A stretch of 64,000 bases of DNA, from assembly GCA_025965195.1 (NCBI GenBank), contig JAOPXK010000024.1, forward strand, positions 1-64,000, given 5' to 3'. The stretch comes from Marmoricola sp. (lineage in GTDB: Bacteria > Actinomycetota > Actinomycetes > Propionibacteriales > Nocardioidaceae). Position numbers and translations under genes: made by a program. Shown piece by piece: positions 1 to 64,000 of the stretch. The stretch's first letter is position 1, and each line of letters opens with the position of its first letter. A model generated the notes under the pieces. That model ran no database searches and was not told the DNA's origin. It saw only the letters and a program-made list of their open reading frames with translations.

Positions 1-1293
1 GAGGTCGGCCCCGCGGTGAAGGTCGAGAAGGTCACTGCGCTGTCGAAGAACATCGCGTACGCCGTCGCCAGTGCCGACGTCCGCATCCTCAGCCCGATCC
101 CCGGCAAGTCCGCGATCGGCATCGAGATCCCCAACCTGGACAAGGAAATCGTCTCCCTCGGGGACGTGCTCCGCTCCAACACCGCGCGCAACGACCACCA
201 TCCGATGGTGGTCGGGCTCGGCAAGGACGTCGAGGGTGGCTTCGTCGTTGCGAACCTCGCCAAGATGCCGCACCTGCTCGTCGCGGGCGCGACCGGATCC
301 GGCAAGTCGAGCTTCATCAACTCGATGATCACCTCGCTGCTGATGAGGTCCACACCTGACGAGGTCCGGATGATCATGGTCGACCCGAAGCGGGTCGAGC
401 TGAACGCCTACGAAGGCATCCCGCACCTGATCACCCCGATCATCACGAGCCCGAAGAAGGCAGCCGAAGCGCTGCAGTGGGTCGTGCGCGAGATGGACAT
501 GAGGTACGACGACCTGGCCAACTTCGGCTTCCGGCACGTCGATGACTTCAACAAGGCGGTTCGGGCCGGCAAGGTCCAGCTGCCAGCGGGCAGCGAACGC
601 GTGCTCGCGCCGTACCCCTACCTCTGCGTGGTCGTCGACGAGCTCGCGGACCTGATGATGGTCGCCCCTCGCGATGTCGAGGATGCGATCGTCCGGATCA
701 CCCAGCTCGCCCGGGCGGCGGGCATCCACCTGATCCTCGCAACCCAGCGTCCGAGCGTCGACGTCGTCACCGGCCTGATCAAGGCCAACGTCCCGTCCCG
801 GCTCGCCTTCGCCACCAGCTCGCTGGCCGACAGCCGGGTGATCCTCGACCAGCCGGGTGCGGAGAAGCTCGTCGGCCAGGGTGATGGACTGTTCCTGCCG
901 ATGGGTGCGTCGAAAGCCGTGCGTGTGCAGGGCTCGTGGGTCACCGAGGCGGAGATCGCGCAGGTCGTGAAGCTCTGCAAGGACCAGCTCGCACCGGCCT
1001 ATCGCGATGACGTGACGGTGGCCCCGGCCGCAAGGCGCGACCTCGACGACGACATCGGTGACGACATGGACCTCGTGGTCCAGGCCGTCGAGCTGGTCGT
1101 CTCCACCCAGTTCGGCTCGACGTCGATGTTGCAGCGCAAGCTGCGGGTCGGCTTCGCGAAGGCCGGACGGCTGATGGACATCCTCGAGAGTCGCGGGATC
1201 GTGGGACCGAGTGAGGGCTCGAAGGCCCGCGACGTACTCATCAAGCCCGATGACCTCGACGACGTGATCGCGACATTGCAAGGGGAGCAGTGA
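1..1293 (+). CDS. ftsK: DNA translocase FtsK/SpoIIIE, C-terminal part (5' end outside window)
   Basis: The frame is open from the first base, so the gene begins upstream; 430 residues are visible. It is the motor part of the septal DNA pump that moves chromosome ends away from the division site. A Walker A motif (GATGSGKSS) lies near residue 97 of the visible part, a Walker B strand ([11 protein letters not shown]) near 214, and the C-terminal 65 residues match the gamma winged-helix domain that reads KOPS sequences ([21 protein letters not shown]). The N-terminal membrane domain is not in the window. The stop overlaps the next start (TGATG). Confidence 0.95.
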
Positions 1294-3089
1294 TGGCGGC
1301 AGGGACTGGACTCGAGGTGGCACCGGAGATCGAGATCCGGCGCAACGCCGGTCTGAGTGCGCTGGTCGGCCTGACCGGCTCGGGTCTGGCGATCGCCTAC
1401 CTGTGGCGGGCCGGACACACGGGCACCTTCTGGGACTGGGCGCTGTTCGCCACGATGGCTGTCGTCGGCGTGATGCAGCTCAGCGCACTCGTCGATGCGC
1501 GTACGCCACTGCTGGTTGCCGACGGCTTGGGCGTCAGGATCCGGCTCGGTCGCGAGTGGCGTGGACTGCCCTGGGGCGCCCTGGACCAGATCGTGGTCGA
1601 GGAGCCCGACTCCTGGCTCCGTGACGGCCGGCTGGTGCTGTCACCGCGCAACCTGAACACGGCCCTCGAGGGCCTCGACAGCACCGCGAACCGCCAGGTC
1701 ACCTGGCTGCAGCGGCTGTACGGCGCACCGCTGGCCGTGCCGCTCGGGCTGACCACCCGTACCTCGACCGACGACCTCGTCGGCGACCTGACCGAGCTCG
1801 CAGCCGGACGGACGGAGGTCGTCGTCCTCGGTGGCCGCGACCTGGCCGTGCTCGACGACGGCGCCCGCCCGCACGTCGAAGAGACGACCGAAGTGCTCAC
1901 CCCGAGCCGGATCGACGATTCGTCCTTCGAGCCGGGACCGCACGACCAGCCGACTGACCTTCTCGACCCGCACCCCCGGCGCAGCCGGGTCATGGGTGGG
2001 CTCGGCATGCTCGTGTCGCGCGTCGGCCAGGGTCAGTCACACGACGTCGACTCCGAGGCTCCGAGCAGCCTTCCCGCGTTGGCTCCGGCAGCCAGGTTCG
2101 ACCCGGTCGCACCGCTGCGCGACATCCGCCGCGCCCTGCGCGCGGAGATCTCCCGCGACCAGCCGACCGTCCTCGGCAACGCCGCCTTCAAGCTCGACCC
2201 GGCCGACGACGAGTCGGTTCGTGGGCTACCCGAGGATCGTGAGCTCCGCCGCACCGGCAACGTCGACCTGATCCTCCAGACGCCGGGCGCGAACGTTCGC
2301 CCCATCGCCACGGTCGGCGAGTCCGTGGAGCCACTGATCATCGACGACTTCGTCACCGAGCCGGCGTTCGACCCGGTGATCGGCCCGGAGATCGCCGCCA
2401 CCCGCACGCGCGTCGGGCTCACGATCGACGAGCTGAGCGATCGCACCAGGATCCGGCCGCACGTGCTCGAATGCATCGAGGTCGACGATTTCGGGCCCTG
2501 CGGTGGCGACTTCTATGCCCGTGGGCATCTGCGCACCCTGGCTCGGGTCCTCGGCCTCGACGTCGAGCCGATGCTGCACGAGTTCGACGACCGCTATGCC
2601 CACGCACCGATCAACGCACGTCGCGTCTTCGAGGCCGAGCTGGCCACTGGGATGAACGGCGGAATGCGGGCAACGGTCGGAGGCCCGCGATGGAGCCTGC
2701 TCGTCGGCGCCGTCCTCTGTCTGCTGATGGTCTGGGGAGTTGCCCGGTTCTTCACCGATCCTCCTCAGGAGCTGGCAGCCCCGTCCGGAGTGGTCAGCGA
2801 CTCGGCCGGTCTGGCCGCCAACCAGAAGCCGATCACGTCGCCGCTCACGGTCACCAAGACGATGACGGTCACCGCAACGAGAGCGGCCGCACGGGTCGTC
2901 ATCCGGGATCGAACAGGCCGGATCATCTGGTCCGGGCACCTCGCTCAAGGGGCGCACCAGAAGGTCGCCGGGCTCGCTCCGTTCGTGGTGAAGTCGACCG
3001 ACGCAGGCGCGGTCGACGTCCAGGTGATGGGTCATCGGCTCGGGGCAATCGGCACCACAGGCACGGCAGGCACCAAGTCATTCGGCTGA
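1293..3089 (+). CDS. RodZ-like helix-turn-helix membrane protein with N-terminal two-TM/PH-like region
   Basis: 598 residues if started at ATG 1293, which has an AGGGGAG ribosome site at 1281-1287 (GTG 1290 is the alternative). The N-terminus has two hydrophobic segments (about residues 15-55) followed by a beta-rich PH-like stretch. A long acidic linker leads to a RodZ-type HTH near residue 373 (GLTIDELSDRTRIRPHVLECIEVDDF), one transmembrane helix near 467-486, and a small extracytoplasmic beta domain. RodZ proteins link MreB or the cell envelope to shape control. The overlap with ftsK suggests coupling to division or envelope functions. The long N-terminal addition is not part of classical RodZ. 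Confidence 0.7.
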   Translation: MAAGTGLEVAPEIEIRRNAGLSALVGLTGSGLAIAYLWRAGHTGTFWDWALFATMAVVGVMQLSALVDARTPLLVADGLGVRIRLGREWRGLPWGALDQIVVEEPDSWLRDGRLVLSPRNLNTALEGLDSTANRQVTWLQRLYGAPLAVPLGLTTRTSTDDLVGDLTELAAGRTEVVVLGGRDLAVLDDGARPHVEETTEVLTPSRIDDSSFEPGPHDQPTDLLDPHPRRSRVMGGLGMLVSRVGQGQSHDVDSEAPSSLPALAPAARFDPVAPLRDIRRALRAEISRDQPTVLGNAAFKLDPADDESVRGLPEDRELRRTGNVDLILQTPGANVRPIATVGESVEPLIIDDFVTEPAFDPVIGPEIAATRTRVGLTIDELSDRTRIRPHVLECIEVDDFGPCGGDFYARGHLRTLARVLGLDVEPMLHEFDDRYAHAPINARRVFEAELATGMNGGMRATVGGPRWSLLVGAVLCLLMVWGVARFFTDPPQELAAPSGVVSDSAGLAANQKPITSPLTVTKTMTVTATRAAARVVIRDRTGRIIWSGHLAQGAHQKVAGLAPFVVKSTDAGAVDVQVMGHRLGAIGTTGTAGTKSFG

Positions 3090-3123
3090 GTAGTTCTCGA
3101 TCTGCGATGAAGGGAAGTCTCTG

Positions 3124-3735
3124 ATGCAGTGGTGGCTCTGGCTGTTGGTGGTGGTGATCGTCGGCGCGCTGTTGACCTGGTTGTTCACCAGACGCAGCGC
3201 CCCCGTCGCAACGAAGGGCAGCCCGCCGCAGGCGCACGTTCCGCCCCCGCCGCCGAAGGCTCCGGCCGCGGCTCCGGCCGCTCCGCCGAAGCTCGTCACC
3301 CCACCGGCTCCACCCACTCCAGCGGCCCCGGTGCCCCCGCCGGCTGCCACGCCGACACCTGCTCCAGCACCCGCACCGGAGGCCGCGGCTCCGGTCCTGC
3401 CCCCTGCGCACCCTCCGATCGCCGAACCCGTCGCCGCACCGGCAGCACCGGCAGCACCGGCAGCACCGTCGGTACCCGCTCCGCCGCCCCCGGCTCCGGC
3501 CCCGCCGGTGCCATCCGCCCCGGATCTGCCGCCGCAGGGAGCGCATGGCGCTGGCTCGGTCGACCCGTTGGCGGACGGCGCATCGCCGCACCCGTCGTAC
3601 GCCATCAAGGCCAACATTGACTCGATGAGGTTCCACCCGGACACGTCGCCGTACTACGCGCGAACCATCGCCGATGCTTGGTTCGACACCGAGGAGAATG
3701 CCCGCGCAGCCGGCTTCGAGGCCTGGGACGTCTGA
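3124..3735 (+). CDS. ArfC-like membrane protein with one C-terminal sunset domain
   Basis: 203 residues. An N-terminal transmembrane helix (WWLWLLVVVIVGALLTWLF) is followed by about 110 residues of Pro/Ala-rich linker, including a repeated PAA unit encoded by a 9-bp repeat near 3430-3470. The last 55 residues (HGAGSVDPLADGASPHPSY then IKANIDSMRFHPDTSPYYARTIADAWF) match the repeated domain of the ArfC homologue at 4619, a family I recall as the 'sunset' domain variant of channel accessory protein ArfC. The linker probably spans the cell wall. A hairpin at 3766-3791 separates it from the arf operon. Function unknown. Confidence 0.65.
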   Translation: MQWWLWLLVVVIVGALLTWLFTRRSAPVATKGSPPQAHVPPPPPKAPAAAPAAPPKLVTPPAPPTPAAPVPPPAATPTPAPAPAPEAAAPVLPPAHPPIAEPVAAPAAPAAPAAPSVPAPPPPAPAPPVPSAPDLPPQGAHGAGSVDPLADGASPHPSYAIKANIDSMRFHPDTSPYYARTIADAWFDTEENARAAGFEAWDV

Positions 3736-3765
3736 GGCCATGTACTTGTGGCCCGGCGAGGACTA

Positions 3766-3791
3766 GGTTTCGGACCGATCGGCCCGAAACC
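3766..3791 (+). terminator. hairpin between two ArfC-like transcription units
   Basis: GGTTTCGG (3766-3773) pairs exactly with CCGAAACC (3784-3791); the loop adds CC/GG pairs around GATC. There is no T-run, as is common for actinobacterial terminators. It lies between the stop at 3735 and the ribosome site of the arfA-like gene. Confidence 0.5.
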
Positions 3792-3813
3792 CAGCACCAC
3801 CGGGAGAGGACAC

Positions 3814-4461
3814 ATGCCCCCAGGTACCAAGAACGTGCCCACGACTCCGCCCAAGACGGTGAGCAGTCAGAGGGTGTACGCACGGCACAGCCTGGGTGGG
3901 ACCTGGTGGCTCGGGTTACTCCTGATCCCGCTGGTGGTGGCGCTGCTGCTGACCGTGCTGCGCCACGGGGCCATGCAGGACGACCTGCGGGCCGAGTCCC
4001 TCAAGGCGCTGGACGCCCGTGGCATCCACGGCGTGACGGTCACGTTCAACGGGCGCACCGCCACCATCGGCATTCCGATCTGGCTGGACCAGAACGCGGC
4101 GCGGACGACGGTCGAGAACGTCGACGGCGTCTCATCGGTCCTGGTCGGCACGCTCGACGCGAACAACCCGTACACACCGAGCGACTGTGCGAAGCCGCAG
4201 GCCGTCCTGAAGGACATCGGCAGCAGCTCCATCGCGCTGACCGGCCTGAGCAAGATGCCCGCAGCGTCGGTGTCGAAAATGCGCAGCGTCGCCCAGCTCA
4301 TCAACGCATGTGACCAGCTCCGCGTCGCGGTGGGCGGCGCCCAGCCGAGCTACCTCAAACGGGTGCTGGTCGACTACCACATCGAAGCCAACCGGATCGT
4401 CGCCCGACCGAGCTCGGGGACGGCCGGAACCGTCCGGGCTGTGAAGGGGGATCGACCATGA
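3814..4461 (+). CDS. arfA: ArfA/OmpATb-like membrane protein with BON-type domain
   Basis: 215 residues from ATG 3814, preferred over GTG 3748 because of the strong GGGAGAGGA site just upstream. After a basic N-terminus there is a transmembrane helix (WWLGLLLIPLVVALLLTVL), then a BON-like module (about residues 55-110: ALDARGIHGVTVTFNG, ending VDGVSSVLVGTL) and a second region of similar character. This is the layout of mycobacterial ArfA (OmpATb, Rv0899), minus the OmpA C-terminal domain. It overlaps the small arfB gene by ATGA, supporting an arfABC operon. A role in acid or ammonium-linked envelope function is known for the mycobacterial operon and only inferred here. Confidence 0.6.
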   Translation: MPPGTKNVPTTPPKTVSSQRVYARHSLGGTWWLGLLLIPLVVALLLTVLRHGAMQDDLRAESLKALDARGIHGVTVTFNGRTATIGIPIWLDQNAARTTVENVDGVSSVLVGTLDANNPYTPSDCAKPQAVLKDIGSSSIALTGLSKMPAASVSKMRSVAQLINACDQLRVAVGGAQPSYLKRVLVDYHIEANRIVARPSSGTAGTVRAVKGDRP

Positions 4462-4619
4462 CGACACTGTTCATTCAGTTCTGGGTACTGGTGCTGCTCG
4501 CGTTCCTGGGTGGGTCGATCGTGGCCGTGATCGCCGCGCGGCTGGTGTTCCCGCATGCCGATGCCCTCCGCGAGCGGGCAGACAACGCCGGCCGCGAGCA
4601 GCTGACCGGGGAGTTCTGA
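4458..4619 (+). CDS. arfB: ArfB-like small membrane protein (53 aa)
   Basis: A 53-codon gene, MTTLFIQFWVLVLLAFLGGS to EQLTGEF, overlapping the gene on each side by ATGA. It has one transmembrane helix (residues 4-27) and a short charged tail. Position between ArfA-like and ArfC-like genes, size and topology match ArfB (Rv0900, about 50 residues). Confidence 0.6.
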   Translation: MTTLFIQFWVLVLLAFLGGSIVAVIAARLVFPHADALRERADNAGREQLTGEF

Positions 4620-5686
4620 TGGGCTGGCTCGCGCACCACAACCTGGTCTGGCTGGCTCTCTCCGCATTCCTCGGTGCGGCAATGACGTGGCTGATCGTCG
4701 TACGGCGGGTGAGTGTCGAGACCAAGCTGACCTGGATCGAACTCGGTCCGGCCGAGGCCACGCCCGAGCGACCCGGACCGGCATTCTCGGAGGCGGAGCC
4801 CGGGCCGGACACGGAGACCGAGGCGGAGCCTGAGGACGAGCCTGCGGATGAGCCGGAGGCAGTCCCGGTCGAGATGGCCGCCAGCACGGACTCCGCTGGT
4901 CCGTACGGCGCCGGGTCGGCGCGCCCGCGAGCCAACGGCGACTCGCCCCACCCCAACTTCCAGATCAAGGGCAACGCCAGCTCGAAGCTGTTCCACACCG
5001 GGGACTCTCCCTGGTTCGGCCGCACCAAGGCGGGCGTCTGGTTCGACAACGAGGACAGCGCCCGAGCGGCGGGGTTCGTCCGGTGGGACCGCCGCCGCGA
5101 CACAGCAGCCGCAGATCCTGCGCCCGAGCCGATCGAGGTTGAGGCTGTCCCCGAGGAGGTCGTTGCTGCCGAGGTCGAGGCCAGCCCAGAGACCAGCCCA
5201 GAGACCAGCCCAGAGACCAGGCCGGAGACCAGCCCGTTGTCCAGGCCTCCGTCCGGATGGGCCGAGTCGCTGGCAGAGAGCAGCTTGTCCTCGCAGCCGC
5301 CACGCGGGATCAAGGGCAACGCGATCTCGATGTTGTTCCACCCTCCGGAGTCGCCGTACTACGGCCGGGTCAAGGCCTCGGTCTGGTTCGAGACCGAGGA
5401 CGCCGCCCGAGGGGCCGGCTACGTCCGCTGGGACGAGGGCGGCACCGTGGGCGGCGCGGCAAAGGCCGTGGCGGCCCTCCCAGCGCCGGGTTCGTACGGC
5501 GAGGGGTCGGCCGACCCGCGCGCGGACGGTTCATCGCCGCACGCGTCGTACCGGGTCAAGGGCAACGAGGACTCGATGCTGTTCCACAGCTTCGGCTCGC
5601 CGTACTACGTGCGGACCAGGGCTGACGTCTGGTTCGACTCGGAGGACAGCGCACGCGCAGCCGGCTTCAAACCCTGGAACGGCTGA
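4619..5686 (+). CDS. arfC: ArfC homologue with three sunset domains
   Basis: 355 residues. A transmembrane helix (residues 7-28) precedes an acidic Glu/Pro-rich linker and three copies of a roughly 45-residue module near residues 109-158, 231-277 and 305-355. Each copy has the pattern (I/V)KGN..S.(L)FH...SP(W/Y)(F/Y).R..A.VWF..E..AR.AG(F/Y).(R)W. A 12-bp tandem repeat between copies 1 and 2 encodes Ser-Pro-Glu-Thr units. It is the last gene of the arfABC-like operon and very likely faces the outside of the membrane. The module's ligand is unknown. Confidence 0.65.
   Translation: MGWLAHHNLVWLALSAFLGAAMTWLIVVRRVSVETKLTWIELGPAEATPERPGPAFSEAEPGPDTETEAEPEDEPADEPEAVPVEMAASTDSAGPYGAGSARPRANGDSPHPNFQIKGNASSKLFHTGDSPWFGRTKAGVWFDNEDSARAAGFVRWDRRRDTAAADPAPEPIEVEAVPEEVVAAEVEASPETSPETSPETRPETSPLSRPPSGWAESLAESSLSSQPPRGIKGNAISMLFHPPESPYYGRVKASVWFETEDAARGAGYVRWDEGGTVGGAAKAVAALPAPGSYGEGSADPRADGSSPHASYRVKGNEDSMLFHSFGSPYYVRTRADVWFDSEDSARAAGFKPWNG
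5181..5236 (+). repeat. 12-bp tandem repeat inside arfC
   Basis: Unit CCAGCCCAGAGA: three exact copies from 5181, one diverged copy at 5217 and a partial fifth. It encodes SPET units of the linker and stays in frame, so copy-number change would alter linker length without breaking the gene. Confidence 0.85.
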
Positions 5687-5734
5687 GCGCCAGTTCGCCT
5701 CGGGTGGCTGCGGCCGTCATACTCGAGGACGGTC

Positions 5735-7240
5735 ATGACTACTCCAACGCCGGGCCCCACTGCTGCGCCCACCCTTGCCACCGTCGCCTTGGTGACGCTT
5801 GGCTGCGCCCGCAACGAGGTCGACTCCGAGGAGCTCGCCGGACGGCTCGAGGCCGGGGGCTTCGTCCTCGTCGATGACCCCGCCGACGCGGAGACCGTGG
5901 TCGTGAACACCTGCGGCTTCGTCGAGGCCGCCAAGAAGGACTCCGTCGACACCCTGCTCGCCGCCGCCGACCTCAAGGGGGACGGCAGGACGCAGGCCGT
6001 CGTCGCCGTCGGTTGCCTGGCCGAGAGGTACGGCGAGGAGCTGGCCACCTCGCTGCCCGAGGCCGACGCCGTGCTCGGTTTCGACGACTATCCCGACATC
6101 GCCGGGCGGCTCCGGTCGATCCTCGCCGGGGAGGTGCACCACCCGCACACTCCGAAGGACCGGCGGCTGCTGCTGCCGATCTCGCCGGTCGACCGGGACG
6201 CCACCGACCTCTCGGTGCCGGGACACGGGCTCGACGTGGCTGCGACGACGGACATCGGCCTGGGTGCGCCCGCAACCGGTCCGCGCGCCGTACGCCGCCG
6301 CCTCGATGGTGGCCCGATGGCACCGCTCAAGCTCGCGTCGGGCTGTGACCGCCGGTGTTCGTTCTGTGCCATCCCGAGCTTTCGCGGCTCGTTCGTCTCG
6401 CGTCGCCCGTCCGACGTCATCGCCGAAGCGCGCTGGCTGGGGGAGCAGGGCGTCAAGGAGCTCTTCCTGGTCAGCGAGAACTCCACGTCCTACGGCAAGG
6501 ACCTCGGCGACCTCCGGCTCCTCGAGACGCTGTTGCCCGAGCTCGCCGCGGTCGAGGGCGTCGAGCGGGTGCGGGTGTCCTACCTGCAACCCGCCGAGAC
6601 CCGACCGGGCCTGGTCACCGCGATCACCTCGACGCCGGCCGTCGCCGACTACTTCGACCTGTCCTTCCAGCACGCGTCCGCGACCGTGCTGCGGAGGATG
6701 CGTCGCTTCGGCGATCCGGAGTCCTTCCTGGGTTTGCTCGCGCAGATCCGGTCGCAGGCTCCGCTGGCCGGCGTACGTTCCAACTTCATCGTCGGCTTCC
6801 CGGGAGAGACCGAGCAGGATCTCGAGACGCTCTGCGACTTCCTGGTCGAGGCCCGGCTCGACGCCGCCGGCATCTTCGGATACTCCGATGAGGACGGCAC
6901 CGAGGCCGAGGGGTACACCGCGAAGCTGGACGAGGACGAGATCCGCGAGCGCCTCGAGCACGTCACGAACCTGGTCGACGAGCTGACGTCCCAGCGGGCC
7001 GAGGAGCGCATCGGCGAGCGGGTCGACGTCCTCGTGGAGAGCCTGGACGGCGACACCGCCGAAGGCCGTGGCGCTCATCAGGGCCCCGAAGTGGACGGCT
7101 CGACCACCCTTCAGAACCTCCCGGACGGGCTGGTGGTCGGTGACCTGATCGCCGCTACGGTCATCGGATCGGACGGCGTCGACCTGATCGCCCAGCCGAT
7201 GATCCAGCCGGTGATCCAGCCTGACGGAGGAGCGCGGTGA
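5735..7240 (+). CDS. rimO: ribosomal protein S12 methylthiotransferase RimO
   Basis: 501 residues. It adds a methylthio group to an Asp of ribosomal protein S12 using two 4Fe-4S clusters and SAM. The N-terminal MTTase domain has [14 protein letters not shown] and [10 protein letters not shown]; the radical-SAM triad CDRRCSFC sits near residues 204-211; a TRAM-like RNA-binding tail follows. ATG 5735 has a GAGGA site. The neighbouring pgsA start overlaps the stop (GTGA). The position between the ftsK region and pgsA is common in actinobacteria. Confidence 0.93.
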
Positions 7241-7845
7241 AGGAGCTTTCGCCGGGAAGCAACTGGAACGTGCCCAACGCGCTGACCGCGCTGCGCATCG
7301 TGATGGTGCCGTTCCTGGGCTGGGCGTTGCTGCATGACGGTGGCGAGTCCGACGGCTGGCGCTGGATCGCCTATGCCCTCTTCGTCGTCGCGATGGTCAC
7401 CGACAAGATCGACGGGGACCTCGCCCGCAAGCACAACCTGATCACCAACTTCGGCAAGATCGCCGACCCGATCGCCGACAAGGCCATCACCGGGATGGCA
7501 TTCATCGGCATCTCGATCATCTGGGACGAGTGGTGGTTGTGGGTGATCACGATCGTCGTCCTCGTGCGGGAATGGTCGGTGACGTTCGCCAGGCTCTCGA
7601 TCGCAAAACACGTGGTGATGGCGGCGAACCAGAGTGGCAAGGTCAAGACGCTGGCTCAGGCGCTGGCGCTGGGTGGGTTCATCGGCCCGTTCAACGACCT
7701 CAGCGGCTTTTGGAGGGTTCCCGGCCTCATCCTCTGGTGGGCGGCCGTGGTCTGCCTGGTTGCTGCCGTCGTACTCACGATCACCTCGGGCCTGGAGTTC
7801 GCGCGTGACGTGATGCGGCAGCGACGCAAGATCACCGCCGCCTGA
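7237..7845 (+). CDS. pgsA: CDP-diacylglycerol-glycerol-3-phosphate 3-phosphatidyltransferase
   Basis: 202 residues, membrane enzyme of phosphatidylglycerol synthesis. The CDP-alcohol phosphotransferase signature DGx2ARx8Gx3Dx3D is intact ([20 protein letters not shown], ending IADK). Several hydrophobic helices follow. GTG start overlaps the rimO stop by four bases, so translation is probably coupled. A related CDP-alcohol substrate cannot be excluded. Confidence 0.85.
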
Positions 7846-7847
7846 TC

Positions 7848-8435
7848 ATGGCCGACGACATCCGCTCGGCGGACTGGTACGCGCGCGACCTCTCCGGTGA
7901 GAGGTACGACAAGGTGACGTTCATCGACGTCGACCTGACCGAAGCCCGCGGGACGAACGCGGTCTTTGCCGACTGCACGTTCCGTGATGTCCGGTTCAAC
8001 GCGGCGAAGTTCGCGGACACCGCGTTCACCAACTGCACCTTCACCGGTTGCTCGTTCTTCGACACCGAGCTCACCGGCTGCAAGCTCGTCGGGAGCAAGC
8101 TCGACCGGTGCAGCTTCAACATCACCAAGGTGTCCGGCGGTGACTGGTCGTTCGTGAGCCTGGCCGCGGCCGACCTGCGGACTGCAAGCTTCACCGGCGT
8201 CCGAATGCGTGAGGCCGACCTGACCAAGGTTCGGCTCGAGGGCGCGAGCTTCCGCGACGTCGACCTCTCCGGAGCATGGCTGCACAGTGCCAGCTTCAAG
8301 GGCTGCGACCTGCGAGGTTCGGAGTTGTCCACCGTCGATCCGACGGACGTCGAGCTGGCGGACGCGATCGTCACCATCGACCAGGCCGTCGTGATCGCGG
8401 TGAACCTGGGTCTCGACGTGCGAGGCGACTCGTAA
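7848..8435 (+). CDS. pentapeptide-repeat protein
   Basis: 195 residues with about 20 pentapeptide-like steps (for example CTFRDVRFNAAKFADTAFTNCTF and later ADLRTASFTG) predicted to form a right-handed quadrilateral beta helix. It starts two bases after the pgsA stop, so it is probably in the same operon. Some relatives mimic DNA and protect gyrase, but nothing here shows that function. Confidence 0.75.
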   Translation: MADDIRSADWYARDLSGERYDKVTFIDVDLTEARGTNAVFADCTFRDVRFNAAKFADTAFTNCTFTGCSFFDTELTGCKLVGSKLDRCSFNITKVSGGDWSFVSLAAADLRTASFTGVRMREADLTKVRLEGASFRDVDLSGAWLHSASFKGCDLRGSELSTVDPTDVELADAIVTIDQAVVIAVNLGLDVRGDS

Positions 8436-8483
8436 CGTCGTGGGTTTCGAGGCCGCTGAGCCACGATTCGCGAGACGTCCGGC

Positions 8484-10256
8484 CTACTCGGTGCGGGCGA
8501 GCTCCAGGGCAGCGCCGACGAGGGCCAGGTGGCTGAAGGCCTGCGGGAAGTTGCCGACCATCCGGTTGTTGGCTGCGTCGTACTCCTCGCTGAGCAGGCC
8601 GACGTCGTTGCACAGGCCCACGAGGCGGTCCATCAGGGCCGTTGCGTCGTCGCGCCGTCCGGCTGCGGCGTACGCCGAGACCAGCCAGAACGAGCACGCC
8701 AGGAACGGGTGCTCGTCGCCCGACAACCCGTCGACGCCGCTCTGGGTGCGGTAGCGAAGCAGGAACCCGTCACGCATCAGCTCCTGCTCGATCCGCTCGA
8801 TCGTGCCGAGCATCCGGGGGTCGTCGCCGTCGATGAACCCGACCAGCGGCAGGACCAGCAACGACGCGTCGACCTCGTCGGTGTCGTAGTGCTGGGTGAA
8901 CGTGTTGCGCTCCACGTCGAAGCCATTGCTCATCACCTCGTCACGGACCTTCTCGCGAAGCGCCTTCCACTCCTCGAGCGGACCCTCCAGGCCGTGCTTC
9001 TCGATCCCCTCGATGGCCCGGTCGAACGCGGCCCAGACCAGCACCCGACTGTGCGTGAAGTGGCGCAGCGGGCCCCGGATCTCCCACAGCCCGTTGTCCG
9101 GGCGCTGCCAGTCGAGGGCCAGCTGGCTGATCAGCGTTCGTTGCAGCGCCCAGCTGTCCTCCGACTCCTCGATGCCCTTGTCACGCGCGTCGGCGAGGGC
9201 GCACATCACCTCGCCGAGTACGTCGGTCTGCCGCTGGTCGACCGCGCCGTTGCCGATCCGGACCGGCTTCGAACCGGCGTAGCCTGCGAGATGGGGCAGC
9301 TCGCGCTCGGGAAGGTCGCGGCCGCCGTCGACGGTGTACATCACCTGCAGGTCCTCGGGATCCCCGGCGACCGCACGGAGCAGCCAGTTGCGCCAGAGCC
9401 GCGCCTCGTCGGCACGGTTGCAGCCGAGCAGCGCCTGCAGGGTCAGGGCGGCGTCCCGCAGCCAGCAGAACCGGTAGTCCCAGTTGCGCTCGCCGCCGAA
9501 GTCCTCGGGCAGGGACGTGGTTGGCGCGGCGACGATGCCACCGGTCTCGACATGGGTGAGCAGCCGGAGGGTGACGAGGGACCGGATCACCGTCTCGCGC
9601 CAGGGGCCGTCGTACTCGCAGGCGTCCGCCCAGCTCTGCTCGTCCTCCAGTGTGGTGACCAGCATCTCGCCGTACTCCAGGCGTTTGGGGAGGTCGTGGT
9701 GCGACGGGATCCAGATGGTGGCGAAGGTGAGCTCGTCGCCCTCGACCAGGTCGAACTCGTCCTCGTGGCGCCCATCGACCGCCTTGGGCAGCCGCGGCCC
9801 GGCCAGGATCAGCCGGTCGGGGCCGGCTGTGGCGACGATGACCTCCTCGCCGTCGCGGTTCTCGCGATGCACCCAGGGCCTGATCCGGCCGTAGCCGAAC
9901 CGCACGCACCACTCGTGCCGTACCCGGACCGTGCCGTCGATGCACCGGATCCGGCGGATCAGGTCGGCGCGCGCGTCGCGGGTGGGCATCATGTCGGTGA
10001 CGATGACGCGCCCGGTGGCCGTCGAGTATGTCGTCTCCAGAACCGTCGAGTCGGCGATGTAGCGGCGGACCTCGGAGATCGGGTCGACCGGACCGAGGAG
10101 CCATCGTCCGTTGCCCTCGTCACCGAGCAGGGCAGCGAAGCACGCGGGGGAGTCGAAGCGGGGAAGACAGAGCCAGTCGACGGAGCCGTCACGGCCGACG
10201 AGCGCAGCAGTGTGCCCGTCGCCGAGGACGGCGTAGTCCTCAATCGGGAGCGCCAT
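8484..10256 (-). CDS. glycoside hydrolase family 15 protein (glucoamylase/trehalase type)
   Basis: 590 residues from ATG 10256. The N-terminal signature ALPIEDYAVLGDGHTAALVGRDGSVDWLCLPR is typical of the actinobacterial GH15 group that includes mycobacterial trehalase; the (alpha/alpha)6 barrel has the NWDYRFCWLRDAALTLQALL block. No signal peptide, so the enzyme is cytosolic and acts on trehalose or short glucans. A TACGGT box seven bases upstream of this ATG suggests a leaderless mRNA and supports it over the more upstream start at 10295. Confidence 0.85.
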   Translation of the reverse strand: MALPIEDYAVLGDGHTAALVGRDGSVDWLCLPRFDSPACFAALLGDEGNGRWLLGPVDPISEVRRYIADSTVLETTYSTATGRVIVTDMMPTRDARADLIRRIRCIDGTVRVRHEWCVRFGYGRIRPWVHRENRDGEEVIVATAGPDRLILAGPRLPKAVDGRHEDEFDLVEGDELTFATIWIPSHHDLPKRLEYGEMLVTTLEDEQSWADACEYDGPWRETVIRSLVTLRLLTHVETGGIVAAPTTSLPEDFGGERNWDYRFCWLRDAALTLQALLGCNRADEARLWRNWLLRAVAGDPEDLQVMYTVDGGRDLPERELPHLAGYAGSKPVRIGNGAVDQRQTDVLGEVMCALADARDKGIEESEDSWALQRTLISQLALDWQRPDNGLWEIRGPLRHFTHSRVLVWAAFDRAIEGIEKHGLEGPLEEWKALREKVRDEVMSNGFDVERNTFTQHYDTDEVDASLLVLPLVGFIDGDDPRMLGTIERIEQELMRDGFLLRYRTQSGVDGLSGDEHPFLACSFWLVSAYAAAGRRDDATALMDRLVGLCNDVGLLSEEYDAANNRMVGNFPQAFSHLALVGAALELARTE

Positions 10257-10263
10257 GAACGCA

Positions 10264-10269
10264 ACCGTA
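10264..10269 (-). promoter_or_regulatory. -10 box of leaderless promoter, GH15 gene
   Basis: TACGGT on the minus strand, seven bases before ATG 10256, with no Shine-Dalgarno sequence between. Confidence 0.5.
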
Positions 10270-10364
10270 GCGACGAGGCCAATCCCAGAAAACAATCAGG
10301 GGTGCTTGATTTGCTGGCGGCGACCGAATAGCGTCCGGCCAGCGACCTGCCAATGGAGGAACCA

Positions 10365-12131
10365 ATGCCCTCGACCTTGCCTGACACCGTGACCGCCGCG
10401 TTCCAGGAGACGGCCAGGATCGACCCCGATGCGGTCGCGATCCGTACCCCGGGCGATGTCGTCACGATCACCTGGCGGGAGTACGCCGCCCGGGTCCGCA
10501 ACGCAGCCGAGGGCCTGCACAAGCTCGGCGTACGCCGTGGCGACACGGTCGGGATCATGCTGACCAACCGGCCCGAGTTCGCGATCGTCGATGCCGGCGC
10601 GATGCACCTGGGGGCAACCTCGTTCTCGATCTACAACACGTCGTCGCCCGAGCAGGTCGAGTACCTCTTCTCCAACGCGGAGAACAAGATCGTGATCACC
10701 GAGCTGGCGTTCCTCGAGGTGATCCGGGCAGCGAAGACCGACAGCGTCGAGCAGATCGTGGTCGTCGACGGCAAGCCCGAAGGCACCCTCTCGCTCGCGG
10801 AGCTCGAGGCGACCAAGGACGACTCCTTCGACTTCGACGCGACCTGGCGGGCCGTCGAGCCGTCCGACGTGGCCACCCTGATCTACACCTCCGGCACGAC
10901 CGGCCCGCCGAAGGGCGTCCAGCTCACCCACGCCAACCTGATCAGCACGTCGCGGGCCGCGCTCCAGGTCGCACCGGCCTCGTTCGGCGACCGGATCACC
11001 TCGTTCCTGCCATCGGCGCACATCGCCGACCGGGCCTCCGCTCAGTACTTCCAGGCCATCGTCGGCGTGCAGGTCACCCATGTCTCCGACCCGCGGAAGA
11101 TCGCCGAGGCACTGCCTGACTGCAAGCCGACGATCTGGTTCGCCGTACCCCGGGTATGGGAGAAGATCAAGATGGGCGTCGAGGCGAAGGTCGCCGCCGA
11201 GCAGAGCCCGGTCAAGAAGGCGCTCGGCTCCTGGGCGCTGGGCCTCGCCGCGAAGAACGGTGCAGCGAAGCTGGCCGGCACCTCGCTGAACCCGATCGAC
11301 AGGGTTCAGCTCGCCCTGGCGGACCGGCTGGTGCTCTCCAGGATTCGCGAGGCGCTCGGACTCTCCGAGCTCAAGTGGGCGTGGTCCGGCGCGGCAGCGA
11401 TCGCGCCCGAGACACTCCAGTTCTTCATGGGTCTGGGCATCGAGGTGTGCGAGCTGTGGGGGATGTCCGAGATGACCGGTGCCGGCACGATCAACCCGCC
11501 CGGCAAGGCCAAGGTCGGCACGGTCGGGCCCGCCCTGCCGGGGACCGAGCTCAAGCTCGCCGAGGACGGCGAGGTGCTGTTCCGCGGGCCCGGCAACATG
11601 CCCGGCTATCGCAGGGATCCCGAGAAGACCGCCGAGGCCCTCGATGCCGACGGCTGGATCCACACCGGTGACATCGGCACCCTCGACGCCGACGGCTACC
11701 TGACGATCGTCGACCGCAAGAAGGAGCTGATCATCAGCGCGGCCGGCAAGAACATGTCGCCGTCCAACATCGAGAACACCCTCAAGGTGACCACGCCGCT
11801 GGCCGCGACGATCTCGGTCATCGGCGACGCGAAGCCCTACAACGTCGCCCTCGTCAGCCTCGACCCGGACGCGGTCGCGGCGTACGCCGAGAAGGCTGGT
11901 GTGGCTGCCGATCCCGCTGTCCTCTCGAAGGACCCCGGCCTGATCGCCGAGATCCAGAAGGGCATCGACCTCGGCAACGCCAAGCTCTCACGGGTCGAGC
12001 AGGTCAAGAAGTTCGACATCGTTGCGACGTACTGGCTGCCCGGCGGCGACGAGCTCACCCCGACCCTCAAGCTCAAGCGCAAGCCGATCGCCGCGAAGTA
12101 CGCCGACGCGATCGCCGACCTCTACGCCTAG
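10365..12131 (+). CDS. long-chain fatty acid-CoA ligase (AMP-forming), FadD15-like
   Basis: 588 residues from ATG 10365, which follows a GGAGGA site (10355-10360); an in-frame ATG at 10353 is less likely. It activates fatty acids to acyl-CoA through an acyl-adenylate. The P-loop motif YTSGTTGPPKG lies near residue 177; the C-terminal hinge has GDIGTLDADGYLTIVDRKKE and the catalytic-lysine region. No membrane segment is obvious. The TetR gene follows after four bases and may control it. Confidence 0.88.
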   Translation: MPSTLPDTVTAAFQETARIDPDAVAIRTPGDVVTITWREYAARVRNAAEGLHKLGVRRGDTVGIMLTNRPEFAIVDAGAMHLGATSFSIYNTSSPEQVEYLFSNAENKIVITELAFLEVIRAAKTDSVEQIVVVDGKPEGTLSLAELEATKDDSFDFDATWRAVEPSDVATLIYTSGTTGPPKGVQLTHANLISTSRAALQVAPASFGDRITSFLPSAHIADRASAQYFQAIVGVQVTHVSDPRKIAEALPDCKPTIWFAVPRVWEKIKMGVEAKVAAEQSPVKKALGSWALGLAAKNGAAKLAGTSLNPIDRVQLALADRLVLSRIREALGLSELKWAWSGAAAIAPETLQFFMGLGIEVCELWGMSEMTGAGTINPPGKAKVGTVGPALPGTELKLAEDGEVLFRGPGNMPGYRRDPEKTAEALDADGWIHTGDIGTLDADGYLTIVDRKKELIISAAGKNMSPSNIENTLKVTTPLAATISVIGDAKPYNVALVSLDPDAVAAYAEKAGVAADPAVLSKDPGLIAEIQKGIDLGNAKLSRVEQVKKFDIVATYWLPGGDELTPTLKLKRKPIAAKYADAIADLYA

Positions 12132-12166
12132 CCCAGTGAAAGGCCCAGTGACAGGCCCAGTGACAT
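12131..12166 (+). repeat. 12-bp tandem repeat carrying three in-frame GTG start codons
   Basis: Unit GCCCAGTGA(A/C)AG repeats nearly three times. It places GTG codons at 12136, 12148 and 12160 in one frame at the beginning of the TetR gene; only 12148 has a purine-rich AAAGG at useful distance. Confidence 0.75.
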
Positions 12167-12921
12167 CGACTCGGGAACCGCAGCAGGATCGCAGCCGCGT
12201 CACGCGGGCGAACCTGCTCTCGGCGACGATCGACTGCCTCGCCGACTCCGGCCTCGCCGGCACCACGGTCAGCAGGGTTGCCTCTCGGGCGGGGGTCTCC
12301 CGTGGTGCCGCCCAGCACCACTTCGCCAGCCGCGACGAGCTGATCGCCGCAGCCTCCGTGCAGGTGGTCGACGAGGTCCGGGCGACGATCGAGGAACGCG
12401 GTGCCCGGTTGCGAGCGGCGCCGGACCGGACGTTTGCGCTGCTGGAGATCCTGCTGGAGGCGTACGCCGGGACGGCAGGCCGGGCAGCGACGGCGGTGTG
12501 GGTCGCGGCATCGGCCGACCCGGCGCTCAGGGAGCGCGTCATCGGGTTGGCACGCGAGTTCGACAGCGCGATCCACCAGATCATCCGCGACGTGCTCGGC
12601 TCGGACGACACCCAGCCCGGCGTACGCGAGAGCATCCTGCTCACCACCACGATGCTGCGTGGCATCGGGACGTCAGCGCTGGTGGTGGATCCCGGCACGC
12701 ACTGGCTGGCACCGCTCGAGCAGTGGGCCGGCATGCTTGAGTCCGTCCCTGGCGCCGTACGGGGAGGGAGTACGTCAGCACCAAGCCCCGAGCGACATCA
12801 CCCGCTGCAACCGCAGGTCGGCGTCGAGGACGACGAGGTCGGCATCCAGGCCAGCCGCGATCCGGCCGCAGCTGTCGGCGAGGTTGAGCACCCGGGCCGG
12901 ATTCCCGGAGGCCGCAGCTGA
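12136..12921 (+). CDS. TetR family transcriptional regulator
   Basis: 261 residues from the first GTG (12148 or 12160 may be the real start). The N-terminal HTH is canonical: RANLLSATIDCLADSGLAGT, then VSRVASRAGVSRGAAQHHFASRDELI. The C-terminal ligand-binding half is helical. It lies four bases after the acyl-CoA ligase, suggesting co-transcription and control of lipid genes. The last 49 codons run across the 3' end of the convergent nagA gene (147-bp overlap); that tail is Pro/Glu/Arg-rich with no known fold and may be read-through. Confidence 0.85.
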   Translation: MKGPVTGPVTSTREPQQDRSRVTRANLLSATIDCLADSGLAGTTVSRVASRAGVSRGAAQHHFASRDELIAAASVQVVDEVRATIEERGARLRAAPDRTFALLEILLEAYAGTAGRAATAVWVAASADPALRERVIGLAREFDSAIHQIIRDVLGSDDTQPGVRESILLTTTMLRGIGTSALVVDPGTHWLAPLEQWAGMLESVPGAVRGGSTSAPSPERHHPLQPQVGVEDDEVGIQASRDPAAAVGEVEHPGRIPGGRS

Positions 12922-13899
12922 GGCGGCCTCGATGCTGAGACCGCTGTCGAGCACGGCTCGGCGCAGGGCCACGTCCATCGTGAGCGTGCTGCCGGCGAGC
13001 GACCCGGACGGCAGCCGTGCCTCACCCTCCAGCACCGTGACGATCTGGTCACCGAGGGTGAACTCGCCGTCGCCCGCTCCCGCTGCTCCCATCGCATCGG
13101 TCACGAGGACGAGCCTGCCCGCATCGCGGGCGACCAGCGCGGTGACCATCGGGTGCACGTGCAGGCCGTCGTTGATGACCTCGCAGGTCAGCCGGTCGAG
13201 CGCGGCAAGCACCACCCCGGGCTCGCGATGATCGAACGGCCGCATCCCGTTGCACAGGTGGGTCGCGAGGCTTGCGCCGGCCTCGACGCCCGCAACCGCC
13301 TCGGCGTACGTCGCATCCGAGTGCCCGATCGCCGCGACGACCTCTGCCGCCACCGCATCCGCGATCAGGTCGAGCGCGCCGGGAAGCTCGGGGGCGATCG
13401 TGATGCAGCGCAGGGTTCCGCGGGCAGCGGCCAGCAGTTCCGCGAACGTCTCCCGGTCGGGCAGCAGCAGGTTCGCCGGGTTCTGCGCGCCGCGTCGCTC
13501 GGGTGACAGGAACGGGCCCTCCAGGTGCGCACCGACCACGTGGCCCGACGTCGATGGACCGAAGGCAATCAGGTCGGCGATCCAGCCGAGCTGTCTGGCG
13601 AGGTCGTCCAGAGGCGCGGCTGCGAGCGAGATCAGAGTCCTGGTGGTGCCGTGGCTCCGGTGGAAGGCGACGGCAGCAGCCAGGTCGCGAGCCGTGCTCG
13701 CCACATCGTGTCCGCCGCCGCCGTGCACGTGGATGTCGATGAACCCCGGGAGCAGCCAGGCGCCGGCGAGATCAAGGGCGTCTCCAGGAGGGGCCGTGCC
13801 GTTGCCGACCGCCGCGATCCTGGTCCCGTCGACCTGGACCCAGCCGTCGGTGAGGACGCCGTCGGCCGTGACGACCCGGGCGTTGGTCAAGACGATCAT
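12775..13899 (-). CDS. nagA: N-acetylgalactosamine/N-acetylglucosamine-6-phosphate deacetylase
   Basis: 374 residues, amidohydrolase fold. Metal and catalytic positions are present: DIHVHGG, HLEGPF, AIGHSDAT, ATHLCNGM and VTDAMG. It removes acetate from the amino-sugar 6-phosphate. ATG 13899 overlaps the end of the aldolase gene by four bases (ATGA). It is the last gene of the amino-sugar operon; the pathway context suggests the GalNAc version (AgaA), but specificity cannot be told from sequence. Confidence 0.9.
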   Translation of the reverse strand: MIVLTNARVVTADGVLTDGWVQVDGTRIAAVGNGTAPPGDALDLAGAWLLPGFIDIHVHGGGGHDVASTARDLAAAVAFHRSHGTTRTLISLAAAPLDDLARQLGWIADLIAFGPSTSGHVVGAHLEGPFLSPERRGAQNPANLLLPDRETFAELLAAARGTLRCITIAPELPGALDLIADAVAAEVVAAIGHSDATYAEAVAGVEAGASLATHLCNGMRPFDHREPGVVLAALDRLTCEVINDGLHVHPMVTALVARDAGRLVLVTDAMGAAGAGDGEFTLGDQIVTVLEGEARLPSGSLAGSTLTMDVALRRAVLDSGLSIEAASAAASGNPARVLNLADSCGRIAAGLDADLVVLDADLRLQRVMSLGAWC

Positions 13900-14747
13900 G
13901 GCCGGCCGCAGACGACGTCGATGAGCTGGGCAGCCGCAACGGCGACGGCCTCGCGCGCCGGTGCGAGGTACTTCCGGGGATCGGACGACGACCCGCTCGC
14001 CACCCCCTGGCGGACGGCGTCGGTGTAGGCGATGTTGAGCGCCGTCCCGATGTTGACCTTGACGATGCCGGCCGTGATCGCGGCTCGCAGCTCGTCGTCG
14101 GGTACGCCGGACGAGCCGTGCAGCACCAGCGGGACCGGAACTCTTTCGCGCAGCCGGGTGATCAGCTCGAGGTCGAGGGTGGCGGTCCGCTCGGTCATCG
14201 CGTGCGAGCTGCCGACCGCGACGGCCAGGCCGTCGACGCCCGTCTCGGCCACGAAGGCGGCGGCCTCCTCCGGGTCGGTGAAGACGCCAGCGGCATGGGC
14301 GCTGACCGGCGCATCCGGCTTGCCGCCGACGTACCCGAGCTCGGCCTCCAGCCACAGACCCGCGTCGTGCGCCCAGGTGACCGCCTGCCTGGTCGAGGAC
14401 ACGTTGTCGCGGTAGGGCAGCGCGCCCGCGTCGTACATCGCCGAGGAGAAGCCCGCATCGGCGGCCCGGTGCAGCAGGTCGGTGTCCTCGACGTGGTCGA
14501 GGTGCAGCGCCAGGTCGGCCCCCGCGCACTCCGCGAGCGCAGCCATTGCACGCGCGATCGGGAGGACCGACCCGCGGTGGAAACGGACCGCGTTGTGGCT
14601 GAGCTGCAGGATGACGCCGCGTCCGGCGCGCTCGGCTGCCGACGCGATGCCCTCCGCGTGCTCGAGGGTGATCACGTTGAACGCGGGGATGCCGTGCCCG
14701 GCGCGGCGGGCCGCGTCGACGAGGTCGGCCGTCCTGACGAGTGCCAC
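13896..14747 (-). CDS. class II ketose-1,6-bisphosphate aldolase, probably tagatose-bisphosphate (AgaY/KbaY type)
   Basis: 283 residues. Zinc and catalytic motifs of class II aldolases are present: LHLDHVED near residue 80, AELGYVGG near 135, VLHGSSG near 208 and VNIGTAL near 231. It splits a ketose bisphosphate into DHAP and glyceraldehyde-3-phosphate. The GTG start abuts the PfkB gene stop directly. With a kinase and a deaminase/isomerase in the operon, tagatose-1,6-bisphosphate is the likely substrate; fructose-1,6-bisphosphate is the alternative. Confidence 0.82.
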   Translation of the reverse strand: MALVRTADLVDAARRAGHGIPAFNVITLEHAEGIASAAERAGRGVILQLSHNAVRFHRGSVLPIARAMAALAECAGADLALHLDHVEDTDLLHRAADAGFSSAMYDAGALPYRDNVSSTRQAVTWAHDAGLWLEAELGYVGGKPDAPVSAHAAGVFTDPEEAAAFVAETGVDGLAVAVGSSHAMTERTATLDLELITRLRERVPVPLVLHGSSGVPDDELRAAITAGIVKVNIGTALNIAYTDAVRQGVASGSSSDPRKYLAPAREAVAVAAAQLIDVVCGRP

Positions 14748-15683
14748 TCAGACCTCCTCCACCTGGATGGTGTTGCGCAGCTCGGCGGCCAGTCTCGCGT
14801 CGAAGTCGCCGGCCAGCGGCGCCGCCACCGCCGCGGCTGCGACGGCCGCGGCGTTCCGCAGCAGCTCGGGCCAGTCTTGACCCTTCGTCAGCCCGTCGGC
14901 CAGTGCCGCGGCCAGGGCGTCACCGGCACCGGTCGGGTTGCCGTGCACCAACCGGCCCGGCCGGACGGCGTAGGACTTGCCGGGCGTGACGGCAACGAAC
15001 CCCTCTGCGCCTTGCGAGACGATCGCAGTCTTCGCTCCGTGCTTGACCAGCAGCTCCGCCGCCTCGGTGGCATCGTCGGTCGTCCTCGCAGGCCGGCCGA
15101 GGAGGGTGGCCACCTCGTTGGCATTCGGTTTGGCGATCTCGGGTCCCTGCGCGAGCGCCTCGTGGAGAAGCTCACCCTCGGCGTCGATGATCACCGCGGC
15201 TCCGGCGGTGTGCGCGGTCCCGGTCAGTTCGGCGTACGCCGACGCGGGGATGCCCGGGGGGACGCTGCCCGAGAGCACCACGACACCAGCGGCGGCGACG
15301 AGCCCGGCGTAGCTCTCGAGGAACGCTCGCCACTCCTCGGCGGTGACCAGCGGACCGGCCTCGTTGAACACCGTCACCTCGGCACCGTGGACCACGGCCA
15401 TCGTGCGGCGTGACTCGCCGGCGATCGGGACGAGCTCGGCAGTGAGACCGGCGAGACCGGTGAGACCGGCTAGATCGGCGGCCACCTGAGCACCGGTGCT
15501 TCCTCCAGCCAGACCGGTGAGCACGACGTCCTGGCCAAGGCTGGTCAACACCCGGGCGACGTTGACGCCCTTGCCTCCGGCGCGTGCCCCCACGGTGGCC
15601 ACCCGATGCGAGCTGCCGGGCACCAGCCCCGGCACGGTGTACGTCGTGTCGATCGCAATGTTCAGACAGACCGTCAGGATCAC
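14748..15683 (-). CDS. PfkB-family hexose-phosphate kinase (tagatose-6-phosphate or 1-phosphofructokinase type)
   Basis: 311 residues from GTG 15683, which overlaps the ROK gene stop (GTGA). N-terminal LTVCLNIAIDTTYTV and ARAGGKGVNVARVL are the sugar-binding motifs of the LacC/FruK group; the C-terminal GNPTGAGDALAAALADGL is the PfkB ATP/catalytic-base signature. Expected step: tagatose-6-phosphate to tagatose-1,6-bisphosphate. Codons near 15430-15480 form an imperfect 9-bp repeat encoding Gly-Leu-Ala/Thr units. Confidence 0.85.
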   Translation of the reverse strand: MILTVCLNIAIDTTYTVPGLVPGSSHRVATVGARAGGKGVNVARVLTSLGQDVVLTGLAGGSTGAQVAADLAGLTGLAGLTAELVPIAGESRRTMAVVHGAEVTVFNEAGPLVTAEEWRAFLESYAGLVAAAGVVVLSGSVPPGIPASAYAELTGTAHTAGAAVIIDAEGELLHEALAQGPEIAKPNANEVATLLGRPARTTDDATEAAELLVKHGAKTAIVSQGAEGFVAVTPGKSYAVRPGRLVHGNPTGAGDALAAALADGLTKGQDWPELLRNAAAVAAAAVAAPLAGDFDARLAAELRNTIQVEEV

Positions 15684-16615
15684 GCCGGCTCCGGCCAGTT
15701 CACGAAGCCGTCGCTTCCCGCCAGCTGCCAGGCCTGCAGGCCGGCACCGAGCTGACCGGCTCGACGGCCGAGCGGGGAGAGGACGATCTGCGGAGTCGAA
15801 CGCCAGACCAGCATCGAGGCGACACCCTCGCGGACGCCATCCACCAGGCAGCTGCCGGCGTCGGCCAGGCCACCGCCCAGGACGACGACCGACGGATCGA
15901 AGAGCATCGCGTACGTCGTCAGCGCGATGGACAGCGCTTCGACCGCCTCCGACCACACCGCGCCCGCGACGTCATCGGTGTCCAGGATCGCCAGCAGCTC
16001 GTCGGCCCCAGCGAGGTCGCGGCCGGACCTCGCGGCGTACCTCCGGACCAGGGCACCGGCCGACGCATAGGTCTCCAGGCAGCCGAGCTGCCCGCAGGCG
16101 CATCGCTCTCCACCCGGATGCACCGGGATGTGTCCGATCTCGCCGGCCAGGCCGGTCGCGCCCTGCACGAGCGCACCGCCGGAAACGGCCACTCCGGCGA
16201 CGCCGGTGCCGATGACCAGCACCAGGCTGTCGGTGACCCCCAGGGCGGCGCCGAGGGTCCGTTCGGCGAGCCCGGCAGCTCCGACGTCATGGCCGAAGGC
16301 GACGGGCACTCCGAGATCCCGGGCCACGAGGTCGCGCAGGGGTACGTCGTGCCAGCCGATGTTCACCGAGTACGTCGCCGTCCCGGTGGCCACATCGACC
16401 GAGCCGGGAACGACGACGGCGGCCGCGACCACGGCGCCGTCGGTCAGGTCGAGCGCGGTCCGGCGTACGGCGGCGACGACTGCATCAGGCCCCTCGTCGA
16501 CCGGCGTACGACGAACGTCCGTGCGGAGCGGCTGACCCGCATCGTCGAGCACCGACGCCTTGATCGAGGTTCCTCCGACATCGACGGCGAGCACCGTCGC
16601 AGCCGGATTCGTCAT
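15680..16615 (-). CDS. ROK-family sugar kinase
   Basis: 311 residues. ATP-binding DVGGTSIKASVLD at the N-terminus, catalytic HDVGAAGLAE, and the zinc/ROK signature CACGQLGCLETYAS near residue 180. No N-terminal HTH, so it is a kinase and not a ROK repressor. In this operon it would phosphorylate the imported N-acetyl amino sugar (AgaK/NagK role). It overlaps the SIS gene's stop by four bases. Confidence 0.88.
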   Translation of the reverse strand: MTNPAATVLAVDVGGTSIKASVLDDAGQPLRTDVRRTPVDEGPDAVVAAVRRTALDLTDGAVVAAAVVVPGSVDVATGTATYSVNIGWHDVPLRDLVARDLGVPVAFGHDVGAAGLAERTLGAALGVTDSLVLVIGTGVAGVAVSGGALVQGATGLAGEIGHIPVHPGGERCACGQLGCLETYASAGALVRRYAARSGRDLAGADELLAILDTDDVAGAVWSEAVEALSIALTTYAMLFDPSVVVLGGGLADAGSCLVDGVREGVASMLVWRSTPQIVLSPLGRRAGQLGAGLQAWQLAGSDGFVNWPEPA

Positions 16616-17502
16616 GCGGAGGCCAGGATGATCGACCTCGTCAGGTTGCGGGGGACGTCGGGGTTGAGGCCCCTGCTCTGCGCCACGGCGACGGCGTAGC
16701 GCTGGGCGCCGATCAGATGAGCCATCGGGTCGATGTCGGAGGTGACGACCAGCGCGCCGGCGCGGGTCACCTCATCGACCAGGCCGTCTGGAGGAGTGCC
16801 GAAGATCCACACGGCCGACCGGTCGTCGATGATGCTGATCGGCCCGTGCCGGAACTCCATCGCGGGGTAGGCCTCGGCCCACGCCTGCGCAGCCTCGCGA
16901 ACCTTCAGCGCGGCCTCGTTGGCCAGCCCGACGGTCCAGCCGGTGCCGAGGTAGGTGATCTGCCGGCGGTCCACGATGCCTTCCGGCAGCTCGCGCACCA
17001 GCTCCGCCTCGGCGTCGGCGATCGCAGCAGAGAGGTCCTCACCGAGGTGGCCGCGCCACAGGGCGAGGGCCGCTGTCGCGAACCGGGTCTGGACGACCGA
17101 CTGCTCGTCGGCGAAGTCGAGGGCAACGGTCTGCCTGGCGAGTGCGCCGACCGGCAGGCTCATCGAGGTGGTGATGACGGTCGAGCGCTGGGACTTCGGA
17201 AGGTTGCCGAGCAGACGGAGCACCTCCGTGGTCGTGCCCGACCTGGTGATCGCGACGACGTGGTCATAGGACCGGGTCGACGGGAACTCGGACGCTGCGA
17301 AGGCGTCGGTCTCGCCGTGGCCGTTGGACTCGCGCAGGGCCGCGAAGGCCTGCGACATGTAGAGCGAGGTGCCACAGCCGACGACGGCCACCCGGGCGCC
17401 GGACTCGGGGAGCGTGGAGCTGACGTCGGCGGTGGCGGCGAGCTCGGCGGCCTGACGCCAGGCGGCCGGCTGAGAGGCGATCTCGCCTTCGATGAACGAC
17501 AT
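16612..17502 (-). CDS. SIS-domain amino-sugar-phosphate deaminase/isomerase (AgaS or NagB-II type)
   Basis: 296 residues with two sugar-isomerase modules, like the C-terminal half of GlmS but without the glutaminase domain. First module: VVGCGTSLYMSQAFAA and AITRSGTTTEVL; second: TYLGTGWTVGLANEAALKVREAAQAWAEAYPAMEFRHGPIS. Expected reaction: galactosamine-6-phosphate to tagatose-6-phosphate plus ammonia (AgaS), or glucosamine-6-phosphate to fructose-6-phosphate. ATG 17502 has an AAGGAA site seven bases upstream. Confidence 0.82.
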   Translation of the reverse strand: MSFIEGEIASQPAAWRQAAELAATADVSSTLPESGARVAVVGCGTSLYMSQAFAALRESNGHGETDAFAASEFPSTRSYDHVVAITRSGTTTEVLRLLGNLPKSQRSTVITTSMSLPVGALARQTVALDFADEQSVVQTRFATAALALWRGHLGEDLSAAIADAEAELVRELPEGIVDRRQITYLGTGWTVGLANEAALKVREAAQAWAEAYPAMEFRHGPISIIDDRSAVWIFGTPPDGLVDEVTRAGALVVTSDIDPMAHLIGAQRYAVAVAQSRGLNPDVPRNLTRSIILASA

Positions 17503-17528
17503 GGAGATGTTCCTTCCTTGGTCAGTGG

Positions 17529-18401
17529 TTACTTGATCGACCCGGCCGTGAGACCGCCGACGACCTTTCGCTCGATCGCGGCGAACAGCACGATCACGGG
17601 GATCGTGGCGATCGCGGATGCGGCGAACAGGTGGCCCCAGTCGATCTGGTAGCCGCCGATGTAGCTGTCGAGCGCAACGGTGAGGGGTTGCTTGGAGGGA
17701 GTGGTGGTGAGGATGAGCGCGATCACGAGCTCGTTCCACGCGGAGATGAACGTGAAGATCAGGGCGGTCACGACGCCGGGCCACGCGAGCGGCAACGTGA
17801 TCCGCAGCAGCGCGCCGAGCCGGCCGGTGCCGTCGACCATCGCGGCTTCCTCGAGCTCGACCGGGATCGAGGAGAAGTAGGCGTTGAGGATCCACGTCGC
17901 AAAGGCCATGTTGAAGCCGGCGTTGACGAGGATCAGTCCGAAGACGGAGTCGGTGAGGCCGAAGGAGGAGAACTCCTTGTAGATCCCGACGAGCATCGCG
18001 GTCGGCTGGAACATCTGGGTGACCAGGACCAGGAGCAGGAACGCCGTACGACCCCGGAACTGCTGGCGTGCGGTGTAGTACGCCGCGGGCAGCGCGACGA
18101 GCAGCACCAGGAGGGTGGCGCCGCCGGCGACCTCGAGGCTGACCTGGAGGTTGCGGCCGAGCCCGGTCGACCACAGCGTCTTGAAGTTCGACCAGTCGAA
18201 GTGCGACGGCAGGATCGTCGGGTCGGTCAGCTGGTCCTTGGGCCGGGCGGCCGCGACGACCATCTCGGCGTACGGCACCAGGAAGATCAGCGCCACGATG
18301 TAGGCGAGCACGGCGCAGACCAGCTTCTTGGTGCTGAAGCGGATCGGTCGGCGGCGGCGGGCACGGCGGCCGGCGGGGGCGTCGAGGGCTTGAGCAGTCA
18401 T
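17529..18401 (-). CDS. carbohydrate ABC transporter permease (MalG/UgpE type)
   Basis: 290 residues, six predicted membrane helices. The EAA loop EEAAMVDGTGRLGALLRITLPLAWPG couples to the ATPase. The start lies one base from the partner permease stop. With the partner permease it forms the importer's channel for the amino sugar or a derived oligosaccharide. Confidence 0.9.
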   Translation of the reverse strand: MTAQALDAPAGRRARRRRPIRFSTKKLVCAVLAYIVALIFLVPYAEMVVAAARPKDQLTDPTILPSHFDWSNFKTLWSTGLGRNLQVSLEVAGGATLLVLLVALPAAYYTARQQFRGRTAFLLLVLVTQMFQPTAMLVGIYKEFSSFGLTDSVFGLILVNAGFNMAFATWILNAYFSSIPVELEEAAMVDGTGRLGALLRITLPLAWPGVVTALIFTFISAWNELVIALILTTTPSKQPLTVALDSYIGGYQIDWGHLFAASAIATIPVIVLFAAIERKVVGGLTAGSIK

Positions 18402-18402
18402 C

Positions 18403-19320
18403 TCAGCTCACCTGCTCCTTCCACCGGCTGGCCTTGAGGAAGACGAGCACGATCACGATCACGAACCCGAAGTTGACCACCGACATCGCGGCCGCCTCGG
18501 GGATGCTCTGCGCCTTGATCTGGTACATGAACACCGTCGTCGTCGCGGTCTGGTCGCCCGGACCGCCGCGGGTCATCTCCCAGATGATCGGGAAGCTGTT
18601 GAAGACGTTCATGATGTTGATCAGCGTCGCCACGGTCAGGGCAGGTCGCAGCAGTGGCAGGGTGATCGAGACGTAGCTGCGCATGGTCGAGGACCCGTCC
18701 ACCCGTGCTGCCTCGTAGACCTCCGGCGGGATGGTCTGCAGCCCGGCGAGCAAGGCGTACGTCGTGAAGGGGATCGACACGAAGACGGCAACGGCGATCA
18801 TCCACCAGAAGGCGGCTTCGGGTCGACCGAGCCAGTCGGCATGGCTGGCGTTGTCGCCGATCTTGTCGAGCAGTCCGAACCGGTGCATCAGCACGTTGAT
18901 CAGGCCGGAGCCCGGCTGCAGCATCCACCGGAAGACGACCGCGGTCATGAACACCGAAGCGGCCCACGGCGCAATCAGCGCCCAGCGGGCCACCCGACGG
19001 CCGGGAAAGGTCTGGTTGAACAACGCCGCCAGCGCCAGCGAGAACACCATCGTGATGACCACGACCGCGACGACCCACCACACCGTGCGAAGGAGCACGG
19101 CGTGCAGGTCGGGCTCGTGGAAGACCTGGCGGAAGTTGCGCCAGCCGGCCCAGCCGTGGTCGAAGCCGATCGCGTCGATGTTGCGGAACGCCGTACGCAG
19201 CATGATGAAGACCGGCGTCAGGACGACGAGCAGGATCAGCACCAGCGCCGGTCCGAGCCACAGCAGCGGTGCGAGCGAGCGACGCCTGCTGAAGGTCCGG
19301 GCGGTCACGGTCTCGGCCAC
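18403..19320 (-). CDS. carbohydrate ABC transporter permease (MalF/UgpA type)
   Basis: 305 residues from GTG 19320, chosen because a GAGGAG site precedes it; longer in-frame extension upstream crosses non-coding sequence. Six membrane helices and the EAA loop YEAARVDGSSTMRSYVSITLPLLRP. Partner of the following permease. It is separated from the solute-binding protein gene by 124 bases holding a strong hairpin. Confidence 0.9.
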   Translation of the reverse strand: MAETVTARTFSRRRSLAPLLWLGPALVLILLVVLTPVFIMLRTAFRNIDAIGFDHGWAGWRNFRQVFHEPDLHAVLLRTVWWVVAVVVITMVFSLALAALFNQTFPGRRVARWALIAPWAASVFMTAVVFRWMLQPGSGLINVLMHRFGLLDKIGDNASHADWLGRPEAAFWWMIAVAVFVSIPFTTYALLAGLQTIPPEVYEAARVDGSSTMRSYVSITLPLLRPALTVATLINIMNVFNSFPIIWEMTRGGPGDQTATTTVFMYQIKAQSIPEAAAMSVVNFGFVIVIVLVFLKASRWKEQVS

Positions 19321-19358
19321 GGTTCTCCTCAGTGGGCTCTGCTGGATCTGGGGGATCT

Positions 19359-19385
19359 TCTGGGCAGCATTCTCTGGGCAGCATT
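19359..19385 (-). repeat. 14-bp direct repeat in the SBP-permease gap
   Basis: TCTGGGCAGCATT occurs at 19359-19371 and again at 19373-19385 (plus-strand reading). No function is evident; it may be a duplication relic. Confidence 0.6.
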
Positions 19386-19405
19386 GTGCTCTCGCAGGAT
19401 GGAGC

Positions 19406-19438
19406 GGGCGGTCCCGGCGACGAGCGTCGGGACCGCCC
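19406..19438 (-). terminator. strong intra-operon hairpin after the solute-binding protein gene
   Basis: GGGCGGTCCCG pairs perfectly with CGGGACCGCCC (11 bp, 11-base loop). It lies six bases beyond the stop of the binding-protein gene. Such hairpins usually stabilise the binding-protein mRNA or partly terminate it, so that this subunit exceeds the permeases. Confidence 0.7.
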
Positions 19439-19444
19439 GTCCGG

Positions 19445-20701
19445 TCAGCTACCTGAGGTAGCGAGGTCCTGCAGCTGACCGAGCACCTTGCTCGGGTCGC
19501 CGGTGACGGCGGTACCGATCGACTTCTTGATCGCCGGCAGCACGGTGGCTGTCCAGTTCGAGTCGCTCGGGTAGAGCACCGTGTTCGGCAGTGCCTTGAC
19601 GAACGCCCCGAGGATCGGGTCGTTCTCCAGCTTCGCGGCGGCCGACTGGGTGCCGGGGAGCAGTGCGTACTTCTTGGCCCAGGCCAGCTGGTTGTCGTCG
19701 TTGAGCGCGAAGTCCAGGAACTTCTTGACCGCGGCGAGCTTCGTCGCGCTGCCCTTGAAGACCTGCAGCGCGTCCGCAACACCCAGGGTCTGGGTCAGCG
19801 GGCCGGTCTTCCCGGGCATCGGGACGGCTGCGTAGTCGGACGTGGTCAGCTTGCCGGCGGCGGCAATCGTCGCGGTCAGGAACGGACCGTTCGACTCCAT
19901 GCCGACCTTGCCCTGAGCGAACGCGGTCGCCGAGTCGGCGGTGCGGTCGTACGTCGCCGGGTTCGGCTCGGTGTCTCCGGCGTCGACCAGGCCCTTGAGG
20001 AACTGGAAGGTCTCGATGTTCTCCGCACTGTTGATGGCGTACTTGCCGGAGGAGTTCTGCCAGCCACCGCCGTTTCCGAGCATCCAGAGGTAGGACTCGG
20101 CCTGCGCCTCCTCAGGGCCCAGCGGGAGTGCGTAGCCGATGTAGCCCTTGGCCTTCAGCTTGCCGGCGTCGGTCTTCAGCTCGTCCCACGTCGTCGGCGG
20201 GTTGGTGATGCCGGCATCGGTGAACGCCAGCTTGTTGTAGAAGAGCGCTCGGGCCGAGGTGTCGAACGGGATGCCGTACTGGACGCCGCCGACGCTGAAG
20301 CCGTCCTTGAAGACCGCCAGGCCGGCATCGGGGTTGGTCATCACGTCGCTGAGCGGGGCGAGCAGGTGGTCGGTCGCGTACTGCGGGAAGAACTCGCCCT
20401 GAAGGATGTCGGGGTAGTCCTTGTTCTGCAGCTGCGTCTTGACCTTGGTGTCGTAGTCGTTCCAGTTGATGGTGCTGACCTTGACGGTGATCTTGGGGTT
20501 CGCCTTGTGGAAGTCGGCGGCAACCTTCTGCCAGTACGCCGTTGACGAGTCCGCGGGACCAGTGCCGTAGTCGGCTCCCAGGAACGTCAAGGTGATGTCG
20601 CCGTTGGCCGCCTCACCGTTGTTGCCACTCGAGCCGCAGCCACTCAACACGAGGCCGGCCACTGCGCAGATCGCGGCTGACGCCACGAAGCTTCGTTTCA
20701 T
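19445..20701 (-). CDS. sugar ABC transporter substrate-binding lipoprotein
   Basis: 418 residues from ATG 20701, which follows an AGAAGG site. Lipoprotein signal with lipobox LSGC at residues about 20-23, then a Gly/Asn/Ser spacer and a family-1 extracellular solute-binding fold (TLTFLGADYGTGPADSSTAYWQKVAADFHKANPKI). It captures the sugar outside the membrane for the two permeases. Family UgpB/MalE-like; ligand inferred from the operon. Confidence 0.9.
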   Translation of the reverse strand: MKRSFVASAAICAVAGLVLSGCGSSGNNGEAANGDITLTFLGADYGTGPADSSTAYWQKVAADFHKANPKITVKVSTINWNDYDTKVKTQLQNKDYPDILQGEFFPQYATDHLLAPLSDVMTNPDAGLAVFKDGFSVGGVQYGIPFDTSARALFYNKLAFTDAGITNPPTTWDELKTDAGKLKAKGYIGYALPLGPEEAQAESYLWMLGNGGGWQNSSGKYAINSAENIETFQFLKGLVDAGDTEPNPATYDRTADSATAFAQGKVGMESNGPFLTATIAAAGKLTTSDYAAVPMPGKTGPLTQTLGVADALQVFKGSATKLAAVKKFLDFALNDDNQLAWAKKYALLPGTQSAAAKLENDPILGAFVKALPNTVLYPSDSNWTATVLPAIKKSIGTAVTGDPSKVLGQLQDLATSGS

Positions 20702-20873
20702 CACTGAACCTTCTTTCGTGAGCCGCACCGCGGTGGTGCTGCGCGTTTATGCTCGAACCTGCACAGAATGATGCAAGTTCGTGCATCTTGGGACCCTAGA
20801 ACAGTTCCTTCGGCGACCGCAAGGGGTCAGGCGAAGAAGCCGAGGATCCCCCGAAAGTCGTTGTTCGGTGTGC
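20702..20873 (-). promoter_or_regulatory. promoter/operator region of the amino-sugar operon
   Basis: 172 bases without a gene between the DeoR stop and the binding-protein start. On the minus strand TGCACGAACTTGCA and TGCAGGTTCGAGCA form an imperfect inverted pair (12 of 14) near 20755-20790, a candidate DeoR operator. No clear -35/-10 pair could be fixed by eye. Confidence 0.4.
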
Positions 20874-21668
20874 TCATACCGCGCGTACCTCGACCCCGGC
20901 GGAGCGGAACTGACGCAGCACCTTGGGGTCCGCAGCCCGGTCCGTGATCAGTACGTCGATCCGGCCGGTGTCGCAGATCGTGCAGAACGCCCGTCGGCCG
21001 AGCTTCGTGCTGTCGGCGACGACGACGACTCGCTGGGAGCGCTCGACCATCATGTGGTTGATCTGTGCCTCGCCCTCGTGGATCGCCGCGGCGCCTTCCC
21101 CCGGAGTGAGTCCCTCGACGCCGAGGAAGAGCACGTCCATGGTCAGCTTCTCGAGCACCGTGGTCGCCAACGGGCCGACGAGCTCGTAGGACTGCGGCCG
21201 GGCCACTCCGCCGAGCACCACGATCTTGATGTGCGGACGCACGGTCAGCTCGTTGGCGATGTTCAGCGCGTTGGTCACCACGGTGAAGCCGGACGTGACG
21301 CCGGAGCTGTTGACCTGGGCCAGGTCGGAGCGGGTCGCCAGCGCCCGGGCGACCTCGCTGTTCGTCGTGCCACCGTTCAGGCCGACGATCTCGCCGGGCT
21401 GCACCATGCCTGCTGCAGCCATCGCGATGCGCTGCTTCTCGGCCGGCTGGTGGACGGTCTTGTAGCGGAGCGGCAGGTCGTAGGTCACCGACTGCGCGAC
21501 GGCGCCGCCACGGGTCCGGCCGACGAGCTGTTGCCCGGCCAGGTCATCGAGGTCGCGGCGCACGGTGGCCGGCGAGATCGCGAACTCGCCTGCGATTTCG
21601 GCAACGGTCAGGGTGCCCCGGGCGGCGAGCAGTTCGAGTACGGAGGTGAGACGTTCGTGCCTCAGCAT
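20874..21668 (-). CDS. DeoR-family transcriptional repressor of the amino-sugar operon (AgaR-like)
   Basis: 264 residues from ATG 21668. N-terminal DeoR HTH (RHERLTSVLELLAARGTLTVAE, then ISPATVRRDLDDL) and a C-terminal sugar-phosphate sensor domain (LNGGTTNSEVARAL, TNALNIANEL, FLGVEGLTPGEG). It is divergent from the ABC ATPase and upstream of the sugar genes, the usual place for a local repressor released by a sugar phosphate. Confidence 0.9.
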   Translation of the reverse strand: MLRHERLTSVLELLAARGTLTVAEIAGEFAISPATVRRDLDDLAGQQLVGRTRGGAVAQSVTYDLPLRYKTVHQPAEKQRIAMAAAGMVQPGEIVGLNGGTTNSEVARALATRSDLAQVNSSGVTSGFTVVTNALNIANELTVRPHIKIVVLGGVARPQSYELVGPLATTVLEKLTMDVLFLGVEGLTPGEGAAAIHEGEAQINHMMVERSQRVVVVADSTKLGRRAFCTICDTGRIDVLITDRAADPKVLRQFRSAGVEVRAV

Positions 21669-21802
21669 GGTGGACCGAGCTCCTAATTGATGACGGAAGT
21701 TGATTGTAGAGTTACTGAAACAAGCACTTGCGCGCAAGAGCGCCGCGCGGCTAACGTCACGGATCAGCAGTCTTCTCGCGCCGGCGAAGGGAATCCAAGG
21801 CC
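21669..21802. promoter_or_regulatory. divergent promoter region, DeoR repressor / ABC ATPase
   Basis: 134 bases. A TACAAT -10 hexamer for the repressor lies at 21703-21708 (minus strand). The palindrome CTTGCGCGCAAG lies near 21727-21738. The minus strand also has ATCAACTT and ATCAATTA spaced as a direct repeat. Any of these could be an operator. Confidence 0.4.
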
Positions 21803-22885
<1,083 letters not shown>

Positions 22886-22916
22886 TTGGAGCAGTCGAGC
22901 AATCGGCGGCGAGCAC

Positions 22917-22922
22917 TAGCCT
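22917..22922 (+). promoter_or_regulatory. -10 box of leaderless promoter, cinA-like gene
   Basis: TAGCCT seven bases before ATG 22930; no ribosome site. Confidence 0.5.
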
Positions 22923-22929
22923 TCGGTCC

Positions 22930-23391
22930 ATGGATCCCGCTGCTGTTCACCTCGCCCTGCTCGCGCGCGGCGAGACCGTCGCCTGCGCCGAGTCCCTGAC
23001 GGGAGGCGAGCTGGCGGCAATGCTGAGTGGTACGCCGGGTGCGTCGGCGACGTTCCTCGGGGGAGTGGTGTCCTACGCGACAGCGGTGAAGCAGTCGGTT
23101 CTCGGTGTTCCTGCCGAGCTCGTCGAGAAGCACGGCGTCGTGAGCGGGGAGTGCGCCGCGGCGATGGCCGACGGCGTCCGGAGCCTGCTCGATGCGGACT
23201 GGGCGATCTCGACGACCGGGGTCGCCGGTCCGGACAGCCAGGAAGGGAAACCGGTCGGGACCGTCTTCGTCGGCGTCGCCGGACCGAGCGGTGTCCAGGT
23301 CACGCAGCTCGCCCTGCACGGCACGCGGTCCCAGATCCGGCACGAGACGTGCAATCGTGGCCTGATGGCACTCCACGAAGGGCTGAGCTGA
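22930..23391 (+). CDS. CinA C-terminal domain protein (NMN amidohydrolase PncC family)
   Basis: 153 residues, only the C-terminal domain of CinA. Motifs: ACAESLTGGELAAMLSGTPGAS, GGVVSYATAVKQSVLGV and STTGVAGPDSQEGKPVGTVF. Relatives deamidate nicotinamide mononucleotide in NAD salvage. A leaderless-type -10 box fits ATG 22930. The stop overlaps the next start (TGATG). Confidence 0.88.
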   Translation: MDPAAVHLALLARGETVACAESLTGGELAAMLSGTPGASATFLGGVVSYATAVKQSVLGVPAELVEKHGVVSGECAAAMADGVRSLLDADWAISTTGVAGPDSQEGKPVGTVFVGVAGPSGVQVTQLALHGTRSQIRHETCNRGLMALHEGLS

Positions 23392-23780
23392 TGGCCGGTT
23401 TGTTTCGCAGGTCGCACCAGCACCTGTTCACCCGTGAGGACCGGCTCGCCCAGCTCAAGGGGCTGGTCGAGGACTGCAACGAGCTGCTCGAGCTGGTCGC
23501 CGAGTCGGACCAGTCCGACGACGACGTGCCGACCGACGCCTGCGAAGAGGTCCGTGAGCGCGCTCTGGAGTTCCTCGCCAACGGCTGGGACGACGACCAC
23601 GAGCTCCAGGAGGTGCGGGAGTCCTGGCGCAGCATCGTCGACATCACCTGGTCGGGACGGCCCGACGAGTCCCGGCCGACGTACTCCCCGCGTCCGCCGC
23701 TGGGACCGGAGCTCGAGGACATCGAGAAGCGCATCGAGGCCGCACTCGAGGACCTGCGCTCGGTGGGCCAGGAGCTCTGA
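23391..23780 (+). CDS. hypothetical protein, acidic, helical
   Basis: 129 residues, not recognised. Mostly helical and acidic (EDRLAQLKGLVEDCNELLELV near the start; LEDIEKRIEAALEDLRSVGQ at the end), no signal or membrane segment. It is translationally coupled to the CinA-domain gene by a one-base overlap and followed after four bases by another helical protein. Confidence 0.7.
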   Translation: MAGLFRRSHQHLFTREDRLAQLKGLVEDCNELLELVAESDQSDDDVPTDACEEVRERALEFLANGWDDDHELQEVRESWRSIVDITWSGRPDESRPTYSPRPPLGPELEDIEKRIEAALEDLRSVGQEL

Positions 23781-23784
23781 GCCG

Positions 23785-24657
23785 ATGGCCGAGGACGCGC
23801 TCGTCGCCATCGCCGATGAGTTGTACGCCGGCCCTGCGACCGAGTTCACCGAAGCCCGCAACGCCGCCGCGAAGGCATCCGGTGACAAGGCGCTCGCCAA
23901 GCGGATCAAGGAGCTGAAGAAGCCGTCGGTCGCGGCCTGGGCGGTCAACTTGCTGGTGCGCCACGAGGCCGACCAGATCGACCAGGTGCTCGGGCTGGCC
24001 GGGTCGCTGCGCGAAGCGGCTTCGTCCATGGACGGCGATGAGCTGCGGGCGCTCACCCGGCAGCGCCGGCAGCTGACCGCCGCGCTGGCCTCGTCGGCGC
24101 GGTCACTGGCCAAGGATGCCGGGGTGAAGCTGACCCCGGCCGTCATCGACCAGGTCGAAGGTGTGCTCAATGCCGCCATGCTCGACCCGGTCGCCGCCGA
24201 TGTCGTCCGGACCGGCTTGCTCGTCGCAGCGTTCACCTCGACCGGTGTCGACGAGCTCGATGTTCCCTCGGTGGTCGCGATCCCCGAAGCGCTCGGCGTG
24301 CGTGCGGCTTCGACGGTGCACGAGGCGCCCACCCTGCACGTCGTACCTGATGACGCGATCAAGCTCGAGGCCGCCCAGGATGCCGTCGACGCGGCGGCCG
24401 GCCAGGTGACCGAGGCGGAGGGTGTGCTCGCCGAGATCGACGGATCACTCGAGAAGCTCAACGCCAGAAGGCTTCAGCTGCAGGGTGAGATCGACGAGCT
24501 GCGCCGGAAGCTGTCCGCGCTCGAGGACGATGTCGATGGTGTCGACGAGGACATCGAGGAGGCCGACGAGGCCCGCGACGAAGCCATCGACGACCTCGAC
24601 GCGGCCCGTTCCGCGCACGCAGCCGCCGAGAAGTCCCTCAACGCCCTGCAACGCTGA
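23785..24657 (+). CDS. hypothetical coiled-coil protein
   Basis: 290 residues, not recognised as a named family. N-terminal half is helical and Ala-rich (KRIKELKKPSVAAWAVNLLV near residue 38). The last 95 residues form a long coiled coil (KLEAAQDAVDAAAGQVTEAE onwards) ending in a highly acidic Asp/Glu stretch. Cytosolic. Same operon as the two genes before it; convergent with glpK nine bases downstream. Confidence 0.7.
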   Translation: MAEDALVAIADELYAGPATEFTEARNAAAKASGDKALAKRIKELKKPSVAAWAVNLLVRHEADQIDQVLGLAGSLREAASSMDGDELRALTRQRRQLTAALASSARSLAKDAGVKLTPAVIDQVEGVLNAAMLDPVAADVVRTGLLVAAFTSTGVDELDVPSVVAIPEALGVRAASTVHEAPTLHVVPDDAIKLEAAQDAVDAAAGQVTEAEGVLAEIDGSLEKLNARRLQLQGEIDELRRKLSALEDDVDGVDEDIEEADEARDEAIDDLDAARSAHAAAEKSLNALQR

Positions 24658-24666
24658 GCGCCGCGG

Positions 24667-26151
24667 TCACGCCCAGGCCTTGGATCGCTCGACGGCGTCC
24701 TTCCAGCGGGCGTAGCCCTCGTCAGCGGCGGCTCGGGCGCTGTCGCGGGGCTCGAACTTCGTGTCCAGCTGCCAGGAGTCGCGCAGCTCGTCGGTCGAGG
24801 ACCAGAGCCCGGTGCCGAGCCCGGCCATGAACGCCGCGCCCAGGGCAGTCGTCTCGACGATCTTCGGCCGCTCGACTGGTACGCCGAGGAGGTCGGCCTG
24901 CAGCTGGCAGAGCAGGTCGTTGGCCGAGGCTCCGCCGTCGACGGCGAGGGTTCGCAACGAGGACCGCGCGGGCAGGGTCTCCATCACGTCGCGGACCTCG
25001 AAGCTGATCGCCTCCAGGGTGGCCCGGACAATGTGTGCGCGTGTCGTTCCGCGGGTCAGGCCAATGATCAGGCCGCGGGCGTCGGGGTCCCAGTGCGGCG
25101 CGCCCAACCCGGTCAGTGCCGGGACGAACACGACACCGTCGGTCGACTCGACGGTCGAGGCAATCGCCGCTGTCTCGGCGGCCGATCCGACGATCTGCAG
25201 GCCGTCGCGCAACCACTGGACCGCGGCGCCGGTCACGAAGATCGCGCCTTCGAGGGCATAGCTGAGCTCGCCCGACGGCGACTTCCACGCCGCCGTCGAC
25301 AGCAGGCCCGCGTCCGAGCGCTCCACGGTCGTGCCGGTGTTGGTGAGGATGAACGACCCGGTGCCGTAGGTGCACTTCGAGTCGCCGACGTCGAAACAGG
25401 TCTGGCCGAAGAGCGCGGACTGCTGGTCCCCGGCGATGCCCGCGATCGGCAGCGAGAGTCCCAGGAACGCCTTCGGGTCGCTGGTCGCGAGCTCGCCCCA
25501 GTTGGGGACGACCTCCGGAAGCGCGTCACGGGGTACGCCGAACAGGGTGCACAGCTCGTCGGACCACTCGCCCTTCTCGAGGTCGAAGAGCAACGTGCGC
25601 GACGCGTTGGAGACATCGGTGATGTGCCAGGTGCCGCGGGTCATCCGGGCGATCAGGTAGGAGTCGACCGTCCCGAGCGCGTAGCGCCCCGACTCCACCA
25701 GCGCCCACGTGTTCGGCTCGTTCTCCTGCAGCCAGACCAGCTTGGTGCCGGAGAAGTACGGGTCGAGCCGCAGCCCGGTCAGCTCCGCAACCCGCTCCTC
25801 GTGGCCCTCGTCCTTGAGTCGTGCGCAGATGTCCGACGTACGCCGGTCCTGCCAGACGATCGCCCGCCGCGGAGAGCCCAGCGTCTCCCGGTCCCAGAGC
25901 AGCACGGTCTCGCGCTGGTTGGTGATGCCGATGCCCCGGAGGTCGGATGCCGACCCGCTCCACGCGTGCAGGCAGGCGCGGGTCGCCTCGAGAGTGGCCT
26001 GCCAGATCTCCTCGGGTGCGTGCTCGACCCAGCCCGGCTTGGGGAAGTGCTGGCCGAACTCCTGGTAGCCCCTGGCCGCGATCGCGCCTTCCTTGGTGAC
26101 GATCACCGCAGTCACGCCGGTGGTGCCGGCGTCGATGGCCAATATCGTCAT
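24667..26151 (-). CDS. glpK: glycerol kinase
   Basis: 494 residues, FGGY family, full length. N-terminal AIDAGTTGVTAVIV, substrate region GWVEHAPEEIW and TNQRETVLLWDRETL, ATP region YALEGAIFVTGAAVQWLRDGL, C-terminal VDGGASANDLLCQLQADLLG. It makes glycerol-3-phosphate from glycerol and ATP. ATG 26151 has a GGGAG site. No glpF or glpD neighbour lies in the window. Confidence 0.94.
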   Translation of the reverse strand: MTILAIDAGTTGVTAVIVTKEGAIAARGYQEFGQHFPKPGWVEHAPEEIWQATLEATRACLHAWSGSASDLRGIGITNQRETVLLWDRETLGSPRRAIVWQDRRTSDICARLKDEGHEERVAELTGLRLDPYFSGTKLVWLQENEPNTWALVESGRYALGTVDSYLIARMTRGTWHITDVSNASRTLLFDLEKGEWSDELCTLFGVPRDALPEVVPNWGELATSDPKAFLGLSLPIAGIAGDQQSALFGQTCFDVGDSKCTYGTGSFILTNTGTTVERSDAGLLSTAAWKSPSGELSYALEGAIFVTGAAVQWLRDGLQIVGSAAETAAIASTVESTDGVVFVPALTGLGAPHWDPDARGLIIGLTRGTTRAHIVRATLEAISFEVRDVMETLPARSSLRTLAVDGGASANDLLCQLQADLLGVPVERPKIVETTALGAAFMAGLGTGLWSSTDELRDSWQLDTKFEPRDSARAAADEGYARWKDAVERSKAWA

Positions 26152-26228
26152 CTTCGGTCAACTCCCGTCTCGGCCCGTCCGGGCGGTCACGAACGCATCC
26201 TTGCATCGTGACCGGGTAGACGACATTC

Positions 26229-27197
26229 ATGACTCGATACGGGTACACGTTGATGACAGAGCAGTCCGGGCCGGCCGACCTGGTGCGCTACGCGGCCGCT
26301 GCGGAGCAGGCGGGCTTCGACTTCGAGGTGATGAGCGACCACTACTCTCCGTGGCTCGACACCCAGGGGCATGCGCCGTACGCATGGAGCACGCTGGGTG
26401 CGGTCACCCAGGTCACGGAGCGGGTCGAGCTGATGACCTACGTGACCTGCCCGACGTTGCGCTACCACCCAGCGGTTGTTGCGCAGAAGGCCGCAACGGT
26501 CCAGATCCTCAGCGACGGCCGGTTCACGCTGGGCCTCGGGGCGGGCGAGAACCTCAACGAGCATGTCATCGGTCGTGGCTGGCCGCCCGTGCAGGTGCGC
26601 CACGCGATGTTGTCCGAGGCGATCGACATCATCGGATCGCTCTTCGACGGTGGCCTGGTCGATGCCCATGGGGAGCACTTCCAGACGTCGTCGGCGAAGC
26701 TGTGGGACCTCCCCGACACTCGGGTGCCGATTGCCGTCGCGGTCTCAGGACCAGAGTCGATCGGACGGTTCGCGCCTGCCGCGGACCACATGATCGCGGT
26801 GGAGCCGCGGTCCGAGCTGGTGTCCTCGTGGGACGAGACGGGCCGGGCCGGCGCACGCAAGATCGGCCAGATCCCGGTGTGCTGGGGCCCCGATCACGAT
26901 GCGGCAGTGCGTACGGCGCACGAGCAGTTCCGGTGGTTCGCCGGAGGCTGGAAGGTGAATGCCGACCTGCCGACCCCGGCAGGATTCGCCGGGGCCACCC
27001 AGTTCGTCCGGCCTCAGGACGTCGCCGACTCGATCCCGTGCGGTCCGGACATCGCGGCGATCGTCGAAGCAGTGCAGGCATTCCCATCCGCTGGGTTCAC
27101 CGACATCGCGCTCATCCAGATCGGCGACGCCAGCCAGGCGGACTTTCTGGAGGTTGCGGAGAAGGAGATCCTGCCGGCCCTCCGCGCCGCTGGCTGA
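26229..27197 (+). CDS. F420-dependent luciferase-like oxidoreductase (glucose-6-phosphate dehydrogenase-like family)
   Basis: 322 residues, luciferase-like TIM barrel. Start region RYGYTLMTEQSGPADLVRYAAAAEQAGFDFEVMSDHYSPW and TCPTLRYHPAVVAQKAATVQILSDGRFTLGLGAGENLNEHV fit the F420-dependent G6PD-like family. It should use coenzyme F420; the substrate is unknown. Convergent with the DUF1028 gene. Confidence 0.88.
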   Translation: MTRYGYTLMTEQSGPADLVRYAAAAEQAGFDFEVMSDHYSPWLDTQGHAPYAWSTLGAVTQVTERVELMTYVTCPTLRYHPAVVAQKAATVQILSDGRFTLGLGAGENLNEHVIGRGWPPVQVRHAMLSEAIDIIGSLFDGGLVDAHGEHFQTSSAKLWDLPDTRVPIAVAVSGPESIGRFAPAADHMIAVEPRSELVSSWDETGRAGARKIGQIPVCWGPDHDAAVRTAHEQFRWFAGGWKVNADLPTPAGFAGATQFVRPQDVADSIPCGPDIAAIVEAVQAFPSAGFTDIALIQIGDASQADFLEVAEKEILPALRAAG

Positions 27198-27211
27198 ACC
27201 GCGCCTCAGCC
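27192..27211. terminator. short shared hairpin made from two convergent stop codons
   Basis: GGCTGA (27192-27197) and TCAGCC (27206-27211) pair with an 8-base loop; each arm contains the stop codon of one of the two convergent genes. Six base pairs only, so weak. Confidence 0.3.
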
Positions 27212-28027
27212 CTGGTCGGCGCCGCGGATGATCGCCAGCACCTTGCGGTCGATCCAGGAGGCGTCCTCGGCAACCCGCATCTCGTAGTTCTCCGAGCCCA
27301 CCCACGCCAGGAAGTACGGGTAGCCCGCGGCCTTCGAGAGCCGGTCGAGCTCGGCCTCGAGCTCGGGAGTGATGGGCACCTTCTCGGCGTCCGTGGAGGC
27401 GGTGAGGTAGAGGTCGTTCAGGTCGAGCAGCCGCGCGAGCTCCGTCACCGGATCGGGGTGGTCGTCGACCCGCAGGTCGACTGCGACGTCGTCGAGACCG
27501 GCGTACCCGGCGCCGTCGCGGACCACCAGCAGTGCGGCTGACTGTCGGCCGCGCTTGTCGCCGCCCGCGGCGTCACCGGCGGTGAGCGCGGCGAGCAACC
27601 GACGGCCGAGGTCTGCCTCGGGCGCGGCCGACCACGCCGCTTTCATCGCGTCGACCACCTCGGGCCCGACGAGGATGTTGCCCTGGATCGCGACGCCGTG
27701 CTCGGCGATGCCGCCGGCCCAGTCGAAGCAGGATTCGCCTGTGTGGGTTGCGGATCCGCCGTCCACGTCAACGAGGCCGACCTGCCGGTGGTCGCGTTTC
27801 TCGTCCTCCTCGATCATCCGCTGGAGCGCGACGCCAGCGGTCGCGCCCTCGTCGAGCAGCGACAGCCCGATGCCCTTGAACGCAACGTTGGCATCGGCCT
27901 GGGTGGCGATGGCGCCGACGTCCGCAACGGCGGCAGGTACGGCGTTGCCGACTGCGAGGAACTTCGAGGCAACGGCCACGCCCCAGGACTCACCATCGTC
28001 CGAGCGGCCCACGATCGAGAAGGTCAT
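27206..28027 (-). CDS. DUF1028 family protein (Ntn-hydrolase-like)
   Basis: 273 residues. The N-terminal FSIVGRSDDGESWGVAVASKFLAVGNAVPAA and the SCFDWAGG and VAIQGNILVG segments are typical of DUF1028, an Ntn-hydrolase-like fold of uncertain activity. The C-terminal 70 residues resemble the extra domain seen in longer members. A leaderless-type -10 box fits ATG 28027. Confidence 0.85.
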   Translation of the reverse strand: MTFSIVGRSDDGESWGVAVASKFLAVGNAVPAAVADVGAIATQADANVAFKGIGLSLLDEGATAGVALQRMIEEDEKRDHRQVGLVDVDGGSATHTGESCFDWAGGIAEHGVAIQGNILVGPEVVDAMKAAWSAAPEADLGRRLLAALTAGDAAGGDKRGRQSAALLVVRDGAGYAGLDDVAVDLRVDDHPDPVTELARLLDLNDLYLTASTDAEKVPITPELEAELDRLSKAAGYPYFLAWVGSENYEMRVAEDASWIDRKVLAIIRGADQG

Positions 28028-28033
28028 GGCCCA

Positions 28034-28039
28034 AACGTA
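28034..28039 (-). promoter_or_regulatory. -10 box of leaderless promoter, DUF1028 gene
   Basis: TACGTT on the minus strand, six bases before ATG 28027. Confidence 0.45.
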
Positions 28040-28065
28040 GTGCCCGGTGCTTGACCCCGGGTCTC

Positions 28066-28090
28066 TTTACAAAGACACTACCTTTGTAAA
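28066..28090 (+). promoter_or_regulatory. perfect palindromic operator upstream of the desaturase fusion
   Basis: TTTACAAAG (28066-28074), seven bases, CTTTGTAAA (28082-28090). A TTGACC -35-like hexamer at 28051-28056 places a weak -10 (GACACT, 28074-28079) inside the palindrome, so a dimeric repressor bound here would block RNA polymerase. AT-rich against the local sequence. No regulator gene is adjacent. Confidence 0.65.
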
Positions 28091-28111
28091 CCACCTAGGA
28101 GTGTCGCCCAG

Positions 28112-30112
28112 ATGACCGCATCGATCGAGCGCCAGCCGGCGAGCACGCCAGCGAATACCCGCGAGCTGCGCCAGCCGGTGCTCGGCCTGCCCGATCCCGG
28201 CGAGCGGGTGCCGGCCCTCGCGAGGCCCACCGTCGCCCTGTACCTCGGAACACTCGCCCTCTTCGCGCTCGAGGCCTACGGCGTACTCCGGGTCGGCTGG
28301 ACTCCCTGGCTCACCGTGCCGATGGGCGCAGCGGTGACGTTCCTGATGTTCAGCGTGCTGCACGAGGCGACGCACCACGCGATCAGCACCAATACCCGGC
28401 TGAACAACCTCTTCGGCCATCTCGCGATCCCGTTCGTGGCGGGGTACACGGTCTTCCCGATGCTCCAGTTCATCCACATCGAGCACCACCGCAACACCAA
28501 CGAGCAGAAGAGCGTCGACCCGGATGCGTGGACCAGCGAGGGCCCGTGGTGGCAGCTGCCGTTCCGCTGGGCGACGATCGACCTCTGGTACCTCGTCTTC
28601 TACCTGAAGCGGATCCGCGAGCGTCCGCTCAAGGAGTCGGTGCCGACCACGCTGATGTTCATCGCCGTGACTGGCCTGTTCAGCTGGGGCGTCGGCACCG
28701 GTCACTTCGCCGAGATCGCGATGCTCTACCTGATCCCGCAACGCCTCGGGATGCTGGTCCTCGCCTGGTGGTTCGACTACCTGCCGCACCACGGACTGAC
28801 GGCCACCCAGCGCGAGGACAAGTACCAGGCCACCCGGGTGCGCGTCGGTGGCGAGACCTTGCTGACGCCCTTGTTCCTCTACCAGAACTACCACCTGGTC
28901 CATCACCTGCATCCGAGCGTGCCGTTCTACCGCTACGTGCAGGCCTGGCGCCGCAACGAGCAGGCCTACCTCGACCGCAACGCCGCGATCTCGACCTGGT
29001 TCGGCCGGTCGCTGACGCCCAACGAGTACCGCACCTGGCGCCGGCTCACCGACCAGCTCTCCACGCCGGACCGGGCGGCCGGGCAACGGCCGGTCTTCCA
29101 TCCACTCCGGGTGGCGTCCGTCGAACCGCTGACGGCGGACAGTGTCGTGGTCACCTTCGAGGTCCCTGCCGACCTGGCGAAGGAGTACCACTACGTCCAG
29201 GGCCAGCACCTCACCCTGCGCGCAGTGGTCGACGGCAACGACGTACGCCGCAGCTACTCGATCTGCGCGCCGGTCTCGGCGAACACCCTGCGCGTCGCAG
29301 TGAAGCGCATCGAGGGCGGCGTCTTCTCCGGCTACGTGAACTCGACCCTGCAACCCGGCGACATCCTCGACGTGATGACGCCGACCGGGCGGTTCCACAC
29401 CGGTCTGGCCGCAGGCGCGCAACGGAGGTACGCCGGAGTGGTGGCCGGTTCGGGTATCACTCCGGTGCTGTCGATCCTCGGCACCACCCTCGAGGTGGAG
29501 CCGGACAGCACCTTCGACCTGGTCTACGGCAACCGCACCGCCGACTCGACGATGTTCCTCGCGGAGCTCGAAAGCCTTGCCAGCCGACACGATGGCCGGC
29601 TTCGGCTGCATCACGTGCGGTCTCGCGAAGGCGACGGGCGAGTGGACGGCGACCTGGTGCGCTCGGTCATCACGACGCCGGAGAAGGTCGACGCCTGGTT
29701 CCTCTGCGGCCCCCAGGAGATGGTCGAAGGCGTCCGTGCTGCGCTCGGTGCCAACGGAGTGGCCAGCGACCGGATGCACACCGAGCTCTTCCACACCGTC
29801 CCCGAGCCGTTGCCCGAGGTGGTCAGCGACCTCATCAGTGAGGTGACCGTCGCGGTCGACGGGATCGAGCGGACCTTCCCGCTCGCCGCAGCGGGCGACA
29901 CGATCCTCGACGCCGCGCTGCAGGCTGGCATCGATGCGCCGTACGCCTGTGCGGGCGGCGCGTGCGGCACCTGCAGGGCCAAGGTGATGCTCGGGCACGC
30001 CGTGATGGACCAGAACCACGCCCTCGACGAGGACGAGCTGGCCCGCGGTTACGTGCTCACCTGCCAGGCGCATCCGACCTCCGAGCAGCTGCGCGTCGAC
30101 TACGACGCCTAG
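28112..30112 (+). CDS. fatty acid desaturase/hydroxylase fused to flavin reductase and 2Fe-2S ferredoxin
   Basis: 666 residues. Residues about 1-320: membrane di-iron desaturase with several hydrophobic helices and three histidine boxes, HEATHH (84-89), HIEHH (122-126) and HLVHHLH (261-267). Residues about 331-570: ferredoxin-NADP reductase-like part with RRSYSICAP (FAD) and GSGITPVLSI (NAD(P)H). Residues about 575-666: plant-type 2Fe-2S domain with Cys 613, 618, 621 and 651. NAD(P)H electrons can thus flow to the di-iron centre in one chain. In mycobacteria DesA3 and Rv3230c do this as two proteins. Lipid substrate unknown; carotenoid or acyl chains are possible. Confidence 0.85.
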   Translation: MTASIERQPASTPANTRELRQPVLGLPDPGERVPALARPTVALYLGTLALFALEAYGVLRVGWTPWLTVPMGAAVTFLMFSVLHEATHHAISTNTRLNNLFGHLAIPFVAGYTVFPMLQFIHIEHHRNTNEQKSVDPDAWTSEGPWWQLPFRWATIDLWYLVFYLKRIRERPLKESVPTTLMFIAVTGLFSWGVGTGHFAEIAMLYLIPQRLGMLVLAWWFDYLPHHGLTATQREDKYQATRVRVGGETLLTPLFLYQNYHLVHHLHPSVPFYRYVQAWRRNEQAYLDRNAAISTWFGRSLTPNEYRTWRRLTDQLSTPDRAAGQRPVFHPLRVASVEPLTADSVVVTFEVPADLAKEYHYVQGQHLTLRAVVDGNDVRRSYSICAPVSANTLRVAVKRIEGGVFSGYVNSTLQPGDILDVMTPTGRFHTGLAAGAQRRYAGVVAGSGITPVLSILGTTLEVEPDSTFDLVYGNRTADSTMFLAELESLASRHDGRLRLHHVRSREGDGRVDGDLVRSVITTPEKVDAWFLCGPQEMVEGVRAALGANGVASDRMHTELFHTVPEPLPEVVSDLISEVTVAVDGIERTFPLAAAGDTILDAALQAGIDAPYACAGGACGTCRAKVMLGHAVMDQNHALDEDELARGYVLTCQAHPTSEQLRVDYDA

Positions 30113-30151
30113 GCCCCGGAATCAATCCGGTTGCACGCCACCCCAATTCCC

Positions 30152-30217
30152 GGATAGTCCGAGACGATTTGGCCCCGATCAGGGCTGAATCCAGGGCCAG
30201 AACGTCTCGGACTATCC
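30152..30217. terminator. 66-nt perfect-arm palindrome between desaturase fusion and pfkA
   Basis: GGATAGTCCGAGACG (30152-30166) is exactly complementary to CGTCTCGGACTATCC (30203-30217). Inside, GGCCC (30171-30175) pairs with GGGCC (30194-30198). No T-run follows. It lies 40 bases after the desaturase stop and ends 54 bases before pfkA. Most simply an actinobacterial terminator; its size and exactness are unusual. Confidence 0.6.
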
Positions 30218-30271
30218 GTCCAGGACGCGGATGGCTAGGGTTTGCTGGATCGATCCAATTCAGGAGGTTCC

Positions 30272-31300
30272 ATGCGCGTCGGAGTGCTCACCGGAGGCGG
30301 TGACTGCCCCGGGCTGAACGCCGTGATCCGGGCGATCGTCCGCAAGGGCGCCAAGCAGTACGGTTACGAGTTCGTCGGTTTCCGCGACGGCTGGAGGGGC
30401 CCGCTCGATGGCGTCACGTCCGAGCTCGACGTCGCCCAGGTGCGCGGCATCCTCCCGCGTGGGGGCACCATCCTCGGCTCCTCGCGGACCAACCCCTTCG
30501 CAGTCGAAGGCGGCGTCGAGCAGATCAAGAGCAACCTCGCCTCCCTCGGCGTCGACGCGCTGATCGCCATCGGTGGCGAGGACACCCTCGGTGTCGCGAC
30601 GAAGTTGCACGACCTCGGGGTGAAGGTCGTCGGGGTTCCGAAGACCATCGACAACGACCTCAGCGCCACCGACTTCACCTTCGGCTTCGACACCGCGGTC
30701 AACATCGCGATGGAGGCGATCGACCGGTTGCACACGACGGCCGAGTCGCACCACCGGGTGCTGGTCGTCGAGGTGATGGGCCGGCACGCCGGCTGGATCG
30801 CGTTGCACGCTGGGCTCGCCGGGGGCGCCAACGTCGTGCTCATCCCCGAGCAGCCGTTCGACATCGGAAAGGTGTGCCAGCTCGTCGAGGACCGGTTCAA
30901 GACCCAGTACGCCCCGATCATCGTGGTCTCCGAGGGCGCGGTGCCGGTCGATGGCGGCGACATGACGCTGACGTCGGGGCAGACGGACGCGTTCGGCCAT
31001 GTCCGCCTGGGCGGCATCGGCGATCGGCTCGCAAGCGAGATCGAGCACCGCACCGGCAAGGAGTCGCGGGCCGTCGTACTCGGTCACGTGCAGCGCGGTG
31101 GCACTCCGACCGCGTTCGACCGCTGGCTCGCGACGCGCTTCGGCCTGCACGCGATCGAGGCGGTCCATGACGGCGACTTCGGCAAGATGATGGCGCTGCG
31201 CGGGGCCAACATCGAGCGGGTGCCGCTGATCGAGGGCACCGGCAAGCTCAAGCTGGTCAAGCCGGAGGAGTACGCCGAGGCCGAGGTCTTCTTCGGCTGA
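30272..31300 (+). CDS. pfkA: 6-phosphofructokinase, probably pyrophosphate-dependent type
   Basis: 342 residues from ATG 30272, preceded by AGGAGG. Motifs VLTGGGDCPGLNAVIRAIV, PKTIDNDL, and GRHAGWIALHAG are standard. The position equal to Gly104 of E. coli PfkA is Asp (GGEDTLG) and Gly124 is Lys (PKTIDND); that pair marks PPi-dependent enzymes of the actinobacterial group III, such as that of Amycolatopsis methanolica. The reaction would then be reversible. The cofactor call is inference. Confidence 0.88.
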   Translation: MRVGVLTGGGDCPGLNAVIRAIVRKGAKQYGYEFVGFRDGWRGPLDGVTSELDVAQVRGILPRGGTILGSSRTNPFAVEGGVEQIKSNLASLGVDALIAIGGEDTLGVATKLHDLGVKVVGVPKTIDNDLSATDFTFGFDTAVNIAMEAIDRLHTTAESHHRVLVVEVMGRHAGWIALHAGLAGGANVVLIPEQPFDIGKVCQLVEDRFKTQYAPIIVVSEGAVPVDGGDMTLTSGQTDAFGHVRLGGIGDRLASEIEHRTGKESRAVVLGHVQRGGTPTAFDRWLATRFGLHAIEAVHDGDFGKMMALRGANIERVPLIEGTGKLKLVKPEEYAEAEVFFG

Positions 31301-31342
31301 GCCGAAGCGGGTCGCCGCCACCGGATCCGCGCGCCGACCGAC

Positions 31343-32275
31343 TCAGGGGATCAGCACGAGCTTTCCGGTGACGTGGCCGTCGATGATCTGACGGTGCGCG
31401 TCGGCTGCCTCGGCGAGCGGATAGGTCCGGTCGATCAGCACACGGAGCCGGCCGGTGCCGGCGAGGTCGATCAGCTCGGCACGCGCCGCGTTGCGGAGCT
31501 CGGTGCCCGGGTCAGCTCCGGGTCCGCCGCCGAGACGCTTCACGCCGTCCTTCGGTAGCGGTCCGTAGTTCGCAATCGTGGCAACCCGGCCCGGGTCGGA
31601 CACCAGGGCGAGGGACGTCTCCATGGCCTCATCGGTGCCGATCAGGTCCAGTGCCGCGTCGATGCCTTGTGGCGCTGCCTCCCGAACCCGGTCGAGCAGG
31701 CCGGCGCCGTACGCCACCGGGATGGCTCCGAACTCGCGCAGCAGGGCGTGCTTGGCCGGGCTCGCCGTCGCGACCACCTGGGCGCCACGGAGGGCGGCCA
31801 GCTGGATTGCCATCAGGCCGACGCCACCGGCACCACCGTGCACCAGCACGGTCTCGCCGTCGCTGACGTTGGTCGCCGTCAGGGCATGTACGGCGGTCGC
31901 GCCGGTCAGCAGCAGCCCACCGGCCGCCGCCCAGTCCAGACCGGCTGGTTTCGGGAGCGCAGTGTCCGCTGCCGTGACGAGATCGCTCGCGTAGGCACCG
32001 CTGGTGCGAAAGACCACGACCTCCTCACCGATCGAGCGCTCCACGCCCGGTCCGACCGCGGTGATCACGCCGGCTGCCTCCATCCCGAGCGGAAGCGGGA
32101 GCCGGGACGGGTCCGTACCCCGCGAGCCGCCGTAGGACTTCACGTCGACCGGGTTGACCCCGGCGGCACGAACGGCGATCCGCACCTGTCCCGGGCCGGG
32201 CTCGGGCAGATCGATCTCGCGCACGGACAGGACCTCTGGTCCACCGAAATCGGCGGCAACGACGATTGTGGTCAT
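31343..32275 (-). CDS. NADP-dependent quinone oxidoreductase-like MDR protein
   Basis: 310 residues, zinc-free medium-chain dehydrogenase. N-terminal GroES-like part (EIDLPEPGPGQVRIAVRAAGVNPVDVKSYGG) and a Rossmann domain with VHGGAGGVGLMAIQLAALRGAQVVATA. No zinc-ligand cysteines. Reduces quinones or enones; exact substrate unknown. Confidence 0.87.
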   Translation of the reverse strand: MTTIVVAADFGGPEVLSVREIDLPEPGPGQVRIAVRAAGVNPVDVKSYGGSRGTDPSRLPLPLGMEAAGVITAVGPGVERSIGEEVVVFRTSGAYASDLVTAADTALPKPAGLDWAAAGGLLLTGATAVHALTATNVSDGETVLVHGGAGGVGLMAIQLAALRGAQVVATASPAKHALLREFGAIPVAYGAGLLDRVREAAPQGIDAALDLIGTDEAMETSLALVSDPGRVATIANYGPLPKDGVKRLGGGPGADPGTELRNAARAELIDLAGTGRLRVLIDRTYPLAEAADAHRQIIDGHVTGKLVLIP

Positions 32276-32323
32276 GTCTGGGGCAACTTCGCAGTCGCGC
32301 TCCTGATTCCCGCCGTCGTCAGC

Positions 32324-32617
32324 TCACGGGGAACTCAGGGCAGCAGTGTCCTCGATCCGGGTCTTCGGAGTGCCGGCGAGTCCCGGTGAGTTGGCCGGAG
32401 TCGACCACACCTGGGTCTGGAGGAACCGAAGGAAACCCTCGGCTGCGGCGACGGTGGCGAACTCCAGGTCGACGATCACATAGTGGTCGTCATCGATCGG
32501 CTGGACGACTCGCTCGGTCAGGACGCCGGCCTGCTGACGGGGTACGGCGAAGCTCCCGAACGCGGCGTTCCAGGTGGCGAAGTCCTTGATGGGGTGCTCG
32601 ATGTGCAAGGTGGGCAT
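32324..32617 (-). CDS. small dimeric alpha/beta-barrel-like protein
   Basis: 97 residues from ATG 32617. [19 protein letters not shown] and [20 protein letters not shown] are reminiscent of small ferredoxin-fold 'cyclase/monooxygenase-like' proteins, but no catalytic motif is certain. The start is preceded by AGAGGACACC, one unit of a tandem repeat. It is divergent from a LuxR-type regulator that may control it. Confidence 0.65.
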
Positions 32618-32620
32618 GGC

Positions 32621-32667
32621 GGTGTCCTCTGGTGTCCTCTGGTGTCCTCTGGTGTTCCCGGGTGTCT
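32621..32667 (-). repeat. 10-bp tandem repeat that multiplies a ribosome-binding site
   Basis: Plus-strand unit GGTGTCCTCT three times exactly (32621-32650), then degraded copies. Read on the minus strand each unit is AGAGGACACC, so several AGAGGA sites stand in a row before ATG 32617. Copy-number change could tune translation. Confidence 0.75.
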
Positions 32668-32732
32668 GGTGGGCTCGGTCAACGCTAGGCAACAGTGCGG
32701 CTCAGGCACATCCCAGTGATCTGGGAGCGGCG

Positions 32733-32738
32733 TACGCT
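32733..32738 (+). promoter_or_regulatory. -10 box of leaderless promoter, LuxR-type regulator
   Basis: TACGCT seven bases before GTG 32746; supports that start over an ATG 51 bases further upstream. Confidence 0.5.
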
Positions 32739-32745
32739 CAGATCC

Positions 32746-33795
32746 GTGGCTGGTCAGGTGCGGTCGTCGAGGATCGCCGAGGGCGTCGAGCACCTCACCA
32801 CGGCCGGGCTCGAGGACCGGATGGTGCGGGGCCGGATCCTGGACATGGTTCGCAGTGCCGTGCCGTTCGATGCCTACGCGTTCCTGCGCACGGATCCCGT
32901 GACGGCCGTTGGCTGCTCGCCGCTCGCCGAGGTGCCGGACCTCTCGATGCTCCCGGACCTGATCCGGCTCAAGTACCTCACCAGCGTGAACCGCTGGACC
33001 ACGCTGGCGTCGACAGCCACCCTGCTGGACACCACCGATGGCCAGCCCGAACAGAGCCTGATCTGGCGAGAACGCCTTGCCGGCTTGGGAATTCGGGATG
33101 TCCTCTCGGCGGTGTTTCGCGACCGGTTCGGCTGTTGGGGCTTTCTCGACCTGTGGCGCAGGGACCACGCGTTCACCGGGTCCGAGGTTGCCGCGGTCAC
33201 CGCTGCACTTCCTGCGATCACCCTGCTGCTGCGCCAGGTGCAGGCAGCCGAGCTCAGCGCCGATGACGCACCGCCCGCCCCGAGAGGTCCGGGCGCGCTG
33301 GTGCTCTCGCCGGGCCTCGTCGTGCGAGCCCACACGCCACAGACGCAGGACTGGCTGAGCGCTCTCATCCCGCCGGGTGAGGGCCGCAGCCCGGTCCCGG
33401 CCAGTGCCTACAACGTCGCCGCCCAGCTGCTGGCGAACGAAGCGGGAGTCGACGCCCAGCCACCCCAAGCACGCGTCCACCTCCACGGGGGCGCCTGGCT
33501 GACGTTGCGCGCTGACCGGTTGGCGGGGGAGCAGGCGCCCGAGGACCGGGACATCGTGGTGACCATGGAGGCAACCTCTCCGGTCGAGCGTCGCGAGATC
33601 TACTCCAGGGCACACGCCCTGACGGCACGCGAGGACGAGCTGCTGGCCCAGCTGGCCCAAGGCCACGACACTCGCACGGTGGCGGGGTTGATGGCGATCT
33701 CCGAACTGACGGTGCAGGACCATCTGAAGGCTGTCTTCGCGAAGACAGCGACCTCGAGCCGTCGAGAGCTGCTGGCTCGGTGTGCTGGCCGGTGA
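32746..33795 (+). CDS. LuxR-family transcriptional regulator
   Basis: 349 residues from GTG 32746. The N-terminal two thirds look like a GAF-type sensor region (MVRSAVPFDAYAFLRTDPVT; SAVFRDRFGCWGFLDLWRRDHAFTGSE). The C-terminal LuxR HTH is clear (LTAREDELLAQLAQGHDTRT, then ISELTVQDHLKAVFAKT). Signal unknown. It is divergent from the small protein at 32324, a likely target. Confidence 0.85.
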   Translation: MAGQVRSSRIAEGVEHLTTAGLEDRMVRGRILDMVRSAVPFDAYAFLRTDPVTAVGCSPLAEVPDLSMLPDLIRLKYLTSVNRWTTLASTATLLDTTDGQPEQSLIWRERLAGLGIRDVLSAVFRDRFGCWGFLDLWRRDHAFTGSEVAAVTAALPAITLLLRQVQAAELSADDAPPAPRGPGALVLSPGLVVRAHTPQTQDWLSALIPPGEGRSPVPASAYNVAAQLLANEAGVDAQPPQARVHLHGGAWLTLRADRLAGEQAPEDRDIVVTMEATSPVERREIYSRAHALTAREDELLAQLAQGHDTRTVAGLMAISELTVQDHLKAVFAKTATSSRRELLARCAGR

Positions 33796-33840
33796 GTTCC
33801 ATCTCCCGGCCTCGACCGCGGGACCGGGCGGGTCGAGCCG

Positions 33841-33846
33841 TAGGCT
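33841..33846 (+). promoter_or_regulatory. -10 box of leaderless promoter, class II DAHP synthase
   Basis: TAGGCT six bases before GTG 33853. Confidence 0.5.
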
Positions 33847-33852
33847 GGTCCG

Positions 33853-35205
33853 GTGGCGAACCCGACATCCCGGCCGATTCCAGATCTGGCCTCCCTCCAT
33901 GCCATGGGGGCGGCCCAGCAGCCGACGTACCCCGACCGCTCGGCGGTCGACGCCGCTGTCGCGAAGCTCCGGTCGGTCCCGCCGCTCGTCTTTGCGGGGG
34001 AGTGCGACGAGCTGAAGGCCAAGCTCGCTGCCGTCGCGCAGGGCGAGGCGTTCCTGCTGCAGGGCGGTGACTGCGCCGAGACCTTCGCTGGAGCGACGGC
34101 CGACAACACCCGCAACAAGCTTCGGGTGCTGCTGCAGATGGCTGTCGTGCTGACCTACGCCGCGTCGCTGCCGGTCGTGAAGGTTGGCCGGCTCGCAGGT
34201 CAGTTCGCCAAGCCGAGGTCCTCCGACCTGGAGACCCGTGACGGCGTCACGCTGCCTGCGTACCGCGGCGATGCCGTCAACGGCTACGAGTTCACCCTCG
34301 AGTCGCGCGTGCCCGACCCGCATCGCCTGGTCGAGGTCTACAACAACTCGGCATCGACGCTTAACCTGGTGCGCGCCTTCGTCACTGGTGGGTACGCCGA
34401 CCTGCGGCAGGTGCACACCTGGAACACCGACTTCGTGCTCGGCTCGCCGGCAGGCAAGCGCTACGAGAAGGTCGCCAACGAGATCGACCGGGCGCTGAAC
34501 TTCATGCAGGCAATCGGCGCCGACCCCGACGAGTTCCACCGGGTCGACTTCCACTCCAGCCACGAGGCGCTGGTGCTGGAGTACGAACACGCGCTGACCC
34601 GGATCGACTCACGCACCGGTTCGCCGTACGACGTGTCCGGGCACTTCGTCTGGATCGGTGAACGGACCCGCCAGCTCGACGGTGCCCATGTCGAGCTGCT
34701 CAGCCACATCAAGAACCCGATCGGGGTGAAGCTCGGCCCCACCACGACTGCGGATGACGCGATTGCCCTGTCGAACAAGCTCAATCCCGACAACGAGCCC
34801 GGCCGGCTGACCTTCATCACCCGGATGGGTGCCGGCAAGATCCGGGACGCCCTCCCGCCCCTGGTCGAGAAGGTCACCGCATCCGGGGTCCGGGCCGCGT
34901 GGGTCTGCGACCCGATGCACGGCAACACCTTCGAGGCGTCCTCGGGTTACAAGACCCGGCGGTTCGATGACGTGATCGAGGAGGTGCAGGGCTTCTTCGA
35001 CGTACACCGCTCGCTGGGCACCTGGCCCGGCGGCATCCACGTCGAGCTCACCGGTGACGACGTCACCGAGTGCGTCGGCGGTGGCGAGGAACTGGCCGAG
35101 ATCGACCTCTCCCAGCGCTACGAATCCGTCTGCGACCCGCGCCTCAACCGGGTGCAGTCCCTCGAGCTGGCCTTCCTCGTCGCGGAGATGTTGCGAAAGG
35201 CCTGA
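33853..35205 (+). CDS. aroG: 3-deoxy-7-phosphoheptulonate synthase, class II
   Basis: 450 residues, first enzyme of the shikimate pathway (phosphoenolpyruvate plus erythrose-4-phosphate). Plant/actinobacterial type II features: QGGDCAETF near residue 74, KVGRLAGQFAKPRSS, HFVWIGERTRQLDGAHVEL, WVCDPMHGNTFE and GGIHVELTGDDVTECVGG. The start codon is GTG with a leaderless-type promoter. A second, unrelated DAHP synthase lies at 37736. Confidence 0.94.
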   Translation: MANPTSRPIPDLASLHAMGAAQQPTYPDRSAVDAAVAKLRSVPPLVFAGECDELKAKLAAVAQGEAFLLQGGDCAETFAGATADNTRNKLRVLLQMAVVLTYAASLPVVKVGRLAGQFAKPRSSDLETRDGVTLPAYRGDAVNGYEFTLESRVPDPHRLVEVYNNSASTLNLVRAFVTGGYADLRQVHTWNTDFVLGSPAGKRYEKVANEIDRALNFMQAIGADPDEFHRVDFHSSHEALVLEYEHALTRIDSRTGSPYDVSGHFVWIGERTRQLDGAHVELLSHIKNPIGVKLGPTTTADDAIALSNKLNPDNEPGRLTFITRMGAGKIRDALPPLVEKVTASGVRAAWVCDPMHGNTFEASSGYKTRRFDDVIEEVQGFFDVHRSLGTWPGGIHVELTGDDVTECVGGGEELAEIDLSQRYESVCDPRLNRVQSLELAFLVAEMLRKA

Positions 35206-35224
35206 ACGCGCGAGCACGCGGTCG

Positions 35225-35230
35225 TAGTCT
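35225..35230 (+). promoter_or_regulatory. -10 box of leaderless promoter, cupredoxin-like gene
   Basis: TAGTCT six bases before GTG 35237; favours that start over TTG 35234. Confidence 0.45.
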
Positions 35231-35236
35231 CCATTG

Positions 35237-35842
35237 GTGAATCGTGTGCTGTCGATCATCCGTACGGCGGAGTTCATCGTCGTGGCGTGCTGCGTGATGG
35301 CCGCCGCCGTCGGGTTCTCGGGCTCATCGGACTCGGCCGCCCTGACCATCAAGGTCGCCCGGCTGGCCTTCACGCCGTCGGTGTTGACGGTGGGCCAGGG
35401 CAGCACGGTCACCTGGTCCTTCCAGGACGACGCCCGGCCCAGCACGACGTCTCGTCAGCTCTTCTGGAGCTCCGGGCGGCTCCCTCGCGGGCAGCTGTAC
35501 CCGGTCGACTTTCCAGATGCCGGTGACTTCAACTACAACTCGCTGCCGCACCCGAAGATGAAGGGTTCGGTGCACGTGCCGATGCGCGCGACCGGGTCCC
35601 CGAAGCTTGGCTGGACGATTTCCTGGACCTCGCGGACCTCCACGCCGACCACCCGGAGGTACGACGTACAGGAGCTGGCACCCGGGGGAACGTGGACGGC
35701 GTTCCGGACGAACTCCGCGGACCGTCGGGTCATCTTCAAGCCCGAGGAGCACGGCACCTACGAGTTCCGCGCGCGGACCACCAACGTCCCGCGCAAGGTC
35801 CACTCGGCGTGGTCCTCGACGCTGTCGGTCCAGATCTCCTGA
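35237..35842 (+). CDS. secreted cupredoxin-like protein lacking copper ligands
   Basis: 201 residues. N-terminal signal or anchor (EFIVVACCVMAAAVGFSG), then a cupredoxin-like beta domain (LTIKVARLAFTPSVLTVGQGSTVTWSF to NYNSLPHPKMKGSVHV) and a C-terminal fibronectin-type region. The usual CxxHPxMxG copper motif reads SLPHPKMKG, so the Cys is Ser, and the usual upstream His is missing. It probably does not hold a blue copper centre. Confidence 0.65.
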   Translation: MNRVLSIIRTAEFIVVACCVMAAAVGFSGSSDSAALTIKVARLAFTPSVLTVGQGSTVTWSFQDDARPSTTSRQLFWSSGRLPRGQLYPVDFPDAGDFNYNSLPHPKMKGSVHVPMRATGSPKLGWTISWTSRTSTPTTRRYDVQELAPGGTWTAFRTNSADRRVIFKPEEHGTYEFRARTTNVPRKVHSAWSSTLSVQIS

Positions 35843-35849
35843 TGCCCCG

Positions 35850-35855
35850 TAGGCT
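35850..35855 (+). promoter_or_regulatory. -10 box of leaderless promoter, threonine aldolase
   Basis: TAGGCT six bases before GTG 35862. Confidence 0.5.
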
Positions 35856-35861
35856 CGCTCC

Positions 35862-36854
35862 GTGATTGACCTTCGTTCGGACACCGTCACCAAACCCTCG
35901 GACGCGATGCGCGCCGCCATGGCCTCGGCCGAAGTCGGCGATGACGTGTACGGCGAGGACCCCACCGTTCAGCGTCTCGAGGAACAGGTCGCCGGGCTCT
36001 TCGGCAAGGAAGCCGCGCTGTTCACGCCGACCGGCTCACTCGCGAACGTGCTCGCCGTCGCGTCCCTCGTCGGGCCCGGCCAGGAGGTGCTCTGCGAGTC
36101 GACGGCCCACATCGTCCGCGCCGAGCTCGGCGCCCACGGCTGCCTGACCGGGCTGACCTCGCGGACCTGGCTCGGATCGGCGCTGGACCTCGCCATGGTC
36201 GAGTCCCTGATCGCGCCGGACATGGGGCCGTTCTTCGTTACCACCAAGGCGATCTCGGTCGAGAACACCCACAACTTCCGCGGTGGCGAGGTCATCCCGC
36301 TGGCTGACCTCCAGGCGCTCCGGGCACTCGCCGACGACCGCGGGATCGGCGTACACATGGACGGTGCGCGGATCTGGAACGCGCACGTCGCCACCGGCAC
36401 GCCGCTCACGTCGTACGGCGAGATCGCGGATGTCCTTGCGGTCTGCCTCTCCAAGGGCCTCGGTGCTCCCGTCGGATCGCTGGTCGTCGGCTCGGCCGAG
36501 GTGATCGTGGAGGCCCGGGTGCGGCGCAAGCGACTCGGAGGGGGACTGCGGCAGGTGGGAATCCTCGCCGCAGCGGGGATCTACGCGCTCGAGCACAACG
36601 TCGAGCGGCTGGCCGACGACCACGCCAACGCACGCCTGCTCGCGGAGGCCTGCGGTGTCGACCCGGCGACCGTGCACAGCAACATCGTGGTGGTCGACGT
36701 ACCTTCCGCGTCGGCGGTCGTGGAGGCCGCGCGCGTGGAAGGCATTGCCGTCGGAGCGGTCGGCCCCACCAAGCTGCGGTTGCTCACCCATCTCGACGTC
36801 TCCCGCGCGGAAGCCGAGCAGGCCGCAGGGATCCTCGGCAAGCTCCTCGCCTGA
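35862..36854 (+). CDS. ltaE: low-specificity L-threonine aldolase
   Basis: 330 residues, PLP fold-type I. Opening IDLRSDTVTKPSDAMRAAM, VENTHNFRGGEVIPL, HMDGARIWNAHVATG and PLP lysine in SKGLGAPVGSLVVG. Cleaves L-threonine or allo-threonine to glycine and acetaldehyde. Confidence 0.92.
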   Translation: MIDLRSDTVTKPSDAMRAAMASAEVGDDVYGEDPTVQRLEEQVAGLFGKEAALFTPTGSLANVLAVASLVGPGQEVLCESTAHIVRAELGAHGCLTGLTSRTWLGSALDLAMVESLIAPDMGPFFVTTKAISVENTHNFRGGEVIPLADLQALRALADDRGIGVHMDGARIWNAHVATGTPLTSYGEIADVLAVCLSKGLGAPVGSLVVGSAEVIVEARVRRKRLGGGLRQVGILAAAGIYALEHNVERLADDHANARLLAEACGVDPATVHSNIVVVDVPSASAVVEAARVEGIAVGAVGPTKLRLLTHLDVSRAEAEQAAGILGKLLA

Positions 36855-36905
36855 GCCCGTCGTCCGCCTATGCTTCGCTGCATCGTCGACTCATAGGGGA
36901 CACCA

Positions 36906-37349
36906 GTGAGCCAGCCGCCCACGCCACCACCGTTCGAGCCGCAGCCGATCTGGAACCCACAGTCGGGTCAGCCCGGCCAGCCGCCTCTGCCGGGTCCGCC
37001 CGGCTACGGCTATCGGGTCCCGCCGCCGAACTCGAGCCGCGCGACGACCGCGCTCGTACTCGGGATCCTCGGTCTGGTCGCGTGTCCGCTGGTCCTGTCG
37101 ATCCCGGCGATCGTCCTCGGCCACCGGGCGACCAACGAGATCGATGCCTCGCAGGGCCAGCTCGGTGGCCGGGGGCTGGCGTCGACCGGCTTCTGGCTGG
37201 GTGTTGCCGGCACGGCGCTGGGAGCGATCGGACTCCTCATCGGGGCTGCCCTGGTGATCTTCGGCCTCTTCCTCACCAGCACGATTCAGAACTGCTCAAC
37301 GGTGGGCGCCAACGACGGAACGTTCACCACCGACTGCTCGGCCAACTAG
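36906..37349 (+). CDS. DUF4190-type membrane protein
   Basis: 147 residues. A Pro-rich cytosolic N-terminus (PPTPPPFEPQPIWNPQSGQP) precedes two membrane helices with the small-residue pattern TTALVLGILGLVACPLVLSIPAIVLGHRA and a second helix near residues 100-128. Common in actinobacteria; function unknown. GTG start with AGGGGA upstream. Confidence 0.75.
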   Translation: MSQPPTPPPFEPQPIWNPQSGQPGQPPLPGPPGYGYRVPPPNSSRATTALVLGILGLVACPLVLSIPAIVLGHRATNEIDASQGQLGGRGLASTGFWLGVAGTALGAIGLLIGAALVIFGLFLTSTIQNCSTVGANDGTFTTDCSAN

Positions 37350-37358
37350 CCGAGCAGG

Positions 37359-37739
37359 TCAGACCAGCTCGATCTCGAAGTACGCGCCCTGGTCGTCGTG
37401 GATGATCCGCGCCGCGCCGGCCCAGCCGGCCCAGTCGCCGGTGCCGGTCCCGGGCACGATGTGACCGAACCAGGTGTCGGGATCGGACTCCAGGCCGCCG
37501 TGCTGGACGGTGACGGCGCCATCGAGCCCGGCGTCGGTGCGGCCGGTGATGCGCTCGGTCGCGACATAGGACCGGCTGCCTTCCTCGGTGCCTGCGGACA
37601 TGAACAGCGTGGTCGCCGAGCCGACGATGCCAGCCGTGAACGACTTCGCAAAGGTGAGCACGCCCACCCAGTCAGCATCGAGGCCGGTCACCGTGGCCGG
37701 CTCGAATCCGTCAACGTTGAAACGTGCGATCAGGGTCAT
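37359..37739 (-). CDS. DUF3224 domain protein
   Basis: 126 residues. ARFNVDGFEPATVTG, AGTEEGSRSYVATERITGRT and GSDPDTWFGHIVPGTGTGDW-like spacing match DUF3224, a small beta-barrel family of unknown role. Its start overlaps the aroF stop by ATGA, so it is co-expressed with aroF. Confidence 0.8.
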   Translation of the reverse strand: MTLIARFNVDGFEPATVTGLDADWVGVLTFAKSFTAGIVGSATTLFMSAGTEEGSRSYVATERITGRTDAGLDGAVTVQHGGLESDPDTWFGHIVPGTGTGDWAGWAGAARIIHDDQGAYFEIELV

Positions 37740-38809
37740 ACCCCGACGCTAACGGCAGTCACCGACGTACGCGCATGCGCCGAGGAGTCGACGCGTCCGA
37801 GGATCGGAGGCAGCTGACGCACCGCCTGGGCCAGCGCCCGCAGGTCAGCTCCGAGAATCGCCTGCGGCCCGTCGCAGAGCGCGGTCTCCGGATCGGGGTG
37901 GATGTCGACGATGACACCGTCCGCGCCCACCGCGATCGCCGCCCGCGAGAGGGGCACGACCAGATCGCGCCGGCCCCCCGCGTGCGACGGGTCGACGATG
38001 ATCGGCAGGTGGCTGATGCCCTGGACGACGGGGACGGCGCTGATGTCGAGGGTGTTGCGCGTGGACGGCTCGAAGGTGCGGATGCCGCGCTCACAGAGCA
38101 CCACGTCGAGGTTGCCGCGCTGGGCGACGTACTCCGCGGCCATCAGCCACTCCTCGATGGTCGCGTTCATGCCGCGCTTGAGCAGCACCGGCTTGCCGGC
38201 ATCGCCGACGGCCTGGAGAAGCCCGAAGTTCGCCGCGTTACGGGTCCCGATCTGCAGCATGTCGGCGTGCTCGGCGACGACGGCGACGTCACGCGCGTCG
38301 ACGACCTCGGTCACGATCGGGAGTCCCGTCGTGGCGCGGACGTCGGACAGGATCTCGAGGCCGCGCACTCCCAGCCCCTGGAACGCGTAGGGCGAGGTCC
38401 GCGGCTTGAAGGCCCCGCCGCGGAGCAGGGTCGCGCCGGCGGCCTTGGCCATCTCGGCGGCTTCGAGGGTCTGCTGGGCGGTCTCGACGGCGCACGGGCC
38501 GGCGATGAAGGTGAAGGTGTCGGGGCCGATCGGCACCTGGTGGCCGGCCGGCCCGACCCAGACGGTGGACCGCTCGGCGTGATGCTGTCGGCTGACCAGC
38601 TTGAACGGGTCGGAGATGCGGTGCACGTCGGCAACGCCGGCCATGCTGCGCAGGTTGAGCCCGTGGAAGGACTCGATGTCGCCGACCAGACCGATGATCG
38701 TGCGTACGACGCCGCGGCTCACGAACGCCTGGCCTCCCACGCCCTCAACTCGGTCGGTGACATGGGCGATCTGCTCGTCGGTGGCCTCGGGGGCCATCAC
38801 CACGACCAT
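37736..38809 (-). CDS. aroF: 3-deoxy-7-phosphoheptulonate synthase, type I beta
   Basis: 357 residues. An N-terminal ferredoxin-like regulatory domain (residues about 1-70, MVVVMAPEATDEQIAHVTDR) is joined to the TIM-barrel catalytic domain with FIAGPCAVE, LLRGGAFKPRTSPYAFQGLG, LLKRGM and DPSHAGGRRDLV. It makes DAHP for aromatic amino acids; the N-terminal domain is the type known to bind Tyr or Phe in relatives. Start ATG 38809 follows GAGAGGAAAAA. A 160-base leader upstream holds a short peptide gene and alternative hairpins. Confidence 0.92.
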   Translation of the reverse strand: MVVVMAPEATDEQIAHVTDRVEGVGGQAFVSRGVVRTIIGLVGDIESFHGLNLRSMAGVADVHRISDPFKLVSRQHHAERSTVWVGPAGHQVPIGPDTFTFIAGPCAVETAQQTLEAAEMAKAAGATLLRGGAFKPRTSPYAFQGLGVRGLEILSDVRATTGLPIVTEVVDARDVAVVAEHADMLQIGTRNAANFGLLQAVGDAGKPVLLKRGMNATIEEWLMAAEYVAQRGNLDVVLCERGIRTFEPSTRNTLDISAVPVVQGISHLPIIVDPSHAGGRRDLVVPLSRAAIAVGADGVIVDIHPDPETALCDGPQAILGADLRALAQAVRQLPPILGRVDSSAHARTSVTAVSVGV

Positions 38810-38826
38810 GGGGTTTTTCCTCTCTG

Positions 38827-38928
38827 CTGGCCCTGGTCGGATCCGGGGCCAGAAACAGCAATACCCCTGGAACTCAGACCAGGGGCGGGTGGTGGATGTG
38901 CGGGCGCGGCCTACTCGGAGGCCCGCGC
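38827..38928 (-). promoter_or_regulatory. candidate attenuator with mutually exclusive hairpins, aroF leader RNA
   Basis: In plus coordinates: a GC-rich hairpin 38904-38928 covers the leader stop; stem 1 pairs 38864-38870 with 38879-38885 (CCCCTGG/CCAGGGG); stem 2 pairs 38827-38833 with 38846-38852 (CTGGCCC/GGGCCAG). An alternative 8-bp pairing, 38831-38838 with 38877-38884 (CCCTGGTC/GACCAGGG), excludes both stem 1 and stem 2. No T-run follows stem 2, so control could be terminator-like or at the level of translation. Confidence 0.5.
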
Positions 38929-38976
38929 CGGTGCCCCGGGCGAGGTCTCAAAGAAATAGGTCCGCGTGATCTGCAC
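38911..38976 (-). CDS. candidate aroF leader peptide (21 aa)
   Basis: GTG 38976 to TAG 38911 encodes a 21-residue peptide beginning MQITRTYFFETSPG. Codons 7-9 are Tyr-Phe-Phe, written TAT TTC TTT; TAT and TTT are rare in this GC-rich genome. A TAGCCT -10 box lies six bases upstream, so the mRNA would start at or next to the GTG. Placement before a DAHP synthase and alternative hairpins fits ribosome-mediated attenuation by Tyr/Phe. The ATG at 38981 opens a different frame with no aromatic run. Confidence 0.55.
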   Translation of the reverse strand: MQITRTYFFETSPGAPARASE

Positions 38977-38982
38977 GACATG

Positions 38983-38988
38983 AGGCTA
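38983..38988 (-). promoter_or_regulatory. -10 box, aroF leader transcript
   Basis: TAGCCT on the minus strand, six bases before the leader GTG 38976. The -35 area overlaps the terminator hairpin of the upstream DUF1707 gene. Confidence 0.5.
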
Positions 38989-39004
38989 CCCGGCTGTGTC
39001 CATT

Positions 39005-39025
39005 TGCTGGAATCGGTTTCCAGCA
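39005..39025 (-). terminator. terminator hairpin after the DUF1707 gene
   Basis: TGCTGGAA and TTCCAGCA pair perfectly (8 bp, 5-base loop), starting nine bases past the stop at 39034. Confidence 0.6.
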
Positions 39026-39033
39026 TGCGGGCG

Positions 39034-39945
39034 CTACCAGGTGACCTTGCGGGTGACCTTGCCGTCGATCGTGGCGGAGATGTAGCCGCCCTCGTTGAAC
39101 TTGTTGTTCGCGTAGGCCCACAGCACGGTCTTGTCGTTGGTGGGGTTGTCGGCCAGGTAGGCCAGCACGTACCAGGACGTCGGCTCCTTGACCAGCGTCG
39201 TGCGCGCCCGGTTGGACAGCCTGACCAGCACGGCCGGGTCGATGGCGTTCAGGTCGATGAGCCGGTACGACGAGCTGCCGGTGCCCTGGTCCTGGAACTG
39301 GCCGTTCCAGTAGAACCGCTGCTCGTGCTTGGTCGTCGCGTCGATCGGCACCTCGACGATGCCGTAGCCCGGATAGACCGAGAGCGAGAACGCTTTGCTC
39401 GAGCCGGTCTTGTCGATGATCGCGCTGCGCATCTGGTTGAAGCCCGCGACCGTGAGGGGGTCGACCTTCTCCGGCTGCTCGACGGTGATGCTGCCGGGAT
39501 CTCCGCTCCCGCCGCTCGCGGTCGAGCCGCCACCGTGTGCCGCGAACAGCGAGACCCCACCGATGGCCAGCGCGATGGCTGCGGCGGCGACGAGGGTGAA
39601 GATCCCCCGCAGTCCCATCGGGCCCGACATCTTGGTGGCGGGCGGGGTGAACTTCTGGAACGGCGCGGACTGCTCGACGGTGGGTGCGCTGCTCGGCTCG
39701 GGGATCGTGGACGTCGCGCCCACGACAGGGGCCGCCGCCGCCACGGGACTCGGCGGCGGAGCGGCCGCCGCCTTCAGGTCGTTGGTGAGCATGTCGATCT
39801 CGGCCAACGAGTGCGCGCCACGGATCTGCTCGGTCCGCTTGTCGCGGTCGGCCTCGATGATCTGGCCGTTGACGCAGGCCTGCTTGACGAGACTGATCGC
39901 GGCGTCGCGATCGCTGTCACGAGCCTTCATCCCCGACCGGTCCAT
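39034..39945 (-). CDS. DUF1707 domain membrane protein
   Basis: 303 residues from ATG 39945. The N-terminal 55 residues (MKARDSDRDAAISLVKQACVNGQIIEADRDKRTEQIRGA) are a DUF1707 SHOCT-like module. A Pro/Ala linker, one membrane helix (residues about 112-132) and an external C-terminal domain of about 150 residues follow; that domain is not recognised. A TACCGT box six bases upstream supports the chosen start. Confidence 0.75.
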   Translation of the reverse strand: MDRSGMKARDSDRDAAISLVKQACVNGQIIEADRDKRTEQIRGAHSLAEIDMLTNDLKAAAAPPPSPVAAAAPVVGATSTIPEPSSAPTVEQSAPFQKFTPPATKMSGPMGLRGIFTLVAAAAIALAIGGVSLFAAHGGGSTASGGSGDPGSITVEQPEKVDPLTVAGFNQMRSAIIDKTGSSKAFSLSVYPGYGIVEVPIDATTKHEQRFYWNGQFQDQGTGSSSYRLIDLNAIDPAVLVRLSNRARTTLVKEPTSWYVLAYLADNPTNDKTVLWAYANNKFNEGGYISATIDGKVTRKVTW

Positions 39946-39951
39946 GCCATC

Positions 39952-39957
39952 ACGGTA
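39952..39957 (-). promoter_or_regulatory. -10 box of leaderless promoter, DUF1707 gene
   Basis: TACCGT on the minus strand, six bases before ATG 39945. Confidence 0.45.
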
Positions 39958-40042
39958 GTGGCCCCAACGGCGCGCAGACATGGCCGGACGGGGCCATTTC
40001 GGGTGGCCCTCAGAGTGCGGTCAGCCGGTCTTCAGCCGGTCT

Positions 40043-40942
40043 TCACACGGCGATGTGCGTGACCTCGGCCTGGATCCTCCGGCGTGGCACCAGCTCGACG
40101 ATCAGCATCGCGGCGATCACCATCGAGCCGCCGACCAGCATCCGCGCGGTGAGGGACTCACTGCCCAGCAGCACCGCGAAGAACGCCGCGAACACCGGCT
40201 CCATGCTCATGATGATCGCGCTACGGGTGGGAGGCAGGTGTGACTGCGCCCAGGTCTGGCCGAGCAGGGCGGCCGCTCCGGCGAACAGGGCCATGTAGCC
40301 GATCGAGAGCCAGTCACCACTCCGATGGGGTACGTCGATCCCGCCGGGGGCCGCAGCCACGAGGCAGATCACCGCAATCACCACGATCTGCAGGATCGAC
40401 ATGCCGATCGCGTCTGCGGGCCGCGACCAGGCGCCGAGCCCGACGATGTGCAGCGCATAGAGCATCGCGGACAGGAGGGTCAGCGTTTCGCCGTACCCGA
40501 CATGGAAGCCGCTCAGGGTCAGTACGCCGAGCCCACACACGGCGAGCAGCACCGCCACCCAGGTCAGCTTGCCGATCCGGGTCTTGAGCAGCACGGCGGC
40601 GAAGAGCGGGGTGCACACGACGTACATGCCGGTGATGAAGCCCGAGACGCTGGCCGCCGTGTGCGCGAGCCCGGCGGTCTGGAGGATCTGCGCAACGCCG
40701 TACAGGCTGCCGAGGACGATCGCGTGCCTGCGCTTCTCCGGCGACAACCGGGAGATCGCGCGCGGTGCCAGCAGCAACATCGCGGCGGACGCGATCGCGA
40801 ACCGGATGGCCAGGAAGTCGATGACGGCAACCCGGTCGAGGAGGTCATGGATCAGGAAGAACGTCGACCCCCAGCAGGCCGTCATCGCCAACAGGGCAAC
40901 GGTCGCGAGCAGGGTCGTACGCCGTTCGGTGAGTGCGCTCAT
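40043..40942 (-). CDS. EamA/DMT-family transporter
   Basis: 299 residues with ten predicted membrane helices in two EamA repeats (ACWGSTFFLIHDLLDRVAVIDFLAIRFAIASAAML; AALLGQTWAQSHLPPTRSAIIMSMEPVFAAFFAVLLGSE). Typical exporter of amino acids or metabolites; substrate unknown. Confidence 0.88.
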   Translation of the reverse strand: MSALTERRTTLLATVALLAMTACWGSTFFLIHDLLDRVAVIDFLAIRFAIASAAMLLLAPRAISRLSPEKRRHAIVLGSLYGVAQILQTAGLAHTAASVSGFITGMYVVCTPLFAAVLLKTRIGKLTWVAVLLAVCGLGVLTLSGFHVGYGETLTLLSAMLYALHIVGLGAWSRPADAIGMSILQIVVIAVICLVAAAPGGIDVPHRSGDWLSIGYMALFAGAAALLGQTWAQSHLPPTRSAIIMSMEPVFAAFFAVLLGSESLTARMLVGGSMVIAAMLIVELVPRRRIQAEVTHIAV

Positions 40943-40950
40943 CGGGCGTC

Positions 40951-40956
40951 AGCCTA
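40951..40956 (-). promoter_or_regulatory. -10 box of leaderless promoter, EamA gene
   Basis: TAGGCT on the minus strand, eight bases before ATG 40942. Confidence 0.4.
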
Positions 40957-40968
40957 GTTTGCACAGCC

Positions 40969-41009
40969 GGGTGCCTGAGCCCGCCCGGTGAAGGAGGCCT
41001 CAGGCACCC
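40969..41009 (-). terminator. terminator of the sigma-factor operon
   Basis: GGGTGCCTGAG (40969-40979) pairs perfectly with CTCAGGCACCC (40999-41009), 11 bp, starting nine bases past the stop at 41019. Confidence 0.7.
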
Positions 41010-41018
41010 GACTGGTCG

Positions 41019-42236
41019 TCAGGGACGCGCGGGGAAGAGCACCGGGACATTGTCCTGGTTGCCACCGAAGGACTGGATCTTGGCGAGGGTGCCGTCCGGC
41101 GAGAGCCGCATCAGGCTCCAGCCGTTGTCCCAGACCGTCGCGAGCACCGAGTCCGAACCCTCGTCCCAGACCGAGTCACTGACGAACACGCCGTCCTGTC
41201 CCTGCGAGCGGAACTCCGCCACCGGCCGGCCGGTCTTCGCGTCCAGGATCGACAGTGAGCTGGAACCGAGGCCGTCGAAGTACGCCGGCAGGCCGAGGAT
41301 GTACCTGCCGTCCGGGCTGTACTTCCCCAACGTGTAGTCGCAGGTCGAGAACACGGTGCGCCTGAGGTCGCCGTCGCCGGTCGGCTCGTAGGCCGCCGAG
41401 CAGGATCCGGTGTCGGTCGCCGAGGTCATCCCCGCGTAGCTGCCGTCGCTGCGGAGGTCGGCCAGCTTCGTGATCTTGTCGTCGACCGCGACGTTGAGTC
41501 CGTGGGAGTCGACCTCTTCGGCGACCGGCTTGTTCGTGCCGGTCACGTTGTAGTAGATCGTGCAGCCGTGCCCCTGGGCCTCCTGGCAGCTCGTCGAGCC
41601 CGAGACGGCGACGGGCTGGACACCCGGCTCGTGACTCGGCCAGAACACCTCGGGCAGTCCGCCGGCCAGGATCGTCATGATGGTGCCGCCGTCGGTCGCG
41701 AACGCCGCCACCGTCCCGTCCTGGGACACCGCAATGCTGTCTCCACCCGGCACCGTCTTCAGGACCGAGCCGTTCGCGTCGAGGACCGACACCCGGGTGT
41801 TGTTGTCCGCATCGATCTCGGAGGTGACCCAGCCGTCGCCCAGCTGCGCGAAGCTCAGGTAGTGGCCCGGGACCGAGACATCCTGGCCGTTGGGCAGGTG
41901 GATGGCGCCGTCCGCGAGGTACGGGATGTTCGGCGCGCTGCCCGTCGTCGCGACATCGGTGGTCAGTCGCACCTGCCTGGTGCCTCCCGGCGTCACGGAC
42001 GGGGTCGACGTACCGGCCGGACCGACTCCGGAGGGGCTCGACCCGCTCGCCGTGATGAAGCCGGCGGGAATCGCCACCGCGGCGACCACGGCCGCCGTGG
42101 CGAGGCCGGTCACGATCCGGTGCTGGCGGCGCGTACGCCGGGCGCTCTGCTTGACGGCGTCGAGCCCGATCAGGTGGCCGTCGATGTCGCCGGCCCGGTC
42201 CCGGAGCTCGTCGCGGAGCTGGTTGTCGGTGTTCAT
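41019..42236 (-). CDS. membrane protein paired with ECF sigma factor (putative anti-sigma or sensor)
   Basis: 405 residues. N-terminal cytosolic segment of about 40 residues (DELRDRAGDIDGHLIGLDAV), one membrane helix (residues about 42-64) and an external beta-rich domain of about 330 residues with propeller-like strands. It overlaps the sigma gene by ATGA. This resembles the partner gene of SigE-group ECF factors. No zinc-binding HxxxCxxC motif, so a classic ZAS anti-sigma is not shown. Confidence 0.7.
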   Translation of the reverse strand: MNTDNQLRDELRDRAGDIDGHLIGLDAVKQSARRTRRQHRIVTGLATAAVVAAVAIPAGFITASGSSPSGVGPAGTSTPSVTPGGTRQVRLTTDVATTGSAPNIPYLADGAIHLPNGQDVSVPGHYLSFAQLGDGWVTSEIDADNNTRVSVLDANGSVLKTVPGGDSIAVSQDGTVAAFATDGGTIMTILAGGLPEVFWPSHEPGVQPVAVSGSTSCQEAQGHGCTIYYNVTGTNKPVAEEVDSHGLNVAVDDKITKLADLRSDGSYAGMTSATDTGSCSAAYEPTGDGDLRRTVFSTCDYTLGKYSPDGRYILGLPAYFDGLGSSSLSILDAKTGRPVAEFRSQGQDGVFVSDSVWDEGSDSVLATVWDNGWSLMRLSPDGTLAKIQSFGGNQDNVPVLFPARP

Positions 42237-42790
42237 CGTTCCTCCTCGGGGGAGAGCTGGGGCAGGTCGCGGACGTGTTCGCGCATCGAGGCGATCGCCC
42301 GACTGGTCTGGGACTTCACGGTGCCGACGCTCACGCCGAGCACCTCGGCGGTCTCGGCCTCACTGAGGTCTTCGTAGTAGCGCAGCACGACTGCGGCCCG
42401 CTGCTTCCTGGGCAGTCGTTGCACGGCCACCCAGAGGGCGTCGTTGCGTTCGGCGTGCGACTCGTGGGCCGGCACGCTCTGGTCGGGCAGCTCGGACGTG
42501 GTCGTCTCGTTGCGCTTCCACGCCCGGCGCCACAACGAGTTGTGCTCGTTGACCAGGATCCGGCGTACGTAGCCGTCGATCAGCTCACGCTTCTGGACCT
42601 TGTCCCAGGAGAGGTACAGCTTGCCGAGCGCGACCTGCACGAGGTCCTCGGCTGCATGGCGCTCCCCCGTGAGGAGGTATGCCGTCCGCAGCAGGCTCGG
42701 CTGACGGGCTGCCATGTACGCCGTGAACTCGGCGTCTCGGGCGTCTCTGCTCACCAGCTCGACCCCAGTCGTCTCCATTGCGATCTGCAC
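42233..42790 (-). CDS. SigE-family ECF RNA polymerase sigma factor
   Basis: 185 residues from GTG 42790, or 181 from ATG 42778. Region 2: DAEFTAYMAARQPSLLRTAYLLTGERHAAEDLVQ; region 4: RLPRKQRAAVVLRYYEDLSEAETAEVLGVSVGTVKSQTSRAIAS. Sigma regions 1 and 3 are absent, as in ECF factors. The promoter upstream carries AACC and CGTC elements typical of ECF-controlled, self-activating genes. Confidence 0.9.
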   Translation of the reverse strand: MQIAMETTGVELVSRDARDAEFTAYMAARQPSLLRTAYLLTGERHAAEDLVQVALGKLYLSWDKVQKRELIDGYVRRILVNEHNSLWRRAWKRNETTTSELPDQSVPAHESHAERNDALWVAVQRLPRKQRAAVVLRYYEDLSEAETAEVLGVSVGTVKSQTSRAIASMREHVRDLPQLSPEEER

Positions 42791-42836
42791 CTGTCCTCAC
42801 CACCCTTCCCCATCTCTGCCGCATGTTCTGCGACCA

Positions 42837-42863
42837 AGACGCGAAAAGGGTCGGTCAGGTTGC
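42837..42863 (-). promoter_or_regulatory. ECF-type promoter of the sigma gene
   Basis: Minus-strand GCAACC (42863-42858) and CGTCT (42841-42837) separated by 16 bases, matching the AAC / CGTC layout of ECF promoters and suggesting autoregulation. Expected start of transcription near 42829. Confidence 0.6.
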
Positions 42864-42873
42864 ATCGGGGGAA

Positions 42874-42961
42874 GTTTTCTCAGGGTATGAACCCAGGCCT
42901 CCTCATCGCACACGTCGTGTCCTGTGCGAAGAGGAGGTATCCCCTCACACCCTGGGAAAAC
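42874..42961. repeat. 88-nt nested inverted repeat between transglycosylase and sigma genes
   Basis: Outer arms GTTTTCTCAGGGT (42874-42886) and ACCCTGGGAAAAC (42949-42961), 12 of 13 paired; middle arms CCTCCTC (42898-42904) and GAGGAGG (42931-42937); inner arms CGCACA (42907-42912) and TGTGCG (42923-42928). The one odd outer pair is G-U in plus-strand RNA but A-C in minus-strand RNA. It begins ten bases after the transglycosylase stop, so it may be its terminator. Confidence 0.65.
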
Positions 42962-42970
42962 TGTCGACCA

Positions 42971-43723
42971 TCACGCCGGCATCCAGCCGTGCCGCATGGA
43001 CCTGCGGATCGCGAGGACGTTGGCGACGTACGGCCTCGACATCGGGTAGATGCCGCGGGTGATCACCGCGCTCAGTCCCTGGTAGTAGCCGGCGATCGCG
43101 CGTCGGTCGGTTGAGGTGTGCTCGCGCAGCACCTTGAGCAACAGCACCCCGGCGAGCACGTTGTCGTGCACGTCGCGGAGGTGCAGCCGCCGGCCGGCGT
43201 ACAGGCTCATCCAGGTGCCCGTCGTGGGCAGCACCTGCATCACGCCGATCGCGTGGGCGCTCGAGACGACGTGCTGCTGCCAGCCGGACTCCTCCCAGGC
43301 CAACGCCAGCGCCAGCTTCACGGGTACGCCGTTGCGATGGGCCGTGCGGGTGATGATCTGCCGGACGCGGGCGCGCGGAACGTCCTTCCGGACGGCGTGC
43401 GTGGTGGTCGCGTGCTGCTTCTTGTGACCGGCTCTCCGGGTCGCACTGACCACGACCGGGATCCGGATCCGCTCGCCGACGTACAGCACGCCGTGCCTGA
43501 TCCTGTTCAGCCGGATCAGCTCGGCGGTCCAGGCGTGGTAGCGGACGGCGAGGCCGGTGGCGGTGTCGCCCGGCCGGACGGTGTGCACGACGATCCGCCG
43601 GTCCGGATGGCCCGGCCAAGGCCGTGAGGCGGCGTACGACGGCTGCGGCAGCAGCACCGTGCAGCCGATGGCGAGCGTCAAGATGAGTGGAACCGCATGG
43701 CGGACGAGCTGGGTGAATCGCAC
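42971..43723 (-). CDS. secreted LysM/lytic transglycosylase (SLT) protein
   Basis: 250 residues. Signal peptide ends near SYAAS. A LysM-type module (VVHTVRPGDTATGLAVRYHA, then LYVGERIRIP) about residues 45-90 should bind peptidoglycan. The SLT domain (residues about 118-250) has catalytic Glu in LALAWEESGWQQHVVS and the AIGVMQVLPTTG block. Cell-wall cleavage or remodelling. GTG/ATG choice: ATG at 43723 follows GAAGGGA. Confidence 0.87.
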   Translation of the reverse strand: MRFTQLVRHAVPLILTLAIGCTVLLPQPSYAASRPWPGHPDRRIVVHTVRPGDTATGLAVRYHAWTAELIRLNRIRHGVLYVGERIRIPVVVSATRRAGHKKQHATTTHAVRKDVPRARVRQIITRTAHRNGVPVKLALALAWEESGWQQHVVSSAHAIGVMQVLPTTGTWMSLYAGRRLHLRDVHDNVLAGVLLLKVLREHTSTDRRAIAGYYQGLSAVITRGIYPMSRPYVANVLAIRRSMRHGWMPA

Positions 43724-43812
43724 CTGAGCATCCCTTCGTCGAGGGCCCCGAGAACTGCCGGAAACCTGTGACTGGTGATACCAACGTGACGCAGGTGACC
43801 CCGTGAGGTCAA

Positions 43813-43839
43813 GGGACGGGCAGTGCAGGCGTCCGTCCC
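43813..43839 (-). terminator. terminator of the PASTA kinase gene
   Basis: GGGACGG and CCGTCCC pair (7 bp, 13-base loop) four bases past the kinase stop at 43843. Confidence 0.5.
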
Positions 43840-43842
43840 GGC

Positions 43843-45822
43843 TCAGACGATCGTGAGCGTGATCGTGCTCCCGACGGGTGCCATCTCGCCGGCGCCGGGG
43901 CTCTGCCCGACGACGTACTGGAGCCCGATGTAGACGTTCGAGTGCGTGGTCGCGACGTGGAAGCCGGCCTCCTCGAGGATCTGGGTCGCGGCGTCGACCC
44001 CCATCGCATGCACGTTGGGCACCTGCACGAGCTGGGGTCCCTTGGAGACGGTCAGCGCGATCGTGTCGCCCTTGAACGCATTGCCAGCGTTGGGGTCCTG
44101 GGCGATGACGTGGCCCTTGGGCACGGAGTCGCTGAACTCGTCGGTGGTGTCGACGGTGAGCTGGTGCTTCTCGAAGTACTTCTTCGCTGCCGAGGCGAGC
44201 CTGCCGGTGAAGTCGATGACCTTGACCGGCCTCGGTCCCTTGCTGAGGATCACGTCGACGGCGACGCCGGGACGCAGGCTGACGCCGGCCAGCGGGTCGG
44301 TCCTGATCACCTTGCCCTTGGCCACGGTGTCGGAGAACTTCATGATCGCGTCTCCGAAGGACAGCTTCGAGCTCTGGAGCAGCGCCTGCGCCTCGTCGAG
44401 GGTCTTCCCACTCACGTCGGGTACGTCGTGCCGCTCGGGACCGAGCGAGATGACCGCAGAGAGCGTGCCGTTCTTGAGGATGCGAGACCCGGGCTCGGGA
44501 TCGGTGCTCAGCACGTGACCGCGCGCGACCGTCTCGGAGTAGCCCTCGTCGGAGACCTTGAAGCCGAGCCCGGCCTTCTCGACCTCGGCCTTCGCCGCGG
44601 CCTGCGTCATGTCGAGGACGCCGGGAGTGTTGGTGTAGCGGGCAATGCCGAAATACCAGCCGCCGAGACCGACGAGTGCTGCGATGAGGAGCAGCGCGAT
44701 CAGCATCACCGGGCCCCGGCGCGAGCGGCGCGGCTGACCCAGGGGGACCGGCGCCGAGGACGGCCGGCTCGGGGGAGGGACGCCGACCGCTGTGGTGAAC
44801 TCGCGTTCCTGGTCGAAGACGTCGCCGGCTGATGCCGCGCTGTCGAAGGCGTGGGTCGAGGACGGGTCGATGATCGACCGGTCCTTGGGCAGCTGCAGCT
44901 CGTCGGTGTCGTTGCTGAGCACCCGCGGCTTCAGGTCCTCGGTCAGCTCGGGGTCGTCGACCACGCCATGGTCGAGCGCGTTGCGGACCCGGCGTACCTG
45001 GTGAAGGAGCACGCGGGCGTCGGTCGGACGCATTGTCTTGTCCCGTGCGGTCGCCCGGGCAACCAGCGCATCGACGTACGGCGGAATGCCGGGGACGACC
45101 GCCGACGGGGCAGGGATGTCCTCGTGCACGTGCTTGTAGGCGACCTGGATCGGGCTGTCGGCCTGGTGTGGCTTGCGGCCGGTGAGCATCTCGTAGATGA
45201 GTACGCCGGTGGCGTAGACGTCGGCGCGGGCATCGGCCTTGCCGTCCACGACGAGCTCGGGGGAGAGGTAGGACACCGTGCCGATGAGGACGCCGCCCGT
45301 GGCGGTGTGCTGGGTCTCGGAGTTGATCGCGCGGGCCAGCCCGAAGTCGGCGACCTTGATCCGGCCGTCGTCGGCGAGCAGGACGTTCTCGGGCTTCACG
45401 TCGCGGTGGATCATGCCGGCCTCGTGCGCGGCCGCGAGCGCGGAGAGAATCGGCTCGATGATGGCCAGCGTCTTGGCCGGAGACATCGGGGATTCCTTGC
45501 GGATCAGGTCGCGCAGGGTCAGGCCGGGGACGTACTCCATCACCAGGAACAGCGTGCCGCGGTCCTCGCCCTGGTCGAAGACGGCCACGACGTTGTGGTG
45601 GGCCAGCCGAGCCGCAGAGCGGGCCTCGCGCTCGAACCGGCTGACGAACTCGTCGTCATCGGCGAGCCCCGCGTGCATGATCTTGACCGCGACGGTGCGA
45701 TCCAGCCGCAGGTCGGTCGCCTCGTAGACAGTGGCCATCCCGCCGCGTGCGACCTTCGGTCCGACGCGGTATCTGCCGTCGAGGACACGCCCGATCATCG
45801 GGTCGGTGGCATCTCGGCCCAC
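43843..45822 (-). CDS. pknL: Ser/Thr protein kinase with four PASTA domains (PknL type)
   Basis: 659 residues from GTG 45822 (GGAGGA site). Kinase domain about residues 12-275: VGPKVARGGMATVYEA, catalytic HRDVKPENVLL, DFG in VADFGLARAI. A single membrane helix lies near 371-392, then four PASTA modules to the C-terminus, facing the wall, where they bind peptidoglycan fragments or lipid II in relatives. The neighbour at 45928 is an Rv2175c homologue, the known substrate of PknL in M. tuberculosis. PASTA-bearing PknL occurs in corynebacteria; the mycobacterial one lacks PASTA. Confidence 0.88.
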   Translation of the reverse strand: MGRDATDPMIGRVLDGRYRVGPKVARGGMATVYEATDLRLDRTVAVKIMHAGLADDDEFVSRFEREARSAARLAHHNVVAVFDQGEDRGTLFLVMEYVPGLTLRDLIRKESPMSPAKTLAIIEPILSALAAAHEAGMIHRDVKPENVLLADDGRIKVADFGLARAINSETQHTATGGVLIGTVSYLSPELVVDGKADARADVYATGVLIYEMLTGRKPHQADSPIQVAYKHVHEDIPAPSAVVPGIPPYVDALVARATARDKTMRPTDARVLLHQVRRVRNALDHGVVDDPELTEDLKPRVLSNDTDELQLPKDRSIIDPSSTHAFDSAASAGDVFDQEREFTTAVGVPPPSRPSSAPVPLGQPRRSRRGPVMLIALLLIAALVGLGGWYFGIARYTNTPGVLDMTQAAAKAEVEKAGLGFKVSDEGYSETVARGHVLSTDPEPGSRILKNGTLSAVISLGPERHDVPDVSGKTLDEAQALLQSSKLSFGDAIMKFSDTVAKGKVIRTDPLAGVSLRPGVAVDVILSKGPRPVKVIDFTGRLASAAKKYFEKHQLTVDTTDEFSDSVPKGHVIAQDPNAGNAFKGDTIALTVSKGPQLVQVPNVHAMGVDAATQILEEAGFHVATTHSNVYIGLQYVVGQSPGAGEMAPVGSTITLTIV

Positions 45823-45927
45823 GGTCGTCCTCCAGACGCCGGGCGGGGAAGGGTCCGGCTACCGGCCCACTTTAGTTGGTTCCGGGGCGTATTCGCGGCA
45901 GCGCGGCGCTGCTGGCAACATGGGGCC

Positions 45928-46293
45928 GTGACCCAAAACACGACGGATCTCGGCGTACTCATCGACGACTGGCTCGACTGGAAGGCCGCAGGCGAGGCCC
46001 TGGGGGTCAGCGTGACCAAGGTGCGCACCCTGATCCGGGAGCACCAGCTGGCTGCCGCCGTACCTTCCGAGGGTGCCGGCCAGCAGGTTCCGGCAGCCTT
46101 CTTCCAGGACGGCGAGATCGTCAAGGGCATCCCGGGGGTGCTCACCGTGCTGCACGACGGGGGGTACGACGACCGGCAGATCCTGGTCTGGCTGTTCAGC
46201 GAGGACGAGACCCTTCCCGGCCGGCCGATCGACGCGCTGCGCGAGAACAGAGGCACGGAGGTGAAGCGCCGCGCTCAGGCGATGGCCTTCTGA
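45928..46293 (+). CDS. Rv2175c-like DNA-binding protein, probable kinase substrate
   Basis: 121 residues from GTG 45928. A winged or MerR-like HTH near residues 20-45 (AAGEALGVSVTKVRTLIREHQL) and the typical C-terminal part (FFQDGEIVKGIPGVLTVLHDGGYDDRQILVWLFSEDETLPG) identify the Rv2175c family. Near the N-terminus there are Thr residues (TQNTTDLG) comparable with the phosphorylated Thr of Rv2175c. Divergent from the kinase; the stop overlaps the RNase start by one base (TGATG). Confidence 0.85.
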   Translation: MTQNTTDLGVLIDDWLDWKAAGEALGVSVTKVRTLIREHQLAAAVPSEGAGQQVPAAFFQDGEIVKGIPGVLTVLHDGGYDDRQILVWLFSEDETLPGRPIDALRENRGTEVKRRAQAMAF

Positions 46294-46721
46294 TGCATCG
46301 GGTCCTCAAGCAGGTCGTCGGCATTGCCGTTGTCGTGCTGCTGGTCGGCGTCGTGTGGTGGGCCCGGCTCGGCGGCGGCACCGAGGCCAGCGTCGAGGGG
46401 ACCGCGCAGAGCTCGTCAGCCGGCACCGACCCGGACTCCGGGCTGCACTGGGTCGCTGCTGCCGACCTGCCGGCCCAGGCGCGCGACACGGTCGCGCTGA
46501 TCAAGAGCGGCGGGCCCTTTCCCTACTCCGAGGACGGCATCGTCTTCGGCAACCGGGAAGGCATCCTGCCGAAGGAGTCGAGCGGGTACTACCACGAGTA
46601 CACCGTCACCACGCCGGGATCGCCGGACCGGGGCGCCCGGCGGATCATTGCGGCCAGGGGCGGCGCGATGTACTACACAGATGACCACTACAGCTCCTTC
46701 CAACGGATTGAGGGCAGATGA
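46293..46721 (+). CDS. secreted guanyl-specific ribonuclease (RNase Sa/barnase superfamily)
   Basis: 142 residues. Signal anchor near residues 5-26 (LKQVVGIAVVVLLVGVVWWA), short Ser/Gly linker, then an RNase Sa-like domain: LIKSGGPFPYSEDGIVFGNREGIL, catalytic Glu in YHEYTV, Arg in GARRIIAA and His in DDHYSS. The disulphide cysteines of RNase Sa are absent. It cleaves RNA after guanosine outside the membrane. Overlaps both neighbours. Confidence 0.88.
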   Translation: MHRVLKQVVGIAVVVLLVGVVWWARLGGGTEASVEGTAQSSSAGTDPDSGLHWVAAADLPAQARDTVALIKSGGPFPYSEDGIVFGNREGILPKESSGYYHEYTVTTPGSPDRGARRIIAARGGAMYYTDDHYSSFQRIEGR

Positions 46722-47143
46722 GCGGGCTCGCTGGACTCCTGGCACACAAGCACCCCTCTGGCGTCTACCAGTGGCACACGGCGTTCGCGCCAGCTGACGT
46801 CAAGCACACGGTCGAGCACGCCGGCTGGCGGTTCGCCTACGTCGATGGCTGGACCCACCAGGACAAGGAGTCGTTCCTCGGCTCCGTGGCCGAAGTGCTG
46901 TCCTTTCCCGACCACTTCGGGAAGAACTTCGATGCGCTAGCCGACTGCCTCCGCGACCTCACCGGCACCGGACGGATCCTGCTCTGGGACGGCTGGGCCC
47001 CCCTCGCCCGCTCCGATCGAACCGCGTTCGACACCGCCATCGACGTCTTCTCAGCCCGCGCCACCGATGACCCCGCCAACCCCTTCTCCCTGCTCCTCCG
47101 TGGCGAAGGCCCCTCGATCGGTCTCCCCCTCCTCGACGCGTAG
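46718..47143 (+). CDS. barstar-family RNase inhibitor
   Basis: 141 residues. The central block FPDHFGKNFDALADCLRDL keeps both barnase-contacting Asp residues of barstar helix 2; strands around VDGWTHQDKESFLGSVAEVL and RILLWDGW complete the fold. About 50 residues longer than B. amyloliquefaciens barstar at the N-terminus. ATGA overlap with the RNase gene gives coupled toxin and immunity synthesis. Confidence 0.9.
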   Translation: MSGLAGLLAHKHPSGVYQWHTAFAPADVKHTVEHAGWRFAYVDGWTHQDKESFLGSVAEVLSFPDHFGKNFDALADCLRDLTGTGRILLWDGWAPLARSDRTAFDTAIDVFSARATDDPANPFSLLLRGEGPSIGLPLLDA

Positions 47144-47150
47144 GCGGGGC

Positions 47151-47176
47151 GAATTCACTGGGTACCTAGTGAATTC
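47151..47176. terminator. perfect AT-rich inverted repeat after barstar
   Basis: GAATTCACT (47151-47159) and AGTGAATTC (47168-47176) with an 8-base loop, seven bases past the barstar stop. The convergent polyprenyl synthase stop lies 109 bases further on; the rest of that gap shows nothing I can name. Confidence 0.5.
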
Positions 47177-47284
47177 AGCGCTCCCCGTGCGAAATAACGG
47201 ACGGGAAGCGTGCAAAACCAACGGGATGTCGGCAGCGCGGGGACGGAGGGATGCCCGGACGACCGCGCAACCGTGGTGCGGCGC

Positions 47285-48358
47285 TCAGACCGTTCGCTGG
47301 GTGGCGTCGGCGGCGAGTCCACGAAGTACGGCGCGAGCACCGTCGGTGATGTCGGCGGCGTCGAGCGCGGCCAGTGCGCGATCGGTGAGCTGGGTGATCA
47401 CGTCCTCGACCTGTTCGCGCGCACCGGACGACTCGATGAGCGTACGCAGGTGTCTCACCTCGCCGACGGTGAGCTGAGCTCCGAGCCGGGAGTCGAGCAC
47501 CTTGGCATCCTCGGACGGCAACGCGTCCAGGGCGAGGGCGATGAGCACGGTCCGCTTGCCCTCGGTCAGGTCATCTCCGGCGGGCTTGCCCGTGACCGAA
47601 GGATCGCCGAAGACGCCGAGCAGGTCGTCGCGCAGCTGGAACGCCTCACCGAGCGGAAGGCCGAACCGAGTCAGCTCGGCCTGGAGCGCCGGCGTCGCGC
47701 CAGCGAGGGCAGCCCCGATGTGGAGCGGGCGTTCGATGGAGTACTTCGCGGACTTGTAGCGCAGCACGGTCATCGCCAGGTCGACATCGCTGGCCCCACG
47801 GGCCTGCGCCGAGACGTCGAGGAACTGGCCGGTCACGACCTCGCTACGGGTCAGGTCGAAGAAACCCAGCGCGTCGAGCACCCGCTCGGACGGAAGGCTG
47901 CAGGTGCGCAGCATCTCGTCGGACCAGGACAACAACAGGTCGCCGAGCAGGATCGCCGCCGACCCGCCGTACTGCGCCGCGCTGCCTGACCAGCCCTGCT
48001 CACGGTGCAGGGCCTCGAAGGCGCGGTGAGTGGCCGGCCGCCCACGTCGTACGTCGGACGCATCCATGTAGTCGTCGTGCACGAGTGCACTGGCGTGCAG
48101 CAGCTCGAGGGACGCACATGCCCTGAGCAACGCGGCCTCGGAGACCGGAGCGCCGACAGCGAGGTGACCCCACCAGCAGAAGGCCGCCCGGAAGCGCTTG
48201 CCGCCGGAGATGCTGGTGCGGGCATGCGCGATGAGGCGGACCGCGTCCTCGCCCAGCGCGGCCAGCCAATCGGCCTGCCCGTCGACGAACTCCTGCACGG
48301 TCGACTCGATGCCTGCGCGGAACGAGTCGGCGTCCCAGCTGATGTCCGGCGAAGTCAC
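47285..48358 (-). CDS. polyprenyl (geranylgeranyl-type) diphosphate synthase
   Basis: 357 residues from GTG 48358. First Asp-rich motif in LVHDDYMDASDVRRG, second in QLRDDLLGVFGD; SGGKRFRAAFCWWG and RYKSAKYSIERPLHIGAAL are standard. The residues before the first motif (LELLHASAL) suggest a C20 or longer product. Homologous to M. tuberculosis Rv2173 (IdsA2) by position. A leaderless -10 box fits this GTG. Confidence 0.88.
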   Translation of the reverse strand: MTSPDISWDADSFRAGIESTVQEFVDGQADWLAALGEDAVRLIAHARTSISGGKRFRAAFCWWGHLAVGAPVSEAALLRACASLELLHASALVHDDYMDASDVRRGRPATHRAFEALHREQGWSGSAAQYGGSAAILLGDLLLSWSDEMLRTCSLPSERVLDALGFFDLTRSEVVTGQFLDVSAQARGASDVDLAMTVLRYKSAKYSIERPLHIGAALAGATPALQAELTRFGLPLGEAFQLRDDLLGVFGDPSVTGKPAGDDLTEGKRTVLIALALDALPSEDAKVLDSRLGAQLTVGEVRHLRTLIESSGAREQVEDVITQLTDRALAALDAADITDGARAVLRGLAADATQRTV

Positions 48359-48364
48359 GCGGCG

Positions 48365-48370
48365 AGCGTA
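48365..48370 (-). promoter_or_regulatory. -10 box of leaderless promoter, polyprenyl synthase
   Basis: TACGCT on the minus strand, six bases before GTG 48358; only six bases separate it from the divergent metF -10 box. Confidence 0.55.
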
Positions 48371-48376
48371 TCCCCG

Positions 48377-48382
48377 TATCCT
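48377..48382 (+). promoter_or_regulatory. -10 box of leaderless promoter, metF
   Basis: TATCCT seven bases before ATG 48390. Confidence 0.55.
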
Positions 48383-48389
48383 CAGCGCT

Positions 48390-49301
48390 ATGAGCTTGGG
48401 ACTTCCTTCACGCATGCCGGGTGGCACGGGCACGATCCGTGACCTGCTCGCGACCGGTGAGAAGTCGTTCTCGTTCGAGTTCTTCCCGCCGAAGGACGAG
48501 GCCGGCGAGAAGATCCTCTGGCAGTCGATCCGTGAGCTCGAGCCGCTGCGTCCGACGTTCGTCTCGGTCACGTACGGCGCGGGCGGCACGACGCGCGACC
48601 GCACGGTGGCGATCACCGGCCGGATCGCTCGCGAGACCACGCTGACCCCGATGGCACACCTGACCTGCGTCGGGCACACCCAGACCGAGATCAAGTCGAT
48701 CCTCGGGTCGCTCGCCGACGCCGGCGTACGCAATGTGCTGGCGCTGCGCGGTGACCCGCCCGGCGGACCCGGCACCGAGTGGCTGCCAACCGAGGGTGGC
48801 GTCAACTACGCGGCCGACCTGGTCAGGCTGATCCGCTCCGTCGCGGAGATGTCGGTCGGAGTTGCCGCCTTCCCCGAGGGCCATCGCGACGCGGCCTCGC
48901 TGGAGAGCGACATCGCTGTCCTGCGTGGCAAGCAGGATGCCGGCGCCGAGTTCGCGGTGACGGAGATGTTCTTCAGGGCCTCCGACTACTTCGGGATGAT
49001 CGACCGGGCGCGCGGCGCCGGCGTCGAGATGCCGATCATTCCGGGCATCATGCCGATCACGAACCTCAACTCGATCAAACGGATGGCCGAGCTCTCCGGT
49101 CGCGAGGTGCCTGCCAACATCGTCGAGCGCATTGCTCGTTTCGAGGGCGACCCTGCCGCCGTACGCGCCGAAGGCATTGCCGTCGCGACCGAGCTGTGCG
49201 ACGAGCTCCTCGCCGGTGGCGCCCCGGGCCTGCACTTCTACACGCTCAACCGGTCCAAGGCCACCCGCGAGATCTACACCGGCCTCGCCACCACTGTCTG
49301 A
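48390..49301 (+). CDS. metF: methylenetetrahydrofolate reductase
   Basis: 303 residues, TIM barrel with FAD. FSFEFFPPKDEAGE near the N-terminus, HLTCVGHT, NVLALRGDPPGG, GVAAFPEGH and FYTLNRSKAT are family marks. It supplies 5-methyl-THF for methionine synthesis. Start ATG 48390 with a leaderless promoter; only 31 bases separate it from the divergent prenyl synthase start. Confidence 0.93.
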   Translation: MSLGLPSRMPGGTGTIRDLLATGEKSFSFEFFPPKDEAGEKILWQSIRELEPLRPTFVSVTYGAGGTTRDRTVAITGRIARETTLTPMAHLTCVGHTQTEIKSILGSLADAGVRNVLALRGDPPGGPGTEWLPTEGGVNYAADLVRLIRSVAEMSVGVAAFPEGHRDAASLESDIAVLRGKQDAGAEFAVTEMFFRASDYFGMIDRARGAGVEMPIIPGIMPITNLNSIKRMAELSGREVPANIVERIARFEGDPAAVRAEGIAVATELCDELLAGGAPGLHFYTLNRSKATREIYTGLATTV

Positions 49302-49345
49302 CCCTTCGCCGACCCGGCGCGACTTCACCAACGAATCACGCCCAG

Positions 49346-49394
49346 CCGTCAGAAGCTCACAGGTCGGCGATCAAGTGGCGTGAACTTCTGACGG
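49346..49394. terminator. bidirectional terminator hairpin, metF / FAD oxidase
   Basis: CCGTCAGAAG (49346-49355) pairs perfectly with CTTCTGACGG (49385-49394); TCAC/GTGA add four pairs inside. GGTCGGCGATCA in the loop is repeated just outside the arm, within the end of the convergent gene. Confidence 0.65.
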
Positions 49395-49402
49395 GTCGGC
49401 GA

Positions 49403-50713
49403 TCAGGATGGGCCGATGAGCTGGGCGACCAGGGCAGCGGACAGGCCGACGAACGGCAGGCCGGCTCCGGGGTTCGCGTGGGCGCCGGCCAGGTAGACGT
49501 TGGCGATCGGCGTACGCGGGCCGAGGCGCTCGGTGACGGTCGCCCGGCCCTGCCAGAGCACGCCGTAGGGGGAGCCGTTCCAGCCGGTCACGAGATCCTT
49601 GGGGGTCCGGTCCACGCGTACCTCGACCAGGTCGCGCACGTTGATCCCGCCACGCGCGAGCGCGACCACGATGTCCTCGGACAGGCGACCGCCACCCATC
49701 ACGGTCCAGGCGTGGGCTCCGGCGGGCGCGGTGCCGTTGGTGCGCAGCACCAGGGTCGGGTTGCCGTGCAGGACCACCTCCTGCGGCAGCTCCGGCGCGT
49801 CGCCGACCAGCCCGATGTGACAGATCGTCGGCGGGATCGCGGGCATGGTCCGCTCGACGTGGCGACGCAACGCAGGCACTCGTCGCGGGTCGATGGCGAC
49901 GACGACATGGTCGGCGTCGAAGTCGCCCGCAGCGGTCCTGACTCCGGCGACCCTGCCTTCGGAGAGCACGAGGTCCTCGACCGGCCGGCTCGTGTGGACG
50001 TCGACGCCACGCGTCTTGAGGCGCGCGGTGAGAACCGGCGCCAGCGATCCCATCCCGCCGGGGACGGTCCAGCTGCCGAAGTTCTGCTCGAGGTAGGACA
50101 TCATGCCCATCCACGCCGGCACGTTGCGCGGGTCGTGTCCCTCGAAGCTCATCCGGTGCAGGGCGAGCTTGCGCAACCGGTCGTCCTTGAACGCCTTCGC
50201 GGCGTACTTCAACAGGCTGCCGCGGGTCGCCAGGATCTCGCGGGCCTCCTTGCTCGCGTGCTCGGCGGAGTAGGGGCGCTCGATCCAGTCGACGCGCAGC
50301 GCTTCCCAGACCTCCGCGAAGTCATCGACGTAGGTCACCCACTGCTCGCCGGTGCCGCCGCCCAGAGCCGTCTCGATCGCCTCGAGCTGAGCAGCGCGAC
50401 TGCCGCCGGGAAGGTCGAGACGAGTCCTGGCCGAGTCATCGAAACGATGCTGCTGGATCGGCTCGACGGGAACGAGCTCGATCTCCTTCTCGACCGCGCG
50501 GCCGGACTTGCGGAACAGGTCGCGGATCACGGCCGGAAGCAGGGTGCTGCTCGGGCCGGCGTCCCAGCGGAAGCCGTCCTGCTCGACGTACCCCAGCGCT
50601 CCACCCAGCTGCGGCGCCGCCTCCAGCAGGGTGACGTCGTGCCCGAGCTTTGCCAGTCGGGCGGCGCTCGCCATCCCGCCGAACCCGCCACCGATCACCA
50701 CTACGCGCGCCAT
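49403..50713 (-). CDS. phytoene desaturase-like FAD oxidoreductase
   Basis: 436 residues from ATG 50713. N-terminal dinucleotide fold VVVIGGGFGGMASAARLAKLGHDVTLLEA and the CrtI-like QDGFRWDAGPSSTLLPAVIRDLF. C-terminal VYLAGAHANPGAGLPFVGLSAALVAQLI closes the FAD site. It likely desaturates or oxidises a terpenoid; carotenoid use is possible with the prenyl synthase nearby, but no phytoene synthase is in the window. A TAGGGT box seven bases upstream supports this start. Confidence 0.83.
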   Translation of the reverse strand: MARVVVIGGGFGGMASAARLAKLGHDVTLLEAAPQLGGALGYVEQDGFRWDAGPSSTLLPAVIRDLFRKSGRAVEKEIELVPVEPIQQHRFDDSARTRLDLPGGSRAAQLEAIETALGGGTGEQWVTYVDDFAEVWEALRVDWIERPYSAEHASKEAREILATRGSLLKYAAKAFKDDRLRKLALHRMSFEGHDPRNVPAWMGMMSYLEQNFGSWTVPGGMGSLAPVLTARLKTRGVDVHTSRPVEDLVLSEGRVAGVRTAAGDFDADHVVVAIDPRRVPALRRHVERTMPAIPPTICHIGLVGDAPELPQEVVLHGNPTLVLRTNGTAPAGAHAWTVMGGGRLSEDIVVALARGGINVRDLVEVRVDRTPKDLVTGWNGSPYGVLWQGRATVTERLGPRTPIANVYLAGAHANPGAGLPFVGLSAALVAQLIGPS

Positions 50714-50720
50714 GGCGGTC

Positions 50721-50726
50721 ACCCTA
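50721..50726 (-). promoter_or_regulatory. -10 box of leaderless promoter, FAD oxidase
   Basis: TAGGGT on the minus strand, seven bases before ATG 50713. Confidence 0.45.
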
Positions 50727-50743
50727 GTGCCCCGTCTTCGAGG

Positions 50744-51361
50744 TCAGAGGGGCGCGGCCGACCCGCGTGCTGCGGTCTTCTCCGGGGGTGGTGGGCGGCC
50801 CTTCCAGCGGCGCCAGCCTCGCCGTGCCATCCGGCTGAGGTGGACGAGCAAAATCGCGCCGAGGATGAGCAGCACTGCCGAGATGCCGCCGGCGACCCAC
50901 GGGTGGTGGATGGCGAGTACGACGATCCCGATCACGGTCACGTCCTCGCCGAGGGACGCGCCGATGTTGCTGAACGGCTCGGGCGAAGCGTTGATCGCGA
51001 GCCTGGACCCGGCCTTGATCGTGTGGCTGGCAAGGGCAGTTCCGCCGCCGAGTACGGCGTACCCGGCCTGCTGCAGCGACGTCGCGTCACCGGAGACCAG
51101 CAGCGCGATGATGGCCCCGACGGTCGGCCGGATGAAGGTCGAGATGGCATCCCAGGTCGAGTCGAGGTAGGGGATCTTGTCGGTGACGAACTCGATGGCG
51201 TAGAGGAGTCCCGCCGCGATGAGTACGTCGGTCCGCCCGAGCGAGTCCGGGATCTGGGAGAACGTTCCGAACCGGTCAGCCAGGCCCAGCACCAGCACGA
51301 CGAGATAGGCGTTCACGCCGCTCGCCCACCCGCTGGAGAACACCAGAGGCAACAGGTTCAC
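50744..51361 (-). CDS. DUF4126 membrane protein
   Basis: 205 residues with several hydrophobic segments; SSGWASGVNAYLVVLVLGLADRFG at the start and KIPYLDSTWDAISTFIRPTVGAIIALL identify DUF4126. The C-terminus is basic and Pro-rich. Function unknown. GTG 51361 lies six bases after a TAGGAT box. Confidence 0.8.
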   Translation of the reverse strand: MNLLPLVFSSGWASGVNAYLVVLVLGLADRFGTFSQIPDSLGRTDVLIAAGLLYAIEFVTDKIPYLDSTWDAISTFIRPTVGAIIALLVSGDATSLQQAGYAVLGGGTALASHTIKAGSRLAINASPEPFSNIGASLGEDVTVIGIVVLAIHHPWVAGGISAVLLILGAILLVHLSRMARRGWRRWKGRPPPPEKTAARGSAAPL

Positions 51362-51367
51362 CCGTCG

Positions 51368-51373
51368 ATCCTA
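51368..51373 (-). promoter_or_regulatory. -10 box of leaderless promoter, DUF4126 gene
   Basis: TAGGAT on the minus strand, six bases before GTG 51361. Confidence 0.45.
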
Positions 51374-51429
51374 AGGCGATCCGGCCGCGAAGACCGAGCA
51401 CCGATTCCGACGGCGGATCCGGGTCTCTC

Positions 51430-51789
51430 TCAGCTCAGCTCGTGCGAGATCACGGCACGCAAGGTCTCGTCATCGCGTGCCACGACGGTCGTCCCGTCCA
51501 GCGCGGTGATGATCGGCCGCTGGATGACGATCGGGTCCGCCACCATTGCCGCGATCCAGTCCGCTCGATGACTCGCATCCTTCGGAAGCGTGATGCCGGC
51601 CTCCCGGGCTTCCTTCGGCCGGGCGATGTCCCACGGCTCCAGCCCCATCCGGTTGAGTACGTCGGTCAGCTCGGCCGCGGTCGGAGGATCGTCGAGGTAG
51701 CGCCGCTCGGTGTAGGCGATCCCGGCGGCGTCCAGCTCTGCCTTCGCCGTACGACACTTGCTGCACTGCGGGTTGATCCAGAGCTCCAT
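51430..51789 (-). CDS. ArsC/Spx-family thioredoxin-fold protein (arsenate reductase-like)
   Basis: 119 residues from ATG 51789. Active-site WINPQCSKCRTAKAEL has two cysteines in CSKC; RRYLDDPPTAAELTDVL and QRPIITALDGTTVVARD follow as in the ArsC family. The start overlaps the YbaK stop (TGATG). Arsenate reduction or a glutaredoxin-linked role; the typical ArsC arginine pattern is incomplete, so the substrate is open. Confidence 0.82.
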   Translation of the reverse strand: MELWINPQCSKCRTAKAELDAAGIAYTERRYLDDPPTAAELTDVLNRMGLEPWDIARPKEAREAGITLPKDASHRADWIAAMVADPIVIQRPIITALDGTTVVARDDETLRAVISHELS

Positions 51790-52280
51790 CACTCCACCTC
51801 CAGCTCGGCTGCGCCGGTCATCCGCTGAAGCTCGGCGTAGGTGGTGCTGAAGACGGCGGCGGCATCGCCCGCCGCTGCCCAGATCTCGTCGTACTGCCTG
51901 AGCCAGGGATCCAGGAACGTCCGCACCGGTGCCGGATGCGCAAACGGTGAGACGCCACCGATCACCTGGCCGGTGTGCTCGCGGACGAAGTCCGGCTTGG
52001 CGCGCTTGAGCGCCGTGATGCCCAGCTCGGCAGCGACCTTGGCGGTGTCGACCCGGTGCGAGCCACTGGTCAGGATCAGCAGCGGTGCGCCATCGGCATC
52101 GAAGAGCAGGCTGTTGGCGATCGCGCCGACCGCGCAGCCGAGGGCGTCTGCAGCGAGCTGGGCGGTGTGTACGGACTCGGGGAGTACGACGATCCGTCCC
52201 TGGCCGTCGCGGAGCTCGAGCTCGGCCCGGAACGCGGTGATCCGCCCGTGTTCTGGTGCGGCGTGTTCTGCGGAGTTCAT
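51789..52280 (-). CDS. YbaK/EbsC-type aminoacyl-tRNA deacylase
   Basis: 163 residues. HTAQLAADALGCAVGAIANSLLF, LILTSGSHRVDTAKVA and the VIGGVSPFAHPAPVRTFLD block with the catalytic Lys region (ALKRAKPDFVREHTG) are typical. Relatives hydrolyse mischarged Cys-tRNA(Pro) or similar. Confidence 0.87.
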   Translation of the reverse strand: MNSAEHAAPEHGRITAFRAELELRDGQGRIVVLPESVHTAQLAADALGCAVGAIANSLLFDADGAPLLILTSGSHRVDTAKVAAELGITALKRAKPDFVREHTGQVIGGVSPFAHPAPVRTFLDPWLRQYDEIWAAAGDAAAVFSTTYAELQRMTGAAELEVE

Positions 52281-52287
52281 GGACCGG

Positions 52288-52293
52288 AGATTA
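52288..52293 (-). promoter_or_regulatory. -10 box of leaderless promoter, YbaK gene
   Basis: TAATCT on the minus strand, seven bases before ATG 52280; it separates ybaK-arsC from the serpin gene upstream. Confidence 0.45.
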
Positions 52294-52298
52294 TCGGG

Positions 52299-53621
52299 CT
52301 ACGCGGTCGGGTCGTCGACTCGTCCGATGAACAACGGAGTGCCGGTCGCGACGTCGTGCAGCACGAACAGGAACGCCCGGTCCGCACGAACCGTCAGCGC
52401 CCGGCCGCCCGCCGACGAGGTGGTCCGCATGACGACGGCAGTCGCGGCCGCTGCCTCCGTGCCGTCCTCATCGACCGCGATGAACGCCTGGTGCAGGACC
52501 TGGTCGATCATCAATGCTTCGTCCTTCGTCATCCCGGAGAAGTCGGCGCTGTCGCTGAAAGCGGTCGGCATCCCGAGCGACTTCAGCGGATCGTTCAGCG
52601 GGGTCGCCGTACGGAAGGTCCAGCGCGGCATCTCGACGGTCAGCCCGGGGGTCGGCTCGAATGACGCCAGCAGGTCGGTGAGGCCGTCGCCGGCGAGGGC
52701 CTCCTCGACCGTCGCGAGGTCGTCATCGGGCACGACGACCGCCATCGCGAGCTCGCGTCCGACGTACCTCAAGCGAGCCGCCTTCCAGCCCGTGCCGCTC
52801 GTGTAGTCGGCCTGGTCGAACGAATGGCTCATCAGGTCGGCCTGCACCTTCGACCCGTCGCCACGGGTGAAGGGCGCCGGCGCGGTGGCGGTCTTCTCGA
52901 ATGTCTCCTCCCACGGCGCCTTGAACCAGATCGCGTTCACCAGCACCAGTCGGGTCATCGCGTCGAGGACGCCGGCCGGGATGATCTCCTTGATCCGGTC
53001 GTGGGTCTGGTCGGCGGTCCAGGTGTTGATCTGGCTGCGTGCTCCGTCGGAGTCGGCCTGGTAGTCGACCAGGTGCATCCCGGCGCCGTAGGCACCTGCC
53101 AGCGTGGTGAGGAACGGCTTCTCCCAGGTGGTGTCGAGCTGGCCCCACAGCGAGTTGGCCGTGTCCAGCCCGACGGTGGCATGAGTCTTGTCGAGTCGGG
53201 TCCGGGTGCCGGCCCTGCTCTCGAGCTCCTGGTCGAGCCAGCCGAAGCCGTCGTCGTACGCCGGGAGCGGCCCTGCGTTCAGAACCTTGTCGATCTCGGC
53301 AGCGGTCCTGCCGCGGGCGCCGTTGAGGGTCATCGCGAGCGCCATCGCGACGGAGTACGGCGAGCAGACCAGGTTGCCCTTGACGCTGTCGAGCTGGTGG
53401 TAGAGGTCGACGGTGAAACCGCTGATCGCTCGCGCCACGGTGCCTCCGTCGGCCTTCGAGCCGGTCTGCCGGGAGACGTCGGCCATCGCCAGCTTCGCGC
53501 CTCCGGCCATGGCGCCACCGCCCTTCGCGGCCGAGTCGCCGCAGGCAGTGAGGAGCCGGGCCGAGGCGACTCCCATGCCGAGGACTGCAACGGAACGCAA
53601 CATCTCTCGACGAGTCAGCAT
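52299..53621 (-). CDS. serpin family lipoprotein
   Basis: 440 residues from ATG 53621. Tat motif TRREML and lipobox LLTAC in the first 27 residues predict an exported lipoprotein. The serpin core is complete: NLVCSPYSVAMALAMTLNGARGRT, LVNAIWFKAPWEETFEK, and near the C-terminus the reactive-loop hinge DEDGTEAAAATAVVM followed by ADRAFLFVLHDVATGTPLFIGRVDDP. The small-residue hinge marks an inhibitory serpin; counting from the Gly, P1 would be Thr, with M-R-T nearby. Target protease unknown. Confidence 0.9.
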   Translation of the reverse strand: MLTRREMLRSVAVLGMGVASARLLTACGDSAAKGGGAMAGGAKLAMADVSRQTGSKADGGTVARAISGFTVDLYHQLDSVKGNLVCSPYSVAMALAMTLNGARGRTAAEIDKVLNAGPLPAYDDGFGWLDQELESRAGTRTRLDKTHATVGLDTANSLWGQLDTTWEKPFLTTLAGAYGAGMHLVDYQADSDGARSQINTWTADQTHDRIKEIIPAGVLDAMTRLVLVNAIWFKAPWEETFEKTATAPAPFTRGDGSKVQADLMSHSFDQADYTSGTGWKAARLRYVGRELAMAVVVPDDDLATVEEALAGDGLTDLLASFEPTPGLTVEMPRWTFRTATPLNDPLKSLGMPTAFSDSADFSGMTKDEALMIDQVLHQAFIAVDEDGTEAAAATAVVMRTTSSAGGRALTVRADRAFLFVLHDVATGTPLFIGRVDDPTA

Positions 53622-53713
53622 GCCGGTTCGACGGGGCCAGGTCGAAGTTGGTTCCACAGGTTTGCCCCTCGGGGTTGACGTCCTGTCGGACGGCGGGTGT
53701 ACCTTTGGGTTGT

Positions 53714-53729
53714 TCGAACATACGTTCGA
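53714..53729. promoter_or_regulatory. SOS box (LexA site)
   Basis: TCGAACATACGTTCGA, a perfect palindrome that fits the Gram-positive LexA consensus CGAACRNRYGTTYG. It lies 130 bases before the HEPN gene start and 93 bases before the divergent serpin start. The remaining gap 53622-53859 shows no other feature I can name. Confidence 0.8.
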
Positions 53730-53859
53730 GCACCGCCCCGGTGAAGGGTGACCTCGACCCCCATCCTCCACCGGGGCACCGACAGCCGAGTTGGCTCGTC
53801 GGTTCGTTCGTCGGGGTCGCCACAGGGGTCGTCCGACTCAGCTCTGGGAGGAGCACTCG

Positions 53860-54324
53860 ATGCAGCGGTATGACGACCCCATTGACACGTGCGACGGCTA
53901 TCAGGCGAGCAGCCATCCGCTCTATCTGCCGGCGTCGACCCACTCCTATCTCGAGCGGGCCGCGGAGTCGCTGCGCGATGCGATCACCAGCACGGACGTG
54001 CCCGACCGATATGCGCTCGCGCACGTTGCGGCGCTGCGTGCCACCGCCGCGTTGCTCGCGGCGCGGGCCCAGCCGACGGCTCCCGGGCGGCGCGGCCGGC
54101 AGAAGAACGCCTGGGTGCTCCTGACCGAGGTCGCCCCGGAGTTCACCGAGTGGGCCACGTTCTTCGCGGCAGGCGCGCAGAAACGGGCCGCCGCCGAGTC
54201 CGGTTCCCGGCGGGCGGTGACCGAGAGGGAAGCCGACGACCTCGTTCGGGACGCCGACCGTTTCCTGGCGCTGATCGAGACCTCGCTGGGCCTGACCCGG
54301 CACGTCCCCTTTCGGGTGGCGTGA
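53860..54324 (+). CDS. HEPN-type helical protein (SAV_6107-like), SOS-controlled
   Basis: 154 residues from ATG 53860 with a strong GGGAGGAG site. All-helical: ERAAESLRDAITSTDVPDRYALAHVAALRATAALLAARA, KNAWVLLTEVAPEFTEWATFFAAGAQKRAAAE. It resembles the SAV_6107 HEPN family, which in actinobacteria often lies near the dnaE2/imuB mutasome. None of those genes is in this window. The R-x4-6-H motif of HEPN RNases is not evident. Confidence 0.7.
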   Translation: MQRYDDPIDTCDGYQASSHPLYLPASTHSYLERAAESLRDAITSTDVPDRYALAHVAALRATAALLAARAQPTAPGRRGRQKNAWVLLTEVAPEFTEWATFFAAGAQKRAAAESGSRRAVTEREADDLVRDADRFLALIETSLGLTRHVPFRVA

Positions 54325-54389
54325 CTGACTCGGAGAGCACGTGACGGGTGTCTCGCTGGACGACGCTGCCATCGGGACGCGGGCGACCG

Positions 54390-54395
54390 TAACCT
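54390..54395 (+). promoter_or_regulatory. -10 box of leaderless promoter, SDR pair
   Basis: TAACCT eight bases before ATG 54404. Confidence 0.4.
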
Positions 54396-54403
54396 GAGCA
54401 GTT

Positions 54404-55294
54404 ATGACCAACCCGCTGATGAATGGCCCGAAGTCACTGGCACGGCGCGCCCGTCGCAGCCTGCCGGGCTCGAAGGTCGACAGTCCCCTGAAGGGCAAGC
54501 GCATCCTGATCACCGGGGCCTCCTCGGGCATCGGCGCGGAGAGTGCCCGGAAGGTGGCCGCCCGCGGCGCCATCACCCTTCTCGTCGCACGCCGGGCGGA
54601 CGAGCTGGACGCCGTCGCCGGCGAGATCCGCGCCGCCGGGGGAGTCGCCCACACCTATGTGTGCGACCTCAGCAACTTCGATGACCTCGACGACCTCGTG
54701 GGCAAGGTGATCGCCGAGCATGGTGGTCTCGACATGCTGGTCAACAACGCCGGTCGCTCGATCCGTCGGTCGATCAAGTACTCCTATGACCGGATGCATG
54801 ACTACGAGCGCACGATGGCGATCAACTACTTCGCACCCGTGCGGCTGAGCATGGGCTTCCTGCCGGCCATGGTCGACCAGGGTGACGGACACATCGTCAA
54901 CGTCGTCAGTGAGGGCTTGCAGGTGCACACGCCGAAGTTCTCGGCGTACCTCTCCTCCAAGGCCGCGCTGGACATGTGGGGCCGGATCGCCGGTCGGGAG
55001 TACTTCCACGACGGCGTCACGGTGACCAGCGTCCGGATGCCGTTGGTGCGCACCGACATGATCGCGGCGACCGATGCCTACCGACGGATGCCGGTCCTTG
55101 CCCCGGACGAGGCCGCGGCAATGGTCGTGCACGCCCTCGAGGACCGGCCCGTCGTGGTCAACAAGGTCCTCGGCGTCGCGATGAGCGCATTCTCGGCGAG
55201 CATGCCCCGGGTCTCGGATGCCCTGGTCGCAACGGCGGCCCGCCGGATGCCGAACTCGAAGGCTGCCAAGCTGCACGTCGGCGACGACGACTGA
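54404..55294 (+). CDS. short-chain dehydrogenase/reductase (first of tandem pair)
   Basis: 296 residues. Rossmann motif ITGASSGIGAESARK near residue 36, NNAGRS, and catalytic YLSSK with Ser upstream (VNVVSEGLQ). N-terminal basic/amphipathic extension (KSLARRARRSLPGSK). About 55-60% identical by eye to the next gene, with which it overlaps by one base (TGATG). Similar proteins act on acyl or sterol-type substrates; not determined here. Confidence 0.85.
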   Translation: MTNPLMNGPKSLARRARRSLPGSKVDSPLKGKRILITGASSGIGAESARKVAARGAITLLVARRADELDAVAGEIRAAGGVAHTYVCDLSNFDDLDDLVGKVIAEHGGLDMLVNNAGRSIRRSIKYSYDRMHDYERTMAINYFAPVRLSMGFLPAMVDQGDGHIVNVVSEGLQVHTPKFSAYLSSKAALDMWGRIAGREYFHDGVTVTSVRMPLVRTDMIAATDAYRRMPVLAPDEAAAMVVHALEDRPVVVNKVLGVAMSAFSASMPRVSDALVATAARRMPNSKAAKLHVGDDD

Positions 55295-56226
55295 TGACCT
55301 CGCTCCTCCTCTCGCAGAAGGCGTTCGTTCGGCGCCGGCTGGTTGGTCCCGTGGCGCGGTTCGCGCGCCGCCCGCTGGCCAGCCCGCTGGACGGCCGGAT
55401 CGTGATGATCACCGGTGCGTCCTCGGGAGTGGGGGAGGCCTCCGCCAAGGCGGTCGCTGCTCGTGGCGGGATCGTGCTCTGCGTGGCACGTCGGCAGACC
55501 GAGCTCGACCGGGTGGTCGGAGAGATCAGCGCCGCCGGCGGAGCTGCGCACGGCTATGCCTGCGATCTCACCGACGAGACCGCGACGGAGGCCCTGATCG
55601 AGCTGGCGCTTGCCGAGCACGGCCACGTCGACATGCTCGTCAACAACGCGGGTCGGTCGATTCGCCGGTCCTTGGAGTACTCCTACGACCGGCTGCACGA
55701 CTTCGAGCGGACGATGGCGATCAACTACTTCGGTCCGGTGCGTCTCACGATGGGCCTGCTCCCCGGCATGCGCGCCCGGCGGTTCGGGCACGTCGTCAAC
55801 ATCGTCACCTGGGGCGTCCAGATCAAGGCGCCGAAGTTCTCCGCCTACATCGCCTCGAAGACCGCGCTCGACTCCTTCGCCCGGATCGCCGGTCGCGAGG
55901 CCTGGTCGGACAACGTCACCTTCACCAACCTGCGGCTCTCGCTGGTGCGCACCGAGATGATCGTGGCGACCGACGCCTACCGGTCGATGCCGGCCAAGTC
56001 GCCCGAGCAGGCTGCGCGGCTCGTCGTACGAGCCCTGGAGGATCGACCGATCACGATCGGCACGCCGATCGCCGGCCTGGCGGAGGTGCTCAACGTGCTC
56101 ACCCCACGCGTGATGGACGCGATCATGGCGGCGAGCAACAAGAGGTTCCCGGACTCGGCCGCGGCTCGTGGTGGGCCGCAGCCCGTCGAGCAGCCGGATG
56201 CAGTGAGCCGCTCTAGCGAGAAGTAG
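55294..56226 (+). CDS. short-chain dehydrogenase/reductase (second of tandem pair)
   Basis: 310 residues. ITGASSGVGEASAKAVAARGG, NNAGRSIRRSLEYSYDRLHDFERTMAINYFGPVRL and catalytic YIASK. The block around the substrate helix is nearly identical to that of the first gene, so the pair arose by tandem duplication. In this copy the residue at the usual catalytic Ser is Thr (VNIVTWGVQ). The 3' end overlaps the convergent sortase gene by 14 bases. Confidence 0.85.
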   Translation: MTSLLLSQKAFVRRRLVGPVARFARRPLASPLDGRIVMITGASSGVGEASAKAVAARGGIVLCVARRQTELDRVVGEISAAGGAAHGYACDLTDETATEALIELALAEHGHVDMLVNNAGRSIRRSLEYSYDRLHDFERTMAINYFGPVRLTMGLLPGMRARRFGHVVNIVTWGVQIKAPKFSAYIASKTALDSFARIAGREAWSDNVTFTNLRLSLVRTEMIVATDAYRSMPAKSPEQAARLVVRALEDRPITIGTPIAGLAEVLNVLTPRVMDAIMAASNKRFPDSAAARGGPQPVEQPDAVSRSSEK

Positions 56227-56887
56227 TCAGCTTGGACTGGGCTTCGCGCTGGTTCTTGTCGGTCGTGGGGATGCCGAGCGGCTTGCCGAACACGACGACG
56301 TTGTCCGGGTAGAAGATGCCGTTCCAGTTGGTGCAGGTGATCAGCACCAGTCGGCCGTTGCCACGGTCCTGACCGAAGAGCTCGTGGGCCCGCTTCGCGA
56401 CGTCGTCCTTGCTGAGCACCTGGACCCGCTCGGCGACATAGCGCATCTTGCCCTGAGGAGTGACGATGTCGATGGCGTCACCGACGCGGACCTTCGGCAG
56501 ATTGTTCATCGAGCCACCGCCGGTGTGCACCGTGTGGCCGGTGATCACGGTCTGGCCCGAGCTGGCCCCGACCTTCGCGCTCTGGTCCCACCAGCCGACT
56601 TCATGGAAGTCGGCAGGGGGTTCCAGCACCGAGTTGGTCACCGAGATGTCGACGACCGGGGCGTCAATGCCCTTCGACGGCACCAGCAGTCGCACTGGTG
56701 CCGCCGAATGAGTCATTGAGTGGTACGGCGCGCCGGCGGCCAGCCCCTGCGGGAACACGATCTCCGGTTCAGAGGAGAGCGTGACCCCGTAGGAGACAAG
56801 CGCTACCGACAGCAGCACCACGATCGTGCCGACTCGCCTGGCCCATTGATCTGTCCGTGCTGAGAGAGACTGCCTCTGCTCTGACAT
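56213..56887 (-). CDS. sortase (class E/F-like)
   Basis: 224 residues from ATG 56887. N-terminal membrane helix (residues about 20-40), then the sortase barrel: GWWDQSAKVGASSGQTVITGHTVHTGGGSMNNL with the catalytic His, and RLVLITCTNWNGIFYPDNVVVFG with the catalytic Cys. No Arg appears in the dozen residues after the Cys, where many sortases have the catalytic Arg. The next gene upstream encodes a wall-type protein, its likely substrate. Confidence 0.85.
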   Translation of the reverse strand: MSEQRQSLSARTDQWARRVGTIVVLLSVALVSYGVTLSSEPEIVFPQGLAAGAPYHSMTHSAAPVRLLVPSKGIDAPVVDISVTNSVLEPPADFHEVGWWDQSAKVGASSGQTVITGHTVHTGGGSMNNLPKVRVGDAIDIVTPQGKMRYVAERVQVLSKDDVAKRAHELFGQDRGNGRLVLITCTNWNGIFYPDNVVVFGKPLGIPTTDKNQREAQSKLTTSR

Positions 56888-56910
56888 CAATCAGGCCACG
56901 CGAGTTTCGA

Positions 56911-58182
56911 TCACAGGGAGAAGCGGCGGCGGTAGAAGAACATTCCGGTGCCGGCTCCACCTGCGAGGAGTGCGGCAAGCGCACCCGCCGCGATGATCGG
57001 GGCGTTGCTGGAACCCTGTGACGATCCGGCAAGACCGGCAGGGACCGAGGTCGGAACGCTCACGTCGGTGTTGCCGCCCGGGGGGTTCGTGGTCGGCGTC
57101 GGGGTCGTCGTGGGCGCCGAGGTGCGCCCGTTCGGGCCACAGGTGACGTGACCGACCAGGAGGCTGAGCAACGACGGGACGCCAGCAGCCGAGAGGCCCG
57201 GCAGGACCTTCAGGTCGAGCGCCTTGACGTCGATGGTGTCGCCGCCGGTGATCGTCTGCTGGTTCAGCTTCAGGGACAGCAGCTGGGTGGTGAGCGGAGC
57301 CAGTGCCGCGCTGAGCTGCGGGAGGATCGCGTTGATGATGTCGTTCTGCACGCTGGTGAGCAGCAGGTTCAGCGGGTCGGCGACACCGCCCAGGCTCGTG
57401 TGCAGGTCGGCCTCAAGAGCGTTCAGGATCGGGTTGGTCAGGCGAGTGAGGTCCAGGACCACGTCACCCTGGTTGGGCGCCGGGTTGGCCGGCAGCGTCA
57501 CCAGGTTGATCTTCTGACCGAGGAGGTTGGCGTCGATGGTGACATCGGCGATGTTGGCGTCGCCGCTGGCGGTGCCAGGCGCCGCGGTGCAGCTCGCCTG
57601 GATGGCACCGACACTCGCGGTCAGGCCCGTCTGGCCGAGCGGCGTGGTCGACAGTGCGCTGGAAAGCGCCGCGGTGACCGGCGCGAGGAGGCTCGCCAGC
57701 GGGCCGTTGAGGATCGCGCCGAGCGGGCCGAGGGCCGAGTTCGGGTCGATCGTGATCAGGTGGGACAGGTCAATGCTGCCCAGCGAGATGCTGACCGCGT
57801 TGCCGGGCGTGAGGCAGTTGGTGGAGCCGACGGCCGCAAGGGTCGCACCCGGGCCGGCGAGGCCGGCACAGGCTGCGGAGTGACCGTCACGGTTCGCAAC
57901 GGTCGCCGTGGCGTCCTGCGCGATGACGCCCGTGGTGACGAGGCTCTGGCCCTGCAGGACACTGATCGGCGGGTTCGTCACACCGGTCTTCGTCTCACCG
58001 CTGCCATCGTTCGTCGCAGCCACGGTGCCGGTCAAGCTGGTGCCGTTGCCTGCGATCCCGAGGACGACGCCCTCGGCCGTGGCCTGGGAGACAGTTGTTG
58101 CGGCGAGTGCTGGCCCGCCGGAGAGAGCGACGACCGCTGCAGCGGCGAACGCTGCGCCAGTACGCATCAGGAACCGATTCAC
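56911..58182 (-). CDS. secreted surface protein with sortase-type C-terminal anchor
   Basis: 423 residues from GTG 58182. Signal peptide ends near ALAATTV. The middle (about 300 residues) is Leu/Ala/Thr-rich with an internal pattern of ISLGSIDLSHLITI and LDLTRLTNPILNALEADLH; not recognised. The C-terminus has a Thr/Pro linker, a SVPAGLAG-type motif, a hydrophobic helix (APIIAAGALAALLAGGAG) and FFYRRRFSL, the tripartite plan of a sortase substrate, though no LPxTG or LAxTG is present. The sortase gene follows at 24 bases. Confidence 0.72.
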   Translation of the reverse strand: MNRFLMRTGAAFAAAAVVALSGGPALAATTVSQATAEGVVLGIAGNGTSLTGTVAATNDGSGETKTGVTNPPISVLQGQSLVTTGVIAQDATATVANRDGHSAACAGLAGPGATLAAVGSTNCLTPGNAVSISLGSIDLSHLITIDPNSALGPLGAILNGPLASLLAPVTAALSSALSTTPLGQTGLTASVGAIQASCTAAPGTASGDANIADVTIDANLLGQKINLVTLPANPAPNQGDVVLDLTRLTNPILNALEADLHTSLGGVADPLNLLLTSVQNDIINAILPQLSAALAPLTTQLLSLKLNQQTITGGDTIDVKALDLKVLPGLSAAGVPSLLSLLVGHVTCGPNGRTSAPTTTPTPTTNPPGGNTDVSVPTSVPAGLAGSSQGSSNAPIIAAGALAALLAGGAGTGMFFYRRRFSL

Positions 58183-58353
58183 GGTCAATACCCCTATTCC
58201 GTGGGTGCCCGTACCCACGCAGATCGAGATGCCGGCTTAGGCACGACATCACTCGCAGGTTAAGGCGTCCAGCGGGGATGCGTCCAGTCCGGCACCCCGG
58301 TCAGGCCAATATTGACACCCAACAGGTGCGAAATTCTCGAAAATTTCGATATT
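58183..58353 (-). promoter_or_regulatory. gap between VOC gene and surface protein gene
   Basis: 171 bases. CGAAATT (58329-58335) and AATTTCG (58342-58348) form an AT-rich hairpin six bases past the VOC stop, a probable terminator. TGGGT/ACCCA form a small inverted repeat before the ribosome site of the surface protein. No sure promoter was picked. Confidence 0.4.
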
Positions 58354-59130
58354 TCAAGTCTGGGGTGAATTCTTGTTGTGGCCCATGACACAGAAGGCAA
58401 TACCAGCGGGATCGCGTAGCGCGCCCAGCCGACCGTACGGCGTGTCATCGACCGGCATCAGCTGCGTGGCTCCGGCTGCGACCGCCTGAGCGACCGTAGC
58501 GTCTGTGTCTGCCACCTGTACATAGAACTGCCAGGTCGACGGGCGATCGCCGAGAAAACCCGCCGCATCCATGATTCCGGCAAGGGCGGCCTCGTTCTCG
58601 CCGAGCGTCGTGTACCGGAACTCCGGAGTGTCGGCCACCGTCGTGGTGTCCCAGTCGAATACGGCTACGTAGAAGGGAACGACGGTCTCGTAATTCTTGG
58701 TGAGGTTCTCGAACCAGGACGGAGCGCCGTTCTCCGCGCGTGCCGAGATGCCCTGGTGCACACCCGGTTGCCAGACGCCGAGCATGGCGCCGCCCGGGTC
58801 GACGACGAAGGCCTGGGTGCCGAGGTCAGCCACCTCCATCGGCTCGAAGACGACCTTGCCACCGTTGGCCCTCGCCTTCTCGAGGGTCTCCTTGATGTCA
58901 GCGGACTCGAGGTAGACCTGCCAGGCGTTGGTTCCCATGCTGCCGTCGTTCTTCATGCAACCGGCGATCGGCCCGCCGTTGTGCTCGAAGATGAAGTAGC
59001 CGCCGAACCGTGGGTCGGCCTCCTGCGCGGTCCAGCCGAACAGGTCACCGTAGAACTTTGCGGCTGCGTCGGTGTCGGGGGTGAAGAGGTCGATCCAGAT
59101 CGGGGCGCCGGGGGTGTTGGAGAGGCTCAT
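58354..59130 (-). CDS. VOC (glyoxalase/bleomycin-resistance fold) protein
   Basis: 258 residues from ATG 59130 (AGGAG site). Two vicinal-oxygen-chelate repeats: PIWIDLFTPDTDAAAKFYGDLFGW and WFENLTKNYETVVPFYVAVFDWD; each ends in a strand of the FVVDPGGAMLGVWQ or ALRDPAGIAFCVM type. Substrate unknown; relatives include CFP-30B-like hydroxylases. Confidence 0.85.
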   Translation of the reverse strand: MSLSNTPGAPIWIDLFTPDTDAAAKFYGDLFGWTAQEADPRFGGYFIFEHNGGPIAGCMKNDGSMGTNAWQVYLESADIKETLEKARANGGKVVFEPMEVADLGTQAFVVDPGGAMLGVWQPGVHQGISARAENGAPSWFENLTKNYETVVPFYVAVFDWDTTTVADTPEFRYTTLGENEAALAGIMDAAGFLGDRPSTWQFYVQVADTDATVAQAVAAGATQLMPVDDTPYGRLGALRDPAGIAFCVMGHNKNSPQT

Positions 59131-59211
59131 CGGGTGCTCCTGTGAGTGAGGTGGGATGTCGTCACTCTGTTGACCCGGGAGCCTGACAGAAATCACCGCT
59201 GCGGGCTACGG

Positions 59212-60075
59212 CTAGCTCGCCTTCTTTTTGGCAGCCTTCTTCGCGGCGGGTTTTCTCGCTGCCGACTTCTTCGCGGGCTTCGCTGCCGCGGGCTCCTCGC
59301 CGCGTGCGGTCTTGGCGGCGTCGACGCTGCGCTGGAGTGCGGCGAGCAGATCGACCACCTCTCCCGAGGACTTCTTCGCCTGCGGCGTCTTCTTGACCTC
59401 GCCGCCCTCGATCTTGGCCTTGACGAGTGCCTCGACGGCCTCGCGGTAGTCGTCCTCGAACTCGTCGGCGGCGAAGTCACCTGCCAGGGTCTCCACGAGC
59501 ATGTTGGCCATCTTCACCTCGGCCGGCTTCGCGTCGTCGGAGCCCACCGTGGCGAAGTCGGGGGACCGGATCTCGTCGGGCCACATCATCGTCTGCATCA
59601 CGATCACGTTGTCGCGGACGCGAAGGACGGCCAGCGACATCCGGGTGCGGATCGAGACCGTCACCAGTGCCATCCGGTCGGCATCGACGAGCGCCTGGCG
59701 CAACAGGGCGTAGGGCTTGGCGCCGGTCTTCTCGGGCTCGAGGTAGTAGGACTTCTCCAGCAGCATCGGGTCGATCTGGTCGCTCGGCACGAACTTCTCG
59801 ACGCTGATCTCCCGGCTGCTGCTTGCCGGCAGGTCGGCCAGGTCGTTGTCGTCGAGGATGACCATCTCGCCGTCCTCGGTCTCGTAGCCCTTGGCGATGT
59901 CGGCGTAGGACACCTCCTCGCCGTCCAGGCTGCAGACACGTTGGTACTTGATCCGGCCGCCGTCCTTGGCATGCACCTGACGGAACGAGATGTCCTTGCT
60001 CTCGGTCGCGGAATACAGCTTGACGGGCACGCTGACGAGCCCGAAGGAGACGGCTCCCTTCCAGATGGCGCGCAT
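59212..60075 (-). CDS. ku: Ku protein of non-homologous end joining
   Basis: 287 residues. Opening MRAIWKGAVSFGLVSVPVKLYSATE is the bacterial Ku signature; VSIRTRMSLAVLRVRDNVIVMQTMMWPDEIR is the core ring. The last 35 residues are Lys/Ala-rich repeats, like the DNA-binding tail of actinobacterial Ku. It binds DNA ends as a homodimer and recruits LigD. Divergent from the LigD genes by 77 bases. Confidence 0.94.
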   Translation of the reverse strand: MRAIWKGAVSFGLVSVPVKLYSATESKDISFRQVHAKDGGRIKYQRVCSLDGEEVSYADIAKGYETEDGEMVILDDNDLADLPASSSREISVEKFVPSDQIDPMLLEKSYYLEPEKTGAKPYALLRQALVDADRMALVTVSIRTRMSLAVLRVRDNVIVMQTMMWPDEIRSPDFATVGSDDAKPAEVKMANMLVETLAGDFAADEFEDDYREAVEALVKAKIEGGEVKKTPQAKKSSGEVVDLLAALQRSVDAAKTARGEEPAAAKPAKKSAARKPAAKKAAKKKAS

Positions 60076-60152
60076 GCGGATTCCCTTCGCCGGTGACCTG
60101 TCTCAACTCAAGACTCGTGAAACCAACGGTACTCATCGGACAGGATGAGGTC

Positions 60153-61097
60153 ATGCGTCCGATGCTGGCCACCCGCGGCGACCATGTGCCCGTTGGTGAC
60201 GCCTGGACCCACGAGGTCAAGTGGGACGGGATGCGCGTGCTCGTGGACGTCTCGGTCGATGGAGCACAGTCGGGAACTGCCCGGCTGTTCTCCCGCAACG
60301 AGAACGACGTGACGATCTCCTTTCCCGAGCTCGCGGCCCTGGCTTCCCTCGGCAGGGACTTCCTGCTCGACGGCGAGGTGGTCGCGCTCGGGACCGGAGT
60401 GCCCTCGTTCGGGGCGCTCGCCGACCGGATGCATGTGCGTGACGCCCGCAAGGCTGCCCGGCTTGCCGAGTCGAACCCGGTCACGCTGGTCGTCTTCGAT
60501 CTGCTCCGCCTCGACGGGGTCGACCTGTTGAGGCAGCCGTTGCGGGAACGACGCTCGTTGCTGGTCGGGCTGGGGCTCGATGACGTCGCCTGGCAGGTGC
60601 CTCCGACGTACGACGACGGGCAGATGCTCCTCCACGCCGCGGAACAACAGGGGCTCGAGGGCATCGTGAGCAAGAAGTGGTCCTCGACGTACCGCCCGGA
60701 CGTGCGGACCCGGGACTGGCTGAAGTTCCCGATCCGACCGACCGGGTCCTATGTCGTCGGCGGCTTCCGTCGCGAGACGGGGAGCGAGCATCGTCTCGGC
60801 GCCGTCCTCGTCGGCCAGCCGAGCCCGCAAGGACTGTTGTACCGGGGCCGGGTCGGGAGTGGCATTGCCGGCAAGGCGGGCCAACGGCTCGGGGAGCTGC
60901 TCCTGCCGACGGTGAGAGCGAGCAGTCCGTTCGTCGACGAGGTGCCGCGGCTGGACCAGGACGGCACGGTGTGGGTCGAACCGGTGCTCGTCGTGGACGT
61001 GCAGTACCTCCAGCTCAGCAGGGACGGGCGGCTGCGGCAGCCGGCGTACCGTGGCATTCGCAGTGACCTGACGCCAAGCGATCTCGGAGGCGAATGA
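60153..61097 (+). CDS. ATP-dependent DNA ligase, LigD ligase-type (separate gene)
   Basis: 314 residues from ATG 60153. Adenylation motif KWDGMR (Lys near residue 26), EVVALGTGVPSFGALADRMH, EGIVSKKWSSTYRPDVRTRDWLKFP, and an OB-fold C-terminus. It corresponds to the ligase part of LigD; the polymerase part lies at 61819 as another gene. No 3'-phosphoesterase domain was found. ATGA overlap with the next gene. Confidence 0.9.
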   Translation: MRPMLATRGDHVPVGDAWTHEVKWDGMRVLVDVSVDGAQSGTARLFSRNENDVTISFPELAALASLGRDFLLDGEVVALGTGVPSFGALADRMHVRDARKAARLAESNPVTLVVFDLLRLDGVDLLRQPLRERRSLLVGLGLDDVAWQVPPTYDDGQMLLHAAEQQGLEGIVSKKWSSTYRPDVRTRDWLKFPIRPTGSYVVGGFRRETGSEHRLGAVLVGQPSPQGLLYRGRVGSGIAGKAGQRLGELLLPTVRASSPFVDEVPRLDQDGTVWVEPVLVVDVQYLQLSRDGRLRQPAYRGIRSDLTPSDLGGE

Positions 61098-61822
61098 TGC
61101 TGGGTCGACCGATGCTCGAGCGCCTCGGATGTCTCTTGGTCGCCGGCGTCCTGGCGACGTTGCTGCCGGGTCTTGGCACCCCTGCGTCGGCAGCCACTCA
61201 CCACGTCCGCCTCGACGGGGTGACGGCCACTCTCGCGTCCGGCACGCATCAGGTGATCACGGTGAACCACACCGGCGGTGATCGGGCACGGGTGACGTTG
61301 TGGGTCTGGCATGCGGGTCGCGGCTGGCGCCGGGTGGCCCAGAGCACCGACGGCCGGATCGGGTACGGCGGACTGGTGGCCGGCTGGAAGCGGAAACAGG
61401 GCAGTGGGGCCACCCCGCTCGGCACGTTCAGGCTGATCTCGTCGTTCGGCACGCACCGGGCACACGCGTCCTGGAAGCTGCCCTACCGGCGGATCGCTCC
61501 TGGGGACTACTGGGTCGAGGACAACGGCTCGGCGTTCTACAACCGCTACCGCAACAAGGCCGAGGGTGGTTTCCGTTGGTGGCTGTCGACGAGTGACGTC
61601 AACAACTCCGAGCTGCTGAGCAGCTTTCCGGGACAGTACGAGTACTCGATCGTGACGAGCTTCAACCTCAACCAGGTCCGGCACCGCGGTGCCGGGATCT
61701 TCCTGCACGTCAACGGCTCGGGCGCCACCGCCGGCTGTGTGTCCGCACCCCGCTGGTTCCTCCAGCGCACGATGGCCGTGCTCAACCCGCAGTGGCGTCC
61801 AGCGATCGCCGTGGGGCGATGA
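61094..61822 (+). CDS. secreted L,D-transpeptidase (YkuD-like)
   Basis: 242 residues. Signal peptide ends at ASAATHH. C-terminal catalytic block FLHVNGSGATAGCVSAP holds the His and Cys of the L,D-transpeptidase fold; GATPLGTFRLISSFG is the upstream conserved segment. Such enzymes crosslink or edit peptidoglycan. ATGA overlaps with the ligase gene before and the polymerase gene after place it inside the LigD operon. Confidence 0.85.
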   Translation: MMLGRPMLERLGCLLVAGVLATLLPGLGTPASAATHHVRLDGVTATLASGTHQVITVNHTGGDRARVTLWVWHAGRGWRRVAQSTDGRIGYGGLVAGWKRKQGSGATPLGTFRLISSFGTHRAHASWKLPYRRIAPGDYWVEDNGSAFYNRYRNKAEGGFRWWLSTSDVNNSELLSSFPGQYEYSIVTSFNLNQVRHRGAGIFLHVNGSGATAGCVSAPRWFLQRTMAVLNPQWRPAIAVGR

Positions 61823-62790
61823 CGGTGGCAGCCCCGGGGAAGGAGGAGCGCACCGAGGTCAGGGTCGAGGTCGACGGGCGTGCCCTCACGATCGTCAACC
61901 TCGAGAAAGTGATGTATCCGCGCACCGGCACCACCAAGGGCGAGGTTCTCGACTACTACGCGCGCATCGCCCCGGTGCTGCTCCCGCACCTGGCTGATCG
62001 GGCGGTCACCCGGATCCGTTGGCCGCACGGCACCGGAGACAAGTCCTTCTTCGAGAAGAACGCGCCCGCGGGAGCGCCGTCCTGGTTGCGGGTCGTGACA
62101 GTCCCGACCACCGGTTCACGCACGAAGTCCGGTGAAGAGGGCGAGCTCCGGTTCCCGATCATCGATTCGCTCGCTGCCCTTACCTACCTGGTGAATCTCG
62201 CCTCCCTCGAATTGCACGTGCATCAGTGGACGGTCACCAGGAAGGGCAAGACCCGCAACCCGAACCGACTGGTGATCGATCTCGACCCGGGCGATCCGGC
62301 AGGGCTGATGGAGTGCGCGCAGGTCGCGCTGCTGGTCAAGGAGCGGCTCGCCAAGGACGGGTTGAACTGTGTGCCGGTGACCAGCGGGTCGAAGGGCCTG
62401 CATCTGTACGCCGGCCTCCCTCCGACCGGCTCAGGACAACCGATCGGAAGGACCTCTGACGAGGTCCGGGACTACGCCAGGGAGATCGCCGAGGAGCTCG
62501 AGAAGGAACACCCGAAGCTGGTCGTCTCCCAGATGACCAAGACCAGGCGCGGTGGCAAGGTCTTCCTCGACTGGTCGCAGAACACCGGCGCGAAGACGAC
62601 CATCTCGCCGTACAGCCTGCGCGGGCGGGACTCTCCGATGGTTGCGGCTCCGCGCACCTGGGACGAGATCGAGGTCGGCGCCGAGGATCCGCTGGGGCTC
62701 GAACAGCTGAGGTTCAACGAGGTGCTGGACCGCGTCGACGAGTACGGCGACCTGTTGGGCCTCGGTGGCGCACCGGGCACAGATCAGTAG
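61819..62790 (+). CDS. LigD-type polymerase/primase for end joining (separate gene)
   Basis: 323 residues, archaeo-eukaryotic primase fold. VNLEKVMYPRTGTTKGEVLDYYARIAPVLLPHL, LELHVHQW and catalytic LVIDLDPG; SGSKGLHLYAGL; RGGKVFLDWSQNTGAKTTISPYSLRGR. It fills gaps with ribo- or deoxynucleotides during end joining. The 3' end overlaps the convergent sugar transferase by seven bases. Confidence 0.93.
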   Translation: MTVAAPGKEERTEVRVEVDGRALTIVNLEKVMYPRTGTTKGEVLDYYARIAPVLLPHLADRAVTRIRWPHGTGDKSFFEKNAPAGAPSWLRVVTVPTTGSRTKSGEEGELRFPIIDSLAALTYLVNLASLELHVHQWTVTRKGKTRNPNRLVIDLDPGDPAGLMECAQVALLVKERLAKDGLNCVPVTSGSKGLHLYAGLPPTGSGQPIGRTSDEVRDYAREIAEELEKEHPKLVVSQMTKTRRGGKVFLDWSQNTGAKTTISPYSLRGRDSPMVAAPRTWDEIEVGAEDPLGLEQLRFNEVLDRVDEYGDLLGLGGAPGTDQ

Positions 62791-64000
62791 GCGCCTGCAT
62801 GGGTCAGCACTGCCCGCACCGTCTTCATGACTATCTGCAGGTCGAGGGTCAGTGACCAGTTGTCGACGTACATCAGGTCCAGGCGGACCGAGTCGTCCCA
62901 GGAGAGGTCCGAACGTCCCGAGACCTGCCACAAACCGGTGAGGCCGGGCTTCACGGCGAGCTTGCGGCGGATGTCGTACTCGTACTTCTCGACCTCGGAC
63001 GGCAGTGGTGGCCGCGGCCCGACCAGGGACATCTGACCGAGCACGACGTTGACCAGCTGTGGCAGCTCGTCGAGCGAGTAGCGGCGCAGGATCCGTCCGA
63101 GCCGGGTCGTTCGCGGGTCCGCGTGGACCTTGAACAGCGCGCCGTCGGCCTCATTCAGGACGGCGAGCTCGAGCAGGTGCTCGTCGGCACCCACGAACAT
63201 CGTGCGGAACTTGAAGATCGTGAACGGGCGGTCCCGCAGACCGACTCGGGTCTGTTTGAAGATCGCAGGCCCGCTGGACTCCCACCGGATCGCGACGGCA
63301 AGGACGAGCAGCAGCGGGCTCAACAGGAGCAGGGCAGTCGCGGCTGCGGTGCGCTCCCAGATGTCCTTGACCAGCCGTCGTGGTCCCCCGAGCTCGGTCG
63401 CCCTGATGTGCAGCAGCTGGATCGACCCGGCAGTCGAGACCGTGGTCCGTGCCTTGGCGACGTCGAACAGGCCGGAGAAGACGAAGAGCTGGGTGCCGGA
63501 CGACTCCAGCTCCCAGCCCAACCGGCGCAGGACCGAGGCGTCGAGGTGACTGCACGGCAGCACGATCACGGCGTCTGCCCGGTGCTCCGCTGCGGCCTGG
63601 GCGAGACCATCCATGCCCAGGGTGACCGGCACGTCGAAGTCGGGAACCTCGCCGTCGAGGAAGACGCAGACGCCAGCCACGGTCAGGCCATGGCTGCGAG
63701 CGCGCTGGAGCCCCTTGAGCACCTGCATGACCTCACCGCGGTGTCCAGCGACCACGACGCGATGGGTGGCTGTCTTCCGGGTGGACCACACGTGGATCGC
63801 TCCGCGCGGCACCAGCGCCAGCACAGCGGTGAGCACGACGACCGTCAGTACGTCGGGCCGTGGGGCCGGAAGCAACGGGGTAGCGGAGAGCAGGTCACCG
63901 ACGATCACGAAGACGATGCCGGCGCGCACCACCTTGCGGGCGTCGTCACGGTAGGGCTGCGCCAACCGGTACTCATAGCCGCGGACGCCAGCCATGATGG
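62784..64000 (-). CDS. polyprenyl-phosphate sugar transferase (exopolysaccharide initiation), probably truncated by the window
   Basis: The frame is open to the window edge. From Met 63995 there are 403 residues: a membrane helix pair, a Rossmann-like middle, a further membrane helix near residue 215-235 and the catalytic transferase domain (FKQTRVGLRDRPFTIFKFRTM; LRRYSLDELPQLVNVVLGQMSLVGPRPPLPSEVEKYE; KPGLTGLWQVSGRSDLSWDD). Full-length relatives have about four membrane helices at the N-terminus, so the start is likely beyond the window. Transfers a sugar phosphate to undecaprenyl phosphate. Confidence 0.9.
   Translation of the reverse strand, partial: IMAGVRGYEYRLAQPYRDDARKVVRAGIVFVIVGDLLSATPLLPAPRPDVLTVVVLTAVLALVPRGAIHVWSTRKTATHRVVVAGHRGEVMQVLKGLQRARSHGLTVAGVCVFLDGEVPDFDVPVTLGMDGLAQAAAEHRADAVIVLPCSHLDASVLRRLGWELESSGTQLFVFSGLFDVAKARTTVSTAGSIQLLHIRATELGGPRRLVKDIWERTAAATALLLLSPLLLVLAVAIRWESSGPAIFKQTRVGLRDRPFTIFKFRTMFVGADEHLLELAVLNEADGALFKVHADPRTTRLGRILRRYSLDELPQLVNVVLGQMSLVGPRPPLPSEVEKYEYDIRRKLAVKPGLTGLWQVSGRSDLSWDDSVRLDLMYVDNWSLTLDLQIVMKTVRAVLTHAGAY

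Follow-up and report, generated by a model that had tools for sequence, protein, structure and literature searches.

A YkuD-family gene inside the split LigD operon of Nocardioidaceae, a probable passenger

Organisation of the locus

The window, that is, the whole stretch of 64,000 nucleotides that was analysed, belongs to a genome of 3.97 Mb in 200 contigs, whose relatives, as judged by the end-joining locus, belong to Nocardioides, Marmoricola and further genera of Nocardioidaceae. The locus includes, on the minus strand, the gene of the bacterial end-joining protein Ku (ku, 59212-60075; PF02735, 1.4e-51; TIGR02772, 320.7 bits, cut-off 150) and, on the plus strand, three tightly packed genes: lig (60153-61097), the ligase half of a split LigD (PF01068 and PF04679; TIGR02779, 230.7 bits, cut-off 227.75); ldt (61094-61822), a YkuD-family gene of 242 codons assigned by PF03734, alignment, AlphaFold2 modelling and fold matches; and pol (61819-62790), the primase-polymerase half of the split LigD (PF21686, 2.8e-79; TIGR02778, 245.3 bits, cut-off 214.7). 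The start of ldt lies on the stop of lig in an ATGA (61094-61097, plus strand) and the start of pol on the stop of ldt in another (61819-61822, plus strand), both being overlaps of 4 bases. These coordinates confirm the original prediction in that lig and pol are two genes with ldt between them and an ATGA on either side. As to the ku-ligD operon that it described, lig, ldt and pol do share one strand and ku is adjacent to them, but ku is divergent from lig, so that the operon is lig-ldt-pol and ku lies beside rather than within it. The divergent gap between ku and lig measures 77 bases (60076-60152) when the ATG at 60153 is taken as the lig start, a GTG at 60093 being an alternative possible start.

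The genes needed for split LigD end-joining, namely ku and the genes of a LigD-type ligase and a LigD-type polymerase, are all found by Pfam and NCBIfam models. On the LigD-type model PRK09632 (781 positions), pol matches positions 4-288 and lig positions 479-777, the latter at 245 bits versus 129 bits for PRK08224, which we take to be the LigC model. As had been predicted, a phosphoesterase domain is missing: PF13298 has no match in the whole source genome, so this is not a conventional three-domain LigD. The locus is flanked by a two-domain glyoxalase-like gene (58354-59130), directly downstream of ku and on the same strand, and by a sugar transferase gene (PF02397, 62784-63995, minus strand), which is convergent with pol and overlaps it by 7 bases.

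In the window, a possible start at a 4-base overlap was found in 7 of the 35 same-strand neighbour pairs, lig-ldt and ldt-pol included, a count that rests on crude gene calls. The double ATGA overlap alone is unremarkable; it is the kept gene order that is noteworthy.

The YkuD-family protein

The ldt product matches PF03734 (YkuD) at 27.5 bits, against a cut-off of 23.4, and has no NCBIfam match at E 0.001. Its N-terminus, inspected by eye, is signal-peptide-like. The AlphaFold2 model of the protein has a pLDDT of 90.2, and its fold is matched by H. pylori Csd6 (Z 15.4), C. jejuni Pgp2 (Z 15.0) and B. subtilis YkuD (Z 13.2), as well as by mycobacterial L,D-transpeptidases at Z values of about 10.5-12.5. 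Of 997 aligned chains, 64 gave a Z of at least 8, and the best 50 of these 64 are YkuD-type enzymes by entry title or by the identity of the entry. Foldseek by itself found no match to the model at E 0.001, its best three (E 0.017-0.13) being L,D-transpeptidases. With the ldt profile, all four matches in solved structures up to E 1 were fimbrial adhesins (E 0.03-0.05), which were dismissed as noise. On the basis of the model, the ldt product is predicted to have the YkuD fold.

The active site has been compared in an alignment of 38 ldt sequences, 31 of them from the slot between lig and pol, one from beside ku and six from elsewhere. His205, Thr212, Gly214 and Cys215 are invariant in all 38, and position 213 is occupied by Ala in 37 and by Ser in one. 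The canonical active-site motif of YkuD L,D-transpeptidases is [S/T]HGC, from which the ldt product departs: its active site reads TAGC, and that of the four other YkuD genes of the source genome SHGC. Furthermore, the closest folds, Csd6 and Pgp2, are cell-shape proteins that we take to be carboxypeptidases, so the fold does not settle which reaction ldt carries out. The YkuD family is described as including transpeptidases, carboxypeptidases and endopeptidases (PMC12729407), and the name "L,D-transpeptidase" thus denotes a fold and not a reaction. Of the cell-wall crosslinking enzyme originally proposed, the predicted YkuD fold and the active-site His and Cys stand, but crosslinking is unproven because TAGC, a non-canonical site, takes the place of SHGC.

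In eight hand-picked pairs of related genomes, dN/dS of ldt ranges from 0.17 to 0.54, and it exceeds the values of lig and of pol in each of the eight. The ldt gene is under purifying selection, weaker than that on lig or pol.

Distribution and history of the gene order

A set of 197 Nocardioidaceae genomes was surveyed, in which matches were found to ku in 189 (1e-30), to pol in 185 (1e-60), to lig in 161 (1e-40) and to ldt in 58 (E 0.001). The comparison of loci was entered by 114 of the 161 genomes for lig (E 1.6e-87 or better, the other listed matches being at most 46% identical), by 114 of the 185 for pol (E 2.5e-118 or better) and by 56 of the 58 for ldt, G015 and G045, with split matches, being excluded. 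Close relatives of lig and pol adjoin each other in 113 genomes; outside these pairs, G116 has lig without a listed pol and G110 has pol without lig. Among the 113, ldt lies between the two genes in 27, close by in one and elsewhere in 10 (four close and six distant matches), and the remaining 75 have no ldt match at E 0.001. The three genes are not kept or lost together, as 86 of the 113 genomes have lig and pol without ldt in between. When only close ldt homologues in genomes with the lig-pol pair are considered (32), the slot accounts for 27 and a place beside ku for one (G028); conversely, 27 of the 29 slots with more than 180 bases inside contain ldt. There is little reason to see ldt as a replacement of the phosphoesterase, as in most relatives lig adjoins pol with nothing in between.

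Moreover, the order lig-ldt-pol was found in 9 of 13 loci from named records, four of which are already among the 27, giving 32 different records with this order. One Nocardioides strain that has it is N. pocheonensis (L040). The arrangement is thus not confined to one strain, as the 27 of 113 genomes and the five further named records demonstrate. An ldt homologue (1e-15 or better) also occurs in 14 genomes from other families of the same order, 10 of which have a pol match; none of the 14 has the order lig-ldt-pol, and the nearest ldt homologue to pol lies about 74 kb from it.

A possible ldt start overlaps the lig stop by 4 bases in 20 of the 27 genomes, and by 4 or 1 bases in 22; for the pol start and the ldt stop, the corresponding numbers are 11 and 15, and both 4-base overlaps occur jointly in 8 of the 27. 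Of the 86 genomes whose slot lacks ldt, 54 have a possible pol start that overlaps lig by 4 bases or by 1. The gap between ku and lig is shorter than 260 bases in 82 genomes, the source genome being one of them; in the 60 of these gaps that were viewed, no clear shared promoter element was seen by eye, and many have, also by eye, a loose CAGGATG-like stretch immediately 5' of lig.

Other genes are also found at the locus. In G081 (L103, 1347-2015), the slot between lig and pol is occupied by a 222-codon thioredoxin-rhodanese gene with an ATGA join to lig. In 20 regions chosen for a ku-lig gap longer than about 700 bases (L177-L196, thus not a random sample), from which 10 proteins were scanned, the contents recur among relatives: some gaps hold a MacAB-like exporter with DUF5666 (about 5.7 kb), others genes of an FMO monooxygenase, an SBF bile-acid-symporter and an epimerase (about 3.3 kb), and further ones a DAO-type oxidoreductase (about 1.3 kb); an RTX-repeat protein gene is also among the contents. 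The ku-lig-pol locus accepts unrelated genes. In G006 (L066), a gap of about 180 bases between lig and pol has 19-base inverted arms, like a small non-coding transposon.

Outside the slot, ldt is still at the locus in a single case, G028, where lig overlaps pol directly and some 550 bases separate the 3' end of ku from ldt, which points towards ku. Between ku and this ldt there is a frame of 161 codons with no Pfam match (L044, 5464-5949). Twenty neighbourhoods of ldt outside the slot were compared by sequence, and 20 proteins from six of them were scanned against Pfam. One family, FMN-oxidoreductase-like in G049, is common to 8 of the 20, and in G107 ldt adjoins a zinc-finger anti-sigma-like protein; apart from this protein and the ku of G028, no repair or dormancy theme stood out in this comparison and scan. 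The neighbourhood survey suggested with the original prediction has yielded a recurring order in 27 of 113 genomes, but also copies of ldt that sit among other genes when out of the slot.

On the tree of lig and pol (113 genomes), the presence of ldt requires 21 changes, at least 15 of which are forced by well-supported branches. With midpoint rooting, a single gain of ldt requires 27 losses; one gain for each main branch requires instead 18 and 6. Distances between the in-locus ldt genes follow those of their lig and pol neighbours (n = 27, r = 0.63, permutation p = 1e-4), and the order lig-ldt-pol is preserved over two genera in which the mean identity of ldt is about 60%. Monophyly of the ldt genes in or near the locus was neither rejected nor demonstrated (p = 0.145), in a test where L037, with ldt between lig and pol, was counted as in and three far rows were dropped.

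Empty sites have been searched for remains of ldt. Compared with its sister G092 (L110), G075 (L099) has, 3' of the lig stop, a 28-base run of the ldt start with 2 mismatches, in which the start codon and a few codons of ldt continue in frame into pol; this junction is the clearest trace of an ldt deletion. A scan for remnants covered 50 of the 83 empty sites, those with at least 24 bases. Among its ten best sites for each end of ldt, bases resembling the end of ldt numbered 17 in G188, 13 in G196 and 11 in G163, which 0 of 30 shuffles matched, and in G089 there are 10 bases resembling the ldt start, a better result than 60 of 60 shuffles. A pattern scan for the ldt tail, from which G081, G028 and G006 were excluded for their inserts or odd joins, was matched by one of the 83 empty sites: G098 has V-G-R-stop with an ATGA, a pattern also obtained in 20 of 500 shuffled sets. 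Apart from G075, the scraps are short and supportive, the shorter of them being near the chance yield of 50 tests. In most lineages the changes would be losses of ldt and not regains; in some, the gene may have been gained through recombination.

Explanations and known systems

The ldt gene is probably an old, co-expressed and dispensable passenger in the split LigD operon. At an early stage in the evolution of two Nocardioidaceae genera, a YkuD-family gene would have been inserted at the junction of lig and pol in a phosphoesterase-free split LigD operon. The three genes would share transcription, ldt would be translated in tight packing with lig and pol, and its product would be exported to act on peptidoglycan and presumably lacks a role in repair; the gene would then have been inherited along with its neighbours and repeatedly deleted while the end-joining genes remained. 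Co-expression is likely in view of an order that extends beyond one strain, of the divergence of ldt together with the repair genes and of the purifying selection. The many disappearances of ldt suggest a passenger that is co-expressed rather than a partner in repair. Against a mere passenger, 28 of the 32 close homologues lie in or beside the locus, which is more loyal than a free passenger need be; that ldt has stayed in one place in two genera, that it is under purifying selection and that G028 has it beside ku speak for some value of its being at the locus, most simply co-expression.

The same loyalty, including that of the G028 gene beside ku, also fits a reading in which cells entering stationary phase, becoming dormant or drying out would make end-joining and wall-remodelling enzymes from one transcript, so as to deal with broken chromosomes and a damaged wall at once; tight packing with a likely single transcript and the purifying selection on ldt agree with it as well. 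Nevertheless, we consider it rather unlikely, given that 75 of the 113 genomes with the lig-pol pair have no ldt match, that ldt outside the slot sits among other genes, that unrelated passengers occupy the same locus and that the 60 ku-lig gaps viewed showed no clear common element by eye. The joint use in dormancy or desiccation first put forward has not been borne out, as ldt comes and goes in 21 changes, at least 15 of them forced, and lig and pol stay intact. The exported, non-canonical YkuD enzyme could be a working member of the operon: in cells that are not growing or are drying out, it would remodel the wall as Ku, Lig and Pol repair chromosome breaks, and lineages abandoning that lifestyle would have lost ldt alone; this we regard as unlikely. 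It is conceivable that dormancy or desiccation gives these genes a common role, with linkage and persistence as the only evidence in its favour.

It is very unlikely that ldt is a chance neighbour with its own promoter inside lig, no co-expression and a meaningless position. The 4-base overlaps common in the window (7 of 35 pairs) and the readiness of the locus to take unrelated genes would agree with this, but the order is kept in two genera where the identity of ldt averages about 60%, and possible ldt starts overlap the lig stop by 4 or 1 bases in 22 of the 27 genomes. Finally, the ldt frame might serve as a translational spacer tuning the ratio of lig to pol, its product being secondary; in favour are the overlaps of 4 or 1 bases that lig and pol allow in 54 of the 86 genomes without ldt between them, and the re-fusion of the ldt start to pol in G075. 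The spacer reading is highly improbable, since all 38 aligned sequences have His205 and Cys215 and dN/dS is well below 1, which shows that the ldt protein itself matters.

If ldt is a passenger, the gene of an exported enzyme has been riding a repair operon over two genera only to be deleted again, a warning against inferring function from gene neighbourhood. If the link is functional, the repair of double-strand breaks and the remodelling of the envelope would be tied together in non-growing bacteria, a connection made directly testable by the existence of related strains that have or lack ldt. Among the titles and abstract openings listed in literature searches (8-15 at most per list, few of them from subscription journals), none connected Ku or LigD with an L,D-transpeptidase. 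As far as has been searched, a YkuD gene embedded in a split LigD operon is an undescribed variant.

In the Bacillus-type LigD, the ligase is followed by the polymerase in one protein. The locus resembles it in having the ligase ahead of the polymerase and no phosphoesterase, and differs from it in dividing the two activities between two genes, which flank the gene of an unrelated and probably exported protein. The ldt product shares its predicted fold and its active-site His and Cys with the YkuD family (PF03734), and departs from the four other YkuD genes of the source genome in having TAGC for SHGC; atypical YkuD-like enzymes are already known, such as LdtGo2 of Gluconobacter, as reported in PMC10727944. 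Bacterial NHEJ systems that lack domains or have them separate are outlined as over-represented in Actinobacteria (PMC7719229), and the system of S. ambofaciens is outlined as comprising kuA-polK and ligC-polR, with no gene for a nuclease domain (PMC5124664). Like such nonconventional NHEJ systems, the present one has Ku, separate ligase and primase-polymerase genes and no phosphoesterase; unlike them, as far as they are outlined in PMC7719229 and PMC5124664, its lig and pol share a single packed operon that encloses a YkuD gene.
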